Shown here in pieces: positions 1 to 64,000 of a DNA stretch of 64,000 nt. The notes under the pieces are model-generated. The model saw only the letters and a program-made list of their open reading frames with translations. It did not search any database and was not told the DNA's origin. Made by a program: the position numbers and the translations under genes. Source of the DNA: an uncultured Trueperaceae bacterium (lineage in GTDB: Bacteria > Deinococcota > Deinococci > Deinococcales > Trueperaceae); assembly GCA_937873495.1 (NCBI GenBank), contig CALMXZ010000014.1:1-64000 (forward strand), given 5' to 3'. Numbering within the stretch: position 1 is the stretch's first letter; each line of letters begins with the position of its first letter.

Positions 1-70
1 GCGGGTGGGGGGGGACCGCGGGCGGGCGGGGGGGTGGGGGGGTGGGCGCGGCGGCGGGGGGTGGGGGGGG
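1..70 (+). repeat. G-tract low-complexity run, quadruplex-prone
   Basis: The plus strand has many runs of three to eight G in 70 bases, and together they meet the usual G-quadruplex pattern. On the minus strand the run is inside polX and encodes mostly Pro with Ala and Thr. It may be a real expansion-prone coding tract or partly an assembly error. Confidence 0.6.
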
Positions 71-790
71 CGCTGCAGCGCCGCCGCGGTGGACCGCCTC
101 TTCGGTCGCGGCCTTCTCGATCACGGCCGCCTTAGTCGCGGCCCCCTCGGTCGCGGCGTCGTCGGTCGTGGCGAGGAGGTCGACGTCGCCGACCGTCTCG
201 CGGCGGCGTCGGTACGAGCCGGCGACCTCCAGCCTCAGCACGCCCGGCACGGCGCGCAGCCGCTCGATCAGGGGCTCGACGACCGCATCGACCTCGCCCA
301 GCCGTGTACGCCCGACGTTGCGGTGGTAGGCCTCGATGCCACGCTGGATGGCCTCCAGCTTCTTGGCGCCCACGCCAGGGAGGCCTTCGAGCTTGCCGGC
401 CGGGATGGCCGCCTCGAGCTCCGCGACGCTCGTGATACCGACGGAACGCCACAGGCCCTGGACGAGCTTCGGTCCGACACCCTTCACGCGCGTGAGCTCG
501 ATCAGGCTCGGTGGCACCTCCTTCGCGAGGTCCTCGAGCTGGGGGAAGCGCCCGGTCGTGGCCATGACCGTGAGCTTCTCGGCGATCTCCTTGCCGACGC
601 CCTTGATATCGGTCAGCGGCTCACCCGCCTCTACCTTGGCGGCCACGGACTCGCCGAGGGACGCGACGGCCTCCGCCGCGTTGCGGTAGGCGCGGACCTT
701 GAAGGAGTTCTCGCCGTTGATCTCGTTCAGGTCGGCGTACTGCTCGAGGAGGCGGACCATCTCGGCGTTGCTCATGCCGGCATTATTCAT
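1..790 (-). CDS. polX: Family X DNA polymerase (PolX), C-terminal part beyond window
   Basis: Repair-type DNA polymerase of family X, cut by the window edge so that about 263 residues are visible. Three helix-hairpin-helix segments are readable (IKGVGKEIAEKL, VKGVGPKLVQGL, LPGVGAKKLEAI), followed by the palm motif GSYRRRRETVGDVDLL with the DxD metal-binding aspartates. Directly after that motif comes an Ala/Glu/Thr-rich stretch and then a Pro/Ala-rich run encoded by the G-rich first 70 bases; this low-complexity insertion is unusual in the palm. The start is ATG 790 or ATG 775; the second fits the usual family N-terminus better, and neither has a strong ribosome site. It lies 40 bases downstream of ligA on the same strand, probably co-transcribed. 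The PHP exonuclease domain expected for bacterial PolX would lie outside the window. Confidence 0.85.
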   Translation of the reverse strand, partial: MNNAGMSNAEMVRLLEQYADLNEINGENSFKVRAYRNAAEAVASLGESVAAKVEAGEPLTDIKGVGKEIAEKLTVMATTGRFPQLEDLAKEVPPSLIELTRVKGVGPKLVQGLWRSVGITSVAELEAAIPAGKLEGLPGVGAKKLEAIQRGIEAYHRNVGRTRLGEVDAVVEPLIERLRAVPGVLRLEVAGSYRRRRETVGDVDLLATTDDAATEGAATKAAVIEKAATEEAVHRGGAAAPPPPPAAAPTPPPPRPPAVPPHP

Positions 791-830
791 GCTGGCCCTG
801 CTCGACCCGGAGCCGCTCACGCCGACCCCC

Positions 831-3402
<2,572 letters not shown>

Positions 3403-3453
3403 TGGTGTGACCTGGCATACACGGGACCGCCACGAGTCGACCTCCGGCCACAT

Positions 3454-4899
3454 ATGCTCTGGCGCGTGGACAACGTCAGCCAGTCGCTCACCCTCGCCAT
3501 CGGCGGGGTGGCCCCCCCCCTCATCGCGTTCGGGCGGGTGGCTGGCGCGCGCCTGGGCCGCGCCCCCGCGGCTTTCGTCGGGGCAACGGCGCTACTCGCC
3601 GTCCAGGCGGTCGACCTTGAGGCGGCCGTGCGGCTGGTCAACGGTGAGGTCCTTCTCCTCCTCTTCAGCCTCATGGTCGTCAACGCCAGCCTCGCCAGCG
3701 CGGGCGCGTTCAGGCTCCTCGCCACGCTCATGACGAGGGGAACGCTCGGGCCCAAGCGGCTCCTTGCGCTGCTGGTCCTCAGCGCCGGCGTCCTGTCTGC
3801 CCTGTTCCTCAACGACACGGTCGTCCTGATGCTCACCCCGCTGGTGGTCCGCGCAGCGCGCCGCCTCGGGCTGCCGCCGCTGCCCTACCTCCTCGGCCTC
3901 GCGCTCGCGGCGAACGCCGGGAGCGTCGCGACGGTGACGGGCAACCCGCAGAACGTGCTCGTAGCCGTCGGCGCCGGGATCGGTTACGGCGAGTTCGCGG
4001 CTCGCATCGGCCCAGTCGCGCTGCTGGCCCTCGCCGTGACGCTCGGCGTACTGCTGGTGGTGTTCCGGCGGGAGCTGCGGGGCGGGCGGTTGGTCGTCGC
4101 GGGGGCCGCCACTGCGGGCGCAGTTGCCGGTGCCGCGGGCAGCGAAGGCCACGTCGCGGAAGGTCACGCGAAGGACGGTATTGAGGGCGTCCCAGTAGGT
4201 GCCACGGCAGGCCCTGCCCCGCTGCCGCGGGTCCAGCGGGGCCGACTCCTCGTCAGCGGCGCGGCGGCTCTCCTAATGCTCGCCGGGTTCGTCGCGGGCG
4301 TGCCGGTGGCGCTGGCGGCCGCGATCGCCGCGGCGCTGCTCCTCGCCAGCCACGGGCGCGGGGCCAGTCTCATCCTCAAGCGCGTCGACTACGAGTTGCT
4401 GGTCCTCTTCGCGGGGCTCTTCGTGGTCGTCGGTGCTATCGCGGCGACGGGGCTGCCGGAGCAGTGGTTGCTCGGGCTCCTCGGGGCGGGGGGCGGTGCG
4501 CTGAGCGGCCAGGTTGGCGGTGCGTTAGGCAGCGCGCTTGGCGGCGCGGCGGCCGGTCAGGTTGCCACGGGGCCGGCGGGGCTCGGCATCCTCACGGCGG
4601 TCACGGCCGCGCTCTCGACGCTGGTGAGCAACGTGCCGGCCGTGCTCGTGCTCCTGCCGGCGCTCGCGCTGCCGACGCTGGCGCCGCCCGCCGGCACGAC
4701 GCTCGGCCTGACCGTAGCGATGGCCTCTACGCTGGCCGGGAACCTCACGCTCATGGCGTCCGTCGCCAACCTCATCGTGGCCGAGTCAGCCCGGCGGCTC
4801 GGCGAGGAGGTCGGGTTCTGGGCGTACCTGCGCGTCGGGGTGCCCGTCACGCTGCTCAGTCTGCTCCTAGGGTGGCTCTACCTCGCGTTCGTAGCGTGA
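3454..4899 (+). CDS. ArsB/NhaD/SLC13-type anion permease
   Basis: Polytopic membrane transporter of 481 residues with about 11-12 hydrophobic segments. Ion-transporter superfamily signatures are FLNDTVVLMLTPLVVRAARRLG (near 127-148), GSVATVTGNPQNVLVAVG (near 155-172), SNVPAVLVLLPALALP and, at the C-terminal pseudo-repeat, NLTLMASVANLIVAESA. These are the paired re-entrant motifs of ArsB/CitMHS/YbiR-type carriers. Substrate could be arsenite, dicarboxylate or Na+/H+; no ars genes are nearby, so it stays open. A long polar loop near 210-265 splits the two halves. ATG 3454 is used; GTG 3466 is possible. Confidence 0.8.
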   Translation: MLWRVDNVSQSLTLAIGGVAPPLIAFGRVAGARLGRAPAAFVGATALLAVQAVDLEAAVRLVNGEVLLLLFSLMVVNASLASAGAFRLLATLMTRGTLGPKRLLALLVLSAGVLSALFLNDTVVLMLTPLVVRAARRLGLPPLPYLLGLALAANAGSVATVTGNPQNVLVAVGAGIGYGEFAARIGPVALLALAVTLGVLLVVFRRELRGGRLVVAGAATAGAVAGAAGSEGHVAEGHAKDGIEGVPVGATAGPAPLPRVQRGRLLVSGAAALLMLAGFVAGVPVALAAAIAAALLLASHGRGASLILKRVDYELLVLFAGLFVVVGAIAATGLPEQWLLGLLGAGGGALSGQVGGALGSALGGAAAGQVATGPAGLGILTAVTAALSTLVSNVPAVLVLLPALALPTLAPPAGTTLGLTVAMASTLAGNLTLMASVANLIVAESARRLGEEVGFWAYLRVGVPVTLLSLLLGWLYLAFVA

Positions 4900-4992
4900 C
4901 CGGTCGCGACGACCCTCGCGCGGCTTCTCGAGTGAACCGCTCTTCGGCCGCCCCCGGGCCTTGCGGACGGGCGTAGGGCGGCGACGCCACTC

Positions 4993-6945
4993 TCAGGGAC
5001 AGTGGATGGAGCAGATGCCGTCGTCGTCACACTCCCACACGCACATCTCCTCTTTGACATTGCCCCGCACTTCCGCCTGGCCCTTCCCGATGGGCCGGGC
5101 ATCCTCCGGGATGGCATCCACGCCGTTATCGACTAGGAAGACTTCGAGCAGGATGGTGTCGACGTCGCTGGTCCGGATGTCGTTCGGGGTGTTGTGGAAG
5201 TAGTAGATCTCAGGCGACGTCGTGTCTACCACGGTCCCATCGACGCCCATCAGGTCGGACAGGTCGCCGTGCGTGCCGCTCGTCGACCAGCGGAAGCGGT
5301 AGTTGCCGACGGGCGGGTCGCCAACGGCGAGCACCTTGAACCTCGCAGACGACATCTCCAGCGAAACAGTGGCGACGGGTGGGTCGACGAGGAACCGCGC
5401 CGGCATGACCTCCGCCTCCCACGACGCCACGGCGGGCGCAGAGGCGAGGTCGGCCACGATCTTCGTGAGGTCGCCGCTAACGAGGACGGTCTCGACGGCG
5501 AACGCGACGGCCGCGGCGCTGGCGTGCGCGGCCAGCCGGGCATCGGCGGCCTCGATGGAGAACTTGCGCTGCTCGCTCAGGTTTAACGCGTCCGTGAGCG
5601 TTCGGAGCGTGTCCAAGCGCAGCGGCTCGTTGGTGACCAGCTCCTGCAGCGCGAACTTCAGGGCGGCCGCGTAACCTTCACCGCCGCCCTTGAGGTACAC
5701 GCCGAGCTCGAGCAGGTGGCTGTCGTACACCCGCTTGACACCTTGACGCACTGCCTTCAGCTGGCCGGCGGTGAACTTGGCGACGCCACCGAACGCGAAC
5801 ACCCCGACCACCGGGATGAACAGGTCCTCCAGGAAGAGGTCGACCGACTTGTCGAACGCGATGTCGTCCCACTCGTCATGGAACGACGTGAACCGCGAGT
5901 CATGCCAGATCGGCAACGTGTCGCTGGTGAGGCTGGGGCCGATGAGCACGAGCTCGTACTGCGTGAGCGAGGCCCCCTCGTGCGACGACAGGACGAGCGG
6001 CTCGCTCAGCACTGGGGCCCACGGGGCGTCGCCGGTGACGATGTCGCCCAGGGCCGCGAAGAACTCGAGGTTGCCGGTGGCGGGCACGTCGACTGTGCCT
6101 ACGAGGACGGGCGGGTCGACCTCATGCGAAGCCTGGTCCACGTCCTCCCATGCCACCTCGTACGCCAGGAGCGCAGCCGGGCGCCTGAGGTGGTTCTGGA
6201 CGACCACGCCCCTGCCCGCCGGGTTGTGAAGCACCATGGCGCCCGCCTGCATGTCGGTGCCCCCTTGGATGATCACGCTGTCCTCACCGGCCTGCGGCTG
6301 CAGCTCGGTGCCGTGCGCGTTCAGCAACCACGGCGCGAACGGGCACACCGTCTGCCTCTGGAGGGCCGCCTGCATCTCCGGATCGCCGACGATGCCGGCC
6401 TGCGCCGCGAGCATCGCGTCGCGCAGCGCCTGGTCGGGAGCTGCCAGGCCGTTCCCGCCGGCCAGGAGGAGGCGTTGGAGGTGCGCCATGACGTCGGCGA
6501 CCTCGCTTCTTTCGCTCAGCAGGCTCCGCACCACGTCTTGCTGGTCCGCGGGCAACCACATGCCGCCGACGAGGTAGTACAGGAGCGCCTCGGACGTGCT
6601 CCTGAGCGACAGCTGGGCGTCGGCGCCCTCGGTGACCCCCAACGCCACGAGGTCGCCCGCGGGCGTCGAGACCGCCAGTTCGCTGCTTGTGCCCTTCATG
6701 ACGTACGCGGTGAACCGCCCGTCCGGCCCTACCGGGTAGACGCCGAAGGGCGTGGTGACCTCGAGCGACGCGACGTCAAGGGAGTGGCCCGCCGGCAGCG
6801 ACAACGTGCCGGTGACGCGCGCGGCCCCCAACGGGACCGGGTCGCCGGTCGGGCCGCCACAGGCGCCCAGAACCAGGCAGAGGGCCGCGGTAAGGATGCC
6901 GATGAGCACGGGCGAACGGACGGTTCCGGTGCGGTGTTGGACCAT
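4993..6945 (-). CDS. Large secreted lipoprotein, unknown function
   Basis: About 650 residues from ATG 6945, chosen because it places a signal peptide at the N-terminus ending in the lipobox LVLGAC, so the Cys would be lipidated. The longer frame back to 7059 adds a non-signal extension. After the lipobox a carboxypeptidase-regulatory-like beta segment (VTGTLSLPAGHSLDVASLEVTTP) is seen, then long stretches without a recognised domain. The C-terminus ends CVWECDDDGICSIHCP, with four cysteines in 16 residues. Convergent with the upstream permease gene. Probably exposed at the cell surface. Confidence 0.7.
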   Translation of the reverse strand: MVQHRTGTVRSPVLIGILTAALCLVLGACGGPTGDPVPLGAARVTGTLSLPAGHSLDVASLEVTTPFGVYPVGPDGRFTAYVMKGTSSELAVSTPAGDLVALGVTEGADAQLSLRSTSEALLYYLVGGMWLPADQQDVVRSLLSERSEVADVMAHLQRLLLAGGNGLAAPDQALRDAMLAAQAGIVGDPEMQAALQRQTVCPFAPWLLNAHGTELQPQAGEDSVIIQGGTDMQAGAMVLHNPAGRGVVVQNHLRRPAALLAYEVAWEDVDQASHEVDPPVLVGTVDVPATGNLEFFAALGDIVTGDAPWAPVLSEPLVLSSHEGASLTQYELVLIGPSLTSDTLPIWHDSRFTSFHDEWDDIAFDKSVDLFLEDLFIPVVGVFAFGGVAKFTAGQLKAVRQGVKRVYDSHLLELGVYLKGGGEGYAAALKFALQELVTNEPLRLDTLRTLTDALNLSEQRKFSIEAADARLAAHASAAAVAFAVETVLVSGDLTKIVADLASAPAVASWEAEVMPARFLVDPPVATVSLEMSSARFKVLAVGDPPVGNYRFRWSTSGTHGDLSDLMGVDGTVVDTTSPEIYYFHNTPNDIRTSDVDTILLEVFLVDNGVDAIPEDARPIGKGQAEVRGNVKEEMCVWECDDDGICSIHCP

Positions 6946-7055
6946 GCGCCATTGTGGGGCGCGTTCGGTTAAAGCGGCGTTAAATGAGCACGGGCGCGTG
7001 GGGCACGCGGCTTTCGACCCCGGCTTCAGGTGGGGCCTATCCCGCGGTCCGCTTG

Positions 7056-8279
7056 TCAAGCGTTGTCAGCGGTCCGCTTCTCGACCGGCTCGGACCAGGC
7101 GGCCAGGCGCCGGCTCAGCGCGCCCATGACCGCCCCCGGTGTGAGTCTCAAGGCGGTGTCGCGAAGGCCGATGACCATAGGGCCGGAAGCCTGCGCGACC
7201 CGGCCAGCCATGCGGGAGCGGAGCATGAGGGTCTTGGTTCGCTTCTGCCTGAGCGTGGAGTAGCGGGCAAGCGCCGCATCCAGGCCGGTGGTGCCCGCGC
7301 CTCGGAGCAGCAGGGCCAAGGTGGCCGCGTCCTCGATGGCTTGCCCCGCGCCCTGCCCGAGGTTCGGCGTCATGGCGTGCGCGGCGTCGCCGAGGAGCAC
7401 GGTCCGTCCGCGGGCGAACGAAGCGAGCGGTCTCGCGAGGTCGTAGATGTCGTGTCTCATCACCCGCTCGGGCGGCGTGGCCTCGATGCACGCCTGGATG
7501 GGTTCGTGCCAACCCATGAACCGCTGTCTCACGGCCTCGTACTCGTCCGGGAACGCCGTACCCTCGGGGGTAGTCATGGTGCCGAACCAGTAGACCCGGT
7601 CGTCAGGGAGCGGCACCACCCCGAAGATCTGCCCGCGCCCCCACGTCTCCCCGGCCGCGCCTCGAAGGTCGAGCGGCCGGGCGGTAACCCCGCGCCAGGC
7701 CGTGTAGCCGGCGTAGCGCAGGCCCGTGTCCAGGCCAAGGGCGGCGCGGTTGCGGGAGCGGATGCCGTCGGCGACCACGACGAGGTCGTAGTCCTCCGTG
7801 GCGTCACCGACCATGACGGCTGGGGCGCCGTCGCCTGCGACGAGCGCCGAGCATCCCGTCCGCACGGTGCCAGGGTGCAGGCGATCGGCGAGAGTCTGGT
7901 GCAGCGCGACGCGGTGAACGCTGCGCATGGATGCGACCGCGCTGGGCGGCACGGTGATGAGCCAACTGCCGGACGGATGCCGCTGACCGGCACGCAGCGT
8001 GGCTATCGTTCCGCTCGATATGTCTCGAACGACATCGCCGAGCCTCAGCGCGTCCAACGCAGCGAAGGCGTTGCCGAACAGCGTCAGACCCGCGCCGCTA
8101 GGGCTCGGGTCCGGTCGCTGCTCATACACCGTCACGTCGTGACCGTCGGACTGTAGCCCTGCCGCGGCCACCAGACCACCGATCCCCGCGCCGATGACGG
8201 CGATGCGCAGCGTCAGTACCGGCGTCTCCCCTTCAGGCCTCGGCGGCATGGAAAGCAGGCTCGGGGTCAGCTTCGCCAT
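7056..8279 (-). CDS. FAD-dependent aromatic-ring monooxygenase-like protein
   Basis: Flavin monooxygenase of the UbiH/salicylate hydroxylase class. The Rossmann GxGxxG is in LRIAVIGAGIGGLVAAAGL, the second FAD motif is DLVVVADGIRSRNRAALG, and GRTVLLGDAAHAMTPNLGQGAGQAIEDA is the third (GD...P). Substrate unknown. The start is uncertain: ATG 8279 and ATG 8249 are in frame, while a GGGGAG at 8226-8231 sits 9 bases before CTG 8216, close to the usual N-terminus. It follows the DUF1801 gene by 8 bases, so the two form an operon. Confidence 0.82.
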   Translation of the reverse strand: MAKLTPSLLSMPPRPEGETPVLTLRIAVIGAGIGGLVAAAGLQSDGHDVTVYEQRPDPSPSGAGLTLFGNAFAALDALRLGDVVRDISSGTIATLRAGQRHPSGSWLITVPPSAVASMRSVHRVALHQTLADRLHPGTVRTGCSALVAGDGAPAVMVGDATEDYDLVVVADGIRSRNRAALGLDTGLRYAGYTAWRGVTARPLDLRGAAGETWGRGQIFGVVPLPDDRVYWFGTMTTPEGTAFPDEYEAVRQRFMGWHEPIQACIEATPPERVMRHDIYDLARPLASFARGRTVLLGDAAHAMTPNLGQGAGQAIEDAATLALLLRGAGTTGLDAALARYSTLRQKRTKTLMLRSRMAGRVAQASGPMVIGLRDTALRLTPGAVMGALSRRLAAWSEPVEKRTADNA

Positions 8280-8287
8280 ACACGCCT

Positions 8288-8650
8288 TTACGGCACCTCG
8301 GCATCGATCACGCGCTTGTGCACCAACACCAGGTCCTCGATCAGCTCGTCGGGGAGTGGGACTTTCAAGGTGAACTGGACCGCGTGCTGGGTGGTCTTGT
8401 AGCCGGCTAGCCGGTCGCTCAGCTCTTCGATCGCCCATGACGACGGGTAGAAGCTCATGTGCTTCTTGGAGGCGGTGAGGTAAACGAGGGGGCGCCCGCG
8501 GTACCGAAAGGTCGGCATCGCATAGCTCATCGTCTCCTTCACGTCCGGAACGATCCGCTTGACCAGCGCGCGGATCCGTTCGAGCTCCGCTCGACGCTCT
8601 GGATCCACGTCGGCGAGGTACTCGTCGATGGTGTCCGCCTTGGCACTCAT
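8288..8650 (-). CDS. DUF1801 / YdhG-like protein
   Basis: 120 residues matching the DUF1801 fold: N-terminal helix IDEYLADVDPERRAELERIRALVKRIVPDVKE, then SYAMPTFRYRGRPLVYLTASKKHMSFYP and the C-terminal AVQFTLKVPLPDELIEDLVLVHKRV. The family includes proteins proposed as iron chaperones, but its role is not settled. It is the first gene of a two-gene unit with the FAD monooxygenase. Divergent from the carbonic anhydrase gene with a 64-base gap. Confidence 0.8.
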   Translation of the reverse strand: MSAKADTIDEYLADVDPERRAELERIRALVKRIVPDVKETMSYAMPTFRYRGRPLVYLTASKKHMSFYPSSWAIEELSDRLAGYKTTQHAVQFTLKVPLPDELIEDLVLVHKRVIDAEVP

Positions 8651-8714
8651 GGCCTCATGCTAGCAACGCCCCGCATCACACCGCCAACCCAGGCGTTCAC
8701 TTACACTCGCCCAC

Positions 8715-9362
8715 GTGGCAGACCCGGCAGACCTCCTCTCACGCAACCGCGCCTGGGCCGCCGACATGGTCGCCAGTGACCCGGACTTCTTCGCGCGCCT
8801 CGAGTCCCAGCAGGCGCCCCGTTACCTCTGGATCGGCTGCTCCGACTCGCGCGTGAGCGCGAACGTCATCGCGGGCCTGGAGCCGGGCGAGGTGTTCGTC
8901 CACCGCAACGTCGGCAACGTCATGGCGAACGCGGACCTCAACGCGCTGACCGTCCTCGACTTCGCCGTCTCCGTGCTCAAAGTCGAGCACGTGATCGTCG
9001 TCGGGCACTACGGCTGCGGCGGCGTTTCTGCCGCACTCGACGGCAAGAGCCACGGGCTACTCGACAACTGGCTGCGGCACATCAAGGACGTGGCTGCCAA
9101 GCACGCCGCGCTCCTCGACTCCCTCCCGGCAGAGGCGCGGGCTAGGCGCCTCGCGGAGCTGAACGCCATCGAGCAGGCCCGCAACGTCTGCCACACGAGC
9201 ATCGTCCAGGAGGCGTGGGCCGGCGGCCATCCGCTCACCGTGCGCGCCTGGATCTACGCGCTGCATGACGGCGTGCTGCGCGACCTCCGCTTCATCGTGC
9301 GGGGGCCCGGGGACCTGCAGCCCGCTTACCGGCTGTCGCTCGGGGAGACCGGCTCGGGTTAG
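8715..9362 (+). CDS. can: Beta-class carbonic anhydrase
   Basis: Interconverts CO2 and bicarbonate in the cytoplasm. 215 residues, normal length. Zinc ligands and the active-site dyad are visible: CSDSR (Cys and Asp-Arg near 42-46), then HYGCGG (His and Cys near 98-103). HRNVGN is the conserved substrate region. The start is GTG 8715, which gives MADPADLLSRNRAW as in typical N-termini. Stands alone. Confidence 0.95.
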   Translation: MADPADLLSRNRAWAADMVASDPDFFARLESQQAPRYLWIGCSDSRVSANVIAGLEPGEVFVHRNVGNVMANADLNALTVLDFAVSVLKVEHVIVVGHYGCGGVSAALDGKSHGLLDNWLRHIKDVAAKHAALLDSLPAEARARRLAELNAIEQARNVCHTSIVQEAWAGGHPLTVRAWIYALHDGVLRDLRFIVRGPGDLQPAYRLSLGETGSG

Positions 9363-9424
9363 CGGACGATTGGCGGGGGCGACGAGCAGGTAGTGCCCGC
9401 CGGTCGACAGATATGCAACCTAGC

Positions 9425-9440
9425 GGTTACACATGTAACC
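9425..9440. promoter_or_regulatory. Palindrome GGTTACA-CA-TGTAACC upstream of yggS
   Basis: A 7-bp inverted repeat with a 2-base centre, about 170 bases before yggS. Compact and AT-richer than its surroundings, it looks like a dimeric repressor site. The 250-base gap holds no gene; two ATACCGAC repeats lie just downstream (near 9535-9560). Confidence 0.4.
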
Positions 9441-9611
9441 GATGAGCGAACCACCGAAGGTGTCGCGCGGCCGCCGCACGCCGATCCATGGCCGAACGAC
9501 GATAAGAGCGTTGGAGGCGGAGTAACCGACTAACATACCGACCTGTCTAGATACCGACTACGACGGATCGAGCGACGGACCTCACCGCGCGCGGCGGGCT
9601 ATCCTGCCTGC

Positions 9612-10403
9612 GTGACAGACGCGAGTGCTCCTCCCGACCCCCACTCGACCCCGACCGCCACGTCCGCCGAGGCGATCGGACGCAACCTCGACTCGGTGCG
9701 CGCCCGGATCGCCGCCGCCTGCCGCCGCGTAGGCCGCGACCCGGGCGCTGTGCGGCTCCTGCCCGTCAGCAAGACGGTGCCGGAGGAGCGCATCCGCATG
9801 GCGTACGCCGCCGGCTGCCGCTACCTGGGCGAGAACAAGGTGCAGGAGGCCATGGGCAAGCACGACGCGCTCGCCGACCTGACCGACCTGAAATGGTCGG
9901 TGATCGGGCACCTGCAGACGAACAAGGCCAAGTACGTGGCGCGCTTCGCCAGCGAGTTCCAGGCGCTCGACAGCCTGCGGGTCGCCGAAGCGCTCGACCG
10001 GCGCCTCGAGGTGGAGGGGCGCACGCTCGACGTCTTCGTGCAGGTCAACAGCTCCGACGAGGAGAGCAAGTTCGGTCTCACGCCGGCCGACGCGCCCGCC
10101 TTCGTGCGCGAGCTGCCCGACTACCCGCGCCTGCGAGTACGCGGGCTGATGACCCTCGCCCTCTTCTCGTCCGACACGGTGCGGGTGCGCGCCTGCTTCG
10201 TGCGCATGCGCGAGCTGCGCGAACGCCTCAGGGACGCTGCCGTGGATGGCGTGAGTATCGAGGAGCTCTCGATGGGCATGTCAGGCGACTTCGAGGCGGC
10301 CATCGAGGAAGGCGCCACCGTCGTGCGGGTCGGCCAGTCGATCTTCGGGGCACGCTCGCTGCCCGACACCTACTACTGGCCAGCTGACAACTCCCGTACA
10401 TAG
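9612..10403 (+). CDS. yggS: YggS/PLPBP family pyridoxal phosphate homeostasis protein
   Basis: Single-domain PLP-binding TIM barrel that buffers PLP and affects amino-acid metabolism. The PLP lysine is in LLPVSKTVPEERI (near residue 56). YLGENKVQEA, WSVIGHLQTNKAK, SMGMSGDFEAAIEEGATVVRVGQSIFGAR are family signatures. 263 residues, with an N-terminal extension of about 20. GTG 9612 is chosen as the only suitable start. Followed 95 bases later by the pyridoxal kinase gene: a B6 homeostasis pair. Confidence 0.93.
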   Translation: MTDASAPPDPHSTPTATSAEAIGRNLDSVRARIAAACRRVGRDPGAVRLLPVSKTVPEERIRMAYAAGCRYLGENKVQEAMGKHDALADLTDLKWSVIGHLQTNKAKYVARFASEFQALDSLRVAEALDRRLEVEGRTLDVFVQVNSSDEESKFGLTPADAPAFVRELPDYPRLRVRGLMTLALFSSDTVRVRACFVRMRELRERLRDAAVDGVSIEELSMGMSGDFEAAIEEGATVVRVGQSIFGARSLPDTYYWPADNSRT

Positions 10404-10498
10404 CGGCGGTAGGGTGCGTCGAACACGTCGAGCGGCGCCAGCGGCTCGGACGCGCTCGAAGCAGACGCCTGAAGCCAGGTGGCCTTGAGGAGCAACCC

Positions 10499-11329
10499 AT
10501 GGTCGATCCCGCCCAGTTGGCCCCACTACCCGTAGACATCGTGTCCGTGCAGTCGCAGGTCTGCTACGGCTGCGTCGGGAACAGCGTGGCCGTACCTACG
10601 CTGCAGGCGCTGAACCTGAATGTCGTGACCGTACCGACCGTCTACCTCAGTACGGTGCCCCAGTACGACACGTTGAGCGGCGGCGCCATCCCGCAGGAGT
10701 GGTTCGCGGGGTTCCTGGCGGACGTCCGGCGACGCGGCGTCCTGAAGCTCGCGCGGGCCGTGCTCGTGGGTTACCTCGGCTCGCCGGCGCAGGCCGACGC
10801 GCTCGCTGACTGGCTGAGGGACGCCGTCGCCGACAGGCCGGAGCTATTGGTGCTGATCGACCCCGTGATGGGCGACCACGACAGCGGCCTCTACGTCCAC
10901 CCGGAACTGCCCGCGGCGCTGACCGGCCTCACCGGGCTGGCCACGGGGCTCACACCGAACGCGTTCGAGCTCGAGCGGCTGGTCGGCAGGGCCATCGGCA
11001 CGCTCGACGAGACCGTGGCGGCCGCCCGCGCGCTGCTCGTCGGCCGCACCCGCTGGGTGGTCGTCACGAGCGCCGCGCCCGCCGAGACGGGGCGGGACGA
11101 GACGCGCATAGCCGTCGTGACGGCCGACGAGCATGCGGTGGTGAGCCACCGACGCGTCGCGTCGGCCGCCAAGGGCACGGGCGACCTGTTCTCGGCGGCC
11201 CTCCTCGCCGGCCTGCTGCGTGATGGCGATCTGTCCGGCGCCGTCAGGGCGGCGCAGGAACGCGTGGTCGCCGTGCTCGAGCGCACGGAGCGCCTCGGGT
11301 GCGCCGAGCTCGTGTTGAACGAGGTGTAG
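10499..11329 (+). CDS. pdxY: Pyridoxal kinase, PdxY/PdxK type
   Basis: Phosphorylates pyridoxal (and possibly pyridoxine) in the B6 salvage pathway; ribokinase superfamily. Start of fold: VDIVSVQSQVCYGCVGNSVAVPTLQALNLNV; GGAIPQEW and ILIDPVMGDHDSGLY are substrate-side motifs; the C-terminal AAKGTGDLFSAALLAGLL carries the anion-hole GTGD with the catalytic Asp. 276 residues. A strong ribosome site (TTGAGGAGCAACCC) precedes ATG 10499. With yggS it forms a B6 salvage-and-buffer unit. Confidence 0.9.
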   Translation: MVDPAQLAPLPVDIVSVQSQVCYGCVGNSVAVPTLQALNLNVVTVPTVYLSTVPQYDTLSGGAIPQEWFAGFLADVRRRGVLKLARAVLVGYLGSPAQADALADWLRDAVADRPELLVLIDPVMGDHDSGLYVHPELPAALTGLTGLATGLTPNAFELERLVGRAIGTLDETVAAARALLVGRTRWVVVTSAAPAETGRDETRIAVVTADEHAVVSHRRVASAAKGTGDLFSAALLAGLLRDGDLSGAVRAAQERVVAVLERTERLGCAELVLNEV

Positions 11330-11353
11330 GCACACGAGAACGTAGCCTGCTCG

Positions 11354-11557
11354 TCAGCCCCTGCGCTCGTTGCCGTGCTTGAAGTTCCCCGTGGCGCGCT
11401 GCAGGAGGCGCTGCACACCCGCCTCGTCGGCCGACGCGAGCTTGGCCGCGAGCTTCCTCGCGTTGTCGCCGCCGACGACGGTCACGCACCGGCCGCCCCA
11501 GAAGATGCGCACGGTGCCGGACTTGTCAACGCGGTAGTCGAACGGGTCGTTGGCCAT
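11354..11557 (-). CDS. Small conserved protein, unknown function
   Basis: 67 residues: MANDPFDYRVDKSGTVRIFW..., ending in LLQRATGNFKHGNERRG. I recognise the pattern (short N-terminal beta hairpin around RVxKxGxVxIxWxGR, then a helix and a C-terminal ATGNFKxGNER) as a recurrent small bacterial family without an assigned job. Convergent with pdxY. A ribosome-like GGAGG precedes ATG 11557. Confidence 0.75.
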   Translation of the reverse strand: MANDPFDYRVDKSGTVRIFWGGRCVTVVGGDNARKLAAKLASADEAGVQRLLQRATGNFKHGNERRG

Positions 11558-11581
11558 GCCGCCTCCGGGTGGGTCGTCAAG

Positions 11582-11610
11582 CGGTCCATCCCCATGGACG
11601 TAGGGACTAC
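11582..11610 (-). CRISPR. Solitary type I-E-like CRISPR repeat
   Basis: A single 29-base element. Read on the minus strand it starts GTAGTCCC and ends GGGGATGGACCG. This is very close to my memory of the type I-E repeat of Thermus (GTAGTCCC... GGGGATGGACCG). No second repeat is found 61 bases to either side and no cas gene is in the window. Probably the relic of an array or a repeat moved alone. A second copy is at 19852-19880. Confidence 0.55.
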
Positions 11611-11698
11611 GAGCGCGTCGCAGAAGACGATCGGGTAAGTCACCTCCGACGGACGAGAATGCCCAACTGATTGCGGTACGGCTTTGGTCCTCCGAGTC

Positions 11699-12484
11699 CT
11701 ACAAAGACCCGCTCACTGCCGACCCGCGCACACCACCCAAAGCGAACCGTTCCACCTCTAGCGAGCCTGTCTGGCGCTCGAGCATCTCATCCACCAGCTT
11801 TGGGGTTCCGAATTGTGAGGAGTGGGCTCTAATCGCGGCTACCTTCTGGCCGGCGAAGGCACGAATGTCGCACACGACCGCAACGGAGCTGTCGGAAACG
11901 CCGTCGACCTCTGGCATCAGCCTCTCCGTAGCGCTACCTGGACGCCGCAGTTTGGCCTCGCGTACCTGTTCGATCGTGCGGACCGGGTAGTAGAGCCGGA
12001 TCGGCGGAGTGTCGACAACCCCGCCGGCCGCCCAGAACGCTCGGCTGGCGGCCTGGTGGATGATCAGATGATCGATGTGCCCGTACATGCCGTGCGGGTC
12101 GAAGGTGATCATCACCTCGGGACGGTACTCGAGCACCAACTGGAGTACCGCCAGCTCTAGTTCCCGCATGTCCTGGTTCATCAGCGCCCTCTCGTTGTTG
12201 GCTCCAACGGAGATGGGAAACCCGGAATCTTCATGGTCCATGAACACGGGGGCGTGGATACCGAGCGCCAGACAGGCAGCCGCCAGCTCTCGCTCGCGAA
12301 ACAGGCCTCTGGCCGGTCCCTTCGGGTAGACGGCAGCATCTATCGAGGGGTCGATGATCTCCCCTTGCTCCCCGCGCGTCGCGCAAACGAGCCTTACCTC
12401 GTTGCCTTCGGCCGCTAGGCGCGCGAGCGTGCCTGCGCATATCGACTCGTCGTCGGGGTGAGCGAAAACGGCCATGACTCTCAC
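11699..12484 (-). CDS. PIG-L/LmbE family N-acetyl-sugar deacetylase
   Basis: Zinc-dependent deacetylase superfamily acting on GlcNAc-type substrates (MshB, BshB, PIG-L). Metal motif VFAHPDDES (AHPDDE) near the N-terminus and the second His motif GHIDHLIIHQAA. About 261 residues. GTG 12484 gives MRVMAVFAHPDDE, the usual form; longer starts add an unlikely tail. Divergent from the ROK regulator and the transporter that follows, so it may process the imported compound. Confidence 0.88.
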   Translation of the reverse strand: MRVMAVFAHPDDESICAGTLARLAAEGNEVRLVCATRGEQGEIIDPSIDAAVYPKGPARGLFRERELAAACLALGIHAPVFMDHEDSGFPISVGANNERALMNQDMRELELAVLQLVLEYRPEVMITFDPHGMYGHIDHLIIHQAASRAFWAAGGVVDTPPIRLYYPVRTIEQVREAKLRRPGSATERLMPEVDGVSDSSVAVVCDIRAFAGQKVAAIRAHSSQFGTPKLVDEMLERQTGSLEVERFALGGVRGSAVSGSL

Positions 12485-12599
12485 GAGCCGCGACGTCCTT
12501 CCGGCACCGACGACCCCGCCCGCGCTTCCTCCCCGCAGGCGATCCAATGGTTGCTCCGCACGTTATCCCTCCTGTCATGCACGCTACCTCAAGGGCAGC

Positions 12600-12629
12600 T
12601 TGACTCGCCGACCCTTAGTTCGTTAGACT
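12600..12629 (+). promoter_or_regulatory. Predicted promoter for ROK regulator gene
   Basis: TTGACT (12600-12605) and TAGACT (12624-12629) are 18 bases apart. The AT-rich stretch just downstream (CTACCTAATTAAG, 12628-12640) has partial symmetry and would suit self-regulation by the ROK protein. This is the only AT-rich block between the divergent PIG-L and ROK genes. Confidence 0.4.
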
Positions 12630-12715
12630 ACCTAATTAAGATTATCCTTCGAGGCCTACCTTTCTTCAACCCAGAAGAGGGGCGCCTGACTTAGGACGGT
12701 GGCGGCATCTACCGA

Positions 12716-13807
12716 GTGTTATCGACTATCCGCTCGACCGGCCCACTCTCCCGCGCTGACATCTCACGCGAGACGGGTCTCAGCAAACCAACGGTATCCG
12801 TGGTCGTCCGAGAGCTGATGGCGGCCGAACTGGTCGTCGAGCACGGTTACTCCCCTAGCAACGGTGGGCGCCCTGGGCTGCTCCTCAGCTTCAACGAACA
12901 CGCCGGTTTCATCGTGGCAATCGACTTGGGCGGCACGGTGCTCCGCGCCGTCCTCACCACCTTGGAGGGAAACTACCTGGCGCGCCTGCGCGAGCCGACG
13001 GAGACGACCTCCCTCCAAGGCCTCATCAACCAGGTTGTCGGCCTGGTCACGCGCCTCACCTCGGCAGCGGGCGTCTCTACGGACGATGTGATGACCATGT
13101 GCATCGGCATGCCCGGCGTGGTGGACGACGCTAACGGGAGTCTCCACTACGTTCCGAATCTTCCGACCCTCGAGGGCACGGACTTCCTGTCTAGGCTACG
13201 CTCGCAGCTGAACTGCTCGGTCGAGGTTTTCAACGACGTGAACCTCGCAGCCCTCGGCGAATCGTGGCAGGGGGCCGGGAAGGGCATCGGCACCTTCGCG
13301 TACGTGAGCATCGGCACCGGCCTTGGGGTCGGCCTGATCGTGGACGGACAACTCGTGGCCGGGTCGCACGGCCGAGCCGGCGAACTCGGCTACTTGAAGC
13401 TCTCGCCGGGCGACCCCCGCACGGCCGAGGAGTGCCTGTCCGGCCCGGCCATAGCGCAACGCCATAAGGAGCTAGGTGGCACCGGCTCTCCGGTCGATGC
13501 GTTCGCGGAAGCGGCGGCCGGCACCGGTCCCGGTGTGCAGGTGATCGCCGAACTTCTGCCTGTACTGGCCTGGTTCTGCAGCGTCGTCGCACTGGCGCTC
13601 GACCCGGAGGTAATCATCCTCGGCGGCAGCATCGGACTGCGCCTGGCCGACCACCTCGAACCCCTCACACAGCACCTCGCCCAATCCTCACCGGTCGTCC
13701 CAGGCGTCTCGGCAGCAGCGCTCGGCGACGACGCAGGTCTGAAAGGAGCCGTCTCCATGGGCATCGCAGATAGCCAACGGTGGCTCTTCGCGCGGACGAG
13801 GGGGTGA
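12716..13807 (+). CDS. ROK family transcriptional regulator
   Basis: 363 residues: N-terminal winged helix (GPLSRADISRETGLSKPTVSVVVRELMAAELV) followed by a sugar-kinase-like ROK fold (IVAIDLGGTVLRAVLTT; CIGMPGVVD; SIGTGLGVGLIVDGQL; HGRAGELGYL; LDPEVIILGGSIG). The zinc-site region of typical ROK proteins (CxCGxxGC) is not seen: here it reads EECLSGPAI, so the Cys cluster is mostly lost. GTG 12716 is the only start after an in-frame TAG at 12692. Upstream of the SBP gene by 107 bases, it likely controls sugar-responsive uptake. Confidence 0.88.
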   Translation: MLSTIRSTGPLSRADISRETGLSKPTVSVVVRELMAAELVVEHGYSPSNGGRPGLLLSFNEHAGFIVAIDLGGTVLRAVLTTLEGNYLARLREPTETTSLQGLINQVVGLVTRLTSAAGVSTDDVMTMCIGMPGVVDDANGSLHYVPNLPTLEGTDFLSRLRSQLNCSVEVFNDVNLAALGESWQGAGKGIGTFAYVSIGTGLGVGLIVDGQLVAGSHGRAGELGYLKLSPGDPRTAEECLSGPAIAQRHKELGGTGSPVDAFAEAAAGTGPGVQVIAELLPVLAWFCSVVALALDPEVIILGGSIGLRLADHLEPLTQHLAQSSPVVPGVSAAALGDDAGLKGAVSMGIADSQRWLFARTRG

Positions 13808-13914
13808 GTTGGTACCTCGAGATCGGTTTCGGCATGCAACCCACGCAGAACCACCAAACACCTGTGGCCGACTCGGTCACTACTTCAGATCGGCGTGAAG
13901 AAGGGAACACCACC

Positions 13915-15486
13915 GTGAAACGACAGGCTCCATCTTTACGGCAGATAGCGCTCTTGAGCGCTATCGCGTTGCTCGTCCTGGCCACCCCAAGCGCGGTGTT
14001 CGCGCAGGCCAAGACCCTGAGCATCGCCAACGAAGGCATCGCAGACCTGCCAAGCCTCGACCCCCACCTCACCGGCAACGCCAACAGCCGCGTGTTCACG
14101 AACCTCGTGTTCAACGGACTGGCGCGCATCGACGGCAACGGCAAGGCCGTTCCCGATCTAGCGACCTGGACGGTCTCGCCGGATGGACGCACCTACACGT
14201 TCACCATCCAACCCGGCGCGAGGTTCTCCACCGGCGCGCCCGTCACCTCGGCGGACGTCGTGTGGTCGCTCAACCGGGCGCTTTCACCGGCTACGGCCAG
14301 CAAGGGTGGGTTCGGCATCGTCTACCTAGGCATAATCCAGGGTGCCAGGGACTACAACTCGGGCACCACCACAGCGATCGAAGGCGTGAAGGCGGTCGAC
14401 GACACGACCCTGACGATCGAGCTGACGAACGCCGCCGCCTACTTCCCGTCCACGCTGTACGGCTCATGGGCGGCCATCATGGAGGAAGCCTCCGGCGAGG
14501 ATTTCGTGGGCGCCGGCCCCTTCCAGATGGCCAACTGGGCCCACGGGCAGTCCATCACTGTCAAGCCGAACCCGTACTACTTCGGCGGTGTCGCTCAACT
14601 CGACGAAGTGACCGTGAAGTTCTACGCCAACCCCGATACGGCCTACAACGCTTACTTGACGGGCGCGGTCGACGTGATGGGCGCGGTCCACTTCCCGTCC
14701 TCGAAGGTGCCGGAGGCCTCGCAGCGCAGCGACTTCAGCAGCAATGCCATCCTCGGCCTCACCTACCTGGTTCCCAACACGCGGATAGCGCCGTTCGACG
14801 ATCCGACCGTGCGCTTGGCGTTCTCGTACGCCATCGACCGCAAGGCTCTCGCCTCACTGCTTGGCGGCATGGTCTCGCCGACCAGCGATATCGTCCCGCA
14901 CGGTCTCGTGTGCCATAGCGGCGACCCCGCCGCGCCCTCCTACAACCCCGAGACGGCCGCCCGTCTCCTCAGCGAGGCAGGCTACCCGGGCGGCGCGGGT
15001 CTCCCCGCCCTCACCTATACGTATGGCGCCAACAGCCCCGACCAGGACCGTATCGCCGCCGCCCTGCAGCAGATGTGGCAGCAGGCGCTCGGGGTCCAAG
15101 TGAACCTCAACGCCATGGAGATGGGCTCGTACCTCGAGGTTCTGGACGCCCGCACGTTCCAGTTGGCGATGATCGAGTGGGGCGCCTCCACCGACCCCCG
15201 CAGCTTCCTGAGCCTGCAGCTCAGGTCGGACAGCGGCGGCAACAACGCCGGCTACAACAACCAGCGCTTCGACGAACTCACCCGCGCCGCGGACGTGGAG
15301 ACGGTTATCGAGACCCGCTGCACCCTGTACCAGGAGGCGGAGGCCATCGCCCTGAGCGAGGCCGCCTGGTTCCCGCTCTACAACCCGACCGTAAACGTGC
15401 TCATCCGGCCGTCCGTCACCGGCCTTGGCCTCGGGCCGCTAGGCCTCTACGCGGACAATTGGGCGAAGGTGGGCCGCAGCGAGTGA
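13915..15486 (+). CDS. Extracellular solute-binding protein, family 5 (DppA/OppA-like), set 1
   Basis: Periplasmic substrate receptor of an ABC importer. GTG 13915 with AAGAAGGG upstream yields a classical signal peptide (LRQIALLSAIALLVLATPSAVFA, then QAK). Family 5 features: DLPSLDPHLTGN, FNGLARIDGNGKAVPDLATWTVSPDGRTYTFTI, TSADVVWSLNRA, VRLAFSYAIDRKAL, NAGYNNQRFDEL. 523 residues. The preceding ROK gene suggests a saccharide or glycoside ligand rather than a peptide, but this is inference. Followed by a perfect 16-bp inverted repeat and two permease genes. Confidence 0.92.
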   Translation: MKRQAPSLRQIALLSAIALLVLATPSAVFAQAKTLSIANEGIADLPSLDPHLTGNANSRVFTNLVFNGLARIDGNGKAVPDLATWTVSPDGRTYTFTIQPGARFSTGAPVTSADVVWSLNRALSPATASKGGFGIVYLGIIQGARDYNSGTTTAIEGVKAVDDTTLTIELTNAAAYFPSTLYGSWAAIMEEASGEDFVGAGPFQMANWAHGQSITVKPNPYYFGGVAQLDEVTVKFYANPDTAYNAYLTGAVDVMGAVHFPSSKVPEASQRSDFSSNAILGLTYLVPNTRIAPFDDPTVRLAFSYAIDRKALASLLGGMVSPTSDIVPHGLVCHSGDPAAPSYNPETAARLLSEAGYPGGAGLPALTYTYGANSPDQDRIAAALQQMWQQALGVQVNLNAMEMGSYLEVLDARTFQLAMIEWGASTDPRSFLSLQLRSDSGGNNAGYNNQRFDELTRAADVETVIETRCTLYQEAEAIALSEAAWFPLYNPTVNVLIRPSVTGLGLGPLGLYADNWAKVGRSE

Positions 15487-15524
15487 GCACCCGCCGGTCT
15501 GCACCGCTCGAATAGTCTCGACCG

Positions 15525-15558
15525 GAGTGGTGAGGAGCCATTTGGCTCCTCACCACTC
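15525..15558 (+). other. 16-bp perfect inverted repeat between SBP and permease genes
   Basis: GAGTGGTGAGGAGCCA, two T, then its exact complement. In RNA it gives a very stable hairpin. No T-tract follows, and the permease ribosome site (AAGAAGGA, 15565-15572) begins only a few bases later. It fits a hairpin that protects upstream SBP mRNA or partly stops transcription. Confidence 0.8.
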
Positions 15559-15578
15559 GACCTCAAGAAGGACTCCTC

Positions 15579-16514
15579 TTGCTCAGGTTCGTGACGACCC
15601 GGCTACTCAACATGGTCTTCGTGCTCGTCGGGGTCAGTCTGCTCACGTTCCTCGTCGGTCACTTGGCACCGGGCGACCCCATCCTCATCCTGTTGGGGAA
15701 CAACAAGAGCCCTGAGTTGTACGCGCAGATCAAGGCGGCCTACGGACTCGACCGCCCCTTCATCGAGCAGTTCGCCAAGTTCGCCTGGCGGGCTCTGCAC
15801 GGCGATTTCGGCCTTTCCTATGCCCAGCAGGGTCAGGCAGTAACGGATATCCTCGCGCGCGGCGTGCCCGTGTCGTTGCAGATCGGCGGACTGGCACTGC
15901 TCTGCACGCTCGCCGTGGCCGTGCCGCTCGGCACGATCGCGGCTGTACGCTCTAACACCTGGTTCGACAACCTGATCGTCAGCATCGCGCTAGCGCTTTA
16001 TGCCGTTCCCAACTTCATCCTCGCGCCGCTGCTCCTCAGCGTCGACATCGCCCTCTACCGGCGCGGACTGCCCTCGCTCCCCGTCGCGGGTTGGGGCACG
16101 CCTGCCCACCTAGTGCTGCCCGTCCTCGTCTATACCCTGGGCTCGAGCGCGTACCTCGTGCGCCTGACGCGCAACAGCGTCCTGGAGGTGCTGCGCGAGG
16201 ACTACGTGCGCACGGCACGGGCCAAGGGTCTGTCGAACCGGGCGGTCAACGCGCGGCACGTGGTGCGCAACTCACTCATCCCGATCGTCACTTATGTCGG
16301 CCCGTCGGTAGCCTTTCTCGTATCCGGCTCCTTCGTCATCGAGTACATGTTCGCTATCCCCGGTATCGGCTATTTAGCGGTGCAGTCGCTGTATCAGCGC
16401 GATTTCCCGGTCGTGCAAGGGATAACCGTCTCCCTGGCCGCCGCGGTCGTCATCATGAACCTGATCACCGACATCTCTTACGCCATCCTCGACCCTCGTG
16501 TGCGGTACGGCTGA
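15579..16514 (+). CDS. ABC permease DppB-like, set 1
   Basis: Membrane subunit of a dipeptide/oligopeptide-class importer, 311 residues with six hydrophobic helices. The N-terminal signature LLNMVFVLVGVSLLTFLVGHLAPGDP and the cytoplasmic EAA loop EDYVRTARAKGLSNRAVNARHVVRNSLIPIVTYVG identify it. TTG 15579 is the start, with AAGAAGGA six bases before it. Stop TGA overlaps the next gene's ATG by one base. No ATPase gene follows. Confidence 0.93.
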   Translation: MLRFVTTRLLNMVFVLVGVSLLTFLVGHLAPGDPILILLGNNKSPELYAQIKAAYGLDRPFIEQFAKFAWRALHGDFGLSYAQQGQAVTDILARGVPVSLQIGGLALLCTLAVAVPLGTIAAVRSNTWFDNLIVSIALALYAVPNFILAPLLLSVDIALYRRGLPSLPVAGWGTPAHLVLPVLVYTLGSSAYLVRLTRNSVLEVLREDYVRTARAKGLSNRAVNARHVVRNSLIPIVTYVGPSVAFLVSGSFVIEYMFAIPGIGYLAVQSLYQRDFPVVQGITVSLAAAVVIMNLITDISYAILDPRVRYG

Positions 16515-17362
16515 TGCTGCGCCGCATCGCGAGATCACCGAAGGCGCTGTGGAGCCTGGTGGCGCTCGGCGTCATAGTGGCAGCGGCGATCTTCGGTCCC
16601 TCCTTCTGGAGCGCCAGCCCTACCTTCGGTGACTTCGGCAACATCATGGCGTTCCCCTCGCCGGAACACCCGCTAGGAACGGATAGCCTCGGCCGGGACA
16701 CCTTGGCCCGTCTGCTGACCGGCCTGCGCGTGACGCTGGTGGTAGCGCTCTTCGTCGAGGTCATCAACGTAGCGCTCGGCGTGACGGTGGGGCTCCTAGC
16801 GGCGTACTACGGGGGCATGATCGATCAACTTCTGTCACGCGTCACCGACCTGCTGTTCGCGTTCCCGGGGCTGCTGTTCGCGATATTGATCGCGGGCGTG
16901 TTCGGTCCGGCCGTCTCGGAAACGTACGGTGGCATGGGCCGGCTGATGCTGACAACGGGGGCACTGGCATTGATCGGCTGGCCGATGATGGCGCGGTACG
17001 TGAGGGGCATGGTCTTGTCGCTCAAGTCGAGCCAGTTCGCGGAAGCAGCTTCGGCGATGGGGGCCAGCGACGCTTACATAATGAGGAACGTCCTGCTGCG
17101 CAACGCGGTCGGGATGGTGGCCGTCACGGCCACTCTGGACATCTCGGGAGTCATCATCTCGGAGGCAACACTCAGTTTGCTTGGCCTCGGCATACAGCAA
17201 CCCGCTGCCAGCCTGGGTCTGATGATCAACGACGCAAGGTCGTACATCGGGACCAACTTCACGCAGGTGCTGTTCCCGGGACTCGTGATCGTGGCGTTGG
17301 TGCTGGTCTTCTCGTTCCTGGGCGACGGTCTACGCGACGTCCTTGACCCGAAGTCGCGGTGA
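16514..17362 (+). CDS. ABC permease DppC-like, set 1
   Basis: Second membrane subunit, 282 residues. HPLGTDSLGRDTLARLLTGLRVTLVVAL is the DppC signature, and the EAA loop is AEAASAMGASDAYIMRNVLLRNAVG. The end LNPxxR-type motif reads DVLDPKSR. ATG 16514 overlaps the upstream stop (TGATG), giving coupled translation. The frame is open further upstream, but that part is a shadow of DppB. Confidence 0.93.
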   Translation: MLRRIARSPKALWSLVALGVIVAAAIFGPSFWSASPTFGDFGNIMAFPSPEHPLGTDSLGRDTLARLLTGLRVTLVVALFVEVINVALGVTVGLLAAYYGGMIDQLLSRVTDLLFAFPGLLFAILIAGVFGPAVSETYGGMGRLMLTTGALALIGWPMMARYVRGMVLSLKSSQFAEAASAMGASDAYIMRNVLLRNAVGMVAVTATLDISGVIISEATLSLLGLGIQQPAASLGLMINDARSYIGTNFTQVLFPGLVIVALVLVFSFLGDGLRDVLDPKSR

Positions 17363-17372
17363 GCGGCGCGTG

Positions 17373-18311
17373 TCAGAGACCGACACGGAACTCCTCCCAC
17401 GCCGACACGAGTTCACGAGGGCGCTGGAGGGGAACGTCGTGAACGGTGTCCACGAAGCGGCGGACGGTGGCGCGAGCCGGGCCGTTCTGTGCGAGTTCCA
17501 CGCACTCGCTGCGCCACCTATAGAACCGCTCGCTCATGTCGGTGAGAGGGCCGGGCGGCACGGCCTGCAAGATGAGGGCGGGCCGGGTGAGCTGCTCGTA
17601 CAAGTGAGGGGGGCGGTGCTCCCACATGGCCCTGGCGATGGCCATGTTGGCGTCATACGGAAGATGTGGGCACACGGTGCCGTCGTTCCGGATCTCGTAG
17701 TTGGCCAGGATGACCTCATGCTGTTCGGGAGATGGCAACGAGCGCAACCAGGGGTCGATCGCCGCCTTGAGTTCCTCGAGCGTGAATCCGCAGACCTTCT
17801 TCGGTTCGAGCAGCCTCATGGCTTCCGGCCACCCCATGTGCGCTCGGAAGTCGATGATGCCGCCGTCGACGAGGCAGATGGCTTCTACCCTGCCGGGATG
17901 CCTGACGGCGAGTTCGAGGGTCACGTCCCCGCCCCACGAGTGGCCCATCACGTAGGCTCGCTCGAGCCCGAGCCCATCGAGCAGCCGAACGGCATCGTCC
18001 GTGACCTCGGCCCAGCCGTAGCCGTCGGCGGGTTTACTGGACCCGCCGTGACCGCGCTGATCCGGAGCAACCACGTAGTACGAACCACTAAGGAACGGTA
18101 TGCACAAGTCCCATATCCGGTTGGTAGATCCCAAGCCATGAAGGAGCAGCAGCGCCGGAAGGCTTGGGTCGCCCCAAGTCCGCACTCGCATTTCGCCAAA
18201 AGGGACACAGATCTCGCGGTATTCTACCCGGTGGTTCACCAGCGACCCCTCGCGATCCAAGGGACCATGAAGGCCGGATGCCCCGCTCGCGAGCGCCTCG
18301 TCGTCCGGCAC
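17373..18311 (-). CDS. Alpha/beta-hydrolase
   Basis: 312 residues. LLLHGLGSTNRIWD (HG oxyanion region), the nucleophile elbow GHSWGG near residue 122, and DQRGHGGSSKPADGYGW are typical of epoxide-hydrolase/C-C-hydrolase-like enzymes. The catalytic His is expected in VDTVHDVPLQRP near the C-terminus; the acid is not certain. Convergent with the permease gene with an 11-base gap, so possibly part of the same function but not the same transcript. Substrate unknown. Confidence 0.85.
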   Translation of the reverse strand: MPDDEALASGASGLHGPLDREGSLVNHRVEYREICVPFGEMRVRTWGDPSLPALLLLHGLGSTNRIWDLCIPFLSGSYYVVAPDQRGHGGSSKPADGYGWAEVTDDAVRLLDGLGLERAYVMGHSWGGDVTLELAVRHPGRVEAICLVDGGIIDFRAHMGWPEAMRLLEPKKVCGFTLEELKAAIDPWLRSLPSPEQHEVILANYEIRNDGTVCPHLPYDANMAIARAMWEHRPPHLYEQLTRPALILQAVPPGPLTDMSERFYRWRSECVELAQNGPARATVRRFVDTVHDVPLQRPRELVSAWEEFRVGL

Positions 18312-18421
18312 GATGAGGATGGTCGGTTAGCGTCGGAGACGAGCGTAGGGATCTTCATACCCCATTAAACCACTTTCGGGGCCCTTGGGTGAACGTTCGA
18401 TGCAGTAACTACGGCGCACAC

Positions 18422-18430
18422 TGGTATGAT
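18422..18430 (+). promoter_or_regulatory. Extended -10 promoter element for the glycosidase gene
   Basis: TGGTATGAT, an extended -10 (TGnTATGAT), about 85 bases before the glycosidase start. No good -35 is seen at the usual distance, as expected for extended -10 promoters. Confidence 0.4.
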
Positions 18431-18515
18431 GCGAGCAATTTCTGTTGCTAGGGGACCTTGAACTCACTGCCCCATTCGTTGACCACCCGACGGTGGCTAG
18501 CCCTGAAGGAGCGCG

Positions 18516-19820
18516 ATGATGACACAGCCGAACGATGCGGCGTCGATCGAGGAGGGCTGGGACGAAGCGCTCGGTGTCCTCCGAAGGTGCGTGACCCCGG
18601 CAGGCTTCAAGGCATCTGCCTTGCCAGGCGGATACCCTCAGGTGTGGGCGCGTGATGCGCCGATCACCTCACTCGGAGCGTACGCCTCCGGAGACGAGGA
18701 ACTCACGGCATGCGCGAGGGCGTCATTGGACACGCTGCGCAGAAGCCAGACCGAGCTGGGCATGATCCCACTCAACTTCGATACCCGCACCAACTCCGTC
18801 ACGACGGAGAACGCCGGCGCGGTCGACGCGAACCTCTGGTTCATCCTCGGACACTACTTCGATCTCGCGGCGAACAACGACGCCGAGTTCATCGATTCCA
18901 GCTGGAACTCACTGGAGCGCGCGCTGGTATGGCTGCGCTATCAGGACATGAACGCCTGCGGGCTGCTGGAGGTGCCGGAGGCCGGCGACTGGGCTGATCT
19001 CTACTCCGTGCGGTACAACGTCCTGTACGACAACGTGCTTTACGTGGCGGCGTTACGCGCCATGGCCAGCATGGCGATGGCTACGGGCCGGGAGCCGAGA
19101 AGCGCGGCCGCGCCGTCGAAGAGCTACCAGGAGTTGGCCGCCGATGCTGCACGCAAGATCCGGCTCCTGTTCTGGCTCGACCGCCCGTGGGACGGCACCA
19201 AGTTCGGTGAGCAGCTCGAGGTACTTCGCGAAGAGCGGCTCGAGTGGTTCCTGCTTTACCAGAACACCGCGACCCTGACGGAGATGCCGTACTTCTTGCC
19301 GTGGCTTGGGTTCAGAGAGTTCGGCACTACCTTCGACGGCCTCGGCAACATGCTCGCCATCCTGGTCGGCATAGCCGACGAGGATCAAACGGCAACGATC
19401 CTGCGGCACGCGGAAGCCGCCGGCGCCAACGCTCCATACCCGCTGCGGGCGTTCTACCCGCCCATCTACCCCGGCGACCGCGACTGGCGCGAGTACTTCA
19501 GGAGCAGGAACCTCAACCTCCCGCACCAGTACCATAACGGCGGCATCTGGCCGTTCATCGGCGGCTTCTACGTTGCCGCCCTCGCAGCGCGTGGCTTCGC
19601 TGACAGCGCCAAGGCACAGCTAGCGCGCCTCGCTCAGGCCAACCGCCTCGGCAAGCTGGGGCCGTGGGAGTTCAACGAGTGGATCCACGGGCTCTCCGGC
19701 CGGGCGATGGGGCATCCGCTGCAGGCGTGGTCGGCAGGGATGTACCTTTACGCCCGAGCGAGCGTGAGGGATCCATCTGTGGTCGGTTGGTGGCGGGGGT
19801 TGGGGGATGGGAGGGCTTGA
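18516..19820 (+). CDS. (Alpha/alpha)6-barrel glycoside hydrolase (GH63/GH100-like)
   Basis: 434 residues, cytoplasmic (no signal peptide). WARDAPITSLGAYASGD near 45-61 and YHNGGIWPFIGGFYVAAL near 345-362 recall six-hairpin glycosidases such as neutral invertases (GH100) and GH63/debranching-type enzymes; GxWxDLYSVRYNVLYDNVLYV (near 155) is the middle motif. ATG 18516 is preceded by AAGGAGCG. With the ROK regulator, transporter set 1 and PIG-L deacetylase nearby, hydrolysis of an imported glycoside is likely. Exact family and substrate are not settled from reading alone. Confidence 0.75.
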   Translation: MMTQPNDAASIEEGWDEALGVLRRCVTPAGFKASALPGGYPQVWARDAPITSLGAYASGDEELTACARASLDTLRRSQTELGMIPLNFDTRTNSVTTENAGAVDANLWFILGHYFDLAANNDAEFIDSSWNSLERALVWLRYQDMNACGLLEVPEAGDWADLYSVRYNVLYDNVLYVAALRAMASMAMATGREPRSAAAPSKSYQELAADAARKIRLLFWLDRPWDGTKFGEQLEVLREERLEWFLLYQNTATLTEMPYFLPWLGFREFGTTFDGLGNMLAILVGIADEDQTATILRHAEAAGANAPYPLRAFYPPIYPGDRDWREYFRSRNLNLPHQYHNGGIWPFIGGFYVAALAARGFADSAKAQLARLAQANRLGKLGPWEFNEWIHGLSGRAMGHPLQAWSAGMYLYARASVRDPSVVGWWRGLGDGRA

Positions 19821-19851
19821 ACCAAGTGCAGCCCGAAGCGCCTCCGCTTAT

Positions 19852-19880
19852 CGGTCCATCCCTACGTGCGTGGGAACCAC
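19852..19880 (-). CRISPR. Second solitary type I-E-like CRISPR repeat
   Basis: 29 bases. On the minus strand it begins GTGGTTCCCACG and ends GTAGGGATGGACCG, sharing the ends and the stem (CCCACG... CGTAGGG) with the copy at 11582-11610 and with type I-E repeats. No neighbouring repeat at 61-base spacing. It lies 36 bases upstream of a lipoprotein pseudogene. Confidence 0.5.
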
Positions 19881-19916
19881 TTCTGCGGGCCCGCGACACC
19901 CTTTGGACGTAGCGTC

Positions 19917-20141
19917 ATGTTCGAGCGTTTCTTGCCCCCGTCCTGCTAGCCATCACAGTCGTGATGAGCACGTGCAGCCCGCAAGTCGTCGACGCCTGAG
20001 GCGACTGGTCGGCCACCGTTCAGGCCGGCGGGGCGTCTGCGCCCGCGGCGTTCACGGTCGGCCCGGACAACCGCGTGGCGAGCCAGGACTTCCACCTCAA
20101 GTACTGCAATCAGTTCATCGACTACGAGGTCACGTCCGGCG
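19917..20141 (+). pseudogene. Decayed copy of the small lipoprotein at 21371
   Basis: Reading with frame correction gives MFERFLPP, shift, LLAITVVMSTCSPQVVDA, stop, GDWSATVQAGG... to YEVTSG. This parallels the intact gene at 21371, including the CSPQ lipobox region, GDWSA, NRVASQDFHLKY and YEVTS. One base is missing after codon 8 and TGA replaces TCC before GDWS. Homology stops at about 20141, where unrelated sequence (the 3' end of the minus-strand gene at 20122) begins. A truncated, dead paralogue. Confidence 0.85.
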
Positions 20142-20598
20142 CGGACGCGTCATCGAGAGCCGGTGGCTGGTCATCCACGTCGCTGACACACGCGTCGTCG
20201 CCCGGTGCGTCGAAGCACGCCGCAGACGCTGCGTCTTCCACGACGACCACGTCGAACGGCGCTCCGCGCATGATCGCAAGCCAATACTCGGCCCGTGATC
20301 GGGTGATCCCGTAATCATGCATGAGCGCCTCGACCGAGTCCTCCTCGGGCCTCACGACCTTCACCACGGCACCGATGTGGTCACGAGGGGATGTGGTCAC
20401 GAGGGCCGCTTCGGAGATGGGTTCGGTCGGGACCAGGATGATGTCGGGCTCGAACTCGCCGCGCATCTCGGCAAGCCAGTCTCTGGCCGCCTCGCGTGAT
20501 AGGCCAAAGTCGCGCATGACATCCTCGACGGTTGCGTCCTTGACGTCGATCTCCTTCACGGTCACCACGTCCCTCGTCTCAAGCGGCTCACGGCTCAT
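20122..20598 (-). CDS. Protein with two tandem ~60-residue repeats, unknown function
   Basis: 158 residues. Two copies of one unit are visible: VEDVMRDFGLSREAARDWLAEMRG (near 24-47) and VEALMHDYGITRSRAEYWLAIMRG (near 88-111), each followed by a short beta strand (DIILVPTE and DVVVVEDA). The unit resembles a small helix-turn-helix-like bundle, but I do not recognise the family. The acidic C-terminal tail is encoded on the opposite strand of the decayed lipoprotein copy, so the stop may be secondary. ATG 20598 is weakly supported by its ribosome site. Confidence 0.6.
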   Translation of the reverse strand: MSREPLETRDVVTVKEIDVKDATVEDVMRDFGLSREAARDWLAEMRGEFEPDIILVPTEPISEAALVTTSPRDHIGAVVKVVRPEEDSVEALMHDYGITRSRAEYWLAIMRGAPFDVVVVEDAASAACFDAPGDDACVSDVDDQPPALDDASAPDVTS

Positions 20599-20695
20599 GC
20601 CGTGTTCACAAGTGATGGCGCTGAACTAAACGCCCAAGCGCCCAGCATGCCTTCGCGCGAGACTGGCGCGAGCCACCGGGCGAGGCCTCGCACAC

Positions 20696-21022
20696 CTAGG
20701 AAAACGTATAGGTGAACGCTGGGCCCGTCTGCCGTAAGGTCCGCACCACAAGCTGCTGATCCGGCCGCACATCGACCTCGACAAGCACTATCTCGCTGCC
20801 GCCTGGCCGCGCGTCCGCAAGTTGGCGGTTGTAGTCATACAACTCCGGGTCGTTCGAAGGCAGCACGACCATGGACACGTCACTCGGCATGGACTCCCGC
20901 AGGCGCTCGTCCACCATCATCAGACGAGTGATGAGCATCGCCCACGCGATGTTGCGCTGGGTCAGCGTCTGCTTGTTCGCATCCGGTAGATCCCGTGCCC
21001 TGAACACGTTAGCTCGTCCCAT
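20696..21022 (-). CDS. Small protein paralogous to the gene at 23687, unknown function
   Basis: 108 residues from ATG 21022 (or about 103 from GTG 21007). Shared with the protein at 23687: RARDLPD, RLRESMPSDVSMVVLPSNDPELYDYNRQLAD, and a C-terminus ending in TGPAFTYTFS. The long upstream open frame (to 21268) is Arg-rich and reads through the MazG relic, so it is excluded. In both places this gene follows a MazG-like gene, so the two form a module; here the MazG partner is broken. Function unknown. Confidence 0.65.
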   Translation of the reverse strand: MGRANVFRARDLPDANKQTLTQRNIAWAMLITRLMMVDERLRESMPSDVSMVVLPSNDPELYDYNRQLADARPGGSEIVLVEVDVRPDQQLVVRTLRQTGPAFTYTFS

Positions 21023-21042
21023 CCGAAGACTGCGACCCAGCG

Positions 21043-21291
21043 CTAACCCGCCGAGTACTCCACCGCATTCTTCACCATCTTCGCGCGCACCGTCGCGACC
21101 ATGCCCACTCCCGACCGGTCCGCCAGCTCGAGCAGGTAGATCTGCACGTCGGCGAACTCGTCCAGAACGCAGGCACGCTCGACGGATCCCAACGCGTCCC
21201 GCTCCTCCGAGAGCGCGGGCGCGCGGAGGAACGGCTGGACGCCGCGCCCGCGGCACCGCGCGCACCAACGCGCACGTAACGCCGCATACAT
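21043..21291 (-). pseudogene. Truncated MazG-like pyrophosphohydrolase relic
   Basis: The last 60 or so codons match the intact gene at 24095: SEERDALGSVERACVLDEFADVQIYLLELADRSGVGMVATVR, then KMVKNAVEYSAG. The N-terminal half, which in the intact copy has VEVAELMENFQW with the first metal-binding acidic residues, is missing or unrecognisable. Without those the protein cannot work as a MazG-type enzyme. An open frame continues upstream but overlaps the lipoprotein promoter region. Confidence 0.7.
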
Positions 21292-21370
21292 GTAGCTTTC
21301 ACGTGCGGCCCCTACCATCCGTTGGAGAACGCACGGTTCACATGAGCCCCCGATCCCAGGAGGTAACGCC

Positions 21371-21781
21371 ATGCTCAAGCGTTTCGCACCCCTCGCACTG
21401 CTCGTCCTCGCCGTCGTCATGGCGGCATGCAGCCCCCAGGCCGTCGACGCCTCCGGCGACTGGTCCGCCTCCGTGCAGACCGGCGGCGGGTCCACCCCAC
21501 TCTCGTTCACGGTCGGCGACGACAACCGCGTCGCCAGCGAAGACTTCCACCTGCAGTACGGCGACCTGTTCCTCGACTACGAGGTCACGTCGAGCGTCGT
21601 CGGCGACCGCTTCTCGCTGGACGCCCGCGCCACGTCGAACGCCGGGACAGCGACACTGACCGTCCGCGCGCAGATCAACGAGAACACCATGAACGGCACG
21701 TACGACTTCCTCGTCGTGCCGAACGACGGCGAGCCGCTGCACGTGAACGGGAGCTTCACGGCCTCGCGCGTCGTGCGGTAG
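21371..21781 (+). CDS. Small lipoprotein, unknown function
   Basis: 136 residues. Signal peptide with lipobox VVMAAC, Cys near position 20, then a short linker and a beta-rich domain (GDWSASVQTGG... FTVGDDNRVASEDFHLQYGDLFLDYEVTSS ... NTMNGTYDFLVVPNDGEPLHVNGSFTASRV). The shape suggests a small calycin- or lipocalin-like outer-membrane protein, but this is a guess. AGGAGG (21358-21363) supports ATG 21371. It has a dead paralogue 1.4 kb upstream. Confidence 0.75.
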   Translation: MLKRFAPLALLVLAVVMAACSPQAVDASGDWSASVQTGGGSTPLSFTVGDDNRVASEDFHLQYGDLFLDYEVTSSVVGDRFSLDARATSNAGTATLTVRAQINENTMNGTYDFLVVPNDGEPLHVNGSFTASRVVR

Positions 21782-21797
21782 GACCGCCCAACCTCCA

Positions 21798-22379
21798 CTA
21801 GGGCCGGTCGGCGTCGGGCCTCAGCCCGCGCAGGTACACGTCCACGAGCCACGACTCCGCCCCGGCACAGACGTGCCCGGGCACCTCGCTCAATGGGCGG
21901 GTGACCGCGGCGAGGCCGACCTGGAACGCGACCCCGTCGATGCCGTCTCGCACCAACCCCGCCGCGCGGGCGCGCTCGATGAGCCGGTCCTGAGACTCGT
22001 TGACCCGCGCCACGACCTGCCGCGCGTACTCCGGCACGCCTTCCTTGGCGAAGAGCTCGAAGAGTTCCGGCAGCAGCGCGCCCGGCCGCAATGCGGCGAG
22101 CTCGTGGACCAGCGCCCGCCACGCCCGCTCGGGCTCCACACTCAACTCCGCGTCATAGCGCGCCTCGATCGCGACGAAGCGCTCGGCGAGGTCGAGCACG
22201 ACGGACCGCACGAGGTCGTCGCGCGTCGGGAAGTGCCGGTACAGCGTCGCGATGCCCGTGCCCGCCTCTTCGGCGACCGCGGCCAGGGCGACGCCGCAGC
22301 TCCGGCTGCCGAACACCTTGCGGGCGGCATCGAGGAGCGCCTCCCGGTTGGCCAGCGCATCGGATCTCACGGTAATCAC
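21798..22379 (-). CDS. TetR family repressor
   Basis: 193 residues. N-terminal HTH: ANREALLDAARKVFGSRSCGVALAAVAEEAGTGIATLYRHFPTRDDLVRSV; the rest is a ligand-binding helical domain. Divergent from the DoxX-SDR genes with a 9-bp palindrome in between (22429-22449), which is its likely operator. The ligand is unknown; TetR-DoxX-SDR sets often respond to electrophiles or quinones, which is family knowledge rather than visible here. Confidence 0.9.
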   Translation of the reverse strand: MITVRSDALANREALLDAARKVFGSRSCGVALAAVAEEAGTGIATLYRHFPTRDDLVRSVVLDLAERFVAIEARYDAELSVEPERAWRALVHELAALRPGALLPELFELFAKEGVPEYARQVVARVNESQDRLIERARAAGLVRDGIDGVAFQVGLAAVTRPLSEVPGHVCAGAESWLVDVYLRGLRPDADRP

Positions 22380-22391
22380 CTCTCGCCTGCG

Positions 22392-22420
22392 TTGCGTTCC
22401 GCTACCCGGACGATTATACT
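22392..22420 (+). promoter_or_regulatory. Promoter of doxX-like/SDR operon
   Basis: TTGCGT (22392-22397) and TATACT (22415-22420) with a 17-base spacer. The predicted start of RNA is near 22427, at the left edge of the palindrome 22429-22449. Confidence 0.65.
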
Positions 22421-22428
22421 CCGGTAGT

Positions 22429-22449
22429 AACGGATGGAAACCATCCGTT
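22429..22449. promoter_or_regulatory. TetR operator: AACGGATGG-N3-CCATCCGTT
   Basis: Perfect 9-bp inverted repeat with an AAA centre, located right at the predicted transcription start of the DoxX gene and in the leader of the divergent TetR gene. Its place explains repression of both. Confidence 0.75.
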
Positions 22450-22468
22450 TCAGAACGGGAACCTCGCG

Positions 22469-22834
22469 ATGACCATCACGCTCTGGATCATAAACGGCCT
22501 CCTAGCCCTCCTCTTCCTCGCCGCCGGCAGCATGAAGCTCGCCCGGCCGAAAGCCGCTCTGGTCACCAACGGCATGGGCTGGGCCCAGGACTTCAGCGAC
22601 GGCAACGTCAAGCTCATCGGCCTGGCAGAGTTCCTGGGCGGCCTCGGTCTGATCCTCCCGTTCGCCCTCGGCATCACGCCCGTGCTCACGCCGATCGCGG
22701 CGGTCTGCCTCGCGATCATCATGGTCGGCGCCACCCTCACCCACGCGCGCCGCAAGGAGAGCCCCATGGGCTCGGCCGTGCTCGGCCTGCTGAGCGCCGT
22801 GAGCGGCGTCATCGGGTTCGTGGTGGTGCTCTGA
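22469..22834 (+). CDS. DoxX-like membrane protein
   Basis: 121 residues with four hydrophobic helices. The start TLWIINGLLALLFLAAGSMKLARPK and AEFLGGLGLILPFALGI are typical of the DoxX/DoxX-like family, membrane proteins linked to redox or quinone stress. First gene after the TetR operator; the SDR gene follows 37 bases later. AACGGGAACCTCGCG before ATG 22469 has no strong ribosome core. Confidence 0.85.
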   Translation: MTITLWIINGLLALLFLAAGSMKLARPKAALVTNGMGWAQDFSDGNVKLIGLAEFLGGLGLILPFALGITPVLTPIAAVCLAIIMVGATLTHARRKESPMGSAVLGLLSAVSGVIGFVVVL

Positions 22835-22871
22835 GCGACCCTCGCGCCACGCCCGCGGGAGAAGGAGAAGC

Positions 22872-23649
22872 ATGCCGACCATCGCCGTCCTAGGCGCGGG
22901 CCCGGGCCTCGGGCTCGCGGTCGCCAAGCGCTTCGGCACGGCCGGGTACGGCGTCGTTCTCGTCGCGCGCCGCTCCGAAGCGCTCGCCGATCACGTCGCC
23001 CGGCTCGGAGCGGACGGTGTCCGTGCCGAAGCTGTCGTCGGCGACCTGACCGACCTCGAGCGCTTCCCCGAGCTCGCCGGGCGCGTTCGCGAAGCGGGCG
23101 GGAATCCCGACGTCGTGTACTTCGCGCCCACGGCGAGCGGTATGGCCTTCACTCCGGCCGCCGGGCTCACCGTCGCGGCCGCCGAGGACAACACGCGCCT
23201 CATCTTCACGGCGACGGTCGCCGCCGTGCAGGAGTTCCTGCCGCACATGCTCGATCAGCGTTCCGGCGCCGTCCTTACCGCGCAAGGCGCGCGCCCTCTC
23301 CGCCCTGCCGGGGATGGGCGGCCCCGGACCCGCCATGGCCGCCCAGCGGCACTACTTGCGCTCACTCGGACGCGAGGTGACCGAGCACGGCGTCTCCGTC
23401 GGCAGGCTCTACATAGCCGGTCTCATCGGCCACAGCGCCATCGACCAGGCCATGCAGGCCGCGCGCGCCGCGGGCAAGAAGGTGCCGAGCATCGGAACGC
23501 TCGACCCCGACAAGCTCGCAGACAAGCTCTGGCGGATGCACACGGGCGGTCGCGACCACGAAGCCGTCGCCCCGTTCGGCGGCCGCGTCATCATGCCGTT
23601 CATGGCAACCAAGCCCGCGAAGGCCATGCTGCGCAGAGCCGGGATGTGA
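22872..23649 (+). pseudogene. Short-chain dehydrogenase/reductase, frameshifted
   Basis: The first part reads MPTIAVLGAGPGLGLAVAKRF (Rossmann GxGxGLG) to EFLPHMLDQRSGAVLTAQG, then the frame breaks. The second part, from about 23290 in the next frame, reads ARALSALPGMGGPGPAMAAQRHYLRSLGREV (YLRSL in place of the usual YxxxK region) to the stop at 23649. The two parts join at a GCGCGCG run near 23286-23296 and differ by one base. Either a recent pseudogene or a sequencing error in a GC repeat; the two halves together would make a normal 258-residue protein. Confidence 0.85.
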
Positions 23650-23686
23650 CCGCGGCGTAACCGCGGCCCTGCGCCGTGGGTTTCGG

Positions 23687-23965
23687 CTAGATGTACGAGT
23701 AGCTTAGCGCCGGCCCGGTCGGCCTCAAGGGCCGAAGGGCTAGTGTCTGCGCCTGCTGCATCTCGATCGCGATCATCACCATCTCGGTGCCCTCAGGCTG
23801 CCGGTCGGCCAGTTGCATGTTGTAGTCGCAAAGCTCATCAGGGTCGTTCGAAGGCAGCACGAAGATCGTGACCTCACTCGGGGCGGACTCCCGTAGCTGT
23901 TCATCCTCAACCAGTAGCCCGAGGATCAGCACGATCCATGCCTGCTGGCGCTCGATGAGCGTCAA
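23687..23965 (-). CDS. Small protein linked to MazG-like gene, unknown function
   Basis: At least 92 residues from TTG 23965. Similarity to the paralogue at 20696 continues upstream (RRANAIKARDLPDPKKL), and AGGAGG at 24008-24013 points to a start near 23998, where only ATC is available. Conserved core: LRESAPSEVTIFVLPSNDP, LCDYNMQLAD, TGPALSYSY. Last gene of the long run starting at 30877 and 81 bases after the MazG-like gene. No known domain was recognised. Confidence 0.65.
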   Translation of the reverse strand: MTLIERQQAWIVLILGLLVEDEQLRESAPSEVTIFVLPSNDPDELCDYNMQLADRQPEGTEMVMIAIEMQQAQTLALRPLRPTGPALSYSYI

Positions 23966-24094
23966 CTTCTTGGGATCTGGAAGGTCTCGAGCCTTGATCG
24001 CGTTCGCCCTCCTGTCTCACGGGCCCGAGTTTCGCTCGCGCCCGGAGCCAACGAGCGCACAGGGGCTACCAACGTCGTGACATGAGATGCGCTG

Positions 24095-24409
24095 CTAAGG
24101 CGCCGGGTACTTCACGGCGTTCTTGACCATCTTCTGCCTAACGGCAGCGACCATGTCGACGCCGAGCCGGTCCGCCAGCTCGAGCAGGTAGACCTGCACG
24201 TCGGCCATCTCGTCGATCACCCCGGACCGCGCGACTGGGTCGAGCGCGTCAGACTCCTCGTTCGTGAGCCACTGGAAGTTCTCCATCAGCTCCGCGACCT
24301 CGACGGACAGGGCCATGACGAGGTTCTTCGGGGCGTGGTAGCGGTGCCAGTCGCGCGCCTGCGCGAAGGCGCGGATCTCGGAAGTCAGTTCATCCAGGTC
24401 GCCGGGCAT
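24095..24409 (-). CDS. MazG-like nucleotide pyrophosphohydrolase
   Basis: 104 residues, the size of the single-domain iMazG/RS21-C6 (dCTPase-like) group. VEVAELMENFQWL carries the first acidic metal cluster (ExxE) and VIDEMADVQVYLLELADRLGVD the second (ExxD). Cleaves (d)NTPs to monophosphate and pyrophosphate, probably as house-cleaning of odd nucleotides. Thirteen bases downstream of a deaminase gene, giving a nucleotide-processing pair. A broken second copy is at 21043. Confidence 0.88.
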   Translation of the reverse strand: MPGDLDELTSEIRAFAQARDWHRYHAPKNLVMALSVEVAELMENFQWLTNEESDALDPVARSGVIDEMADVQVYLLELADRLGVDMVAAVRQKMVKNAVKYPAP

Positions 24410-24421
24410 GATGCGGACAGG

Positions 24422-24913
24422 TTACTCCGCACTCTGCGCGGCGACCCAAGCCTCGTAAGGGTCGATCCCTTCCACCCGGACGGGGAGGTGGGTGAACCTC
24501 ATCGCACGCTCGGCTGCGGGCTTGGCGAGTTCGGCGTACACATGCGCGGTGGACAGACCGAACGGTCGACCCTCCTCGTTCGAGTACGCGTAGTACACGG
24601 CGCTGACGCCGAGCAGTAGCATCGCCCCGAGGCACATGGGGCACGGGTGGCCGCTGGCGTACATCACGTATTCCCCTCGACCGCCGAGCGCCCCCCGGCC
24701 GGCCGCCGCGCGCAACGCCTCCAGCTCCGCGTGGGCCGTGGGATCGCCGGTCGCCAACATCGTGTTCACACCGGTGGCGATCTCCTCGCCGTCCCTAGTC
24801 AGCACCGCGCCGAACGGTCGACCGCCGCTCTGGCGCACGTTCTCGTGCGCCAGAGCGATGGCCTTCTCGAGGTGCCGTTCGTGACGGCCCTCGCCTGCTA
24901 GTTCATCGCTCAT
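24422..24913 (-). CDS. Nucleoside/base deaminase (CDA/TadA-like fold)
   Basis: Zinc-dependent deaminase, 163 residues. The zinc and catalytic motif HAELEA (near 67) and PCPMCLGAM (near 95) are intact. FGAVLTRDGEEIATGVN and YYAYSNEEGRPFGLS point to the guanine-deaminase-like branch rather than tRNA deaminase. Located between the M24 gene (18 bases) and the MazG-like gene (12 bases), all on one transcript. Confidence 0.85.
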   Translation of the reverse strand: MSDELAGEGRHERHLEKAIALAHENVRQSGGRPFGAVLTRDGEEIATGVNTMLATGDPTAHAELEALRAAAGRGALGGRGEYVMYASGHPCPMCLGAMLLLGVSAVYYAYSNEEGRPFGLSTAHVYAELAKPAAERAMRFTHLPVRVEGIDPYEAWVAAQSAE

Positions 24914-24931
24914 CGATCCACACCTCGCTCG

Positions 24932-26065
24932 TCACTTGTCGAGAACGTACGGGCGGTCGACCGCGAAGCCCGAGTCGGAGAGCTCCACCCCGGTCTCGGT
25001 CATCACGCACCTGAGGCTGACCATCAGACCGCCCTGCACCCGCGGCGCCACCACGAACTCCATGCCCGGCTCGAGTCGGTCCCGCGACGCCGGGGAGAGC
25101 ACCGGCATGTCCTCGAAACCGAGCGAGACCCCGTGACCGACGACCGGCTGGGTGCAGGCCAGCCCGGCGGCGGTCAACCGCTCCTGGACCGACCGCGCGG
25201 CCTCGTTGGCGGGCATCCCGGGCCGGAAGCTCACCACACTCGCGAGCAACGCCTCGTGCTGCCTGGCGTACCGGTCGGCGACCGTCGCCTCTGGAGCACC
25301 GACCACCACCGTCCGACTGATGTGTGCCGCGTACGGACCGAACGAGCAGGTGTAGTCCAGGACCAGGGCATCGCCCCGCGCCGCCGGCACGGCCTGTGTC
25401 GATACCAGGGGCACGATCCGTTGACCGGCGGCCCCGATCCCGCCGCGCCCCGTGTCGGTGCCCTGGCGCAGGATCTCCCGCATGATCCGGTTGTGGATCT
25501 GGACCCGGGTGTCGCCGCCGCGGGAGGCCTCCAGGCCAGTCAGTAACGCCGTGGCGAGGCGCTCGTACGCGCGGGCGGACTCGGCCAGTTGCCGAGCGTC
25601 CTTGCGCACGCGCAGCTCGTCGATCAGACCCCCGAGGTCCAGGAAGGTGGCCTCCGGCATGGCGCCGACGAGGTGGCGGTACTCCTTGTCGGAGACGTAG
25701 TCCAGTTCGACGCCGATGGTCCCCCTCGCCAGTCCCTTGGCCTCCAGGACGTCCGCCACCGTGTGGAAACCCGACTGGGCGAAGTTGCGGAACCTCACCA
25801 CCTCGTCAGACCAAGCGAGCTTGGAAGCGAGACCCGAATGCCAGCGGCCGACGACGAGAGCGGAGTCGCCGTCGCGCGTGCCGACGGCCAGGGCCGCGCC
25901 GGGACCGCCAGGGCGTTGGCTGGAACCGACCCTGGGATGCCCGGACATGTACCAGACGTTCTTGGCGGACTGGACGACCGCGGCGTCGAACCCGGCGCCC
26001 CGCAGGGCGCTAGTCAACGTGTCGCGCTCGAGGAACCTCGTGGCCCGCTTCAGGTCCTCTACCAT
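24932..26065 (-). CDS. M24 (Xaa-Pro peptidase/creatinase) family protein, metal ligands lost
   Basis: 377 residues with the creatinase-type N-domain and the pita-bread C-domain. Of the usual five metal ligands (D, D, H, E, E), LVLDYTCSF keeps the first Asp, AAHISRT has His for the second Asp, GHGVSLGFEDMP keeps the His, FVVAPRV has Ala for Glu, and VSLRCVMTETG lacks the last Glu. It therefore may act without metal, as creatinase does, or have lost activity. ATG 26065 overlaps the upstream gene's stop (TGATG). Confidence 0.85.
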   Translation of the reverse strand: MVEDLKRATRFLERDTLTSALRGAGFDAAVVQSAKNVWYMSGHPRVGSSQRPGGPGAALAVGTRDGDSALVVGRWHSGLASKLAWSDEVVRFRNFAQSGFHTVADVLEAKGLARGTIGVELDYVSDKEYRHLVGAMPEATFLDLGGLIDELRVRKDARQLAESARAYERLATALLTGLEASRGGDTRVQIHNRIMREILRQGTDTGRGGIGAAGQRIVPLVSTQAVPAARGDALVLDYTCSFGPYAAHISRTVVVGAPEATVADRYARQHEALLASVVSFRPGMPANEAARSVQERLTAAGLACTQPVVGHGVSLGFEDMPVLSPASRDRLEPGMEFVVAPRVQGGLMVSLRCVMTETGVELSDSGFAVDRPYVLDK

Positions 26066-27207
26066 CAGCGTCTCCCTTCGATGACGAACAGTTCATCGGT
26101 GTCGAAACGATCGGACAGGAGCACGTTCCCGCCCTCACGGATGAGGACCAGGTCCTGGACCGTGTAGCGTTGGGTCGGCGGCAACATCGGTTCGATGGCG
26201 ATGATGTTGCCGTCGCGCAAGGCCATGCCCTCGTCCTCCGTGATCATGGGGCGCTCCTGGTAGCCGAACCCCAGGCTGTGGCCCACGATGACGGCCGAGT
26301 GCTGCATCCCGTACTCGGCCACGAGTTCCCGACAACGCAGGAAGACATCGCGCCCGGTGACGCCCGGACGCATGTACTCGATGAGCGCCCGCTCGACGTC
26401 GACGGTGATCTTGTACATGCGCGCCTGCTCCTCGGACGCCTCTCCCACGATCGCGTGGCGCGACTGGTTCGAGGGGTAGCCGCCGAGGAAAGTGGCGTGG
26501 TCCGCGAAGATCAGGTCCCCATACCGGATGGGCCGCTCGCCCACGCCCTTGTGCGGCTCGCCGTTCTCCTCCACGATCATCAGGCCGCCGCGGCAGTACT
26601 CGGCACCGAGCTCCAGCGCGTTGCCGAGGATGGCCGAGTGCAGGTCCCACTCCGTGTCGCCCTCACGCGCTTCCGAGAAGGCCCGGATCATCGCGTCGTC
26701 GAGGATGTCGGCGGAGCGCTTGATCATGGCGATCTCGCCCGGGGTCTTGCGGCTGCGCATGAGGTCGAGCGCCTCGTCGACGGGCGTCAGGCGCAACCGG
26801 GGCAGGAGCGCTCTGAGCTCCCGACAGGCCGAGGCGGTCATCCCCTCCGACTCGTAGCCCACGATGCTCTCCTCGAAACCGTGCGCCTTCAGGTACGCCG
26901 CGAGCGCCTGGATGGCAGAGCCGTCCTCGCGGTCGAACGTCGTGACCGGCGCCCACGCCAGCTCCCGGCTGACGGCGAGGTCGGCCTCCTCGACGAAGAG
27001 CAGCGAGCTGCCGTCCGGTTGGACGAGCGCGACACCGCACGACGCGGCGGAAGGCGTGTACCAGGGCAAGAGGTGGATGTCCGGGATGGCGGTGGGGCTG
27101 CCGGTGAGGTAGAAGACGTTCTTCGGCGAGCTCGCGACCAGGACCTCCACCGCCGTGTACGCGAACAGGGAATCGAGGGCGTCTCTGTTGACGAAGTCTT
27201 GGAACAT
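26065..27207 (-). CDS. M24 (Xaa-Pro peptidase/creatinase) family protein, partly altered metal site
   Basis: 380 residues from ATG 27207, chosen because AGGAGGAAGC lies directly before it; the longer frame to 27666 is an antisense shadow. Metal-ligand positions: LIFADHATF keeps Asp, PSNQSRH has Asn for the second Asp, GHSLGFGYQERP keeps His, IIAIEPML keeps Glu, TVQDLVLIREGG has Gln for the last Glu. Thus three of five remain. Follows the permease genes by 62 bases and overlaps the second M24 gene by one base: a tandem pair linked to peptide uptake. Confidence 0.85.
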   Translation of the reverse strand: MFQDFVNRDALDSLFAYTAVEVLVASSPKNVFYLTGSPTAIPDIHLLPWYTPSAASCGVALVQPDGSSLLFVEEADLAVSRELAWAPVTTFDREDGSAIQALAAYLKAHGFEESIVGYESEGMTASACRELRALLPRLRLTPVDEALDLMRSRKTPGEIAMIKRSADILDDAMIRAFSEAREGDTEWDLHSAILGNALELGAEYCRGGLMIVEENGEPHKGVGERPIRYGDLIFADHATFLGGYPSNQSRHAIVGEASEEQARMYKITVDVERALIEYMRPGVTGRDVFLRCRELVAEYGMQHSAVIVGHSLGFGYQERPMITEDEGMALRDGNIIAIEPMLPPTQRYTVQDLVLIREGGNVLLSDRFDTDELFVIEGRR

Positions 27208-27269
27208 GCTTCCTCCTGTTGGCCCGTGGGGACGGTGCTCTGCACTGCTCACACGAGGTGTAGCGCCTG

Positions 27270-28238
27270 TCATTGGATGCCCCTCAGCCGAGGGTCGAGA
27301 AAGTCGCGCAGCCAATCGCCGATCAGGTTGAAGGAGAGGACCGTGAGCGCTATCGCCACGCCCGGGAAGACCGCGAGCCACCACCTGCCGGCCAGCAGCT
27401 GGTCGCGGCTCTCGGCGAGCATCCCGCCCCACGTCGGCACCGTCGGCGGCACCCCGAGGCCGAGGAAGGACAACGACGCCTCGGAGAGGATGACGCTGGA
27501 GACGTTGAAAGAGGCGATCACGATGAGCGGGGCGAGGATGTTGGGCAGCACCGTCCGGAACACGACCGCGAGCGTCCGCGCGCCGAGGGCCTTGGCGGCC
27601 TCCACGTACTCCTTCTCGCGCTGCGAGATGGTCTGGGCTCGGGCGATGCGCGCGTACGTGACCCACTGCCCTACCCCCAGGATGAGGATGAGGTTCCAGA
27701 TCCCCGGCTTCAGTACGACGAGGAACATGATGGCCAGCAGGATGAACGGGAAGGCCAACTGGATGTCGGCCAGCCGCATGATGATGCTGTCGAGCCGACC
27801 GCCGAAGTAACCCGCCGTCACCCCTAGCGACGTGCCGATGAGGCCGCCGATGAAGACGGCGCTGAACCCGACTATGACGGAGACCCTCGCACCGTAGAGC
27901 AACCGGCTCAGGACATCGCGCCCCAGCCCGTCAGTGCCAAGGTAGGCGGTCACCTTCCCGGTCCTGTCCGGCTGCATCGGGGGCTGGAGGCGGGTGACGA
28001 TGTTCTGCCTGTTCGGGTCCTTCGGCGCGACCCGAGGGCCGATCAATGCCGTCACCGAAACGACTATGAGCACCACGAAGGCGAACAGCGGCCACTTCGC
28101 CCGCAGCAGGCTCTTGAACACGCGACGCGCGGTTGAGCGCCGGCGGGCGCGCTTGGAGGCGCCTGCGGACGGCGGGGAGGCGCGTCGGGCAGGCTCGAGG
28201 GGCGCCGATCCAGGCTGCGTTGACAAGTCTTCCCTCAC
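27270..28238 (-). CDS. ABC permease DppC-like, set 2
   Basis: Second membrane subunit, 322 residues with a basic, poorly conserved N-terminal cytoplasmic tail of about 45. Signature AYLGTDGLGRDVLSRLLYGARVSVIVG and EAA loop VEAAKALGARTLAVVFRTVLPNILAP, ending FLDPRLRG. ATG 28238 overlaps the end of DppB by four bases. The downstream M24 genes suggest peptides or related amides as substrate. Confidence 0.93.
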   Translation of the reverse strand: MREDLSTQPGSAPLEPARRASPPSAGASKRARRRSTARRVFKSLLRAKWPLFAFVVLIVVSVTALIGPRVAPKDPNRQNIVTRLQPPMQPDRTGKVTAYLGTDGLGRDVLSRLLYGARVSVIVGFSAVFIGGLIGTSLGVTAGYFGGRLDSIIMRLADIQLAFPFILLAIMFLVVLKPGIWNLILILGVGQWVTYARIARAQTISQREKEYVEAAKALGARTLAVVFRTVLPNILAPLIVIASFNVSSVILSEASLSFLGLGVPPTVPTWGGMLAESRDQLLAGRWWLAVFPGVAIALTVLSFNLIGDWLRDFLDPRLRGIQ

Positions 28239-29212
28239 TCCAGGCGCACGCGCGGGTCGAGCCGGGCGTAGAGCAGGTCGACGACGAGGTTGAGAAGCAC
28301 GAAGACGAGCGCGAAGATGACGACGGCCGTCTGGACCAACGGGATGTCGCGCTGGTTGATGGCGTTGAACACGAGGCGCCCGACACCGGGCCAGGAGAAG
28401 ATGGTCTCGACCACCACGACCCCGGACAGCAGGAAGCCGAACTCGAGCCCGAACATGGTGACCACGGGCAGCCAGGCGTTACGCAGAGCGTGACGCACGA
28501 CCACGGCCGGTACGGCCAGGCCTTTGGCGCGCGCGGTCCTGACGTAGTCCTGCGACAGCACCTCGAGCATGGAGGAACGGATAAGGCGGGCGTTGCGAGA
28601 CAGCGAGAACAACGCTATCGTCACGCTCGGCATCAACAGATACTTGACGGCTGACGGGATGTTCTTGAACGCGGTCGCAAGGTCGCCAGCCAGGAACGGC
28701 TGGATGACGGCGACGTGTCCAGATATCGGGAGCCATCTGAGGCCCAGGCCGACGAAGAGGATCAGCATGATTCCCAGCCAGAAACTCGGCATGGACTGGC
28801 CGATCATGGCGAAGATCATGATGCCGCCGTCCACCGTCGTTCCGCGTTTGAGGGCGGCGAAGACGCCGAACGGAACGGCTAGCACCGTGGCGAAGAGCAT
28901 GGCGAAGACGGTCAGTTCGAGCGTGGCGGGGAACTGGCCGAGGACGACCCCGAGGGCCGGCTCGCGGTAGGTCAAGGAGTTGCCGAAATCGCCCCGGACG
29001 AGACCGCCAAGGAACGACAGGTACTGCTCGTGAAGCGGCCGGTCGAAACCGAGCTTCGCGCGCGTCGCTGCGATGGCCTCCTCACTTGCCATCTCCCCGA
29101 TGAAGAGATAGGTCGGGTCGCCACCCAGGTGTAACGCGAGGAACGTGATGAGCGTCACGCCCAGGATGACCATCAGGCTTTGCGACAGCCGCTTCATTAC
29201 GTAGGCCAACAA
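28235..29212 (-). CDS. ABC permease DppB-like, set 2
   Basis: 325 residues, six helices. LSQSLMVILGVTLITFLALHLGGDP at the N-terminus and the EAA loop QDYVRTARAKGLAVPAVVVRHALRNAWLPVVTMFG. TTG 29212 is followed by an in-frame ATG at 29197; the first is preferred because AGGGGAGGT lies close before it. The 99-base gap to the upstream SBP gene carries a 14-bp inverted repeat. Confidence 0.92.
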   Translation of the reverse strand: MLAYVMKRLSQSLMVILGVTLITFLALHLGGDPTYLFIGEMASEEAIAATRAKLGFDRPLHEQYLSFLGGLVRGDFGNSLTYREPALGVVLGQFPATLELTVFAMLFATVLAVPFGVFAALKRGTTVDGGIMIFAMIGQSMPSFWLGIMLILFVGLGLRWLPISGHVAVIQPFLAGDLATAFKNIPSAVKYLLMPSVTIALFSLSRNARLIRSSMLEVLSQDYVRTARAKGLAVPAVVVRHALRNAWLPVVTMFGLEFGFLLSGVVVVETIFSWPGVGRLVFNAINQRDIPLVQTAVVIFALVFVLLNLVVDLLYARLDPRVRLE

Positions 29213-29240
29213 GTACGGTCACCTCCCCTACTTGGACTGT

Positions 29241-29284
29241 CGCTGTCGTGCAGGTCAGCGCGGAGGCCGGCCTGCACGACAGCG
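29241..29284 (-). other. 14-bp perfect inverted repeat between SBP and permease genes
   Basis: CGCTGTCGTGCAGG, 16-base centre, then the exact complement. No T-tract follows on the minus strand. Same position in the operon as the repeats at 15525-15558 and 56771-56817 but with unrelated sequence. Confidence 0.75.
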
Positions 29285-29311
29285 TTCAAGCGTTCTTACT
29301 AGAGCGGGAGC

Positions 29312-30877
29312 CTAGTTGACGACGAGATGGACCGTGAACGGGTCGATGCGGTCGTCACGGCGGGGTGTCCAGTCGATGCGGTCGCTCACGCCGTAGAAGC
29401 TTGGCAAGAAGTACAGGAGGATCCATGGCGGATCGTTGTAGAAGATCACGAGCATGTCGTTCACGATCGCCTGCCGCGCCTCGGGGTCGCGCTCCGCGAG
29501 CATCTTCTCGTACAGGTCGAACCATTCCGGGTTGTTCCAGTCGTTGTAGTTGTTGTTGGCCTTGTAGCTGGCGTAGAGCCCCATGTCGCGAATCGGGCTC
29601 CACGTGCCGCCGCCGATGCTGTTGATGAACAGCGGGCCGGCCTCGTGCGACTGCAGGAGCGGGGTGAAGACCGAGGCCGTCTCCATGACCTCGACAGCGG
29701 TGGGGATGCCGACGTCCTCCAGGTACTGCGCCACCGTCAGGGCGAGGTTGACGTCGTTGGCGAACAGGCCGTTCGGGCTCTGGAGGCTGAGGGTGAAGCG
29801 CACCCCGTCGGCACCGCGCGGGTAGCCGGCCTCGTCGAGCATCTTCTCGGCCAGTTCCGGGTCGTACGGGTACGGCTTGAGGTTCGGGTTGTCGTTGGGT
29901 GGGTTGACGAGCGTCGTCATGCGCTCGCACTCCACCCCGAGGAGGTTGGCACAGATGGAAGGCACGTCGATCGCGTACTGGATGGCGCGGCGCACCTCGA
30001 CGGACTGGATGGCCGCGGCGCCGGGGCTCGACTGCGCCATCTTCTCGTTGAAGCTGAACCAGATCGAGATGCGCCGCGTGCCCATCACAGGCTTCACGGT
30101 CGCAGTGCCGGAGTTGTTGATGGCGGCGACGTGATCGCTGACGACCCCGGCCACGATGTCGACGTTACCCGCGATAAGTTCGGCCGCCTGGGTCGACGCC
30201 TCGGGGATGGTGCGCCAGACCAGCCGTTGCCAGCCGCCCTGACCCCTCTCCAGGGGGTAGTCGGCGACCTTCTCGAGCACGACGCGATCGCCCCTGACGT
30301 ACTCGACCACGCGGTAGGGACCCGAGCCGATCGGGTTGTTGGCGGCCTGGTCGAGGCTCATCTTCTCGTAGGCGTCCTTGCAGTGGACCAGGATGTCGGC
30401 CATGAAGGCCACCGCGGCGGGGTTGTAACGGCTCATCACGACCGTCAGTTCCAACTCGCTGTCCACGCGCGCATCGACGTAACCGATGTTCGGGAACACG
30501 AAGTTGACGATGTTGCCGGTGAAGGCGTTGGCGGGATCGGCGGCGCGCTTGATGCTGTAGACGACGTCTTCCGCCGTCAAGGGTTCGCCGTCGTGACACT
30601 GCAAGCCTTCGTGGAGCTTGAAGCTGACCTCGGTGCCGGTCTCCGAAACGGAGTAGCTCTCAGCGAGGGATGGTGTGACCTTGCCATCGGCGTCGATTTC
30701 CACGAGGCTGGCGAAGACGAGGCCCCTGGTGATGTTGAAGGTGGCGGCGTCGCTGATGGCCGCGGGGTCGAGGGTGGACGTGCTGCGACTCTGAGCAATG
30801 ACCAAGGTGTTGGCGTCGGGGCCTTGGGCCAAGGCCACTGCCCCTAGAAATAGCGCGACGACCAGTAGGTACTTCAT
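29312..30877 (-). CDS. Extracellular solute-binding protein, family 5, set 2
   Basis: 521 residues. Short signal peptide (KYLLVVALFLGAVALAQ) and family 5 core: STLDPAAISDAATFNITRGLV, HEGLQCHDGEPLTAEDVVYSIKRA, NNPIGSGPYRVVEYVRGDRVVLEK, VEVRRAIQYAIDVPSICANLLG, LKPYPYDPELAEKMLDEAGYP. ATG 30877 has AGGAGTGATCG before it. First gene of an eight-gene minus-strand run and driven by a consensus promoter at 31006-31033. Confidence 0.93.
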   Translation of the reverse strand: MKYLLVVALFLGAVALAQGPDANTLVIAQSRSTSTLDPAAISDAATFNITRGLVFASLVEIDADGKVTPSLAESYSVSETGTEVSFKLHEGLQCHDGEPLTAEDVVYSIKRAADPANAFTGNIVNFVFPNIGYVDARVDSELELTVVMSRYNPAAVAFMADILVHCKDAYEKMSLDQAANNPIGSGPYRVVEYVRGDRVVLEKVADYPLERGQGGWQRLVWRTIPEASTQAAELIAGNVDIVAGVVSDHVAAINNSGTATVKPVMGTRRISIWFSFNEKMAQSSPGAAAIQSVEVRRAIQYAIDVPSICANLLGVECERMTTLVNPPNDNPNLKPYPYDPELAEKMLDEAGYPRGADGVRFTLSLQSPNGLFANDVNLALTVAQYLEDVGIPTAVEVMETASVFTPLLQSHEAGPLFINSIGGGTWSPIRDMGLYASYKANNNYNDWNNPEWFDLYEKMLAERDPEARQAIVNDMLVIFYNDPPWILLYFLPSFYGVSDRIDWTPRRDDRIDPFTVHLVVN

Positions 30878-30960
30878 CGATCACTCCTCCTGTTACGAGC
30901 TGGCTCGCGTCCGCTGGGACGCACGGTAGGCCTACCAGGACTGATGAGCTGACCTCCTTC

Positions 30961-30978
30961 ATATGCGCAGTCAACCGG
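30961..30978. promoter_or_regulatory. Left arm of a distant inverted repeat (Lrp-type operator candidate)
   Basis: ATATGCGCAGTCAACCGG. Its complement, with a two-base insertion, is at 31039-31058. The pair flanks the promoter of the SBP operon, and the left arm falls in the SBP leader. Confidence 0.6.
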
Positions 30979-31005
30979 CGCTAGAATGACGAGAACGATG
31001 GATGG

Positions 31006-31033
31006 ATTATATCTAAGCTGTTGATTCTGTCAA
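31006..31033 (-). promoter_or_regulatory. Consensus promoter of SBP/peptide operon
   Basis: On the minus strand TTGACA (31033-31028), 16 bases, TATAAT (31011-31006). Both hexamers are perfect matches to the sigma-70 consensus, which is rare in such a GC-rich genome. RNA would start near 30999, giving a leader of about 120 bases. Confidence 0.8.
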
Positions 31034-31038
31034 TCTAT

Positions 31039-31058
31039 CCGGTTGTCGCTGCGCATAT
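31039..31058. promoter_or_regulatory. Right arm of the distant inverted repeat, near the lrp promoter
   Basis: CCGGTTGTCGCTGCGCATAT, complementary to 30961-30978 apart from two extra bases. A TATACT -10 element for the plus-strand lrp gene follows at 31069-31074, so binding here would also repress the regulator gene. Confidence 0.6.
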
Positions 31059-31108
31059 CGTGGAGGGGTATACTGCGTGGACTAAGCCAGGACACAGGAG
31101 GATGAACG

Positions 31109-31642
31109 GTGTTTATCAACGATGAACCTGCCGGCCCGTCGACCTCACCCGCGGGGGCGCTCGACGATCTCGATAGGAAGATCGTCATGCAACTAGCGGA
31201 AGACGGCAGGCGGTCATACCGCCATATCGCTCAGAACTTGGGAGTCGCGGAAGGCACTGCAAGGTTCCGAGCGAACCGCCTCATGGAGGAGGGGTACATC
31301 CGCGTGACGGCCGTCGGGAACGCCTTGCGGTTCGGGAATACGGTGATGGCCCTCACGATGTTGCGGGTGGAGCCGGGCCATGTCACGGAAGTCGCCGAGA
31401 AGCTGGCGACCTACCGTAACGTGCGCTTCGTCGGGATGTCCTTCGGCTCGGCTGACGTCATCATCCAGACGCTCCACCGTTCCCAGAAGGACCTCCACCG
31501 GTTCCTGGTCGATGAGGTACCGGCGGCCGCGCCGGCCATCAAGAGCATGGAGACCTTCCAACTGGCCGAAGTGGTCAAGAGTTCCTGGGACTGGGAAGCG
31601 TGGCTCAACCTCGCGAACCCCCCGGTCGTCATCGCGGAGTAG
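31109..31642 (+). CDS. Lrp/AsnC family regulator
   Basis: 177 residues. HTH: LDDLDRKIVMQLAEDGRRSYRHIAQNLGVAEGTARFRANRLMEEGYIRV; then the RAM-type ligand domain (VMALTMLRVEPGHVTEVAEKLATYRNVRFVGMSFGSADVIIQT). GTG 31109 with AGGAGGATGAACG upstream. Divergent from the SBP operon and 5 bases before the gamma-glutamyltransferase gene, it likely senses an amino acid or peptide breakdown product. Confidence 0.92.
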   Translation: MFINDEPAGPSTSPAGALDDLDRKIVMQLAEDGRRSYRHIAQNLGVAEGTARFRANRLMEEGYIRVTAVGNALRFGNTVMALTMLRVEPGHVTEVAEKLATYRNVRFVGMSFGSADVIIQTLHRSQKDLHRFLVDEVPAAAPAIKSMETFQLAEVVKSSWDWEAWLNLANPPVVIAE

Positions 31643-31647
31643 TCGTC

Positions 31648-33231
31648 ATGAACTTTGCCGTCACGTATCCGACTCGCCGCTCCCCCCTCCTGGCGGGCAA
31701 CGTCGTCGCGACCTCGCAACCTCTCGCCGCCCAGGCGGGCCTGCGCATGCTCCTGGCGGGCGGTAACGCCGTGGACGCGGCCATCGCCGCGGCCATCACC
31801 CTCACGGTGGTGGAGCCGACCAGCAACGGCATCGGTAGCGACGCCTTCGCCATCGTGTGGGACGGCGCGCACCTGCACGGCCTCAACGCTTCCGGTCGTT
31901 CGCCCGCAGCCCTGAGCGCGGACCGCTTCGCCGGCATGACGTCGATGCCCTTGCGCGGTTGGGACAGCGTGACGGTGCCCGGCGCCGTTTCCGCCTGGGT
32001 CGAGCTCCACGAGAGGTTCGGGCGCCTCCCCTTCGAGCGGCTGTTCGAACCCGCCATCGGCTACGCCCGCGACGGGTTCATGGTCGGGGCCATAACGGCT
32101 CGGTTGTGGCAGCGCGCTGAAGCCACGTTCCGCGACTTCCCGGAGTTCAACCGGGTGTTCCTGCCGGGCGGGCGCGCGCCGGCGGCCGGGGAGCGCTTCC
32201 GCAACCCCGACCAGGCGGCCACGCTCACGGAGATCGCCTCGACGCGGGGCGAGTCCTTCTACCGCGGCGCACTAGCCGACCGGATCGTGGCGGAGGCGCG
32301 ACGGGGTGGCGGCGCCATGGTCGAGGCCGACTTGGCCGACCACAGGGCCGACTGGGTGGGGACCATCTCGACCCCTTACAGAGAGCACGAGCTGCACGAG
32401 ATCCCGCCGAACGGCCAGGGCCTCGCTGCGCTCATGGCGCTCGGCATCCTCAGGCATCACGACATGGCGTCCGCGCCGGTCGACTCTGCCGATTCCCTGC
32501 ACCTGCAGATCGAAGCCATGAAGCTCGCGTTCGCCGACTGCTATCGCTACGTGGCGGACCCCGAGCACATGGAACTACCCGTCTCGACGCTGCTGGACGA
32601 TGCCTACCTGGCCGGCAGGGCGAGGTTGATAGACATGCGGCGCGCGGGCTCACCGCAGCACGGCGTGCCCGGACCGGGAGGAACCGTCTACCTGACGGCG
32701 GCGGACGAGACCGGCATGATGGTCTCGTTCATCCAGTCGAACTATCACGGCTTCGGCTCAGGGGTCGTCGTTCCCGGCACCGGGATCTCCTTGCAGAACC
32801 GCGGCGCCGGTTTCGTGCTGAAGCCCGGTCACCCCAACCGCGTGGCCGGAGGCAAACGGCCTTTCCACACCATCATCCCGGCCTTCCTCACCAAGCAAGG
32901 CGCTCCACTGATGAGCTTCGGCGTCATGGGGGGCCCAATGCAGCCCCAAGGCCACACCCAGATGGTCGTGCGGGTCGTCGACTACCAGCAGAGCCCTCAG
33001 GCGGCCGCCGACGCTCCGCGTTGGCAGGTGCTGGGCGACACCAAGGTGGCGGTAGAGGAAGGCTTCTCCCCCGCCGTGTTGGCCGACCTGACGGCGCGCG
33101 GACACCTCATCCAGGAGTCGAGCCTCGGCTCCGATTTCGCGTTCGGAGGGGCCCAGCTCATCTATCGGACCGACGGCGGCTACGTAGCAGGCAGCGACCC
33201 GCGAAAGGACGGCCAGGCAGTCGGTTACTGA
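31648..33231 (+). CDS. ggt: Gamma-glutamyltransferase
   Basis: Ntn hydrolase that splits gamma-glutamyl bonds, for example in glutathione. 527 residues. GGNAVDAAIAAAITLTVVEPTSNGIGSDAFAIVWDG is the N-terminal family signature; the autoprocessing/catalytic Thr is in PGPGGTVYLTAAD (near 350), and SFGVMGGPMQPQGHTQ is the conserved small-subunit motif. No clear signal peptide from ATG 31648, so it may be cytoplasmic, which suits an enzyme acting on imported gamma-glutamyl peptides. Directly after the lrp gene. Confidence 0.93.
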   Translation: MNFAVTYPTRRSPLLAGNVVATSQPLAAQAGLRMLLAGGNAVDAAIAAAITLTVVEPTSNGIGSDAFAIVWDGAHLHGLNASGRSPAALSADRFAGMTSMPLRGWDSVTVPGAVSAWVELHERFGRLPFERLFEPAIGYARDGFMVGAITARLWQRAEATFRDFPEFNRVFLPGGRAPAAGERFRNPDQAATLTEIASTRGESFYRGALADRIVAEARRGGGAMVEADLADHRADWVGTISTPYREHELHEIPPNGQGLAALMALGILRHHDMASAPVDSADSLHLQIEAMKLAFADCYRYVADPEHMELPVSTLLDDAYLAGRARLIDMRRAGSPQHGVPGPGGTVYLTAADETGMMVSFIQSNYHGFGSGVVVPGTGISLQNRGAGFVLKPGHPNRVAGGKRPFHTIIPAFLTKQGAPLMSFGVMGGPMQPQGHTQMVVRVVDYQQSPQAAADAPRWQVLGDTKVAVEEGFSPAVLADLTARGHLIQESSLGSDFAFGGAQLIYRTDGGYVAGSDPRKDGQAVGY

Positions 33232-33246
33232 ACACCCTGACGCGCT

Positions 33247-33279
33247 CCGGATCGCCCTAAGTGGTCGGTGGCGATCCGG
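33247..33279. terminator. Inverted repeat CCGGATCGCC / GGCGATCCGG between convergent genes
   Basis: 10-bp arms with a 13-base centre, over the stop region of the minus-strand oxidoreductase gene and just after the ggt stop. Likely a two-way terminator or RNA-end hairpin, although no T-tract is present. Confidence 0.45.
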
Positions 33280-34348
33280 CGTCGTTCGGGTAGCTGACCC
33301 CGACCTGCCTTCGCACCTCGTCGAACAGCCGCATGGTGGCCAGCGTGTGCTCGAGGGGCATGGCAGGGCTCTCGAGCAGGCCGAGCTGCACGCACCTCGT
33401 CACTTCCCTGAGCTGGAAGGCGTACGGCGCGTCCGTCAACTCGTACCTCTCGGACCGGCGCGCGGCGCCCGTAACGACAGCGAAGCCGTCCGGGCGGCTG
33501 AGGGATGGGCCTACCTCGAGGTACCCCTCGGTGCCGACTATGCGCGCCTTGCGGGTCGAGTCCGAGACGAACGACACCATGACCTGGGAGTGCGCGCCGC
33601 CCTCGTGCGCCAGCGTCATGGCGCAGAGCTCGTCGACGCCCTCGCTGTTGACGTTGCCGGCCGCCTGGACGCCGGTCGGCAGGCCGAGGGCGCCGATGAC
33701 CCAGCAGAGCGGGTAGACCGCCAGGTCCAGCAGCGCGCCTCCGCCGTCGGCGCGGGCCCAGAGGCGCGTGCGCGGGTCGCGCTCGGCCATGAAACCCATG
33801 TCGGCCTGCACGTAGCGCACGGGGCCGAGCTCGCCGCCCTCCAGGACGTCCATGGCAGCCACGTAGGTGGGGAGGAAGCGCGTCCAGACGGCCTCCATGA
33901 GGAACAGGCCGCGTTCGCGCGCGAGGCGCGCGAGGTCCTCGGCCTCGGCCGCCGTGATGGTGAACGCCTTCTCGACTAGGACGTGCTTGCCCGCGCGCAG
34001 CATGGCGCCGGCGACGGCGTGGTGCTGGCCGTGCGGGGTGGCGACGTACACCACGTCGACGTCGGGGTCCTCGGCGAGTGCCTGGTAGCCGCCCGCGCTG
34101 CCGTACGACGCCCTGAAGCCGTACTTGGTGGCGAAGGCGGCCGCCTTGGTGGCGTCGCGGCTGCTCACGGCCTGCAGGCGCGCGTCCTCCAAGCGCGCGA
34201 GCTGCGTGGTGACCGTGTGCGCGATCTTGCCGGTGGACACGACTCCCCAGCGCAGGGCGGGGCCCGTGGCGGCGAACGGGTCGGGGGTCGGGCGACCGCC
34301 GTGGGGGTCCGGCGGCGCCGTGAGGGGTCTGGCGACGTGGCGTTCCAT
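33257..34348 (-). CDS. Gfo/Idh/MocA family oxidoreductase
   Basis: NAD(P)-dependent dehydrogenase of sugar or cyclitol type. From ATG 34348, 363 residues with an N-terminal tail of about 30 before the Rossmann fold (LRWGVVSTGKIAHTVTTQL). VYVATPHGQHHAVAGAMLRAGKHVLVEKAFTITAAEAEDL holds the EKP-like catalytic Lys region (EKAF here instead of EKP). AVWTRFLPTY and GGGALLDLAVYPLCWVIGALG (DxxxYP) place it near trans-1,2-dihydrobenzene-1,2-diol dehydrogenase-like members. Frame extension to 34483 is unlikely because it crosses the repeat array. Confidence 0.88.
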   Translation of the reverse strand: MERHVARPLTAPPDPHGGRPTPDPFAATGPALRWGVVSTGKIAHTVTTQLARLEDARLQAVSSRDATKAAAFATKYGFRASYGSAGGYQALAEDPDVDVVYVATPHGQHHAVAGAMLRAGKHVLVEKAFTITAAEAEDLARLARERGLFLMEAVWTRFLPTYVAAMDVLEGGELGPVRYVQADMGFMAERDPRTRLWARADGGGALLDLAVYPLCWVIGALGLPTGVQAAGNVNSEGVDELCAMTLAHEGGAHSQVMVSFVSDSTRKARIVGTEGYLEVGPSLSRPDGFAVVTGAARRSERYELTDAPYAFQLREVTRCVQLGLLESPAMPLEHTLATMRLFDEVRRQVGVSYPNDAGSPPTT

Positions 34349-34418
34349 GCGTGAGGGTAGCGCGTCGGAGCTGCGGTGGGCAGCGGTGGCATTGGACCGG
34401 CTACGCGGGAGGGGTTTT

Positions 34419-34525
34419 GCTCGGAAAGTGATAACTAGAGCGCTCGAGAAGTGGTAGCGGAGACGCTCGAGAAGTGGTAACAACTCCGCTCGGAAAATGG
34501 TATTATAGGCCCTCGCAATGTGGTA
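34419..34525 (+). repeat. Five direct repeats with an exact 23-bp period
   Basis: Copies of 15 bases start at 34419, 34442, 34465, 34488 and 34511. Consensus GCTCGRGAARTGGTA; copies 2 and 3 are identical, copies 1, 4 and 5 differ at two to four places. Each is followed by an 8-base variable spacer. The ladder ends 10 bases before the GTG of the DUF4143 ATPase gene, so it covers the promoter and leader (TATTAT at 34501-34506 is a possible -10). Likely a binding array for a regulator, perhaps the ATPase itself. Confidence 0.85.
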
Positions 34526-34535
34526 GCCTCATCCC

Positions 34536-35816
34536 GTGGACAGCCTTACGACCGATATCCTGCCGCGCCGGGCTGAGGCGAAGCTGGCCACCCTGTTCCG
34601 CGAGGAAGCCGTAATCGCAATTCATGGACCCCGCTCCGTGGGCAAGTCGACCGTGCTGCGCAGGTTCGCCGAGAGCCACGGCACCGAGGTGATCGACCTC
34701 GATGACCTGGTAGTGCGAGACGCCGTAGCCGCGAACCCCTCATTGGTCGCGAGGGCGCCGACCCCGGTGTGCATCGACGAGTACCAGCACGTGCCCGAGG
34801 TGCTCGACGCCATCAAGGCCAGGCTCAACCGAGAGGGTGTTCGACCAGGAGTTGCCGTTCTCACCGGCTCCACCAGGCAGGACGCCGTGCCGCGTACGGC
34901 ACAGGCGCTGACGGGGCGACTACACAGCTTCGTGATACTGCCCCTGTCGCAAGGCGAGATCGCCGGTGTCCATGAGGACCTCGTCGCCTCGTTGCGAGTA
35001 GACCCGGACGCCTGCACCGCTGCGCATCCGACCTCGACAACTACCAGGAACGATTACGCCGAGCGGATCGTCGCCGGCGGCTTCCCGTTGGCGCTGCGAA
35101 GGTCCGGGAGCCTGAGGAACCGCTGGTTCGATGACTACGTACGAGCTTCCATCGACCGGGACGCCGCCGAACTCGAACGGGTAGGTCAAAGACAGGCCCT
35201 GGGCGAACTGTTGTCACTGCTTGCGTACAGATCGGCACAAATCCTCAACGTCGCCAACCTGGCCAACGAGCTCCAACTCAACCGCAAGACCGTCGACGGT
35301 TACCTTCGCCTCCTCGAGGACCTGTTCCTGGTCTTCCGGCTACAAGCCTGGGGCAAGACGCTGAGAGCGAGGGCCACGGGCAGTCCGAAGATGCACATGG
35401 TCGATTCCGGCCTTGCCGCCCGGCTGCTCCGCATCGGACCGGAGAAGCTGACCCGCTTGGACCCGACAGCTCTGACGGAGTTCGGCCACCTACTGGAGAC
35501 TTTCGTGGTCGGCGAACTGCTGAAGCAGGTCTCCTGGCTCGAGCAGCAGCCGATAGTCGGTCACTGGCGCACGAGTGACGGCGACGAGGTCGATCTCGTA
35601 ATCGAGTTCGACGACGGCCGAGTATTAGCTTTCGAGGTCAAGGCTGCCGAGCGGATATCGAGTAAAGACTTCGGCGGCCTCAAGAAGCTGCGAGACGGAC
35701 TCGGGGATCGGTTCATCGCAGGCGTGGCACTTGGTCTTGGCACCCGCTCTTACACTCACGATGACCGTCTGCATGTCATGCCCGTTGACCGACTATGGCG
35801 CCCCGTGCGCCACTGA
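34536..35816 (+). CDS. AAA ATPase with DUF4143 C-terminal domain
   Basis: 426 residues. Walker A GPRSVGKST (near 31-39), Walker B PVCIDEYQ (near 77-84), sensor LTGSTRQDAVPR, then the DUF4143 part: winged-helix-like LAYRSAQILNVANLANELQLNRKTVDGYLRLLEDLFLVFRLQAW, and a nuclease-fold-like end with DGDEVDLVIEF... LAFEVKA (PD-(D/E)xK pattern). Such proteins are widespread in bacteria and archaea, with unclear function. GTG 34536 is 11 bases after the last 23-bp repeat. Stands alone. Confidence 0.88.
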   Translation: MDSLTTDILPRRAEAKLATLFREEAVIAIHGPRSVGKSTVLRRFAESHGTEVIDLDDLVVRDAVAANPSLVARAPTPVCIDEYQHVPEVLDAIKARLNREGVRPGVAVLTGSTRQDAVPRTAQALTGRLHSFVILPLSQGEIAGVHEDLVASLRVDPDACTAAHPTSTTTRNDYAERIVAGGFPLALRRSGSLRNRWFDDYVRASIDRDAAELERVGQRQALGELLSLLAYRSAQILNVANLANELQLNRKTVDGYLRLLEDLFLVFRLQAWGKTLRARATGSPKMHMVDSGLAARLLRIGPEKLTRLDPTALTEFGHLLETFVVGELLKQVSWLEQQPIVGHWRTSDGDEVDLVIEFDDGRVLAFEVKAAERISSKDFGGLKKLRDGLGDRFIAGVALGLGTRSYTHDDRLHVMPVDRLWRPVRH

Positions 35817-35885
35817 CCACTGCCGCCCTACCCACTGGCGCCATGCCCACTCAAAGTTTGTCGCCCACCTGATACGCTTCGCGCC

Positions 35886-37148
35886 ATGAAGTTCCACGGC
35901 TGGCGCATCGCGTGGGCGTTGGCCGTCACGCAGACCGTCAGCTACGGGGTCCTCTACTACGCCTACAGCGTGTTCACGGTGCCGATGGAGGCCGAGCTCG
36001 GCCTAACGCGCGCGCAGACCTCGGGCGCCTATTCGCTCGGGTTGCTCCTGTCCGGCCTGGCCGCCATGCCGATCGGGCGGTGGGTGGACGCGCGGGGCGC
36101 ACGCGTGCCGATGAGCGTCGGCTCCCTGCTCGGGGCCGCGTGCGTGCTCCTGTGGTCGTACACGGGCTCGCTAACGGGCTTGTTCCTCGCGCAGGCTGGC
36201 ATCGGCCTGGCGATGGGCCTCACGCTCTACGACGTCGCGTTCACGGTGCTGGCCGCCTGGTTCCGGCGCGACCGGATCAAGGCCATGCTGGTCGTGACGA
36301 TGGTGGCTGGACTCGCAAGCACGATCTTCGTGCCTGTCGCCACGGCCGCCCTGGAGGAGTTCGGGTGGCGCGTCGCGCTGCGGCTGCTCGCTCTGGTCCT
36401 CGCCGCCTCGTGCATCCCGTTGCACGCGCTCGTGCTACGCGACCACCCGCGCAGGCTAGGTCAGGAGCCAGATGGCGCTCCCCGACGAGCGCTGGGGCCC
36501 GGTTTGGTCCGCGACGCGGTTGCCGCGGGAGAGCCGCCGGAGCCCGCCACTGGTGCCCGCGAGGCGCTGCGTTCCGGGCTGTTCTGGTGGCTCACGGCAG
36601 CTTTCGTGGCCGATCGGCTGGCGATCGTGGCCATCGCGGCCCACTCGGTGCCGCTGCTCCTCGAACGCGGTTATGCCCCGGGGCTGGTCGCTGCCGTGGC
36701 GGGCTCGATCGGGCTCGTCCAGGTCGTCGGCCGCGTGGTGTTCGCGCCGGCCGCGCGCGTGTTCAGCCTGTACACGCTGGCGGTCGGGACGTACCTCACG
36801 CGCGTCGTCGCCCTCGTGGTGATCCTCGCCTGGCCGGGCGGCTTGGGCCTCTGGCTGTTCGCGGCGTTCTTCGGCCTCGCGAACGGCGCAAGCACCCTGG
36901 TGCGCGGCGGCCTCGTCGGGGAGGCCTTCGGTTCGGCCAACTACGGCACCATCAACGGCACCATGGCGACGTTCATCGCGGCTTCCCAAACGGTGGCGCC
37001 CCTCGGCGTCGGGCTACTGCACGTGCGCACGGGCGGTTACGACGCGGCTCTCTGGGTGCTCGTCGGCGCGGGCGTGGTCGCGGCGTTCGCGGCACAGAGG
37101 GCGCGTGGGGCGGCTGCGGCGCGGCGGGTGACGGCTCAGGCGGCTTGA
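35886..37148 (+). CDS. MFS transporter
   Basis: 420 residues and about 12 transmembrane helices. N-terminal WRIAWALAVTQTVSYGVLYYAYSVFTVPMEAELGLTRAQTSGAYSLG and loop 2-3 GRWVDARGARVPM (GxxxDRxGxR type) suggest the oxalate:formate/monocarboxylate-like branch. Central cytoplasmic loop near 190-225. Substrate unknown. Followed by a strong hairpin at 37241. Confidence 0.85.
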   Translation: MKFHGWRIAWALAVTQTVSYGVLYYAYSVFTVPMEAELGLTRAQTSGAYSLGLLLSGLAAMPIGRWVDARGARVPMSVGSLLGAACVLLWSYTGSLTGLFLAQAGIGLAMGLTLYDVAFTVLAAWFRRDRIKAMLVVTMVAGLASTIFVPVATAALEEFGWRVALRLLALVLAASCIPLHALVLRDHPRRLGQEPDGAPRRALGPGLVRDAVAAGEPPEPATGAREALRSGLFWWLTAAFVADRLAIVAIAAHSVPLLLERGYAPGLVAAVAGSIGLVQVVGRVVFAPAARVFSLYTLAVGTYLTRVVALVVILAWPGGLGLWLFAAFFGLANGASTLVRGGLVGEAFGSANYGTINGTMATFIAASQTVAPLGVGLLHVRTGGYDAALWVLVGAGVVAAFAAQRARGAAAARRVTAQAA

Positions 37149-37240
37149 TCATTTGGGGTTGCGGGCCAACTGCTATAAGCCACTGCCGTCGCCTCGGCTA
37201 GGTAGCCCGAAAGAGCCCGCACCCCGTCAGCCCAAAGGGC

Positions 37241-37267
37241 GAGCCCCGCGTGGGAGGCGCGGGGCTC
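37241..37267 (+). terminator. GC-rich hairpin GAGCCCCGCG / CGCGGGGCTC
   Basis: 10-bp arms with a 7-base loop, 92 bases after the MFS gene. No T-tract, so it may be a weak terminator or RNA-end hairpin. Confidence 0.5.
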
Positions 37268-37293
37268 AGATCGGAAGAGGATGGGAGGAGGTA

Positions 37294-37407
37294 ATGGGAG
37301 AGTTACCTCGAATCCACGACCACAGCCTACGGAGAGGCCGTCACGGGATTCTTACAAGAGCTCTTACGAGTGCCCACTCTGCTACCGGCCGGGTTACACG
37401 TGGGTAA
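37294..37407 (+). CDS. Possible 37-residue peptide with a strong ribosome site
   Basis: ATG 37294 follows GGGAGGAGGTA, the best ribosome site in this area. Product MGELPRIHDHSLRRGRHGIL..., basic, no known family. AGGTAA (37289-37294) and TTACCT (37303-37308) could pair and hide the ribosome site. It ends 20 bases before the convergent rep gene, so it could be a leader peptide or an antisense element. Weak evidence for a real gene. Confidence 0.3.
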   Translation: MGELPRIHDHSLRRGRHGILTRALTSAHSATGRVTRG

Positions 37408-37427
37408 CACTCCCCTCCCCCGACCGG

Positions 37428-38930
37428 CTACTGCACGTCTTGCAGCTCGGCGAGGATCTTCTCCCGGTCCGCTTCCCCGTACTCCTTGAGTGGGTCGACG
37501 GCCTTGAGGTAGGAGGCGACGTCGAGGAGGTGCGGAGGCAGGGTCATGAGACCGTGGGTCGTCATTACGTCCATGCGGCTCGTCTCGTAGAGCGCGCCCT
37601 GCCAGCCGTCGGCTTCGATGCGCTCGAGGGTGAACCGGTGGACGGTGGCCTGCATGAGCGTGTGGACCAGGTCCCGCTGGGTTGGAGACAGGGCCTCCCA
37701 GGCGTCCGCGGCGCGCTGCCTGCGGGCGCGGTGCAAGGCGTCGGCGATGGTCGTGGCGATGCTGCGGGCCTGCTCGCGCGTGAGCGGCTGCGGGCCGCTG
37801 CTATCCTGCTCGTCTTGCCTGGGCGGCTCGACGCCCTGCTGGAGCAGGCTGTTGACGAACCCGCCTAGGTTGTAGATCGGCCTGCCGCCCAGCTCCGCCC
37901 GCGCTTGCAGCACCCGGGCGTAGGCGACCAGGTCGAGGACGCGCTGGGCACCGTAGCGGGCGACGGCGCGCTCCGGGTCCTGGCCCCAGCCGATGTCGCG
38001 CAGCGCGTCCGCGGCCTGGAGCTCCTTGAGGAGCTGCTCCTTGTCCGCCTTCTGGGCGACGCGCTTCGCGAGGCTCGCCGGCAGGCGCACGCGCGGCTGG
38101 AAGACGTCGTTGCGCCTGATCTGGAACGACACGCGCTGGAACTTACGACCTACCTTGTCGGGCTCGTAATCGAAGCTCAGGCACGTGTAGGCGCTGAACT
38201 CCTCCTGCGCCTTGTCGAGGACGTAGCGGAAGTCCTTGAAGCGCTCGTACTTGCCGTCGAGACCGAGCCTGAGCTTGAGGTCGTCGACGTCGAAGATGAG
38301 CTGCGAGCGTTCGCCGGCGTAGCTGGCCGTGTAGAGCACCTCGAACAGCCGCATGCTGTTGAAGCTCTCGAACGAGAGGAGCTGCTCGGTGGGGATGATG
38401 CTGAAGTCGCGCCTGAGCTGGAGAAGGTAGGGCTTGAGCCGCGGGTGGATGTGGATCTCGATGGCGGCCATCTCACCGCTGTCACGCCCGTTGTCGTAGC
38501 GCGCCTCAGAGACCCACTGGAACATCACCCAGTCGCCGTTGGGCTCCTTGATCTGGATGGTCTGCTCCAGGAGTTCCCGCGCCGACTCCTCGATGCGCGA
38601 GTAGATGCTCTTGCCGCTGATGTTGAAGAGTTGGGCGTACTCCCAAGCCGTGATGCGGATCGGCTCGAGCGTGAGGTCTTCCTTGGTGATGTCGGAGAGC
38701 GCGAGGACGAGCAGGCGCTTCGTGAGGATGCCCATCTCCTGCCGGCTGAGCGCCAACGGGTTGGCCTGGGTGATGGAGAGCGACGGGCCGTAGCTCCTCC
38801 GCTGCGGAGCCCGTTGCTTACTCTTGGTCCGTTGCGTGCTGGTCCGTTGTGAGCGGAGCTTGCCGGCCGGCTGCGCCTGCCGCCCAGCCGCCTTGTTACC
38901 CGTCTCACCGAAGGACGCCTCGTCGCTCAT
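37428..38930 (-). CDS. Plasmid-type replication initiator, Rep_3/RepB family
   Basis: 500 residues. A basic low-complexity N-terminus (1-50) leads into two winged-helix domains: SITQANPLALSRQEMGILTKRLLVLALSDI, then ITAWEYAQLFNISGKSIYSRIEESARELLEQTIQI, and LSFESFNSMRLFEVLYTASYAGERSQLIFDVDDLKLRLGLDGKYERFKDFRYVLDKAQEEF. This is the pi/RepE-type fold that binds iterons and opens the origin. The upstream non-coding region holds iterons. Its C-terminal 150 residues are an extra extension. This gene strongly indicates a plasmid, chromid or integrated replicon. Confidence 0.88.
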   Translation of the reverse strand: MSDEASFGETGNKAAGRQAQPAGKLRSQRTSTQRTKSKQRAPQRRSYGPSLSITQANPLALSRQEMGILTKRLLVLALSDITKEDLTLEPIRITAWEYAQLFNISGKSIYSRIEESARELLEQTIQIKEPNGDWVMFQWVSEARYDNGRDSGEMAAIEIHIHPRLKPYLLQLRRDFSIIPTEQLLSFESFNSMRLFEVLYTASYAGERSQLIFDVDDLKLRLGLDGKYERFKDFRYVLDKAQEEFSAYTCLSFDYEPDKVGRKFQRVSFQIRRNDVFQPRVRLPASLAKRVAQKADKEQLLKELQAADALRDIGWGQDPERAVARYGAQRVLDLVAYARVLQARAELGGRPIYNLGGFVNSLLQQGVEPPRQDEQDSSGPQPLTREQARSIATTIADALHRARRQRAADAWEALSPTQRDLVHTLMQATVHRFTLERIEADGWQGALYETSRMDVMTTHGLMTLPPHLLDVASYLKAVDPLKEYGEADREKILAELQDVQ

Positions 38931-39143
38931 CGCCTCTCCCCTACCCTATCGAAGCCACTCGCCGCCATCGACTCGTGCTCGCTATGCGGCGCTCAGCTCG
39001 GGCTGTCACCCGGACGCCCGTCGCCGACCGCCGGTCCGGTGCCTCAAAGATGATACGGCTAGTGGGGATGACCGGTCAACATTTCCCCTATTCTTCCCAT
39101 CACGCGCGGAGCGCTGCATTCAGTTCCCCCGTTTCCCCGCTAC

Positions 39144-39247
39144 GGTACCCGCGTCTACCCTTTCGGTACCCAACGTTTCCCAGCGACGTACCCCGCTTGT
39201 CCCGATCTGGTACCTCACTCCTCCCGCGGCGGTACCCTAGTCCACCC
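39144..39247 (+). repeat. Iteron array A1: five copies, 21-22 bp period
   Basis: Copies start at 39144, 39165, 39187, 39209 and 39231, two helical turns apart. The pattern is GGTACCC-N3-TYNWCCC; the third copy has CGTACCC. Spaced on one face of the DNA directly upstream of the rep gene, they are the likely Rep binding sites of a replication origin. Confidence 0.85.
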
Positions 39248-39284
39248 GCTCGACGGCTGGATTTCCCGTGAGGAACGCGATTCG

Positions 39285-39370
39285 TCCGCTCTCCATTAAA
39301 GAGAATACCAATCCTCCTGAAGAAAACACCGCAATGCGTTGATGCTGTGATCAGAGTAGAACCCAAACCC
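39285..39370. other. AT-rich segment between iteron groups, possible unwinding element
   Basis: Bases around CCATTAAAGAGAATACCAAT and GAAGAAAACACCGC are much richer in A/T than the surrounding region. It lies between iteron groups A1 and A2, where the first DNA melting of an iteron origin is expected. No clear DnaA box was seen. Confidence 0.45.
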
Positions 39371-39471
39371 ATCGGAGCTTAGCCGGGAGGGCTCGGCCCA
39401 TGTGGGTGGCACGGCCCGCGTTGACGCTACCCTCCATGTTGACGGTACCCTCCGTTGGGTGGCCTACAGCT

Positions 39472-39587
39472 AGTACCCATGCCCTCCCCTTTCGACGCGC
39501 AGTCACCGGTCAGTACCGCGGCTTCCCCACTAGCTGCGCAGGAGGCGTCTTGCCAAGCGTCCGTGGCGCCGGTACCCTGGTTTCCCC
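39472..39587 (+). repeat. Iteron group A2: dispersed full-length copies
   Basis: AGTACCC-ATG-CCCTCCC at 39472-39488, AGTACCG-CGG-CTTCCCC at 39512-39528 and GGTACCC-TGG-TTTCCCC at 39571-39587 fit the 17-bp iteron RGTACCC-N3-TTTCCCC. Partial copies (CGCTACCC near 39425 and GGTACCC at 39444) precede them. Spacing is irregular, unlike group A1. Confidence 0.75.
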
Positions 39588-40137
39588 GTTTCGCTATCTA
39601 GTCCCCTGTCTTTCCCCGGTTTTCCTGTCTTCGGGCCGTTGGTGATGTATCGGCGAGGGCCAGGTCCAAATGTTGTCCGAAGGGCGGTGAAGCGGGCGGG
39701 CGTGGCGAGTCGGCGTGAGTCGGCGCGACGACCGGTGTCGCGGCCGGGCGTTGCGGGTAGACGTGGCCAAGGCGTGGCCAGTAGGCGTAGGTAGTAGACG
39801 TGGCGAGCAAACGGGGCACGCGGGGGCGGCTCCCGTATCGGATCGCGCTCGGCGCGATCGGGTGCTGACCCTAGCTGCGCCGGCCCAGGCGCCAGGTGGC
39901 GAACTACGTTGCCAGCGGGATCCAGCGCCTTGCCGTGCTGGAGCGAAGGAGTGGCGACGACCCGCCGGGTCGTCGCCACTCCTTCCGTCTCGTACCGCCT
40001 TGCTCCTCTCCGTGGGGACGAGGGAGCGGATGTGGGGATGTTCGGGTACTTGCTCGGCTCGGTGGGTCGGGTAGCCGGCGCTTCTGAAGCGAAATGGGGG
40101 GTGGCGGGTACTGGCGGGGTTGTCGCTGAACTTGCTC
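39588..40137. other. Non-coding segment between iterons and parS-like sites
   Basis: Open frames here are Arg/Pro-rich on both strands and show no family, so I read no gene. It contains a 19-bp perfect hairpin at 39945-39985 and repeats of GTGGCGAG and GTAGACGTGG near 39700-39810. Confidence 0.5.
39945..39985 (+). other. 19-bp perfect hairpin upstream of parA
   Basis: GAAGGAGTGGCGACGACCC, GCC, then the exact complement. No gene ends here, so it is not a normal terminator; it could be a replication-related secondary structure or an antisense-RNA terminator. Confidence 0.65.
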
Positions 40138-40153
40138 GCCATAACGTTATGGC
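40138..40153. promoter_or_regulatory. parS-like palindrome, copy 1
   Basis: GCCATAACGTTATGGC, a perfect 16-bp palindrome about 345 bases upstream of parA. A second near-perfect copy is at 40269-40284. ParB-type centromere sites have this form and place. Confidence 0.65.
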
Positions 40154-40268
40154 TGTCTAGCCGGATGGGGATCGGGCGACGACCCGCGCCCCGCCCGGTT
40201 CGCCGAATGGATAGCTATGACGGTCCGCGTGAACGCGAGAATCGTTGCCGTCCACGGCGTGCTCTATC

Positions 40269-40284
40269 GCAATAACGTTATGGC
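40269..40284. promoter_or_regulatory. parS-like palindrome, copy 2
   Basis: GCAATAACGTTATGGC, one mismatch from copy 1, 131 bases further downstream and 213 bases before parA. Confidence 0.6.
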
Positions 40285-40496
40285 GAGATGGCATGCACCG
40301 AGGGGAACCCACTCGATGGCGGTGCGGGCGAACGCGTCGTGGTGACGATTACCACGCTCTCCCCTTCCCGATACCTCCCCGACCCCGCATCGGCTCATAC
40401 GCTAGCGCAGCGACGGCCGTTGCGCGTGACCGCGGAAGTTAGAATCGACGGACCGGCAACTCGACGAAGCCGGTCTTCAAGGAGGCGGGTGGCGGC

Positions 40497-41300
40497 GTGA
40501 AGGTGCTGACGTTCTTCAACCATGCAGGCGGGGTGGCCAAGACCAGCACGGTCCGCGACGTCGGTTACGTTCTCGGCGAGATGGGCAGGCGCGTGCTGCT
40601 CATCGACGTCGACCCGCAGGCGAACCTCACACGGTGGCTGGGCGTCGAGGACGACATCACCCTGGCGCAGACCATCTACCCTGCCGTGCTCGGGGATTCC
40701 GACAGGGACGGCGACGCCGGCGCGCGCACTGGTGAGGAGGACCTCGTGCTGCCGGAGCCGCTCGCCGCGCACGGCATGCACCTCATCCCGAGCAACCTGA
40801 ACATCGCCATCGTCGAGCGTGAGATCCTCAGCGTGTTCATGGGCGTGGTCAGGTTGCGCGAAGCCGTCAGGCGCCTCAAGGGTTACGACTACGTGCTCAT
40901 CGATCCGCCGCCCAGCCTAGGTCAGCTCTCGGCATTGGCTGTCGTCGCCGCGGACCGGATCGTCGTGCCCCTGCCGACGAACCGCAAGGGCCTGGACGGG
41001 ATCCCGACGGTGATCAGGATGGTCCGCGAGTACCGCAAGGCGGCGCGCAACCTCGACATCGCGCTCTTCGTGCTCACGCAACACGACAGGCGGACGCGCC
41101 ACGACCGCGACAGCCTGGAGATCATCAGGGAGCAACTCTCGGCCGTGGCGCCGGTCTCCACGCCGTTGGCGTCCAGGCCGGCGTACTACTCGGACGCGCA
41201 GGTTCAAGGCAGGCCCATCTCGGTGTACGCTCCCGGTAGCGAGGCGGACCTGGAGATCAGGCGCGTGACCGCCGAGTTGCTCGACCGACTGGAGGGGTGA
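40497..41300 (+). CDS. parA: ParA-type partition ATPase
   Basis: 267 residues. Deviant Walker A region reads FFNHAGGVAKTSTVRDVGY: the signature Lys of KGGxGKT is Ala, while GGVAKTS keeps the P-loop Lys. Switch I/II: LLIDVDPQANLTRWLG and YDYVLIDPPPSLGQLSALAVVAADRIVVPL. GTG 40497 follows AAGGAGG by 11 bases. Separates plasmid or chromosome copies together with ParB, whose gene begins 4 bases after the stop. Confidence 0.93.
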   Translation: MKVLTFFNHAGGVAKTSTVRDVGYVLGEMGRRVLLIDVDPQANLTRWLGVEDDITLAQTIYPAVLGDSDRDGDAGARTGEEDLVLPEPLAAHGMHLIPSNLNIAIVEREILSVFMGVVRLREAVRRLKGYDYVLIDPPPSLGQLSALAVVAADRIVVPLPTNRKGLDGIPTVIRMVREYRKAARNLDIALFVLTQHDRRTRHDRDSLEIIREQLSAVAPVSTPLASRPAYYSDAQVQGRPISVYAPGSEADLEIRRVTAELLDRLEG

Positions 41301-41304
41301 AGCG

Positions 41305-42261
41305 GTGGCGAAGAAGCGGAAGAACGAACTCGATCGCGCCGCCGTGTTCGGCGCCATCCTCGGCGAGATAGAGACTGGTGTGGAGACCCAGGCCGCGACC
41401 GGGGTCGGCTTGTCGGACCTGCGCTATAACGATAGCCAGCCGAGAAAGCATTTCGACAACGCTGCGCTGAGTGATCTGGCGGAGAGCATCCGCGAGCGCG
41501 GCGTGCTGGAGCCGATCATCGTCAGACGCGTCGGTACGGGCTACGAGGTCGTGGCCGGTGAGCGCAGGGCGCGCGCCGCGCGCATGGCGGGCTTGAGCGA
41601 GGTGCCCGCCGTGATCGTCGAACTCGACGACCGCGAGGCGCTCGAGATCGCCATCACCGAGAACCTCCAGCGCGAGGACCTTAACGCGGTGGAGGAGACG
41701 GAGGCCGTGCTCGGCCTGCTCGAGCTCGTGCTCGAGGCGCCCCGGGCGGACGTGGTGGCGCTCCTCCAAGCGCTCTATGGCGAGGAGCGGGGTAGGGGCG
41801 GCTCGCGACCGATCGACCGCGCGCGCCGCGAGGAGACGCTTGGCATCTTCAGGCGGCTGGGGCGGTTCAGCGTGTCCTCGTTCGTCAGCAACCGGCTGCC
41901 CATCCTGGAGTTCCCTCCCGAGTTGCTCGATGCCGTCAGAAGCGGGCAGCTGGCCTTCACCAAAGCGCAAGCCATCGCGCGCCTGGAGGACCGCCGCGCG
42001 CAGCGACTCTTGCTTGCCGAGGCGGTGGGGGAGGACCTGTCGCTCAGCCAGATCAGGCGACGGATCACGGAGCTGCGTCAGGGGGACCGCCGGGCTGTAA
42101 GCAGCAGTTCCGCGGCTGGCGTCTCACCCGACGCTCAACGGCTAGTGACGAGCACCAAGCGCCTGCTCAACCGGCGCAGGCTGGCTGGCCTCGGAGCCGC
42201 CAAGCTAGGGCGGGTCACTGAGCTGTTGGACGAGCTGAACCGGTTGCTGGTCGAGGATTGA
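41305..42261 (+). CDS. parB: ParB/Spo0J-type centromere-binding protein
   Basis: 318 residues. ParB N-domain: DLRYNDSQPRKHFDNAALSDLAESIRERGVLEPIIVRRVGTGYEVVAGERRARAARMAGLSEVPAVIVELDDREALEIAITENLQREDLNAVEE, with GERRxR (CTPase) motif and ENLQREDL. HTH-like LQALYG... FSVSSFVSNRLPIL then the C-terminal dimer part. GTG 41305. Together with ParA and two palindromes upstream it forms a complete parABS system. Confidence 0.93.
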   Translation: MAKKRKNELDRAAVFGAILGEIETGVETQAATGVGLSDLRYNDSQPRKHFDNAALSDLAESIRERGVLEPIIVRRVGTGYEVVAGERRARAARMAGLSEVPAVIVELDDREALEIAITENLQREDLNAVEETEAVLGLLELVLEAPRADVVALLQALYGEERGRGGSRPIDRARREETLGIFRRLGRFSVSSFVSNRLPILEFPPELLDAVRSGQLAFTKAQAIARLEDRRAQRLLLAEAVGEDLSLSQIRRRITELRQGDRRAVSSSSAAGVSPDAQRLVTSTKRLLNRRRLAGLGAAKLGRVTELLDELNRLLVED

Positions 42262-42348
42262 GGCTGCGGCTCGCCGAGCGAGCCGAGCAGCACGTGATGC
42301 ACGCAGTAAGGGCAGGGCGAGCTAGGCTGGGAGCCGGAGGTTCTACTC

Positions 42349-42825
42349 ATGCTCCAAACAGGCGATAACGCCCCCGATTTCGCTTTAAGCGATCAAGACG
42401 GTAAGGTTCACAGGCTCTCCGATCAGAAGGGCTCATGGGTGATCATGTACTTCTACCCGAAGGACGACACGCCCGGCTGCACCACCGAGGCGTGCCAGTT
42501 CCGCGACGCGTTGCCGCGCTTCGGGGACGTTGGTGCGAAGGTATACGGCATCTCGGCTGACGACCGCGCCAGCCACGAGGCCTTCGCTGAGAAGTTCGAC
42601 CTCAACTTTCCGCTGCTCGTCGATCAGGACATGACCACCATCAACGCGTACGGAGCCTACGGGGAGAAGGAGGTTCGTGGCGAGAAGCGCATGGGCATCC
42701 TCAGGCGGTCATACCTGATCGACCCGCAAGGACGGGTGGCGTATGTCTGGGAGACGGTGGAGCCGGACGGCCATGCGGACGAGGTGAGGCACGTGTTGGA
42801 CGGGCTCCGCGCCGGGGCGGCCTGA
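42349..42825 (+). CDS. bcp: Bcp-type peroxiredoxin
   Basis: Thiol peroxidase, 158 residues. YFYPKDDTPGCTTEACQFRD carries the peroxidatic Cys (TPGCT) and the resolving Cys five residues on; VYGISADDRASHEAFAEKFDLNFPLLVD and RRSYLIDPQGRVAYVW complete the thioredoxin-like fold. ATG 42349 with GGAGG upstream. Follows parB by 87 bases. Confidence 0.95.
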   Translation: MLQTGDNAPDFALSDQDGKVHRLSDQKGSWVIMYFYPKDDTPGCTTEACQFRDALPRFGDVGAKVYGISADDRASHEAFAEKFDLNFPLLVDQDMTTINAYGAYGEKEVRGEKRMGILRRSYLIDPQGRVAYVWETVEPDGHADEVRHVLDGLRAGAA

Positions 42826-42871
42826 CGGACGGCTGATGGATGGGAGGCCCCTGGACGCGCTGACTCGATGG

Positions 42872-42985
42872 GGGAGACGCGGGGTACTCGCAGGTTGAAC
42901 TGGGGAAACTAGGGTACTGGGTCCGGCGTGAAGTACTTCACCTTCGATCCAAGGCGCTTGGGGCTGGTGGGAAAGCCGTGGTACC
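42872..42985 (-). repeat. Iteron group B, minus orientation
   Basis: On the minus strand: AGTACCC-CGC-GTCTCCC (42888-42872), AGTACCC-TAG-TTTCCCC (42918-42902) and GGTACCA-CGG-CTTTCCC (42985-42969). A plus-strand partial copy is at 43010-43026. They match the 17-bp iterons before rep but in opposite orientation, 3.3 kb away on the far side of parAB-bcp. Confidence 0.75.
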
Positions 42986-43023
42986 GACATAGGTAACTGA
43001 GGAACCGAAGGTACTTCGTGGTT

Positions 43024-43073
43024 CCCGCGATCGTCCTGATGGTCGGTTAGGAGACCATCAGGACGATCGCGGG
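43024..43073. other. 21-bp perfect inverted repeat after bcp
   Basis: Arms 43024-43044 and 43053-43073 (CCCGCGATCGTCCTG... and its complement) with an 8-base centre GGTTAGGA. The longest perfect hairpin in the window. It may end the bcp transcript, but no T-tract follows; it lies between iteron copies. Confidence 0.7.
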
Positions 43074-43078
43074 GGCTA

Positions 43079-43230
43079 GCCTGCTCCGCGTCCGTACGGA
43101 CCACCCGGCGGCGACTGCGCCAGTGAGGCCGCCCACGCCGCCTGCTCCGCGCCTGTGCGGGCCACCACTGCGGGTCGACGCCGGCGCGCTCGCTGAACCC
43201 GCCTGCTCCGCGCCCGTGCCAACCACCAGC
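43079..43230. repeat. Three direct repeats with 61-bp period
   Basis: GCCTGCTCCGCGNCNGTNC, with ACCACC a few bases on, starts at 43079, 43140 and 43201. About 25-30 bases per unit are conserved and the rest is variable. No reading frame seems to use them. Confidence 0.6.
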
Positions 43231-43345
43231 CGTCGGCCGGTTCTGGCCGCTGAGGATCGGTCGACCCGCTAGGGCCGTCGGTCGCAGCGGAGTTGGAACC
43301 GCCGTGGACGGGGACGGCCTCGAAGGGGCGCGCGAGTTGATATGA

Positions 43346-43410
43346 GGGGAAAAAGCGGTACTTGCGCTCCGACGCCGGGGCGATGGCGCTCTCGGTACCC
43401 GCATTTCCCC
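43346..43410. repeat. Iteron group B, facing pair
   Basis: Minus-strand AGTACCG-CTT-TTTCCCC at 43362-43346 and plus-strand GGTACCC-GCA-TTTCCCC at 43394-43410. The pair is in opposite orientation just before the stop of the dnaE2 gene. Confidence 0.7.
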
Positions 43411-43451
43411 ACCAGGCTTGGAGGGCGGGTCGCGGGGCAGGGGAGAGGCCA

Positions 43452-46400
43452 CTAGGCGAAGTGGTAGCCCCGAACGGAGATGGGCGAAGGCAGGCCGGCC
43501 AGCGTCGACGCCTTGAGGGTCACCTGGTAGCCCGTGTCTTCCACCACCGCGTCCGCCACCAGGATGGCGGCGTCGCGCACCGTCACCCGGTGCGACTCCC
43601 ACAAGTCGGGCGGGATGATGAGCTGCGCGCGCACCGGCCCGTCCTCGAGAACGTAGAAGGCGAAGCCCTTGGCGGTCGGCGGCTTCTGCCTGCTCACCAC
43701 CAGGCCGGCCGTGCGCACGACGGAGTGGCGTGGTCTGCGGCGCAGGCTGGCCAGCGAGACGCACCCCAGCTCGCGCAACTGGCCGCGCATGAAGTCGAGC
43801 ACGTGGATCTCGAGGGGGCTGAAGCTCATGGTCTCGTGGTCCCACGTGTACTGCTTCTCGAGCTCCAGGGCCGGCAGCGGCGGCGTCTCGGGTGCCGCCG
43901 CGAAGAGCTCGTTGCCGCCGCTCGCGTGGGTGTTGGAGAGGGCGCCGACGCGGAACAGCGCGTCGCGACGCTCCTGTAGGGAGTCGAAGGCGCCGGCGCG
44001 AGCGAGCGCCTCGAACTGCTCCTGGCTCAAGGGGAGGCGCCGATGGGCGTCGTCGGCGTTCGCGTACGGGCCGCGCTGGAGCCTTTCGTGGAGGACCTGC
44101 ACGGCGGTCGCCTCGGTGATGCCGGCGGCTGTCGAGAGCGGTGGTCGCATCGCCTTGACGGCCTTGCCGTCGAGCCGGACCCTCTCGCAGTAGAAGCGGG
44201 TCGCGCCGCTTGCGTTGATGTCGAGTGGCAGGACCGGTACTCCCCAGGTGCGTGCTTCCTGCCGCTTCGTCGAGTGCGACCACATGCCGGGCGCATCGTT
44301 GAAGACGGCGGTCAGGTACTCGGCGGGGTAGTTGATGCGCAGCCAGCCGCTGGCGTAGGCGTGTATGGCGAAGGCCCAGGCGTGCGACTCGGCGAAGCCG
44401 AAGCCCTGGAAGCCCTTGATGGCGTCGAACACCGTCTCGGCCTGGGCGCGCGTGGCGTCCGAGTGCTGCATGGCGCGGGCGATGAAGTCCTCGCGGTGCG
44501 GTTCGATGTCCTCGAAGCCGCCCCAGCCGGAGACCTTCTTGCGGAAGCGGTCGGCCGCGTCCCAGTCCATGCCGGCGAAACTTACGGCGATGCGCAGGAC
44601 GTCCTCTTGGAACAGGAGCACCCCGTAGCTCTTCGCGAGGATGGGCTCCAGCTTCGGGTGCCAGTAGGTGACCTCCTCGAGCCCCTGGCGCCGCCTCAGG
44701 TACGGGTGCACGGTGCCGGACTGGATCGGCCCTGGGCGGATGAGGGCCACCTGATGGGCCAGGTCGTGCAGGTTGCGGCTGCGCATGACGCGGCTGGTGT
44801 GCTGCTGGCTCGGGCTTTCCACCTGGAACAGGCCCATCGTGGAGCCCTCGGCCATGAGGTCCCAGACGCGCTGGTCGTCCGGGAGGTTGCCGAGGTCGAG
44901 CCACACGCCGTCGAGCCGCAGAACGTCCTCGCGCGCTCCTTCCAGCGCTGCCAGCATGCGCAGGCCGAGGAGGTCGAGCTTGAAGATGCCGAGCTCCTCC
45001 GCGTCGTCCTTGTCGAGCTGCAGCAGCTTGGAGCCGCCGCTCGAGCGCTCGGTGGGGGAGTAGTGCGAGAGAGGGTAGCGCCCCAGCACCACCCCGCCGC
45101 AGTGCGGCGCCAGGTGCCTAGCGTGCTTGGGCTCCACGCCGCTCAGAAGCCTCAGGAGCGCGAAGGCGACGGGCGCGTCTCCCAACACCTCGGCGAACGC
45201 CACCGCCGCGTGGGCCGCGTACCGCGGCTCCAACCCACGGAAGTCGCGCCCGAGGGCCTTGGTGAGGCGGTGACGCAGCTCAGGCGGCAGTCCGAGGGCG
45301 CGCCCGAGGTCTTGGATGGCCATGGGCAAGCGGTAGGTGATCTTGTTGCACACCATGGCGTGGGTCTCGGCGCCGAAACGCTCCTCCACCCAGTCGAGGA
45401 CGTCCTGGCGGCGGTCGGACGCGATGTCGATGTCGATGTCCGGCATGCTCTTCATGCCCGTGTGCATGAAGCGCTCAAAGAGCAGGTCGTTCGCGAGGGG
45501 CTCCGTCTTGGTGATGCCGAGCAGGTAGCAGACGATGCTGGCCGCCGCCGAGCCGCGCCCCGCCGCCATGATGCCCCGGCGCTGACAGAAGTCGGTTATC
45601 TCGGCGGTCACCAGGAAGAAGTCGGCCATCCCGTAAGCCTTGATGGCACTGAGCTCAGTCTCGAAGCGCTCCTTAGCCTTCACCAGCGCGTCGCCGGAAT
45701 AGAACTTGGGTAGCGCTTTGCGGCACCGCTCTTCCAGCCAGTCTTCTGGCGCCTCACCGCGCGTCAGGCGTGACTTGGGCGGCGTGATGAACTTGCGCCC
45801 GTTCTTGTCTGCGGAGACCAGGTCGAAGCGGGCGCGCTCGCCCACCCACCCGGTGTTGAGCGCCGCGTCGGGGAAGGGGAGGCGGTCGAGCACCTCGGCA
45901 GGGCTCGGTAGGGCTTGGCAGTCGTTCTTCGGTCGTTTGTCATGGGGTTGTTGGACGCTGATCCCCAACCTGGCGCACGTGAGGGCGTCGTAGAGCCGGT
46001 AATCGCCGGGGGAAGCGTAGCGGACCTCGGGCGCGCTCACCACCGGCAGGCCGAGGTGTTGCGCCAGGTTCCTGATGACGCGCGAGCGCCGCCCGTCCCA
46101 GCGGTAGCGGTCGTGGAAGAGTTGTAGGTAGAAGCGGTCGTGGAACGCGTCTCCCACGCGCCTCAGCAGGTCTTGCAGCTCCGTGACGCGGCGCTTCGCC
46201 AGTAGGTTCGCCACTACGCCGTCGCGCGGACCGGACAGGAGGACGACGTCTTGGTTGTGCGCCAGGAGCTCGGGCAGGAGCGCCGCACGCTCCGCCCGCG
46301 CCACGGCGGCGGTGATCAGCTTGCAGATGGTGGCGTAGCCCTCGCGCGACCTGGCGATGAGCACGAAGGGGTACGCCTCGTTGCCGATGCTCACGGGGAC

Positions 46401-46616
46401 GGTGGCGCCGATGAGCGCAGTGATGCCGCGCCCCTTGGCCGCCTTGAACAGCTCCACCATGCCGGTGACGTTGAGGTCGTCCGTCAGCGCCAGGTACTGG
46501 TAGCCGAGGGCGGCGGCGCGCTCCACCAGCGTGGTCGGGCTGGCGGTGCCAGCGCCGAAACTGTAGTACGAGTGCACGTTCAGGAGCGCGCTCAGTCGGT
46601 CGTTCTCGCCACCCAC
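43452..46616 (-). CDS. dnaE2: Error-prone DNA polymerase III alpha subunit DnaE2
   Basis: C-family polymerase of the SOS-mutagenesis type, 1054 residues (shorter than replicative DnaE). PHP domain at the N-terminus (LLNVHSYYSFGAGTASPTTLVERAAALGY), palm with the catalytic aspartates in MPDIDIDIASDRR, ALIRPGPIQSGTVHPYLRR, fingers VLLFQEDVLRIAVSFAGM, and GFQGFGFAESHAWAFAIHAY; an OB-fold end (GLVVSRQKPPTAKGFAFYVLEDG). GTG 46616 has AAGGAGAC before it. Overlaps the DUF6504 gene by 25 bases. Neither imuB nor lexA is adjacent. Confidence 0.93.
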   Translation of the reverse strand: MGGENDRLSALLNVHSYYSFGAGTASPTTLVERAAALGYQYLALTDDLNVTGMVELFKAAKGRGITALIGATVPVSIGNEAYPFVLIARSREGYATICKLITAAVARAERAALLPELLAHNQDVVLLSGPRDGVVANLLAKRRVTELQDLLRRVGDAFHDRFYLQLFHDRYRWDGRRSRVIRNLAQHLGLPVVSAPEVRYASPGDYRLYDALTCARLGISVQQPHDKRPKNDCQALPSPAEVLDRLPFPDAALNTGWVGERARFDLVSADKNGRKFITPPKSRLTRGEAPEDWLEERCRKALPKFYSGDALVKAKERFETELSAIKAYGMADFFLVTAEITDFCQRRGIMAAGRGSAAASIVCYLLGITKTEPLANDLLFERFMHTGMKSMPDIDIDIASDRRQDVLDWVEERFGAETHAMVCNKITYRLPMAIQDLGRALGLPPELRHRLTKALGRDFRGLEPRYAAHAAVAFAEVLGDAPVAFALLRLLSGVEPKHARHLAPHCGGVVLGRYPLSHYSPTERSSGGSKLLQLDKDDAEELGIFKLDLLGLRMLAALEGAREDVLRLDGVWLDLGNLPDDQRVWDLMAEGSTMGLFQVESPSQQHTSRVMRSRNLHDLAHQVALIRPGPIQSGTVHPYLRRRQGLEEVTYWHPKLEPILAKSYGVLLFQEDVLRIAVSFAGMDWDAADRFRKKVSGWGGFEDIEPHREDFIARAMQHSDATRAQAETVFDAIKGFQGFGFAESHAWAFAIHAYASGWLRINYPAEYLTAVFNDAPGMWSHSTKRQEARTWGVPVLPLDINASGATRFYCERVRLDGKAVKAMRPPLSTAAGITEATAVQVLHERLQRGPYANADDAHRRLPLSQEQFEALARAGAFDSLQERRDALFRVGALSNTHASGGNELFAAAPETPPLPALELEKQYTWDHETMSFSPLEIHVLDFMRGQLRELGCVSLASLRRRPRHSVVRTAGLVVSRQKPPTAKGFAFYVLEDGPVRAQLIIPPDLWESHRVTVRDAAILVADAVVEDTGYQVTLKASTLAGLPSPISVRGYHFA

Positions 46617-46900
46617 CAGTCGTCTCCTTCCCTGAAGAGCTCGAGCTGCGCGCCGTCGTCGAGCTCGAGCAGGTAGTAGCCCCGGTGGAGCTCGCGCGTC
46701 TCCCACCAGCGCCCGGCGTAGTGCCACCTGTCGAGAACGTTGATGACGCGCCTGGGGGGTAGAGGCCGCCTGGGGGTGCGCCGGCTAGGCGCACCCCGCC
46801 GGGCGGGGGAGGGGAGGCCCGCCGGCGCGTCCCACTCGACCGACACGGGGGTCTCGTCGTCGGAGAGTTCGACTCGGGCTTGGGTCATCAGTAGGCGCAT
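46592..46900 (-). CDS. DUF6504-type protein partnered with DnaE2
   Basis: 102 residues: N-terminal VELSDDETPVSVEWDAPAG, a Pro/Arg-rich middle and VINVLDRWHYAGRWWETRELHRGYYLLELDDGAQLELFRE at the C-terminus. This short beta-rich family is known next to imuB/dnaE2 genes. Its 3' end overlaps the DnaE2 start, so translation is coupled. Function unknown, probably linked to the mutasome. Confidence 0.7.
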   Translation of the reverse strand: MRLLMTQARVELSDDETPVSVEWDAPAGLPSPARRGAPSRRTPRRPLPPRRVINVLDRWHYAGRWWETRELHRGYYLLELDDGAQLELFREGDDWWVARTTD

Positions 46901-46962
46901 AGGAGACCTCGTCTGGTGGGGCTGGCCGCGGGGGCTAGGATCCTCTTCACCCCCGGTATCTA

Positions 46963-46983
46963 TACCCTTGGTAACTAAGGGTA
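46963..46983. promoter_or_regulatory. Palindrome TACCCTT-N7-AAGGGTA upstream of dnaE2 operon
   Basis: 7-bp inverted repeat with a 7-base centre, 63 bases before the DUF6504 start in an AT-richer patch. A damage-response (LexA-like) operator would be expected here, but no known consensus matches. Confidence 0.45.
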
Positions 46984-47091
46984 AGAAAGAATAGGGCTAG
47001 GTTGGTCCGGTGTCAAGTCACCGGCTGTGTGTTAGATATCCGAGGCTCGCCTTCTCGATTTCGACCCGGCTGTGGCGATGAAGGCAAGCCC

Positions 47092-47129
47092 TTCACAATC
47101 ATGTGACGATCTGATAATGTCATATGACA
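47092..47129 (+). promoter_or_regulatory. Promoter and operator of the Xre/RES operon
   Basis: TTCACA (47092-47097) and GATAAT (47113-47118) are possible -35 and -10 elements. Direct repeats TCATGTGAC (47099-47107) and TCATATGAC (47120-47128) are 21 bases apart, that is two helical turns; the second is part of the palindrome TGTCATATGACA (47118-47129). Likely autoregulation by the antitoxin. Confidence 0.6.
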
Positions 47130-47143
47130 ACAAGGAGGCACGA

Positions 47144-47602
47144 GTGGCAGCGCTGACCTGGATCCCCGAAGTCGTACCGGAGGCCGGCCCATCGGGCCGC
47201 ACCATCGAGCGCCTGCTGCGCAGCAAGAACGTTGGCCTGGTAGCGGCCAGTCGCCGCATCGAGGAGGGACTGCCGTTCAGGGTCTTCGCCGAGCTTTGCG
47301 CGGGCCTGCGCCTGACGCAAGGTGAGTTCGCCGCCCTGCTGCAGATGAGCGAGAGCACCCTCTACCGCCGCAAGGGCGCCGGGCGCTTCGAGGCGACGGA
47401 GAGCGATCGCCTCTGGCGTTACGTCGTCCTCTACGCCCGCGCCATGGACGTGCTGGAGGCGCCCGATGCGGCGGTCGAGTGGTTGCACGCCCCCAACCAG
47501 GTGCTGGGCGGCAAGACCCCCTTGGCGAGCACCAAGGACGGCCCTGGCGCCCAGCGGACCCTCGCAGTGCTCGGCCGCATGGAGCATGGTGTCTTCGGGT
47601 GA
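47144..47602 (+). CDS. Xre/MbcA/ParS-type antitoxin (DUF2384)
   Basis: 152 residues from GTG 47144, selected because AAGGAGG ends six bases before it. Central HTH: LCAGLRLTQGEFAALLQMSESTLYRRKGAGRFEATESDRLWRYVVLYARAMDVLE, followed by the toxin-binding C-domain with AVEWLHAPNQVLGGKTPLAST, typical of the DUF2384 family. Neutralises the RES toxin and probably represses its own promoter. Stop overlaps the toxin start by 4 bases (GTGA). Confidence 0.93.
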   Translation: MAALTWIPEVVPEAGPSGRTIERLLRSKNVGLVAASRRIEEGLPFRVFAELCAGLRLTQGEFAALLQMSESTLYRRKGAGRFEATESDRLWRYVVLYARAMDVLEAPDAAVEWLHAPNQVLGGKTPLASTKDGPGAQRTLAVLGRMEHGVFG

Positions 47603-48066
47603 CGAGTGGCTGGCGCATCGTCAAGGAGCGCTTCGCCGCCACGGCGTTCGATGGGGAGGGCGCGCGCCTCTACGGCGGCCGCTGGAACTCGCCCGGCAGA
47701 CCCGTCGTCTACCTGGGCTGCACGCCGGCCATAGCGGCGCTCGAGATCCTCGCGCACAACGCCAGGCTCGACCTGCTGGAGGCGAGCTACGTGATAGTCG
47801 AGGCGCGCGTGCCGGACGACGCGGTCATGGCCCTCGAGCTAACCGGTTTGCCTGAGGGCTGGAACGACCCCGCTGACCCTGGCGCCGCGGCGCGCGTGGG
47901 CGACGCCTGGCTCGACTCCGGCGCCAGCCTGGCTTTGCGGGTGCCGTCCGCCGTCCTGCCGTTGGAGTTCAACCTCGTGCTCAACGTCAGGCATCCGCGG
48001 ATGGTGGAGGTGGAGGTGGGGGAAGCGGTGGGGTTTAGGTTCGATGCGAGGCTTGGTGGGGAGTAG
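47599..48066 (+). CDS. RES-domain toxin
   Basis: 155 residues. RES signature: GARLYGGRWNSPGRPVVYLGCTPAIAALEILAH (Arg and Glu of the name) and SAVLPLEFNLVLNVRHPR near the C-terminus (Ser). Family members deplete NAD+ in the cell. GTG 47599 overlaps the antitoxin stop. A complete Xre-RES module, probably for stability of the replicon. Confidence 0.93.
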   Translation: MTSGWRIVKERFAATAFDGEGARLYGGRWNSPGRPVVYLGCTPAIAALEILAHNARLDLLEASYVIVEARVPDDAVMALELTGLPEGWNDPADPGAAARVGDAWLDSGASLALRVPSAVLPLEFNLVLNVRHPRMVEVEVGEAVGFRFDARLGGE

Positions 48067-48090
48067 CGTGGTAGACGTTCGGACCCAAGG

Positions 48091-48318
48091 TCACTGGGGC
48101 CTCAGCCCATGGCCGCCTACTGGGCGCGCTTCCTGGCCGCTCGGACAGGCCGGAGGCTGTTTCATGTACATGCGTCTGAAGTCGTCTAGCGAGTAGCAAC
48201 ACTTGGCCGCAGGACGCGAGGTCGCGATGATGCCAGTAGCGATCTCGTCGGGAACGAAATCCTTCAAGAGTTCGCGGATCTCACGCGTTAGCTCGACGTT
48301 GAAGACGGCGACAGACAC
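48091..48318 (-). CDS. Hypothetical 75-residue protein
   Basis: Starts at GTG 48318; core AVFNVELTREIRELLKDFVPDEIATGIIATSRPAAKCCYSLDDFRRMYMKQ has plausible composition, unlike neighbouring shadow frames. No known domain was recognised. It begins 26 bases after the end of the DppC gene, on the same strand, so could be the last gene of that operon or a remnant of one. Confidence 0.4.
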   Translation of the reverse strand: MSVAVFNVELTREIRELLKDFVPDEIATGIIATSRPAAKCCYSLDDFRRMYMKQPPACPSGQEARPVGGHGLRPQ

Positions 48319-48343
48319 TCTTGCGAAAACGACAGGGCCGACC

Positions 48344-49192
48344 CTACCGATCCCGAGGATCGAGCAGATCCCGCAGCCCGTCACCAAGGAAGTTGAGCGC
48401 CATCACCACGACGACGATCGCCAGACCCGGCAAAGCGGCTACCCACCAGCCCTCCAACAAGTACGCTCGGCCGCCGGCGATGATGCCTCCCCACGAGATC
48501 GCCGGGGGCGGAACACCGAGTCCCAGGAACGATAGGGCAGACTCGATGAGCAGGAGCCCCGAGAGCTGGAACGTGGAGTAGACGATCATGGTCGATAGCG
48601 TGTTTGGCGCGATGTGGCGAAAGATCAGACCGCTGTCGCCACTCCCGAGGGCCCTGGAGGCCTCGACGAAGTCCAGCTTCCTAAGGCTGAGCACACTGCC
48701 CCTCACGAGGCGCGCGTACGCAGGCCACACGGCAAGGGATAGCGTGCCTATCAGAACGATCATGTTCTGACCAAGCAGGCCGACGACGGCGATCATCAAG
48801 AGCATGGTCGGGAACGCTAGTTGAATGTCGACGAGCCTTGAAACGACCTCGTCGACGAACCCGCCGTAGTACCCGGCGATAAGCCCTAGGGCTGTTCCTA
48901 CGGCCGCCGCGACGAGCGCCGATAGGGCGACGGTGATCAGGGTCGACCTGGCGCCACGGATCACTCGCGACAAGACGTCGCGACCGAGGCTATCGGTCCC
49001 GATGAGGTGCTGGCGCGTCCCGCCCTCGAGCCACACTGGCGGCTGCAACCGGGCGCGCAGCTGCTGCTTGTTCGGGTCGAACGGCAGCGCGCTTTGAGGT
49101 AGGACGGCGGCAACCACGAACGCGAGCAGGACCACGATGGCGAACGCGTTCCTCGGGGAAAGGGCGAAACGCAGCAGGCGTCCCTTACGCAT
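48344..49192 (-). CDS. ABC permease DppC-like, set 3
   Basis: 282 residues. HLIGTDSLGRDVLSRVIRGARSTLITVAL and the EAA loop VEASRALGSGDSGLIFRHIAPNTL, ending DLLDPRDR. ATG 49192 overlaps the DppB gene by 8 bases. Last clear gene of the minus-strand operon that begins at the tautomerase gene or at the TPR genes. Confidence 0.93.
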   Translation of the reverse strand: MRKGRLLRFALSPRNAFAIVVLLAFVVAAVLPQSALPFDPNKQQLRARLQPPVWLEGGTRQHLIGTDSLGRDVLSRVIRGARSTLITVALSALVAAAVGTALGLIAGYYGGFVDEVVSRLVDIQLAFPTMLLMIAVVGLLGQNMIVLIGTLSLAVWPAYARLVRGSVLSLRKLDFVEASRALGSGDSGLIFRHIAPNTLSTMIVYSTFQLSGLLLIESALSFLGLGVPPPAISWGGIIAGGRAYLLEGWWVAALPGLAIVVVVMALNFLGDGLRDLLDPRDR

Positions 49193-50108
49193 ACGAGATC
49201 CTCGGGTCTACAACGACGTAGAGGAGGTCTACGACGAGGTTCACGAGTACGAAGATAGTGGCGCTCAAGATCACGACGGTCTGCACGACAGGGAAGTCAC
49301 GCGCGAAGATCGCGTCGACGGCCAGGCGCCCGATCCCGGGCCAGGTGAAGACGGTCTCGGCCACGACCGCTCCACTGAACAGCCCGCCGATCTGCAGCCC
49401 GACGAGCGTGACTATGGGGATCAGCGCTGAGCGCAGGACGTGCTTGACGTTCACCGCCCGGGGACCGAGGCCTTTGGCGCGAGCCGTGCGCACGAAGTCC
49501 AACTTGGCTGTATCCAGGAAGGACGAACGCGTCATGCGCGCGAAGAGGGCGATGTAGTTCCCGCTGAGAACGAGCGTGGGCATGATGAGTTGTTGCCACG
49601 TGCCTCTTCCGCCGGTGGGTAACAGGCCGAACTGAAGCGATAGCACGAGGATGAGCATGAGGCCCAGGTAGAACCCCGGCACTGCCTGGCCGACCAACGC
49701 GATCCAGGACACGATGTGGTCGATCGGACCTTTGTGGTGCAGGGCTGCAAGCATGCCGAGAAGGACGCCGACGAAGACGGACACGATGACTGCCGCGACC
49801 ACCAACTCGACAGTGGCCGGGAGCCGATCGAGGTACATCCTCAGTGCCGGCTCCCGGTACCTTATCGACGTTCCGAACTCGCCGGTGCCGATGTCCTTCA
49901 GGAAGTTCGTGTACTGGAGCGCTATCGGTACGTCCAGGCCCAGCTGGTGTCGCAGAGCCTCACGCGCTTCCCGCGTAGCTTCCATCGGCAGCAACTGATC
50001 CACCGGGTCGCCCGTGATCCGGGCCAGGTAGAAGGTCGCGGTCGCAACACCCAGGATGACGATGAGGGTGTTGAAGAAGCGGTTGACGAGGAAGCGCGTG
50101 GACGGCAT
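49185..50108 (-). CDS. ABC permease DppB-like, set 3
   Basis: 307 residues. FNTLIVILGVATATFYLARITGDPVDQLLP and EAA loop FVRTARAKGLGPRAVNVKHVLRSALIPIVTLVG. Eighteen bases after the SBP gene, without the hairpin seen in the other three sets. No ATPase gene is nearby. Confidence 0.93.
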   Translation of the reverse strand: MPSTRFLVNRFFNTLIVILGVATATFYLARITGDPVDQLLPMEATREAREALRHQLGLDVPIALQYTNFLKDIGTGEFGTSIRYREPALRMYLDRLPATVELVVAAVIVSVFVGVLLGMLAALHHKGPIDHIVSWIALVGQAVPGFYLGLMLILVLSLQFGLLPTGGRGTWQQLIMPTLVLSGNYIALFARMTRSSFLDTAKLDFVRTARAKGLGPRAVNVKHVLRSALIPIVTLVGLQIGGLFSGAVVAETVFTWPGIGRLAVDAIFARDFPVVQTVVILSATIFVLVNLVVDLLYVVVDPRISYA

Positions 50109-50126
50109 CTATGGTCGCCTAGACGG

Positions 50127-51611
50127 TCAGTCTAGGGTCACGCCTTCGAAGTAGAAGAGGTTGTCAGGGCTCGGGTTCCAGCCGTGGACGCGTTCGGAGA
50201 CACCGTAGATGTCTTCGAGCGAGAAGAGGAAGAGGGCCACGGGGTCCTGGCAGGCGATCTCGGCGGCTTGCCACAGGTCGGACTGGCGCGCTTGCGAGTC
50301 CAACTCCTTGCTGGCGGCGCGTACGACCTCGTCGAACGCCGGGTTCCGGTAGTAGGAGTAGGGGGCCGTCTGGAGGAATATGTTGTGTCCGTAAGTCGTG
50401 TCCGGTGCGGTCGTCATGCCGAGCGTGGCAGCGTTCCTGAGCTCGAAGGCGCTGAGCTGGCGCAAGAACTCGCCACCCTCGAGGATGATGTGGTTGATCG
50501 TGAAGCCGACTTCCTCGAGCATGGCGGCGATCGCCTCGGTCAGTTCACCGTCACCCGATGAAGTCCGGTACTTGTAGTCGATGGTGATTCCGTCGGCGTA
50601 ACCGGCCTCGGCCAGGAGCGCCTTCGCGCGTTCCGGGTCGTACGGGTATGGCTGCAGGTTGGGGTTGTAACCGAAGAATACCGGGGTGCTCAGCTGGCAG
50701 GTGGACACCCGGCCGTGACCGTCGTAGAGCACGTCGAGCAGGAGGTCCTTGTCAACCGCGTAGTTGATGGCTTGCCTGACGCGAGGGTCCTTCAGCGGGC
50801 TGCCATCGAGCGAATCGAGGATGACCATCTTCGCCGAGAAGCCGAGGACGCTCGCGACGTCGACCCCGCTGGCCTTGTCCAGGCGGTCGTACTGGGACGC
50901 AGGGATGTTCGTGGCGATGTCGATCTCGCCGGCGAGCAGCGCCGCGATGCGCGAGCTGTCCTCGGGGATGGGGCGGTACTCGAGGCGCTCGAACGCCGGG
51001 GCGCCGCGCCAATAGCCGTCGTTACGTACGAGCGTGATGCTTTGGCCGGCGATGCGGCTCTCGAACTTGAAGGGGCCGGAGCCGATGGGGTGAGCCGCGA
51101 ACCCGTCGGGGCCGACTTCCTGGTAGTACACGGGAGGCACGACGTGCCCGTTCAAGGCCAGCGATAGCGCGAGCAGGGGGAAGGGCTCGCGGGTGACGAC
51201 GTCGACCGTGTACTCATCGACGACATCGACGTGGTCGACCGGGCCCAAGGCCACTACCTGGGTGGGCTCGACGGCCAGGGTCTCCAAGCTGAACTTCACG
51301 GCGTCCGCGTTGACGGGCTCGCCGTTCGTGAATGACACTCCCTCGCGGATCTTCACGCGCAGGGTCAGGTCGTCGATCCGCTCCGAGCCCAGCGCCAAGT
51401 GGGGAACGAGGTCGCCGGTTTGCGGATCGAGGCGGAAGAGGCTCTCAACGATCTGGGTGGTCGTGCGCAGGTTGGCCGCCGACGTCGTCCTGATCGGGTT
51501 CATTTGGGAGACGTCCTGGTAGATGCCGATGACGAGCGTGCTCCCGGCGGCTTGGGCTATTGCAAGCAACGCCAGGATGAGCGGTAGGACGACCCTTCGA
51601 ACTAGGTTCAT
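50127..51611 (-). CDS. Extracellular solute-binding protein, family 5, set 3
   Basis: 494 residues from ATG 51611 (AAGGAGCATCAC before it); signal peptide VVLPLILALLAIAQAAG. Core: SQMNPIRTTSAANLRTTTQIVESLFRLDPQTGDLVPHLALGS, NGEPVNADAVKFSLETL, HPIGSGPFKFE, RQAINYAVDKDLLLDVLYDGHG, LQPYPYDPERAKALLAEAGY. Binds an imported peptide-like ligand. Preceded by the first TPR gene by 46 bases. Confidence 0.93.
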   Translation of the reverse strand: MNLVRRVVLPLILALLAIAQAAGSTLVIGIYQDVSQMNPIRTTSAANLRTTTQIVESLFRLDPQTGDLVPHLALGSERIDDLTLRVKIREGVSFTNGEPVNADAVKFSLETLAVEPTQVVALGPVDHVDVVDEYTVDVVTREPFPLLALSLALNGHVVPPVYYQEVGPDGFAAHPIGSGPFKFESRIAGQSITLVRNDGYWRGAPAFERLEYRPIPEDSSRIAALLAGEIDIATNIPASQYDRLDKASGVDVASVLGFSAKMVILDSLDGSPLKDPRVRQAINYAVDKDLLLDVLYDGHGRVSTCQLSTPVFFGYNPNLQPYPYDPERAKALLAEAGYADGITIDYKYRTSSGDGELTEAIAAMLEEVGFTINHIILEGGEFLRQLSAFELRNAATLGMTTAPDTTYGHNIFLQTAPYSYYRNPAFDEVVRAASKELDSQARQSDLWQAAEIACQDPVALFLFSLEDIYGVSERVHGWNPSPDNLFYFEGVTLD

Positions 51612-51657
51612 GTGATGCTCCTTGGAGGCTGTGGAGTGAGTGTGTTGGTTGGTTAGG

Positions 51658-52485
51658 TCAGATCCGGGCGAGGTCGGCTTCGGACGCCATGTACGCGAAG
51701 GCGTGTTTGACTCCTTTCGCGACGACGTCCTTGAAGATCTCGCGAGCGCGCTCTGCATTGCCGGAAGTCAAGTACCAGTTGCCGACGCCGTAGCCTTGCG
51801 TGGTGAGACCGATCGGCGAAACCGAGGCGTCGGCCAGTAGGTCCTCTGGCGCGACCTGGCCCTTGTACATGCGGAGCCGCCGCAGGTAGAAGTCCTCGTC
51901 CGGGTTCACGTTGGCCTTGTCGGAGTCGAACTGCGCGATGAGCGCGTCCGCTTCGGCGTGGCGACCAAGGCGCCTTAGGGTCATATACATCCAGTCGGCG
52001 TTCGCCACGCGCATGTCGTCGTCGACACTCGTGGCCTGAGCACGTTGGAACGCGTCGAGCGCCGCCTCGAAGTCCCCGAGGAGGTAGTGGCCGATTGCAA
52101 GGTGATAGAAGATGCTGCCGTGGAGAGTGCTCTTGTAGGCGCCCTGCGTCGCCTTGACGGTCTCCTCGTTGACGGGGAGGCGAAGGGTGCTGATCTCCGC
52201 CTCCTTGCCGAGGATGATTCTCACGATGTCGTCCTGGGTCTCTTTCTGCCAGAACTCGTGCTCGTCGGCTTGCCCAGCGATGAGGTTCGCAGCGTGCTGC
52301 AAGTCGGACACAGCGTCCGCGTACCGGCGCACCGTCAGGTACCTGTGTCCCCTATGCCTGAAGAGGCGAGCGTCGTCGGGGGCTTGGGCTATGCCCTCTG
52401 AGAACATCTCGATGGCACCTTGCGGGTTGTCGAGGTAGTTCAGCAGACGGCCGGCATACAGATAGCGATCGGAAACGGTCAGCAA
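51658..52485 (-). CDS. TPR-repeat protein, paralogue 1
   Basis: 275 residues from TTG 52485, chosen for its AAAGGAGG six bases upstream. Tetratricopeptide-like pairs: LYAGRLLNYLDNPQGAIEMFSEGIAQAPDDARLFRHRGHRYLTVRRYADAVSDLQHAA and SIFYHLAIGHYLLGDFEAALDAFQRAQA, then TQGYGVGNWYLTSGNAERAREIFKDVV. No signal peptide, so cytoplasmic. Collinear with the gene at 52644 over its full length. Function unknown; its place before the SBP gene suggests a role linked to transport or control. Confidence 0.8.
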   Translation of the reverse strand: MLTVSDRYLYAGRLLNYLDNPQGAIEMFSEGIAQAPDDARLFRHRGHRYLTVRRYADAVSDLQHAANLIAGQADEHEFWQKETQDDIVRIILGKEAEISTLRLPVNEETVKATQGAYKSTLHGSIFYHLAIGHYLLGDFEAALDAFQRAQATSVDDDMRVANADWMYMTLRRLGRHAEADALIAQFDSDKANVNPDEDFYLRRLRMYKGQVAPEDLLADASVSPIGLTTQGYGVGNWYLTSGNAERAREIFKDVVAKGVKHAFAYMASEADLARI

Positions 52486-52530
52486 CCTAAGCCTCCTTTG
52501 AGCCACGCGGGACGGCGTGATGTGCGAAAC

Positions 52531-52545
52531 GGTACACCGATACAC
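52531..52545. promoter_or_regulatory. Predicted GntR operator O3: GGTACACCGATACAC
   Basis: 15 bases, one difference from O2 (55088). Located between the two TPR genes, before the first gene of the TPR-SBP-permease group; a TTGACA (minus strand, 52602-52597) is about 50 bases upstream of it. Confidence 0.55.
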
Positions 52546-52643
52546 TCACTGCTGTCCATGTGGGCATCCTGGTCGGGTCTACGTAGATGAGAAGCGTGTC
52601 AAGCGTTCCGGCGCGCAGGCCACAGGGGCGCTTGTGTCGAGCG

Positions 52644-53477
52644 CTAGCTTCTGGCTCGCGCCATCCGGGCCAGGTCGACCTCGGCCGCGATCGTGCCGAA
52701 GGCGGCGCGGGCGCCTACCGCGATGATGCGTTCGAAGACCTTGCGGGCCTCCTCTTGGTGCCCGTTGTATAGGTACCAGTTACCGACGCCGTACCCTTGC
52801 GTGGCCAACGTCTTGGTGTCGCCGTCGTTGGGTGAGAGAACGCTCTCCGGTGCGGCAACGCCCTTGTACAGCTCCATCCTCCGGTAGTAGGAGGGCTCGT
52901 TGATGTGCATGTCGAGGCTTGTCGTCTCTAGGAGCTTCGCGGCCTCGTCGCGCCTACCTGCGCGTTGCAGGCTCATGTACAGCCAGTCCGTAGTGGCCAC
53001 CGTCATGTCGTCGTCCACGCAGTATTCGAGCGTGGTCCTGTACTTGGCGGCGGCCTCGTCGAACTCGCCACGCAGGTAGTGGGCGAGCCCGTAGTGGTAC
53101 CAGGTGCTCGATAGGAGCGTTCCCTTGTAGACGTCGCGTAGCTTCGCGAGGTTGTCAGCCGTGATCAGGGTCGGCCCGTTCAGCAGTTGTGGCTCCTGGC
53201 CCAGGAGGAGTCTCTCTACCTCCGGCATGAGTTCGGCCTGGTAGTACTCGATCTCGTCCGGTTGACCGTCCAGCAGTGCGACCGACCGGGAGAAGTCGGC
53301 GACAGCCGCGTCGAACTCTCTGATCGAGATGTTGAAGTGCCCGCGGTGGCGGTAGAGCATCCCGGAGTCGGGGTGCTTTGCGATGCCTTCGCTAAGTACC
53401 CTCACGGCCTTCGAGTGGTGGTCTTGGTACGAATAGACCTTGGCTACCAGCATGTAGCGGAGCGGCTCGGTGATCAT
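52644..53477 (-). CDS. TPR-repeat protein, paralogue 2
   Basis: 277 residues. Same layout as the gene at 51658: YMLVAKVYSYQDHHSKAVRVLSEGIAKHPDSGMLYRHRGHFNISIREFDAAVADFSRSVALL, TWYHYGLAHYLRGEFDEAAAKYRTTLEYCVDDDMTVATTDWLYMSLQRAGRRDEA, and TQGYGVGNWYLYNGHQEEARKVFERIIAVG. Follows the GntR gene by 13 bases. Duplicate of a family I do not recognise beyond TPR. Confidence 0.8.
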   Translation of the reverse strand: MITEPLRYMLVAKVYSYQDHHSKAVRVLSEGIAKHPDSGMLYRHRGHFNISIREFDAAVADFSRSVALLDGQPDEIEYYQAELMPEVERLLLGQEPQLLNGPTLITADNLAKLRDVYKGTLLSSTWYHYGLAHYLRGEFDEAAAKYRTTLEYCVDDDMTVATTDWLYMSLQRAGRRDEAAKLLETTSLDMHINEPSYYRRMELYKGVAAPESVLSPNDGDTKTLATQGYGVGNWYLYNGHQEEARKVFERIIAVGARAAFGTIAAEVDLARMARARS

Positions 53478-53490
53478 TCTGTGTCTCCTA

Positions 53491-54486
53491 TTAGGTGAGA
53501 GCGCTAGTGCGCGGGCGGTCGAGCATCTGCTGGAGTTGGAGGACAGCCTCGTCGCTCAGCGTGAACTCGAGCTCCAGGCGTGCGGTCGGGTCGATCCCGT
53601 TCGCATCGAGCACGGGTCGCATCCCGAAACTATGGATGTGGATGTTGCCGGACTCCCCGTCGAACTCCTCCGGCGCGCTGAACTCGGTGAGGATCCTGAG
53701 TTCGCGAACGTCAAGGTGGCTGTGCTGCGCGACGAGGGTCAGGACGCTGCCGATGTTCCTTGACTCCGTCACCAGGACGTGCGGTGCGCGAGGGTCGAGC
53801 ATCAGCAGGCTCTCACGCGTCTTGGTCGTGAGGCGGGCCGTTATGCCAACGACCTCGCTCCGAAGAGAATGAAGCCGGAGTGCAGCGTCAACTCGCGGCA
53901 CCATCGCCCTGAACGTGATGGTGAAGAAGGTGCCCTTGTATCCGGAGATGGTGTCGGGGTCGCCGGATTCGAGCGCTCCGATGGCCACGGCTTGGAAGCT
54001 GGGAACGACGTTGGGCGGAAGATGGCGCTTCACGAGGTTCTGGTATTTGACCGCCGCTTCCACCGATGGCATGACGATCGCCAGTGGGACGTGGCGCACG
54101 CGGTTATGAAGCCGCGAGGTGAGATGTTGCCTGATTGCCGACTGATCGAACCCAAGGGCATAGGCACGCTCGATCAGGTCGTCGAGGGCCTTGGTCAGCA
54201 ACACCTCCCGCAAGCCTGCTCGCACGGCTTCGTTGCTTCCCTGGGCTACGTAGGTACCTTGGCCGTGGTGGCTGACGACTAGGCCCTCGGCTTGGAGCGT
54301 TCTGTAGGCGAGCGCTACCGTACCCGAGTTGACACCAAGCTGGCTTGCCAGGGTGCGTACTGCAGGGAGCTTGGCGCCCGCCGCCAGCTCCCTGCCGGTT
54401 ATCAAGTACCGGATCTGATGGACGATCTGGAGGTAGATGGGGGTGTGCTCGTCGTCGATCAGCGTCAGCGGTAGCGGTGAAGACAT
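53491..54486 (-). CDS. GntR-type regulator with unusual C-terminal domain, copy 1
   Basis: 331 residues. Winged helix of the YtrA/GntR type (PIYLQIVHQIRYLITGRELAAGAKLPAVRTLASQLGVNSGTVALAYRTLQAEGLVVSHHGQGTYVAQG). The remaining 250 residues are not one of the usual UTRA or FCD ligand domains; they have alternating strands and helices (HVPLAIVMPS; TFFTITFRAMVPRVDAALR; EVVGITARLTTKT; HVLVTESRNIGSVLTLVAQHSHLDVRELRILTE), reminiscent of a periplasmic-binding-protein fold. Shares this with copies at 60940 and 63592. Likely controls both operons here. Confidence 0.85.
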   Translation of the reverse strand: MSSPLPLTLIDDEHTPIYLQIVHQIRYLITGRELAAGAKLPAVRTLASQLGVNSGTVALAYRTLQAEGLVVSHHGQGTYVAQGSNEAVRAGLREVLLTKALDDLIERAYALGFDQSAIRQHLTSRLHNRVRHVPLAIVMPSVEAAVKYQNLVKRHLPPNVVPSFQAVAIGALESGDPDTISGYKGTFFTITFRAMVPRVDAALRLHSLRSEVVGITARLTTKTRESLLMLDPRAPHVLVTESRNIGSVLTLVAQHSHLDVRELRILTEFSAPEEFDGESGNIHIHSFGMRPVLDANGIDPTARLELEFTLSDEAVLQLQQMLDRPRTSALT

Positions 54487-54525
54487 GGCGCGCGGTCCAG
54501 ACGTGGAGGAGGTGATCGTCCTGAC

Positions 54526-54735
54526 CTAGTGGGGGAGCGTGATGCCCTGCTCGGCGGCCCGTTGGGCGAACGTCTTACCGCCCTTGCCCCACACGTTCAT
54601 GTCCAACTCGTAGAGGATGACTTGGGTGCCTTCCGACTGGGCGCCGTTGGCCACCATCACTTCCGTGATGCCTTTGATGATGGCATCGCGCTGCTCCTGG
54701 GAACGTTTGCCCAACTCGACTCTGACGATTGCCAT
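54526..54735 (-). CDS. 4-oxalocrotonate tautomerase-like protein lacking Pro-1
   Basis: 69 residues from ATG 54735; the frame upstream is basic and unlikely. Sequence MAIVRVELGKRSQEQRDAII... GAQSEGTQVILYELDMNVWGKGG is clearly 4-OT-like, but the residue after Met is Ala, not the catalytic Pro-1. Such members lack the usual acid-base residue. AAAGGG is the ribosome site. First gene of the minus-strand group. Confidence 0.8.
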   Translation of the reverse strand: MAIVRVELGKRSQEQRDAIIKGITEVMVANGAQSEGTQVILYELDMNVWGKGGKTFAQRAAEQGITLPH

Positions 54736-54875
54736 GGCGTTGCCCTTTCTGGAGCGCCTGGACCTCCCTCGGCGTGCTTGGTCGGTGGAGGTCGAAGCCG
54801 GCTTGGGGCCGGTGGTGGCGCGTTTGCGAGGTCGTTCGGAGGCGGCACCCACCGCTTCCGTTGTAGTGCCGTACT

Positions 54876-54888
54876 GGTACACGCACGC
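54876..54888. promoter_or_regulatory. Predicted GntR operator O1: GGTACACGCACGC
   Basis: Part of GTACTGGTACAC, shared exactly with O2, then GCACGC in place of CCATACAC. It is 141 bases upstream of the tautomerase start and probably near that gene's promoter. Confidence 0.45.
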
Positions 54889-55045
54889 TAGCTTCTGAGC
54901 AACGTGGTGTCAACGCCCGGCGTACGCCTTGGGGAAACAGGCTGCGGTGCTGCCCGTTCGGTCGCCCTGCGCTAACTACGCTCCAGGAGTGGGTCTAGGC
55001 GCTACCGGACAACAGGAGACCTTACGTTGTGCGACGACCCCGTGG

Positions 55046-55075
55046 TTGACAAGCGAGGCCGCCCTCCGCCATGAT
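55046..55075 (+). promoter_or_regulatory. Promoter of SBP operon, set 4
   Basis: TTGACA (55046-55051), 18 bases, CATGAT (55070-55075). The predicted transcription start is near 55082, directly before operator O2. Confidence 0.6.
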
Positions 55076-55087
55076 GCCAAGAGTACT

Positions 55088-55102
55088 GGTACACCCATAC
55101 AC
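55088..55102. promoter_or_regulatory. Predicted GntR operator O2: GGTACACCCATACAC
   Basis: Just downstream of the predicted start of RNA for the SBP operon, a typical repressor position. Matches O3 at 14 of 15 bases. Confidence 0.6.
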
Positions 55103-55179
55103 GCTCGGGCGCAGTCAGATCAATCAACTGCCGGTGCCGACCCGCACCCACGGGTGAGCGAGGGACGAAGGGATCAGGT

Positions 55180-56757
55180 ATGCGAAGAGCTTTGACCAGG
55201 TTCGTCACCATCATGCTTGTGGTCGTCCTCGCAAGCGCCGCCTCCGCCCAGGAGACGGCCACGAAGCGGGGTGGGGTCGTGCAGATCCCGCTTGCGACCC
55301 AACCGGCTACCTTCAACCCCATCCTGCCCTCGGAACTCGCGGCCGCGATCATCAACTGGACGATGTTCTCGCCTCTGACGGCCGTTAACCCGTGGACCAA
55401 CACGCTCGAGCCTTACCTTGCCGAGTCTTTCGAGGCCAACGACGACCTGACCGTATGGACCTTCCACCTGCGCGCCGGGGTCAAGTGGCATGACGGTGCT
55501 CCTCTGACGGCAGACGATGTCAAGTTCACGTTCGACCGCGCTCGTGATCCTGAGGAGGGGGCCACGAACGCGGCAGACTTCGCCAAGGTCGTCAACGTCC
55601 AAGTGACCGATCCGCTTACTGTGTCCGTTCAGCTTGCCGCCCCGGACGCGTTCTTCGCCGCCAGGCTCGCCCTCGGTGGTAACGAGATCATCCCGCAGCA
55701 TGTTCTCGGTGGTTATGCGCGCCTTGCGGACGCGGTTGACTTCAACAGCAAGTCTCCGATTGGCACCGGACCCTTCAAGATGGTACGAGCCGTGCCGGGT
55801 TCGTTCTTCGAACTCACTCGTAACGACGACTTCTTCCTTGGCGCCCCCAACCTGGACGGCCTAGTCTTTCGCGTAGTGCCTGATGGCAACACTCGCGTAA
55901 CGCAGCTGCTCACTGGCCAACTGGATTGGGTCGACATCGAGCCGCCGCAGCTTCCAGCGGTGAGTAAGGTTCGCCACGTTCATGTCACGACGTTCGACAG
56001 CCTCGGCTATCAGATCTTCGCGTGGAACCTGCTGAACCCGCTCTTCAAGGACGTCCGTGTTCGCGAGGCCATGATGCATGCTGTCGACCGGCGCGCCATG
56101 ATCGCCAGTGTGTCGCCCGGCCTCGGCTACGTAGATGACGTGTACATCCCCCACGCCATCGACTGGGTACCGCGCCCCGACGTGGCCTTCAGGGAATACG
56201 ATCCTGAACGGGCACTTGAGCTTCTAGCCGAAGCGGGTTGGACGAAGAACGCCGCCGGGATTCTGGAGAAAGACGGACAAGAGTTCTCCTTCTACATCCT
56301 TGTCGACCGCGGCGACGTCCAGCGCGAACAGATGGGCCTCATCTTGCAGCAGTACTTCCAGGACATCGGGATGCGCGTCGAGTACGTGCTTGCCGAACGC
56401 GGCGGCCGGTGGCTGGAGGAGACGACGACCCGAACCTTCGACTCGCGGCTGGCTGCGTTCCCCATGCCCAACATCGATTGGGCGCAGCGGCTCTACACGA
56501 CCACTGGGCCGTACAACTCCCAGTCGTACTCGAACGCCGAGGTGGACGACCTCTTCACCCAAGTGCTCGCGACTAGCGACCGGAGCAGGCAGGCTCAGCT
56601 ACTGGAACGCATAGGGGAGATCCTCTACCAGGATCCGCCCAACATGATCCTGCTGTTCCGGGAGCGCATGACCGCCTCGAACGCGGGCGTCGGCAACATC
56701 CCGCCGAACAACATCAAAGACAGCATGCCGTACTCGCACCTGCTGTTTAGGCGCTGA
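55180..56757 (+). CDS. Extracellular solute-binding protein, family 5, set 4
   Basis: 525 residues; signal peptide TRFVTIMLVVVLASAASA. Core: PATFNPILPSELAAAIINWTMFSPLTAVNPWTNTLEPYLAESF, HLRAGVKWHDGAPLTADDVKFTFDRARDPEEG, KSPIGTGPFKMVRAVPGSFFELTRND, VREAMMHAVDRRAMIASVSPGLG, FREYDPERALELLAEAGW. First gene of a plus-strand operon with two permeases, a dehydrogenase and an M19-like protein. ATG 55180 lacks a strong ribosome site. Confidence 0.93.
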   Translation: MRRALTRFVTIMLVVVLASAASAQETATKRGGVVQIPLATQPATFNPILPSELAAAIINWTMFSPLTAVNPWTNTLEPYLAESFEANDDLTVWTFHLRAGVKWHDGAPLTADDVKFTFDRARDPEEGATNAADFAKVVNVQVTDPLTVSVQLAAPDAFFAARLALGGNEIIPQHVLGGYARLADAVDFNSKSPIGTGPFKMVRAVPGSFFELTRNDDFFLGAPNLDGLVFRVVPDGNTRVTQLLTGQLDWVDIEPPQLPAVSKVRHVHVTTFDSLGYQIFAWNLLNPLFKDVRVREAMMHAVDRRAMIASVSPGLGYVDDVYIPHAIDWVPRPDVAFREYDPERALELLAEAGWTKNAAGILEKDGQEFSFYILVDRGDVQREQMGLILQQYFQDIGMRVEYVLAERGGRWLEETTTRTFDSRLAAFPMPNIDWAQRLYTTTGPYNSQSYSNAEVDDLFTQVLATSDRSRQAQLLERIGEILYQDPPNMILLFRERMTASNAGVGNIPPNNIKDSMPYSHLLFRR

Positions 56758-56770
56758 CGTTGTAGTGGAG

Positions 56771-56817
56771 CGGGGCAGGGTTCGGTCGTGCATCGGGTGG
56801 GACCGAACCCTGCCCCG
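56771..56817 (+). other. 17-bp perfect inverted repeat between SBP and permease genes
   Basis: CGGGGCAGGGTTCGGTC, 13-base centre, then the exact complement. It begins 14 bases after the SBP stop. No T-tract follows. Third case of a long hairpin at this operon position. Confidence 0.8.
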
Positions 56818-56933
56818 GCAGTAGCTGTCGGACGTGGTGCGTGCTCGCCGCCCCCGGTGGCGCAGCACGCCACCTGCGCGCCTTACCCCACAGCCGCCCC
56901 CGTTCGACGCCACGGTCGGGAACCTGAGGTCAC

Positions 56934-57881
56934 ATGGCTGAATACCTAGCTAAGCAACTCGTGGCCAGCCTGTTCGTGCTGTTCCTCGTGATGACGGCGA
57001 CCTTCTTCCTCGTGAAGCTCGCACCGGGCACCCTAAGCATCCTGGCCGATCCGACCATGGATCCAGGCGTGGCAGCCTCTGTTGAGCGACGCTTCGGCCT
57101 CGACCGGCCACCCGTCGAGCAGTACGTGAGGTGGCTGTCGCGCATGGCCCAAGGCGATCTCGGCGTGAGCCTCGTTTATGGCCGCCCAGTTATCAATATG
57201 ATTACCGAGCGCCTCCCTGCAACGCTTCTGCTCGGCTTCGCCGCGCTCCTCGTCACCGTCTTGTTCGGAATGCCTGCGGGCATCATCGCGGCAAGGTGGC
57301 CCAACTCGTTCCTAGACCAGGCGCTCAGCTTCCTGGCGATCGTCGGGTTGGCCACGCCGAATTTCTGGTTCGGCATCTTGGCCATTATCTTGTTCTCGGT
57401 AACGCTCGGATGGCTTCCAGGCTCGGGCATGCAAACGATCGGCCAACCCTTCTCCGTGCTGGACCGAGCGAGCTATCTCGTGTTGCCCACCATCGTCCTT
57501 GCTACTTCGACGGCCGCAGAGATCCTGCGCTATACGCGCTCTAGCTGGCTCGAGACGATGAGCCAGGACTACGTGCGCACCGCTCGAAGCAAGGGCCTAG
57601 CCGAGTACCGAGTACATCTCAAGCATGTGCTGAAGAACGCCCTCATACCAGTCATGACGATCCTCGGTCTGGCACTACCACGCTTGGTTGGGGGGTCGGC
57701 CATCGTCGAAACACTCTTCAGCTGGCCGGGTATAGGCTCCATGGCGGTGAACGCCGCGGTCAGTCGCGACGCCACCGTGATCCTCGGCACGACGTTCTTC
57801 GTTTCAGCCGGCGTGATAGTGAGCAACCTCGTCATCGACGTGCTCTACGGCATAGTCGACCCACGCATCAGGTACGACTGA
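56934..57881 (+). CDS. ABC permease DppB-like, set 4
   Basis: 315 residues, six helices. LVASLFVLFLVMTATFFLVKLAPGTLSILADPTMDPGVAASVERRFGLDRPPVEQYVRWL and EAA loop QDYVRTARSKGLAEYRVHLKHVLKNALIPVMTILG. ATG 56934. TGATG overlap with the next gene. Confidence 0.93.
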   Translation: MAEYLAKQLVASLFVLFLVMTATFFLVKLAPGTLSILADPTMDPGVAASVERRFGLDRPPVEQYVRWLSRMAQGDLGVSLVYGRPVINMITERLPATLLLGFAALLVTVLFGMPAGIIAARWPNSFLDQALSFLAIVGLATPNFWFGILAIILFSVTLGWLPGSGMQTIGQPFSVLDRASYLVLPTIVLATSTAAEILRYTRSSWLETMSQDYVRTARSKGLAEYRVHLKHVLKNALIPVMTILGLALPRLVGGSAIVETLFSWPGIGSMAVNAAVSRDATVILGTTFFVSAGVIVSNLVIDVLYGIVDPRIRYD

Positions 57882-58762
57882 TGCCGCGACGGAGTGGAAC
57901 TAGACGTCGCGCCAGGCGAACCGCTGCGCAGGTGTTCTTTACCAGCCTGCTGCGCAACAAGCTCGCCCTGTTTGGCACCACCTGGCTCGTATTACTGTGC
58001 CTCATCCTCGTCGCGGAGCCCGTGTTGCCCCTGCCGTCTCCAACACGGATAAACATCACCAACGCGTTTGCGGGCCCGAGTGCCGAGCACCTGCTCGGCA
58101 CTGACGAGAACGGTCGCGACGTGGTCGCACGGCTGATCGACGGTGGCCGTGTCTCCATCCTCGTCGGAATTGTTTCGGCCCTCCTCACCGTCGTTGTCGG
58201 TGGCGCGCTTGGAGTCGTCGCCGGGTACACCGGGGGGACCGTCGACCGCGTCATCATGCGAGTCACCGACGGCGTTCTGTCGATTCCGGTGTTCTTCCTC
58301 CTGCTGGCAGTAGTTGCACTGTTCGGCTCCAGCATCACGGTGCTTGTCCTCGCCTTGTCCTTCACCAGGTGGATGGGCCCTGCGCGCCTGATTCGTGGGG
58401 AGATCATGCGGATCAAGGAACTGGAGTACGCGACTGCGGCACGAAGCCTGGGTGCAGGGCACTTACGCATCATGTTCTTGCACTTACTACCGCAGGCTCT
58501 GCCGCTCCTCATAGTCGCTACTTCCATGGGGGTTGGCAACGTCATGCTGGTAGAGGCAGGCCTCAGCTTCCTTGGCCTTGGCATCACGCCGCCGACCCCG
58601 TCTTGGGGCAACATGCTCACGGCTAGCCAGTTCTACATGTGGTCGGCGCCGATGTTGGCCGTGTACCCCGGTTTGATGATCCTGTTGACGGTCCTGGCCT
58701 TCAATGCCGTGGGAGACGTGATCCGTGACACTCTCGACCCAAGACGCCGGTCGGGCGCGTGA
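57881..58762 (+). CDS. ABC permease DppC-like, set 4
   Basis: 293 residues. HLLGTDENGRDVVARLIDGGRVSILVG and EAA loop YATAARSLGAGHLRIMFLHLLPQALPLLIV, end DTLDPRRRSG. The N-terminal 25 residues are strongly basic. Its ATG lies within the upstream stop. Confidence 0.93.
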   Translation: MPRRSGTRRRARRTAAQVFFTSLLRNKLALFGTTWLVLLCLILVAEPVLPLPSPTRINITNAFAGPSAEHLLGTDENGRDVVARLIDGGRVSILVGIVSALLTVVVGGALGVVAGYTGGTVDRVIMRVTDGVLSIPVFFLLLAVVALFGSSITVLVLALSFTRWMGPARLIRGEIMRIKELEYATAARSLGAGHLRIMFLHLLPQALPLLIVATSMGVGNVMLVEAGLSFLGLGITPPTPSWGNMLTASQFYMWSAPMLAVYPGLMILLTVLAFNAVGDVIRDTLDPRRRSGA

Positions 58763-58794
58763 CCCAGGTCAGGCGGCCGGAAGGAGGAGACCAA

Positions 58795-59754
58795 GTGCCT
58801 GCCGATGTCCTCGTCAGTCATATCTACGAGCGTCACCACTTCGACCGTCTCGCAGCGGAGTTCCCGCACGTCCGCTTCACGAGGCTCTCTGGCGAGGAGC
58901 CGTGGCCTGCCGTCGTAGCGAATGCCTCAGCACTACTTTTCGCAGGCCTCACCAAGCCGTTACTAAGCCGCCTGCTTCAGGCCTCCCCTAGACTCGAATG
59001 GATCCAGACCGGATCCGCCGGCTTCGATTGGGTGATGGTGCCAGAAGTGGAGCAGCGCGGAATCATCGTCACTCGCTCGCTTGACGTAATGAGCATCCCG
59101 ATCGCCGAGTTCGTTCTGGCCGCGATGCTGCGCAACGCCAAGCGCTTCGTGGAGCTGCAGGCTGCCCAGGCGCGGCACGAGTGGAAGCCCCCCTTCCATC
59201 AGGAGCTACGCGCCAAAGAGGTCTTGGTGGTCGGCGCCGGCAGCATCGGCACTAGGGTCGCGCGCCTGTGCGCCGCATTCGGCATGCGCGTCGTCGGCGT
59301 CAGCCGCAGCGGTCTGGCGAACGACGCGTTCCACTCCGTCCATGTGCCGGCCGCACTCGACACGCTGCTCCCTACGGCAGATTACGTGGTTCTCACGGCG
59401 CCAGGCACACCCGAGACGGAGGGGATGATCGACGCAAGACGCCTTGGAATGATGAAGACCGGGTCGTACTTGATCAACGTCGCACGCGGCAGCCTTGTCG
59501 TGGATGCCGACCTTATCGCGGCCCTCGAATCAGGTCGACTTGCCGGAGCGTGTCTCGACGCGTTCAGGGAAGAGCCTCTCTCAGCCGACAGCCCCCTTTG
59601 GCAGGTAGAGAACCTCTTCATCAGCCCGCACTCTTCGTACAGGACACCGGAGATCAGGTCCAGGGTGATCGACGAGTTCGCGGCCAACTTGACCGCTTAC
59701 CTTGAGGGTAGACCGCTGGTGGGACGAATGCGCAACAAGGAGCTTGGGTACTGA
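58795..59754 (+). CDS. D-isomer-specific 2-hydroxyacid dehydrogenase
   Basis: NAD(P)-dependent reductase of 2-keto or 2-hydroxy acids, 319 residues. GTG 58795 is used because AAGGAGGAGA is 4-5 bases upstream; GTG 58759 overlapping the DppC stop is the alternative. VLVVGAGSIGTRVARLCAAFGMRVVGVSR is the GxGxxG Rossmann motif; catalytic Arg in NVARGSLVV, Glu in DAFREEPL and His in ISPHSSY. Probably metabolises the imported compound or its product. Confidence 0.92.
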   Translation: MPADVLVSHIYERHHFDRLAAEFPHVRFTRLSGEEPWPAVVANASALLFAGLTKPLLSRLLQASPRLEWIQTGSAGFDWVMVPEVEQRGIIVTRSLDVMSIPIAEFVLAAMLRNAKRFVELQAAQARHEWKPPFHQELRAKEVLVVGAGSIGTRVARLCAAFGMRVVGVSRSGLANDAFHSVHVPAALDTLLPTADYVVLTAPGTPETEGMIDARRLGMMKTGSYLINVARGSLVVDADLIAALESGRLAGACLDAFREEPLSADSPLWQVENLFISPHSSYRTPEIRSRVIDEFAANLTAYLEGRPLVGRMRNKELGY

Positions 59755-59780
59755 CCCACGTACTGAATGGAGAGCAATAG

Positions 59781-60896
59781 ATGACGAGACCACCTCTAAC
59801 CGCCTCGCCATTACCGCATGATCCGCTCCACGAACGCCCGAACCGCGGCTTTCACCCGCTGCTGGAGGAGCGCGAACAACCGTATCTGTTCGTTGACGGG
59901 TGCATGCAGATCTGGCCGGACGCCGACCTCGAGTACGCCCATCATCATGGCTGCGACGTCTATGCCGTCACCGCGCTGCCAGTGCAGGCGACTGTTGGGG
60001 CAGCGTTGTCGGAGATCATGCACTGGCATGCGGTCGTGCGTGAGCACCCTAACCTTCGGATCGCGTACACAGTGGACGACATTCGGACCGCGAAGGCCTC
60101 AGGGCAGGCCACTCTCCTGCTTGCGTCTCAGGATGGCGAGTTCTTAGGGTCGTCGGTGGAGTACGTGGAGGCCTTCCACCGTCTCGGCCTTCGGATGTTG
60201 ATTCCTGCCTACAACCGCGACAACCTTCTGTGCGGCGGGGTGCTGGAGCGTACGGACACTGGTCTGTCCGGTCTAGGCCGGGCAGTGGTTGACGAGTGTG
60301 ACCGCGTCGGCGTCGTCTTGGACCTGTCCCACGTATCCCGGCGGTCGAGCCTGGAGATCAACGAGGCTAGCGTCAACCCGACGGTGTTCAGCCACGCCAA
60401 TCCCAAGGGTCTCGTTGACAACGCTCGTAACGTCGACGACGAACAGATCAGGGCGGTGGCGGCCAAAGGCGGGGTCATAGGCACCGTCAACTGGGGACCG
60501 CTGGTGTTCAAGGAGGGAATGACCGCCCGCCCGACCATCTCCGACTACCTGGATCACATCGACTACCTGGCGGACCTACTCGGTTCGACCGATAACATCG
60601 GGATCGGCACAGACTTCAGTCTCGGCTCCTACCCACGGCACCAGCATGACCGCCACGGGCCGCATTACAAGACGGTGATGACCGAGATGAACAAGTACGT
60701 CACGTCGTACTGGCGTGCCCCCGAGCGCTTCGTGGCGGGGTTCGAGTGGTATCCCCAGGTTCTCGATGTGTACGCAGGATTGCGCGAGCGCGGATACTCG
60801 GACGGCGACATCAGAGGCATCGCAGGGGGCAACTTCTTGCGGGTCTTCGCCAAGGTCTGGCCCGGTGCGAACGGCGGTCCAGCGGGAGCGACTTGA
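59781..60896 (+). CDS. M19 membrane-dipeptidase-like protein, HxD motif missing
   Basis: 371 residues with the M19 TIM barrel. Kept metal residues: VLDLSHVS, TVFSHANPKG and IGIGTDFSLG. But the N-terminal DGHxD motif reads FVDGCMQIWPD, and the bridging EG position reads SQDGE. So the first metal site is altered, and activity may differ from classical dipeptidases. AGTTTTCAGTTGT... no; GAGAGCAATAG precedes ATG 59781. Last gene of the plus-strand operon. Confidence 0.83.
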   Translation: MTRPPLTASPLPHDPLHERPNRGFHPLLEEREQPYLFVDGCMQIWPDADLEYAHHHGCDVYAVTALPVQATVGAALSEIMHWHAVVREHPNLRIAYTVDDIRTAKASGQATLLLASQDGEFLGSSVEYVEAFHRLGLRMLIPAYNRDNLLCGGVLERTDTGLSGLGRAVVDECDRVGVVLDLSHVSRRSSLEINEASVNPTVFSHANPKGLVDNARNVDDEQIRAVAAKGGVIGTVNWGPLVFKEGMTARPTISDYLDHIDYLADLLGSTDNIGIGTDFSLGSYPRHQHDRHGPHYKTVMTEMNKYVTSYWRAPERFVAGFEWYPQVLDVYAGLRERGYSDGDIRGIAGGNFLRVFAKVWPGANGGPAGAT

Positions 60897-60939
60897 TAGC
60901 AGGTGCTGTCGTCCAGCGTTTGACCGGCAGCCTTCCCCG

Positions 60940-62133
60940 TCAGCCGTCTACGAGCAAGTCTTCCTGTAGCGCAGGGTTTTCTCCCAAGGCGATGGACGCG
61001 AATAGCCGGAAGGTGCGCAGCCGTGCCTCCGGGCTGAGCGAGAAACCCAGCTCAAGGCGTCTATGTGCCGGGATGCCGAGCTCATCCAGCCGGGGCGCCG
61101 CCCCGAACGTGTTGATGTAGAGGTCGGGCGCTGCGGCGAGAACGGACTCGGCGGGGTCTTGGTCTGTCAAGAGCACGATCCGGTTCAGGTCGAGGCGGCT
61201 GTACTGGGAGAGCACGTGCAGTCCAGCCCCGACGTTGTATCCCTCGGCTACGAAACAGTACTTGCGTCCCGGATCTAGCGCACGCAAGTCTGCGATGGTG
61301 GACGCCGTCAGTTGCGCTGTGACGCCGATGACTTCGGACTCGAACCCGAGTTCCGCCAAGCGGGCCTCGACCCTCGGCACATACGACATCAGTGTGAACG
61401 TGAAGTACGCGGACTCGTTCGCGTCGAGCCTCGTTCGACCATCACCTTCCAGGGCAGCCACCGTTAGACAGTAAGGGTCGGCAGTCACCCCGTTGGGCAT
61501 CAGCGCGGCGATCTCCGACGCATACTTCTCTGCGCCGCGCAGATTCGGCATCGCGACCACGAATCTCACACGCCGGTGCCTGCTGGCCCGTGCAACGAGA
61601 CTGCGATGCACCGTGGTCGCGTCGAACCCGAGCGCGTTGGCCCGCTCGAGCAACTTGTCGACAGCGCTGTGCAGCGCTGCGTGGCGCTTGCTGGCGTGCT
61701 GGGAGCCGCTGTCGAGAGTCGCAACGAATGTCCCTAGCCCTCGTCTGCTTTCGATGAGCCCCTCGGCGTGAAGGGTCCGGTAAGCGAGCGCGACTGTGCC
61801 GGTGTTGAGACCGAGCTGCTGGGCGAGGTCGCGGACCGAAGGTAATCGGTCGCTGGCAGACAGTCCTCGCCCGGTGATCAGGTGTCGGATTTGGTGTACG
61901 ACCTGCTGGTACAGGGGGACGTAACTGTCGTCTCCAACGACCAGGTCCAAGTGAGCAGGCCCATCCGGGCGGATGACTGCGCGAGGGCCTGGACGTAAGT
62001 CCGGGCCAACGCCAACGGGCACGTCCGCGTGTGGGGACGCGTTCGTGCGACCGGTCTCGTCCCGTTGAGCAGTTGCGTCATTCTGGCCGTGCCCGAGCAG
62101 GGGGGTCGGTCCGCCACCTTCGGATGATGTCAT
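60940..62133 (-). CDS. GntR-type regulator with unusual C-terminal domain, copy 2
   Basis: 397 residues, with a disordered N-terminal tail of about 65 before the HTH (PLYQQVVHQIRHLITGRGLSASDRLPSVRDLAQQLGLNTGTVALAYRTLHAEGLIESRRGLGTFVA). C-terminal half parallels copies 1 and 3: VRFVVAMPNLRGAEKYASEIA, SEVIGVTAQLTAST, RALDPGRKYCFVAEGYNVGAGLHVLSQYSRLDLNRIVLLTD, AAAPDLYINTFGAAPRLDELGIP, RLELGFSLSPEA. Convergent with the M19 gene. Confidence 0.85.
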   Translation of the reverse strand: MTSSEGGGPTPLLGHGQNDATAQRDETGRTNASPHADVPVGVGPDLRPGPRAVIRPDGPAHLDLVVGDDSYVPLYQQVVHQIRHLITGRGLSASDRLPSVRDLAQQLGLNTGTVALAYRTLHAEGLIESRRGLGTFVATLDSGSQHASKRHAALHSAVDKLLERANALGFDATTVHRSLVARASRHRRVRFVVAMPNLRGAEKYASEIAALMPNGVTADPYCLTVAALEGDGRTRLDANESAYFTFTLMSYVPRVEARLAELGFESEVIGVTAQLTASTIADLRALDPGRKYCFVAEGYNVGAGLHVLSQYSRLDLNRIVLLTDQDPAESVLAAAPDLYINTFGAAPRLDELGIPAHRRLELGFSLSPEARLRTFRLFASIALGENPALQEDLLVDG

Positions 62134-62280
62134 CTGTACGTCACGGCCTTGCCCAATGTCGCGATCATGGTGCCCCTTGCTGCTGGCTATTGACTGAGAG
62201 GATAGGCCGGGAGCTCAAGGTGTTCAACTACCGCCGTTACGGCCGTGTGAAGCGCTGTGTGGTAGCGACGCGGCCTCTAA

Positions 62281-63564
62281 TCAAGGTCCGCGGTCACCCG
62301 GGCCGTTGCCAACCAGACCACAGACCAACGTGACCGCCAGGCCGCCATTCCGCGTCCGGACGACGTGCGCGTCGCTCACGTGAGGCAGCAGCGCCTCCGG
62401 ATCCGTCGTCAGGAGCACGACCTCCCAGGTGCTGCCCGAACCCGCCAGCCGCTCGAGGAACGCGCGCGCCGTCGCCACCGCCTCGCGCCGCTCGCCCAGT
62501 CGCACGCCGTAGGGCAGGTTGGCCAGGACCAGGCCCCGGTGGGCGCCCCGGCGGCCGCCGAGGGCCGCGAAGTCGAAGCGCGTGCTGTCGCCGAGCTCGA
62601 GCGTCACGCCAGCGTACTCGGGCCGGGCCAGGTTCGCCCGGGCGGCCCCTAGGGCCTCGGTGTCCGAATCGATACCGATGATGCGCGTGGTGGACGCAGG
62701 CAGTGCTTCCTCCTCGGTACGCCGCTCCGCCTGGCGCCTGACCTCCCGATAGGCCCCAGCCCGAAACCACGCCGCCCGCTCGAACGCGAACGCCCGGTGC
62801 CTCCCCGGCGGCAGCCCGGCCAGGGCGTCCGCCGCCTCGATGAGGAGCGTGCCGCTGCCGCAGAACGGGTCTACGACCACGTCGGGCGGCCCGTTCAGGC
62901 GCCGCATGCCCGTCAAGACCATGGCGGCCGCTAGAGTCTCGCGCACGGGCGCCGTGTGAACGTGCGTGCGCACGCCGCGGCGGTGGAGGTGGTCGCCGCT
63001 CGTGTCCAAACTCAATGTGCAACGGTCGTTTTGCAGATGCACGTGGAAAAGGAGCCCCGCATCCGGTGCGAGCCGCGGGTAGAGTCCCAACGGGCGCAGC
63101 TCGCGCGCCACGGCGCTGGCTACCGTGTTGGCCACGCCGTCGCCCGCCTGCAGCTTCGAGTGACGCGACGTGACGTGGAGGTTGTACGTGCTCGCGAAGC
63201 CGATCTGCGTCAACCACGGCACGCCGCGCGCCCGGTCGTAGAGCATCTCAGGCGAGGCGGCCGGGAACTCGCCGAGGCGGAGTAGCACGCGGCTCGCGGT
63301 CCGCAGCTCGAGGTTGGCGCGCATGACGCCGGCGTGGTCGAGCGCCAGTGCGATGCCGCCGCGCTCGACGCGCAGCGCGGAGCGCTCCTCCGCGAAGCCG
63401 CCGTCAAGCAGCTCGGAGGCGAGCAGCTCCTCGAGCCCGGGTGCGACCTGCACGTAGCAGTCGAACGGCCCTCCCAGGAGCCAACGCTTCACGCGGCGCT
63501 CGAGGGCGCGGGGGGTCACGCGTTCGGGGCCGCTCGGGTGGGCGGCTGGCGGGTCGCCTGTCAC
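62281..63564 (-). CDS. THUMP-domain class I methyltransferase (RlmL/TrmN-like)
   Basis: 427 residues. N-terminal THUMP/ferredoxin-like part (FDCYVQVAPGLEELLASELLDGGF), then SAM-dependent methyltransferase: RETLAAAMVLTGMRRLNGPPDVVVDPFCGSGTLLIEAADAL, IIGIDSDTEALGAARANL and the catalytic VLANLPYGVRLG (NLPYG in place of NPPYG). Methylates guanine in rRNA (RlmL-like) or tRNA; which of them is not certain. ATG 63564. Confidence 0.9.
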   Translation of the reverse strand: MTGDPPAAHPSGPERVTPRALERRVKRWLLGGPFDCYVQVAPGLEELLASELLDGGFAEERSALRVERGGIALALDHAGVMRANLELRTASRVLLRLGEFPAASPEMLYDRARGVPWLTQIGFASTYNLHVTSRHSKLQAGDGVANTVASAVARELRPLGLYPRLAPDAGLLFHVHLQNDRCTLSLDTSGDHLHRRGVRTHVHTAPVRETLAAAMVLTGMRRLNGPPDVVVDPFCGSGTLLIEAADALAGLPPGRHRAFAFERAAWFRAGAYREVRRQAERRTEEEALPASTTRIIGIDSDTEALGAARANLARPEYAGVTLELGDSTRFDFAALGGRRGAHRGLVLANLPYGVRLGERREAVATARAFLERLAGSGSTWEVVLLTTDPEALLPHVSDAHVVRTRNGGLAVTLVCGLVGNGPGDRGP

Positions 63565-63591
63565 CTCAGCACTCTCGCATGCCGCGGCGCG

Positions 63592-64000
63592 TCACGCGTC
63601 CAGGATGATGTCCGCCCCCCGCGCGACCGGCGTCGGGGCGCTGGTGGGGGAGAACAGCTCAGACACGCGCAGGCGCGCCTCGTCGCTGAGGGAGAAGCGC
63701 AGTTCGAGGCGGCGGTCCTCGGGGATGCCGAGCTCTTCCAGGTGCGGCCCGGCGCTGAACGTATGGATGTACAGGTCCGGCGCGGCCGCGAAGAGCGTGT
63801 CGGGCGGGTCGTGCTCGGTGAGGAGCGTGATCCTGCCGAGGTCTAGGCGACTGTGGCGCGCCAGCACGTTCAGCCCGATGCTGATGCCGGTCGCCTCCGC
63901 CACGAGACAGTAGGAGGCCCGCGGGTCGAGGGCCCGCAAGCTCGCGGCGGCGGCCGGCGTGAGCTGCGACGTGATGCCGACGACCTCCGACTCGATGCCC
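63592..64000 (-). CDS. GntR-type regulator with unusual C-terminal domain, copy 3 (partial)
   Basis: Only the last 135 or so residues lie in the window; the N-terminal HTH lies beyond 64000. The visible part SEVVGITSQLTPAAAASLRALDPRASYCLVAEATGISIGLNVLARHSRLDLGRITLLTEHDPPDTLFAAAPDLYIHTFSAGPHLEELGIPEDRRLELRFSLSDEA matches copies 1 and 2. Ends 28 bases before the methyltransferase start, in the same direction. Confidence 0.8.
   Translation of the reverse strand, partial: GIESEVVGITSQLTPAAAASLRALDPRASYCLVAEATGISIGLNVLARHSRLDLGRITLLTEHDPPDTLFAAAPDLYIHTFSAGPHLEELGIPEDRRLELRFSLSDEARLRVSELFSPTSAPTPVARGADIILDA

Follow-up and report, generated by a model that had tools for sequence, protein, structure and literature searches.

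Introduction

The closest described origins are those of the iteron replicons F (RepE), R6K (Pi) and pPS10 (RepA), which combine a WH1-WH2 Rep_3 initiator, direct iterons phased at about two helical turns, an adjoining AT-rich stretch, inverted half-sites in the rep promoter and extra iterons elsewhere. All of these traits recur at a locus of an uncultured Trueperaceae bacterium that we analysed within a 64,000-nucleotide stretch of one contig (hereafter the window). It differs from the three replicons in iteron sequence, in a C-terminal Rep extension of ~220 aa, in iteron clusters outside the array (three over 4 kb, one of which adjoins a candidate parS), and in having no strict-consensus DnaA box. 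Among second chromosomes, the RctB-dependent origin of Vibrio cholerae chromosome 2 carries six head-to-tail 12-mers with 10-11 bp between them, extra regulatory sites near parAB and a known crosstalk between ParB and the initiator (PMC6090056). The six head-to-tail sites and the additional sites near parAB are alike in the window, whereas no GATC or 39-mer was seen in the motif, the initiator is a Rep_3 protein by Pfam and the host belongs to another phylum.

Within the same phylum, the cisII and cisMP elements of Deinococcus radiodurans have origin activity and consist of direct repeats that precede parAB (PMC7671480). However, these repeats are 18 bp long and of unrelated sequence, no Rep_3 protein has been reported for them, and binding there has been shown for DnaA and ParB. 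The megaplasmid of Thermus thermophilus HB27 has repA beside parAB, flanking direct repeats and an essential par system (PMC4409726), with a parS (AAGGACGCGTCCTT) that differs from the palindrome described below. A review places iteron chromids in beta- and gammaproteobacteria (PMC6090056). The locus presented here offers candidate cis-sites (origin array, operator and parS) for a lineage without a reported second replicon in the literature searched.

Results

The iterons lie upstream of a Rep_3 gene and in front of an AT-rich stretch (Table 1). An initial annotation had recognised five repeats, the last five of cluster A, and these are present with spacings of 21, 22, 22 and 22 bp. Its literal pattern, GGTACCC-N3-TYNWCCC, is matched perfectly by two of these copies, and each of the remaining three departs from it at one position. 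A sixth copy, AGTTCCCCCGTTTCCCC, precedes them; it is degenerate here and orthologous to a good copy in most relatives. Within each iteron, the conserved blocks RGTMCC and TYCCC are separated by about one helical turn, and the consensus over 17 loci reads (C/G)(G/A)GT(A/C)CC(C/G)C-N3-(T/C)T(T/C)CCC. The proposal of a new 17-bp Rep site is well supported as far as the iterons of a Rep protein are concerned and otherwise only partly right, since the true period is 21-22 bp and the sites number six plus about 11 outlying ones. As in Rep_3 replicons, direct repeats of ~17-22 bp adjoin rep at a phasing of about two turns. That no iteron of this sequence had been described agrees with our literature searches for it, which gave nothing relevant.

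Table 1. Features of the replication and partition locus in the window (positions are those of the window; single numbers are iteron start positions).
Feature	Position	Strand	Evidence or remark
ligA, NAD-dependent DNA ligase	831..2879	-	NCBIfam equivalog PRK07956, 797 bits (cut-off 369)
rep, Rep_3 initiator, 500 aa (WH1, WH2 and ~220-aa C-terminal helical extension)	37428..38930	-	Pfam
rep promoter and candidate operator	39050..39088	-	TTGACC (39074-39079), 18-nt spacer, TATCAT (39050-39055)
Cluster A, six head-to-tail iterons	39122, 39144, 39165, 39187, 39209, 39231 (39122..39247)	+	spacing 22-21-22-22-22
AT-rich stretch, candidate duplex-unwinding element	39292..39351	.	58% AT versus 35% in the intergenic region
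Cluster B, four direct iterons, irregular spacing	39472, 39512, 39571, 39600 (39472..39616)	+	matrix scan, pattern
Cluster C, two inverted iterons, parA side	40034-40050, 40096-40112	-	matrix scan, pattern
16-bp palindrome GCCATAACGTTATGGC, candidate parS	40138..40153	.	second copy with one mismatch at 40269-40284
parA	40497..41300	+	Pfam AAA_31, E=2e-32
parB	41305..42261	+	Pfam ParB_N, E=4e-30; HTH_ParB
Cluster D, five iterons	42872, 42902, 42969, 43346 (-), 43394 (+) (42872..43410)		between bcp and error-prone polymerase gene

The array is not due to chance. A matrix trained only on the loci of other genera scored eight sites between rep and parA at more than 12 bits, against a mean of 0.04 and a maximum of two in 500 Markov shuffles of this region. 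This cross-genus test was the one counted, and a null for the six-copy score was disregarded because its matrix had been trained on the same loci. An equal frequency of the motif throughout the genome had been named as grounds for rejecting the site; the scan, run with the refined pattern RGTMCC-N6-TYCCC, instead revealed enrichment on one contig, with 11 of the 14 exact matches in the 3.4-Mb genome falling on the 79.8-kb contig of the window (2.3% of the genome).

The rep product matches PF01051 (E=4e-23) and PF21205 (E=2e-12), i.e. the WH1/WH2 architecture of Rep_3 initiators, and its AlphaFold model (mean pLDDT 74.5) matches the RepE-operator, Pi-iteron and RK2-type Rep-iteron (Rep-iteron-DUE) structures. 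Residues 285-500 form a conserved helical C-terminal extension not found in RepE-type proteins. Inverted iteron half-sites occur within the rep promoter, where a 25-bp inverted repeat read from the sequence, GGGGAT-N13-TTTCCC(C) at 39064-39088, straddles the -35 box and is a candidate site of Rep autoregulation. Inverted half-sites over the promoter beside a phased array are the layout of Rep_3 origins and autoregulated promoters. An AT-rich region likewise adjoins the array, as judged by composition only. A strict consensus search, which a degenerate box could escape, found no DnaA box in the 17 loci; a DnaA box at the origin is not universal among Rep_3 replicons. The minimum of the GC skew of the contig lies near 27 kb, away from the array at 39 kb.

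Much of this organization is shared by related loci of Trueperaceae and Deinococcota. The six-copy geometry of 22-21-22-22-22 was found in 17 of 17 related rep loci, which share kinship and are hence not independent trials, and it was the best among 1,024 spacing combinations in the seven of these loci that were tested. In each of the 17, 29-45 nt separate the array from the most AT-rich 60-bp window beyond it; ahead of the array, at 49-57 nt, 15 have a 25-bp inverted repeat of the iteron half-site (GGGGAA-N-TTTCCC or TTCACC) over the rep -35 box. To the right of parAB follow bcp and the gene for an error-prone DNA polymerase III alpha subunit, and the order rep-parAB-bcp-error-prone polymerase is common to four genera. 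More distant Rep_3 relatives in the same family have arrays of other sequence with a 21-22 bp period in the same place, and in a Geobacillus plasmid the iterons are of yet another kind, with a period of 20-22 bp. Since other Rep_3 proteins have different iterons at 20-22 bp, a private sequence is expected for a divergent Rep_3 protein; the iteron sequence itself is therefore no surprise and represents one more case of a known type of origin. No plasmid record was found to share this DNA, plasmid Rep matches were all below 60% identity (22-33% among the matches listed), and no relatives were found among viral contigs.

Outside the array, cluster B follows the AT-rich block and has corresponding copies in relatives, the inverted pair of cluster C also occurs in those relatives whose stretch includes the region, and cluster D is found in two congeners and another genus as well. 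Inside cluster D, a strong inverted repeat, gcgatcgtcctgatggtc...gaccatcaggacgatcgc (43030-43075), may be the terminator of the convergent genes.

Discussion

Position, phasing, the inverted half-sites in the rep promoter, the AT-rich block and conservation lend strong support to the initial reading of the repeats as Rep iterons. On these sequence features, we regard 39122-39247 as the array at which an iteron-controlled theta replicon initiates (probability about 0.9). We infer that the rep product, as a monomer, most likely occupies all six iterons, whose phasing would set neighbouring molecules next to each other on the same face of the helix, and that bound Rep would open the AT-rich stretch. 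As a dimer, it most likely binds the inverted half-sites that overlie the rep promoter and thereby represses rep. By analogy with incC-type loci, clusters B, C and D likely hold the copy number low, either by titrating Rep or by handcuffing, in which they would pair with the array at the origin. ParA and ParB would then segregate the copies at the nearby palindrome.

While the iteron origin is of a known type, the part worth following is the nature of the molecule that it might replicate. The single-copy ligA on the same contig as rep is the only recognised DNA ligase in the genome, in which no ATP-dependent ligase was found. Moreover, nine genomes from four genera have both genes on a single contig, at a distance of 1.3 to 35 kb; ligA was not seen in six of the 39 genomes of the family, in some because of fragmentation. 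A congener (G001) is represented by a single 2.92-Mb contig with dnaA. This contig is a closed chromosome, since an identical 100-bp sequence occurs at both ends and a long reading frame crosses the join. This chromosome holds neither rep nor the neighbouring block, and neither an NAD-dependent nor an ATP-dependent ligase was found on it. The simplest reading is that rep and ligase reside on another molecule, which binning did not group with this chromosome. We found no copy of the replicon as a closed circle: the 79.8-kb contig has no overlap at its ends, and all rep contigs are shorter than 98 kb except for one gapped scaffold (G021). The GC content is 67.3%; 31 kb sampled from other contigs had 69.4%.

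The origin could also be real but a relic or integrated, with the rep module situated in the main chromosome beside ligA and driving no separate replicon. The ligA gene is normally chromosomal, and a related rep (37% identity) lies within the 4.3-Mb sequence of G021. However, the latter is a scaffold with 100-N gaps, for which reason it was set aside as a case of a chromosomally integrated origin, the closed chromosome of the congener lacks rep, ligA and their surroundings, and an intact rep frame, array geometry and parS kept across genera are not what one would expect of a relic. An integrated or decayed origin thus appears unlikely.

The replicon combines plasmid-type replication and partition genes with a core gene that is chromosomal in other species (ligA, here the sole ligase). 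It is probably a chromid rather than a dispensable plasmid, as it carries the only recognised DNA ligase. If true, this would be an iteron chromid of Deinococcota in which an essential replication gene has moved to a plasmid-type replicon and made that replicon indispensable. With somewhat more reserve, we favour a bipartite genome in several Trueperaceae genera, where a Rep_3 iteron replicon with parABS would be a true second chromosome that goes back to their common ancestor, holds the only ligase and maybe couples initiation with segregation.

The adjoining parAB genes raise another explanation, namely that the array serves ParB as a parS-like site. This has been proposed for the iterons upstream of parAB on chromosome II and the megaplasmid of D. 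radiodurans, where ParB2 and ParB3 bind such repeats in vitro (PMC7671480). Yet the window offers a separate candidate for this role. With at most one mismatch, GCCATAACGTTATGGC has only two sites in the 3.4-Mb genome, both before parA, and the palindrome is present in 14 of 14 related loci scanned. In a second family of the order (Thermaceae-like loci), four genomes carry it inside parB or next to it; their ParB is ~45% identical, and no Rep match was obtained in the stretches fetched from them. The palindrome hence tracks ParB across families, not Rep, which counts for a separate parS, and GCCATAACGTTATGGC is likely this parS; literature searches for its sequence gave nothing relevant, and it is apparently unreported there. 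The array, on the other hand, adjoins rep, its half-site makes up the candidate rep operator, and more distant Rep_3 relatives without a detectable parA or parB match in the fetched stretches still have arrays beside rep, all of which renders a ParB-binding function of the array very improbable. The distance from the palindrome to an inverted iteron is 24 nt in the window and 3 nt in all six loci of one genus. Rep sites beside the centromere palindrome suggest that initiation and segregation may be coupled, and the locus provides a natural case of initiator sites set against a centromere.

That the repeats are only operator sites through which a transcription factor controls rep or parA, without any role as an origin, is hardly credible: they do sit upstream of a promoter, but six sites at two-turn phasing with an AT-rich block, and the further sites beyond bcp, in a convergent intergenic region without a promoter, speak against it.

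Two observations concern the surroundings of rep elsewhere. The rep of the G021 scaffold has its own iterons, ACCCTAGATYNCTCCC, at 21-22 bp (L050:9273-9440) and lies beside bcp without parAB. In other genera, the neighbourhood of rep includes a DNA-repair cluster with SRAP peptidase, ligA and DNA polymerase X besides the error-prone polymerase (L093:8126-15266, G020 contig 65).
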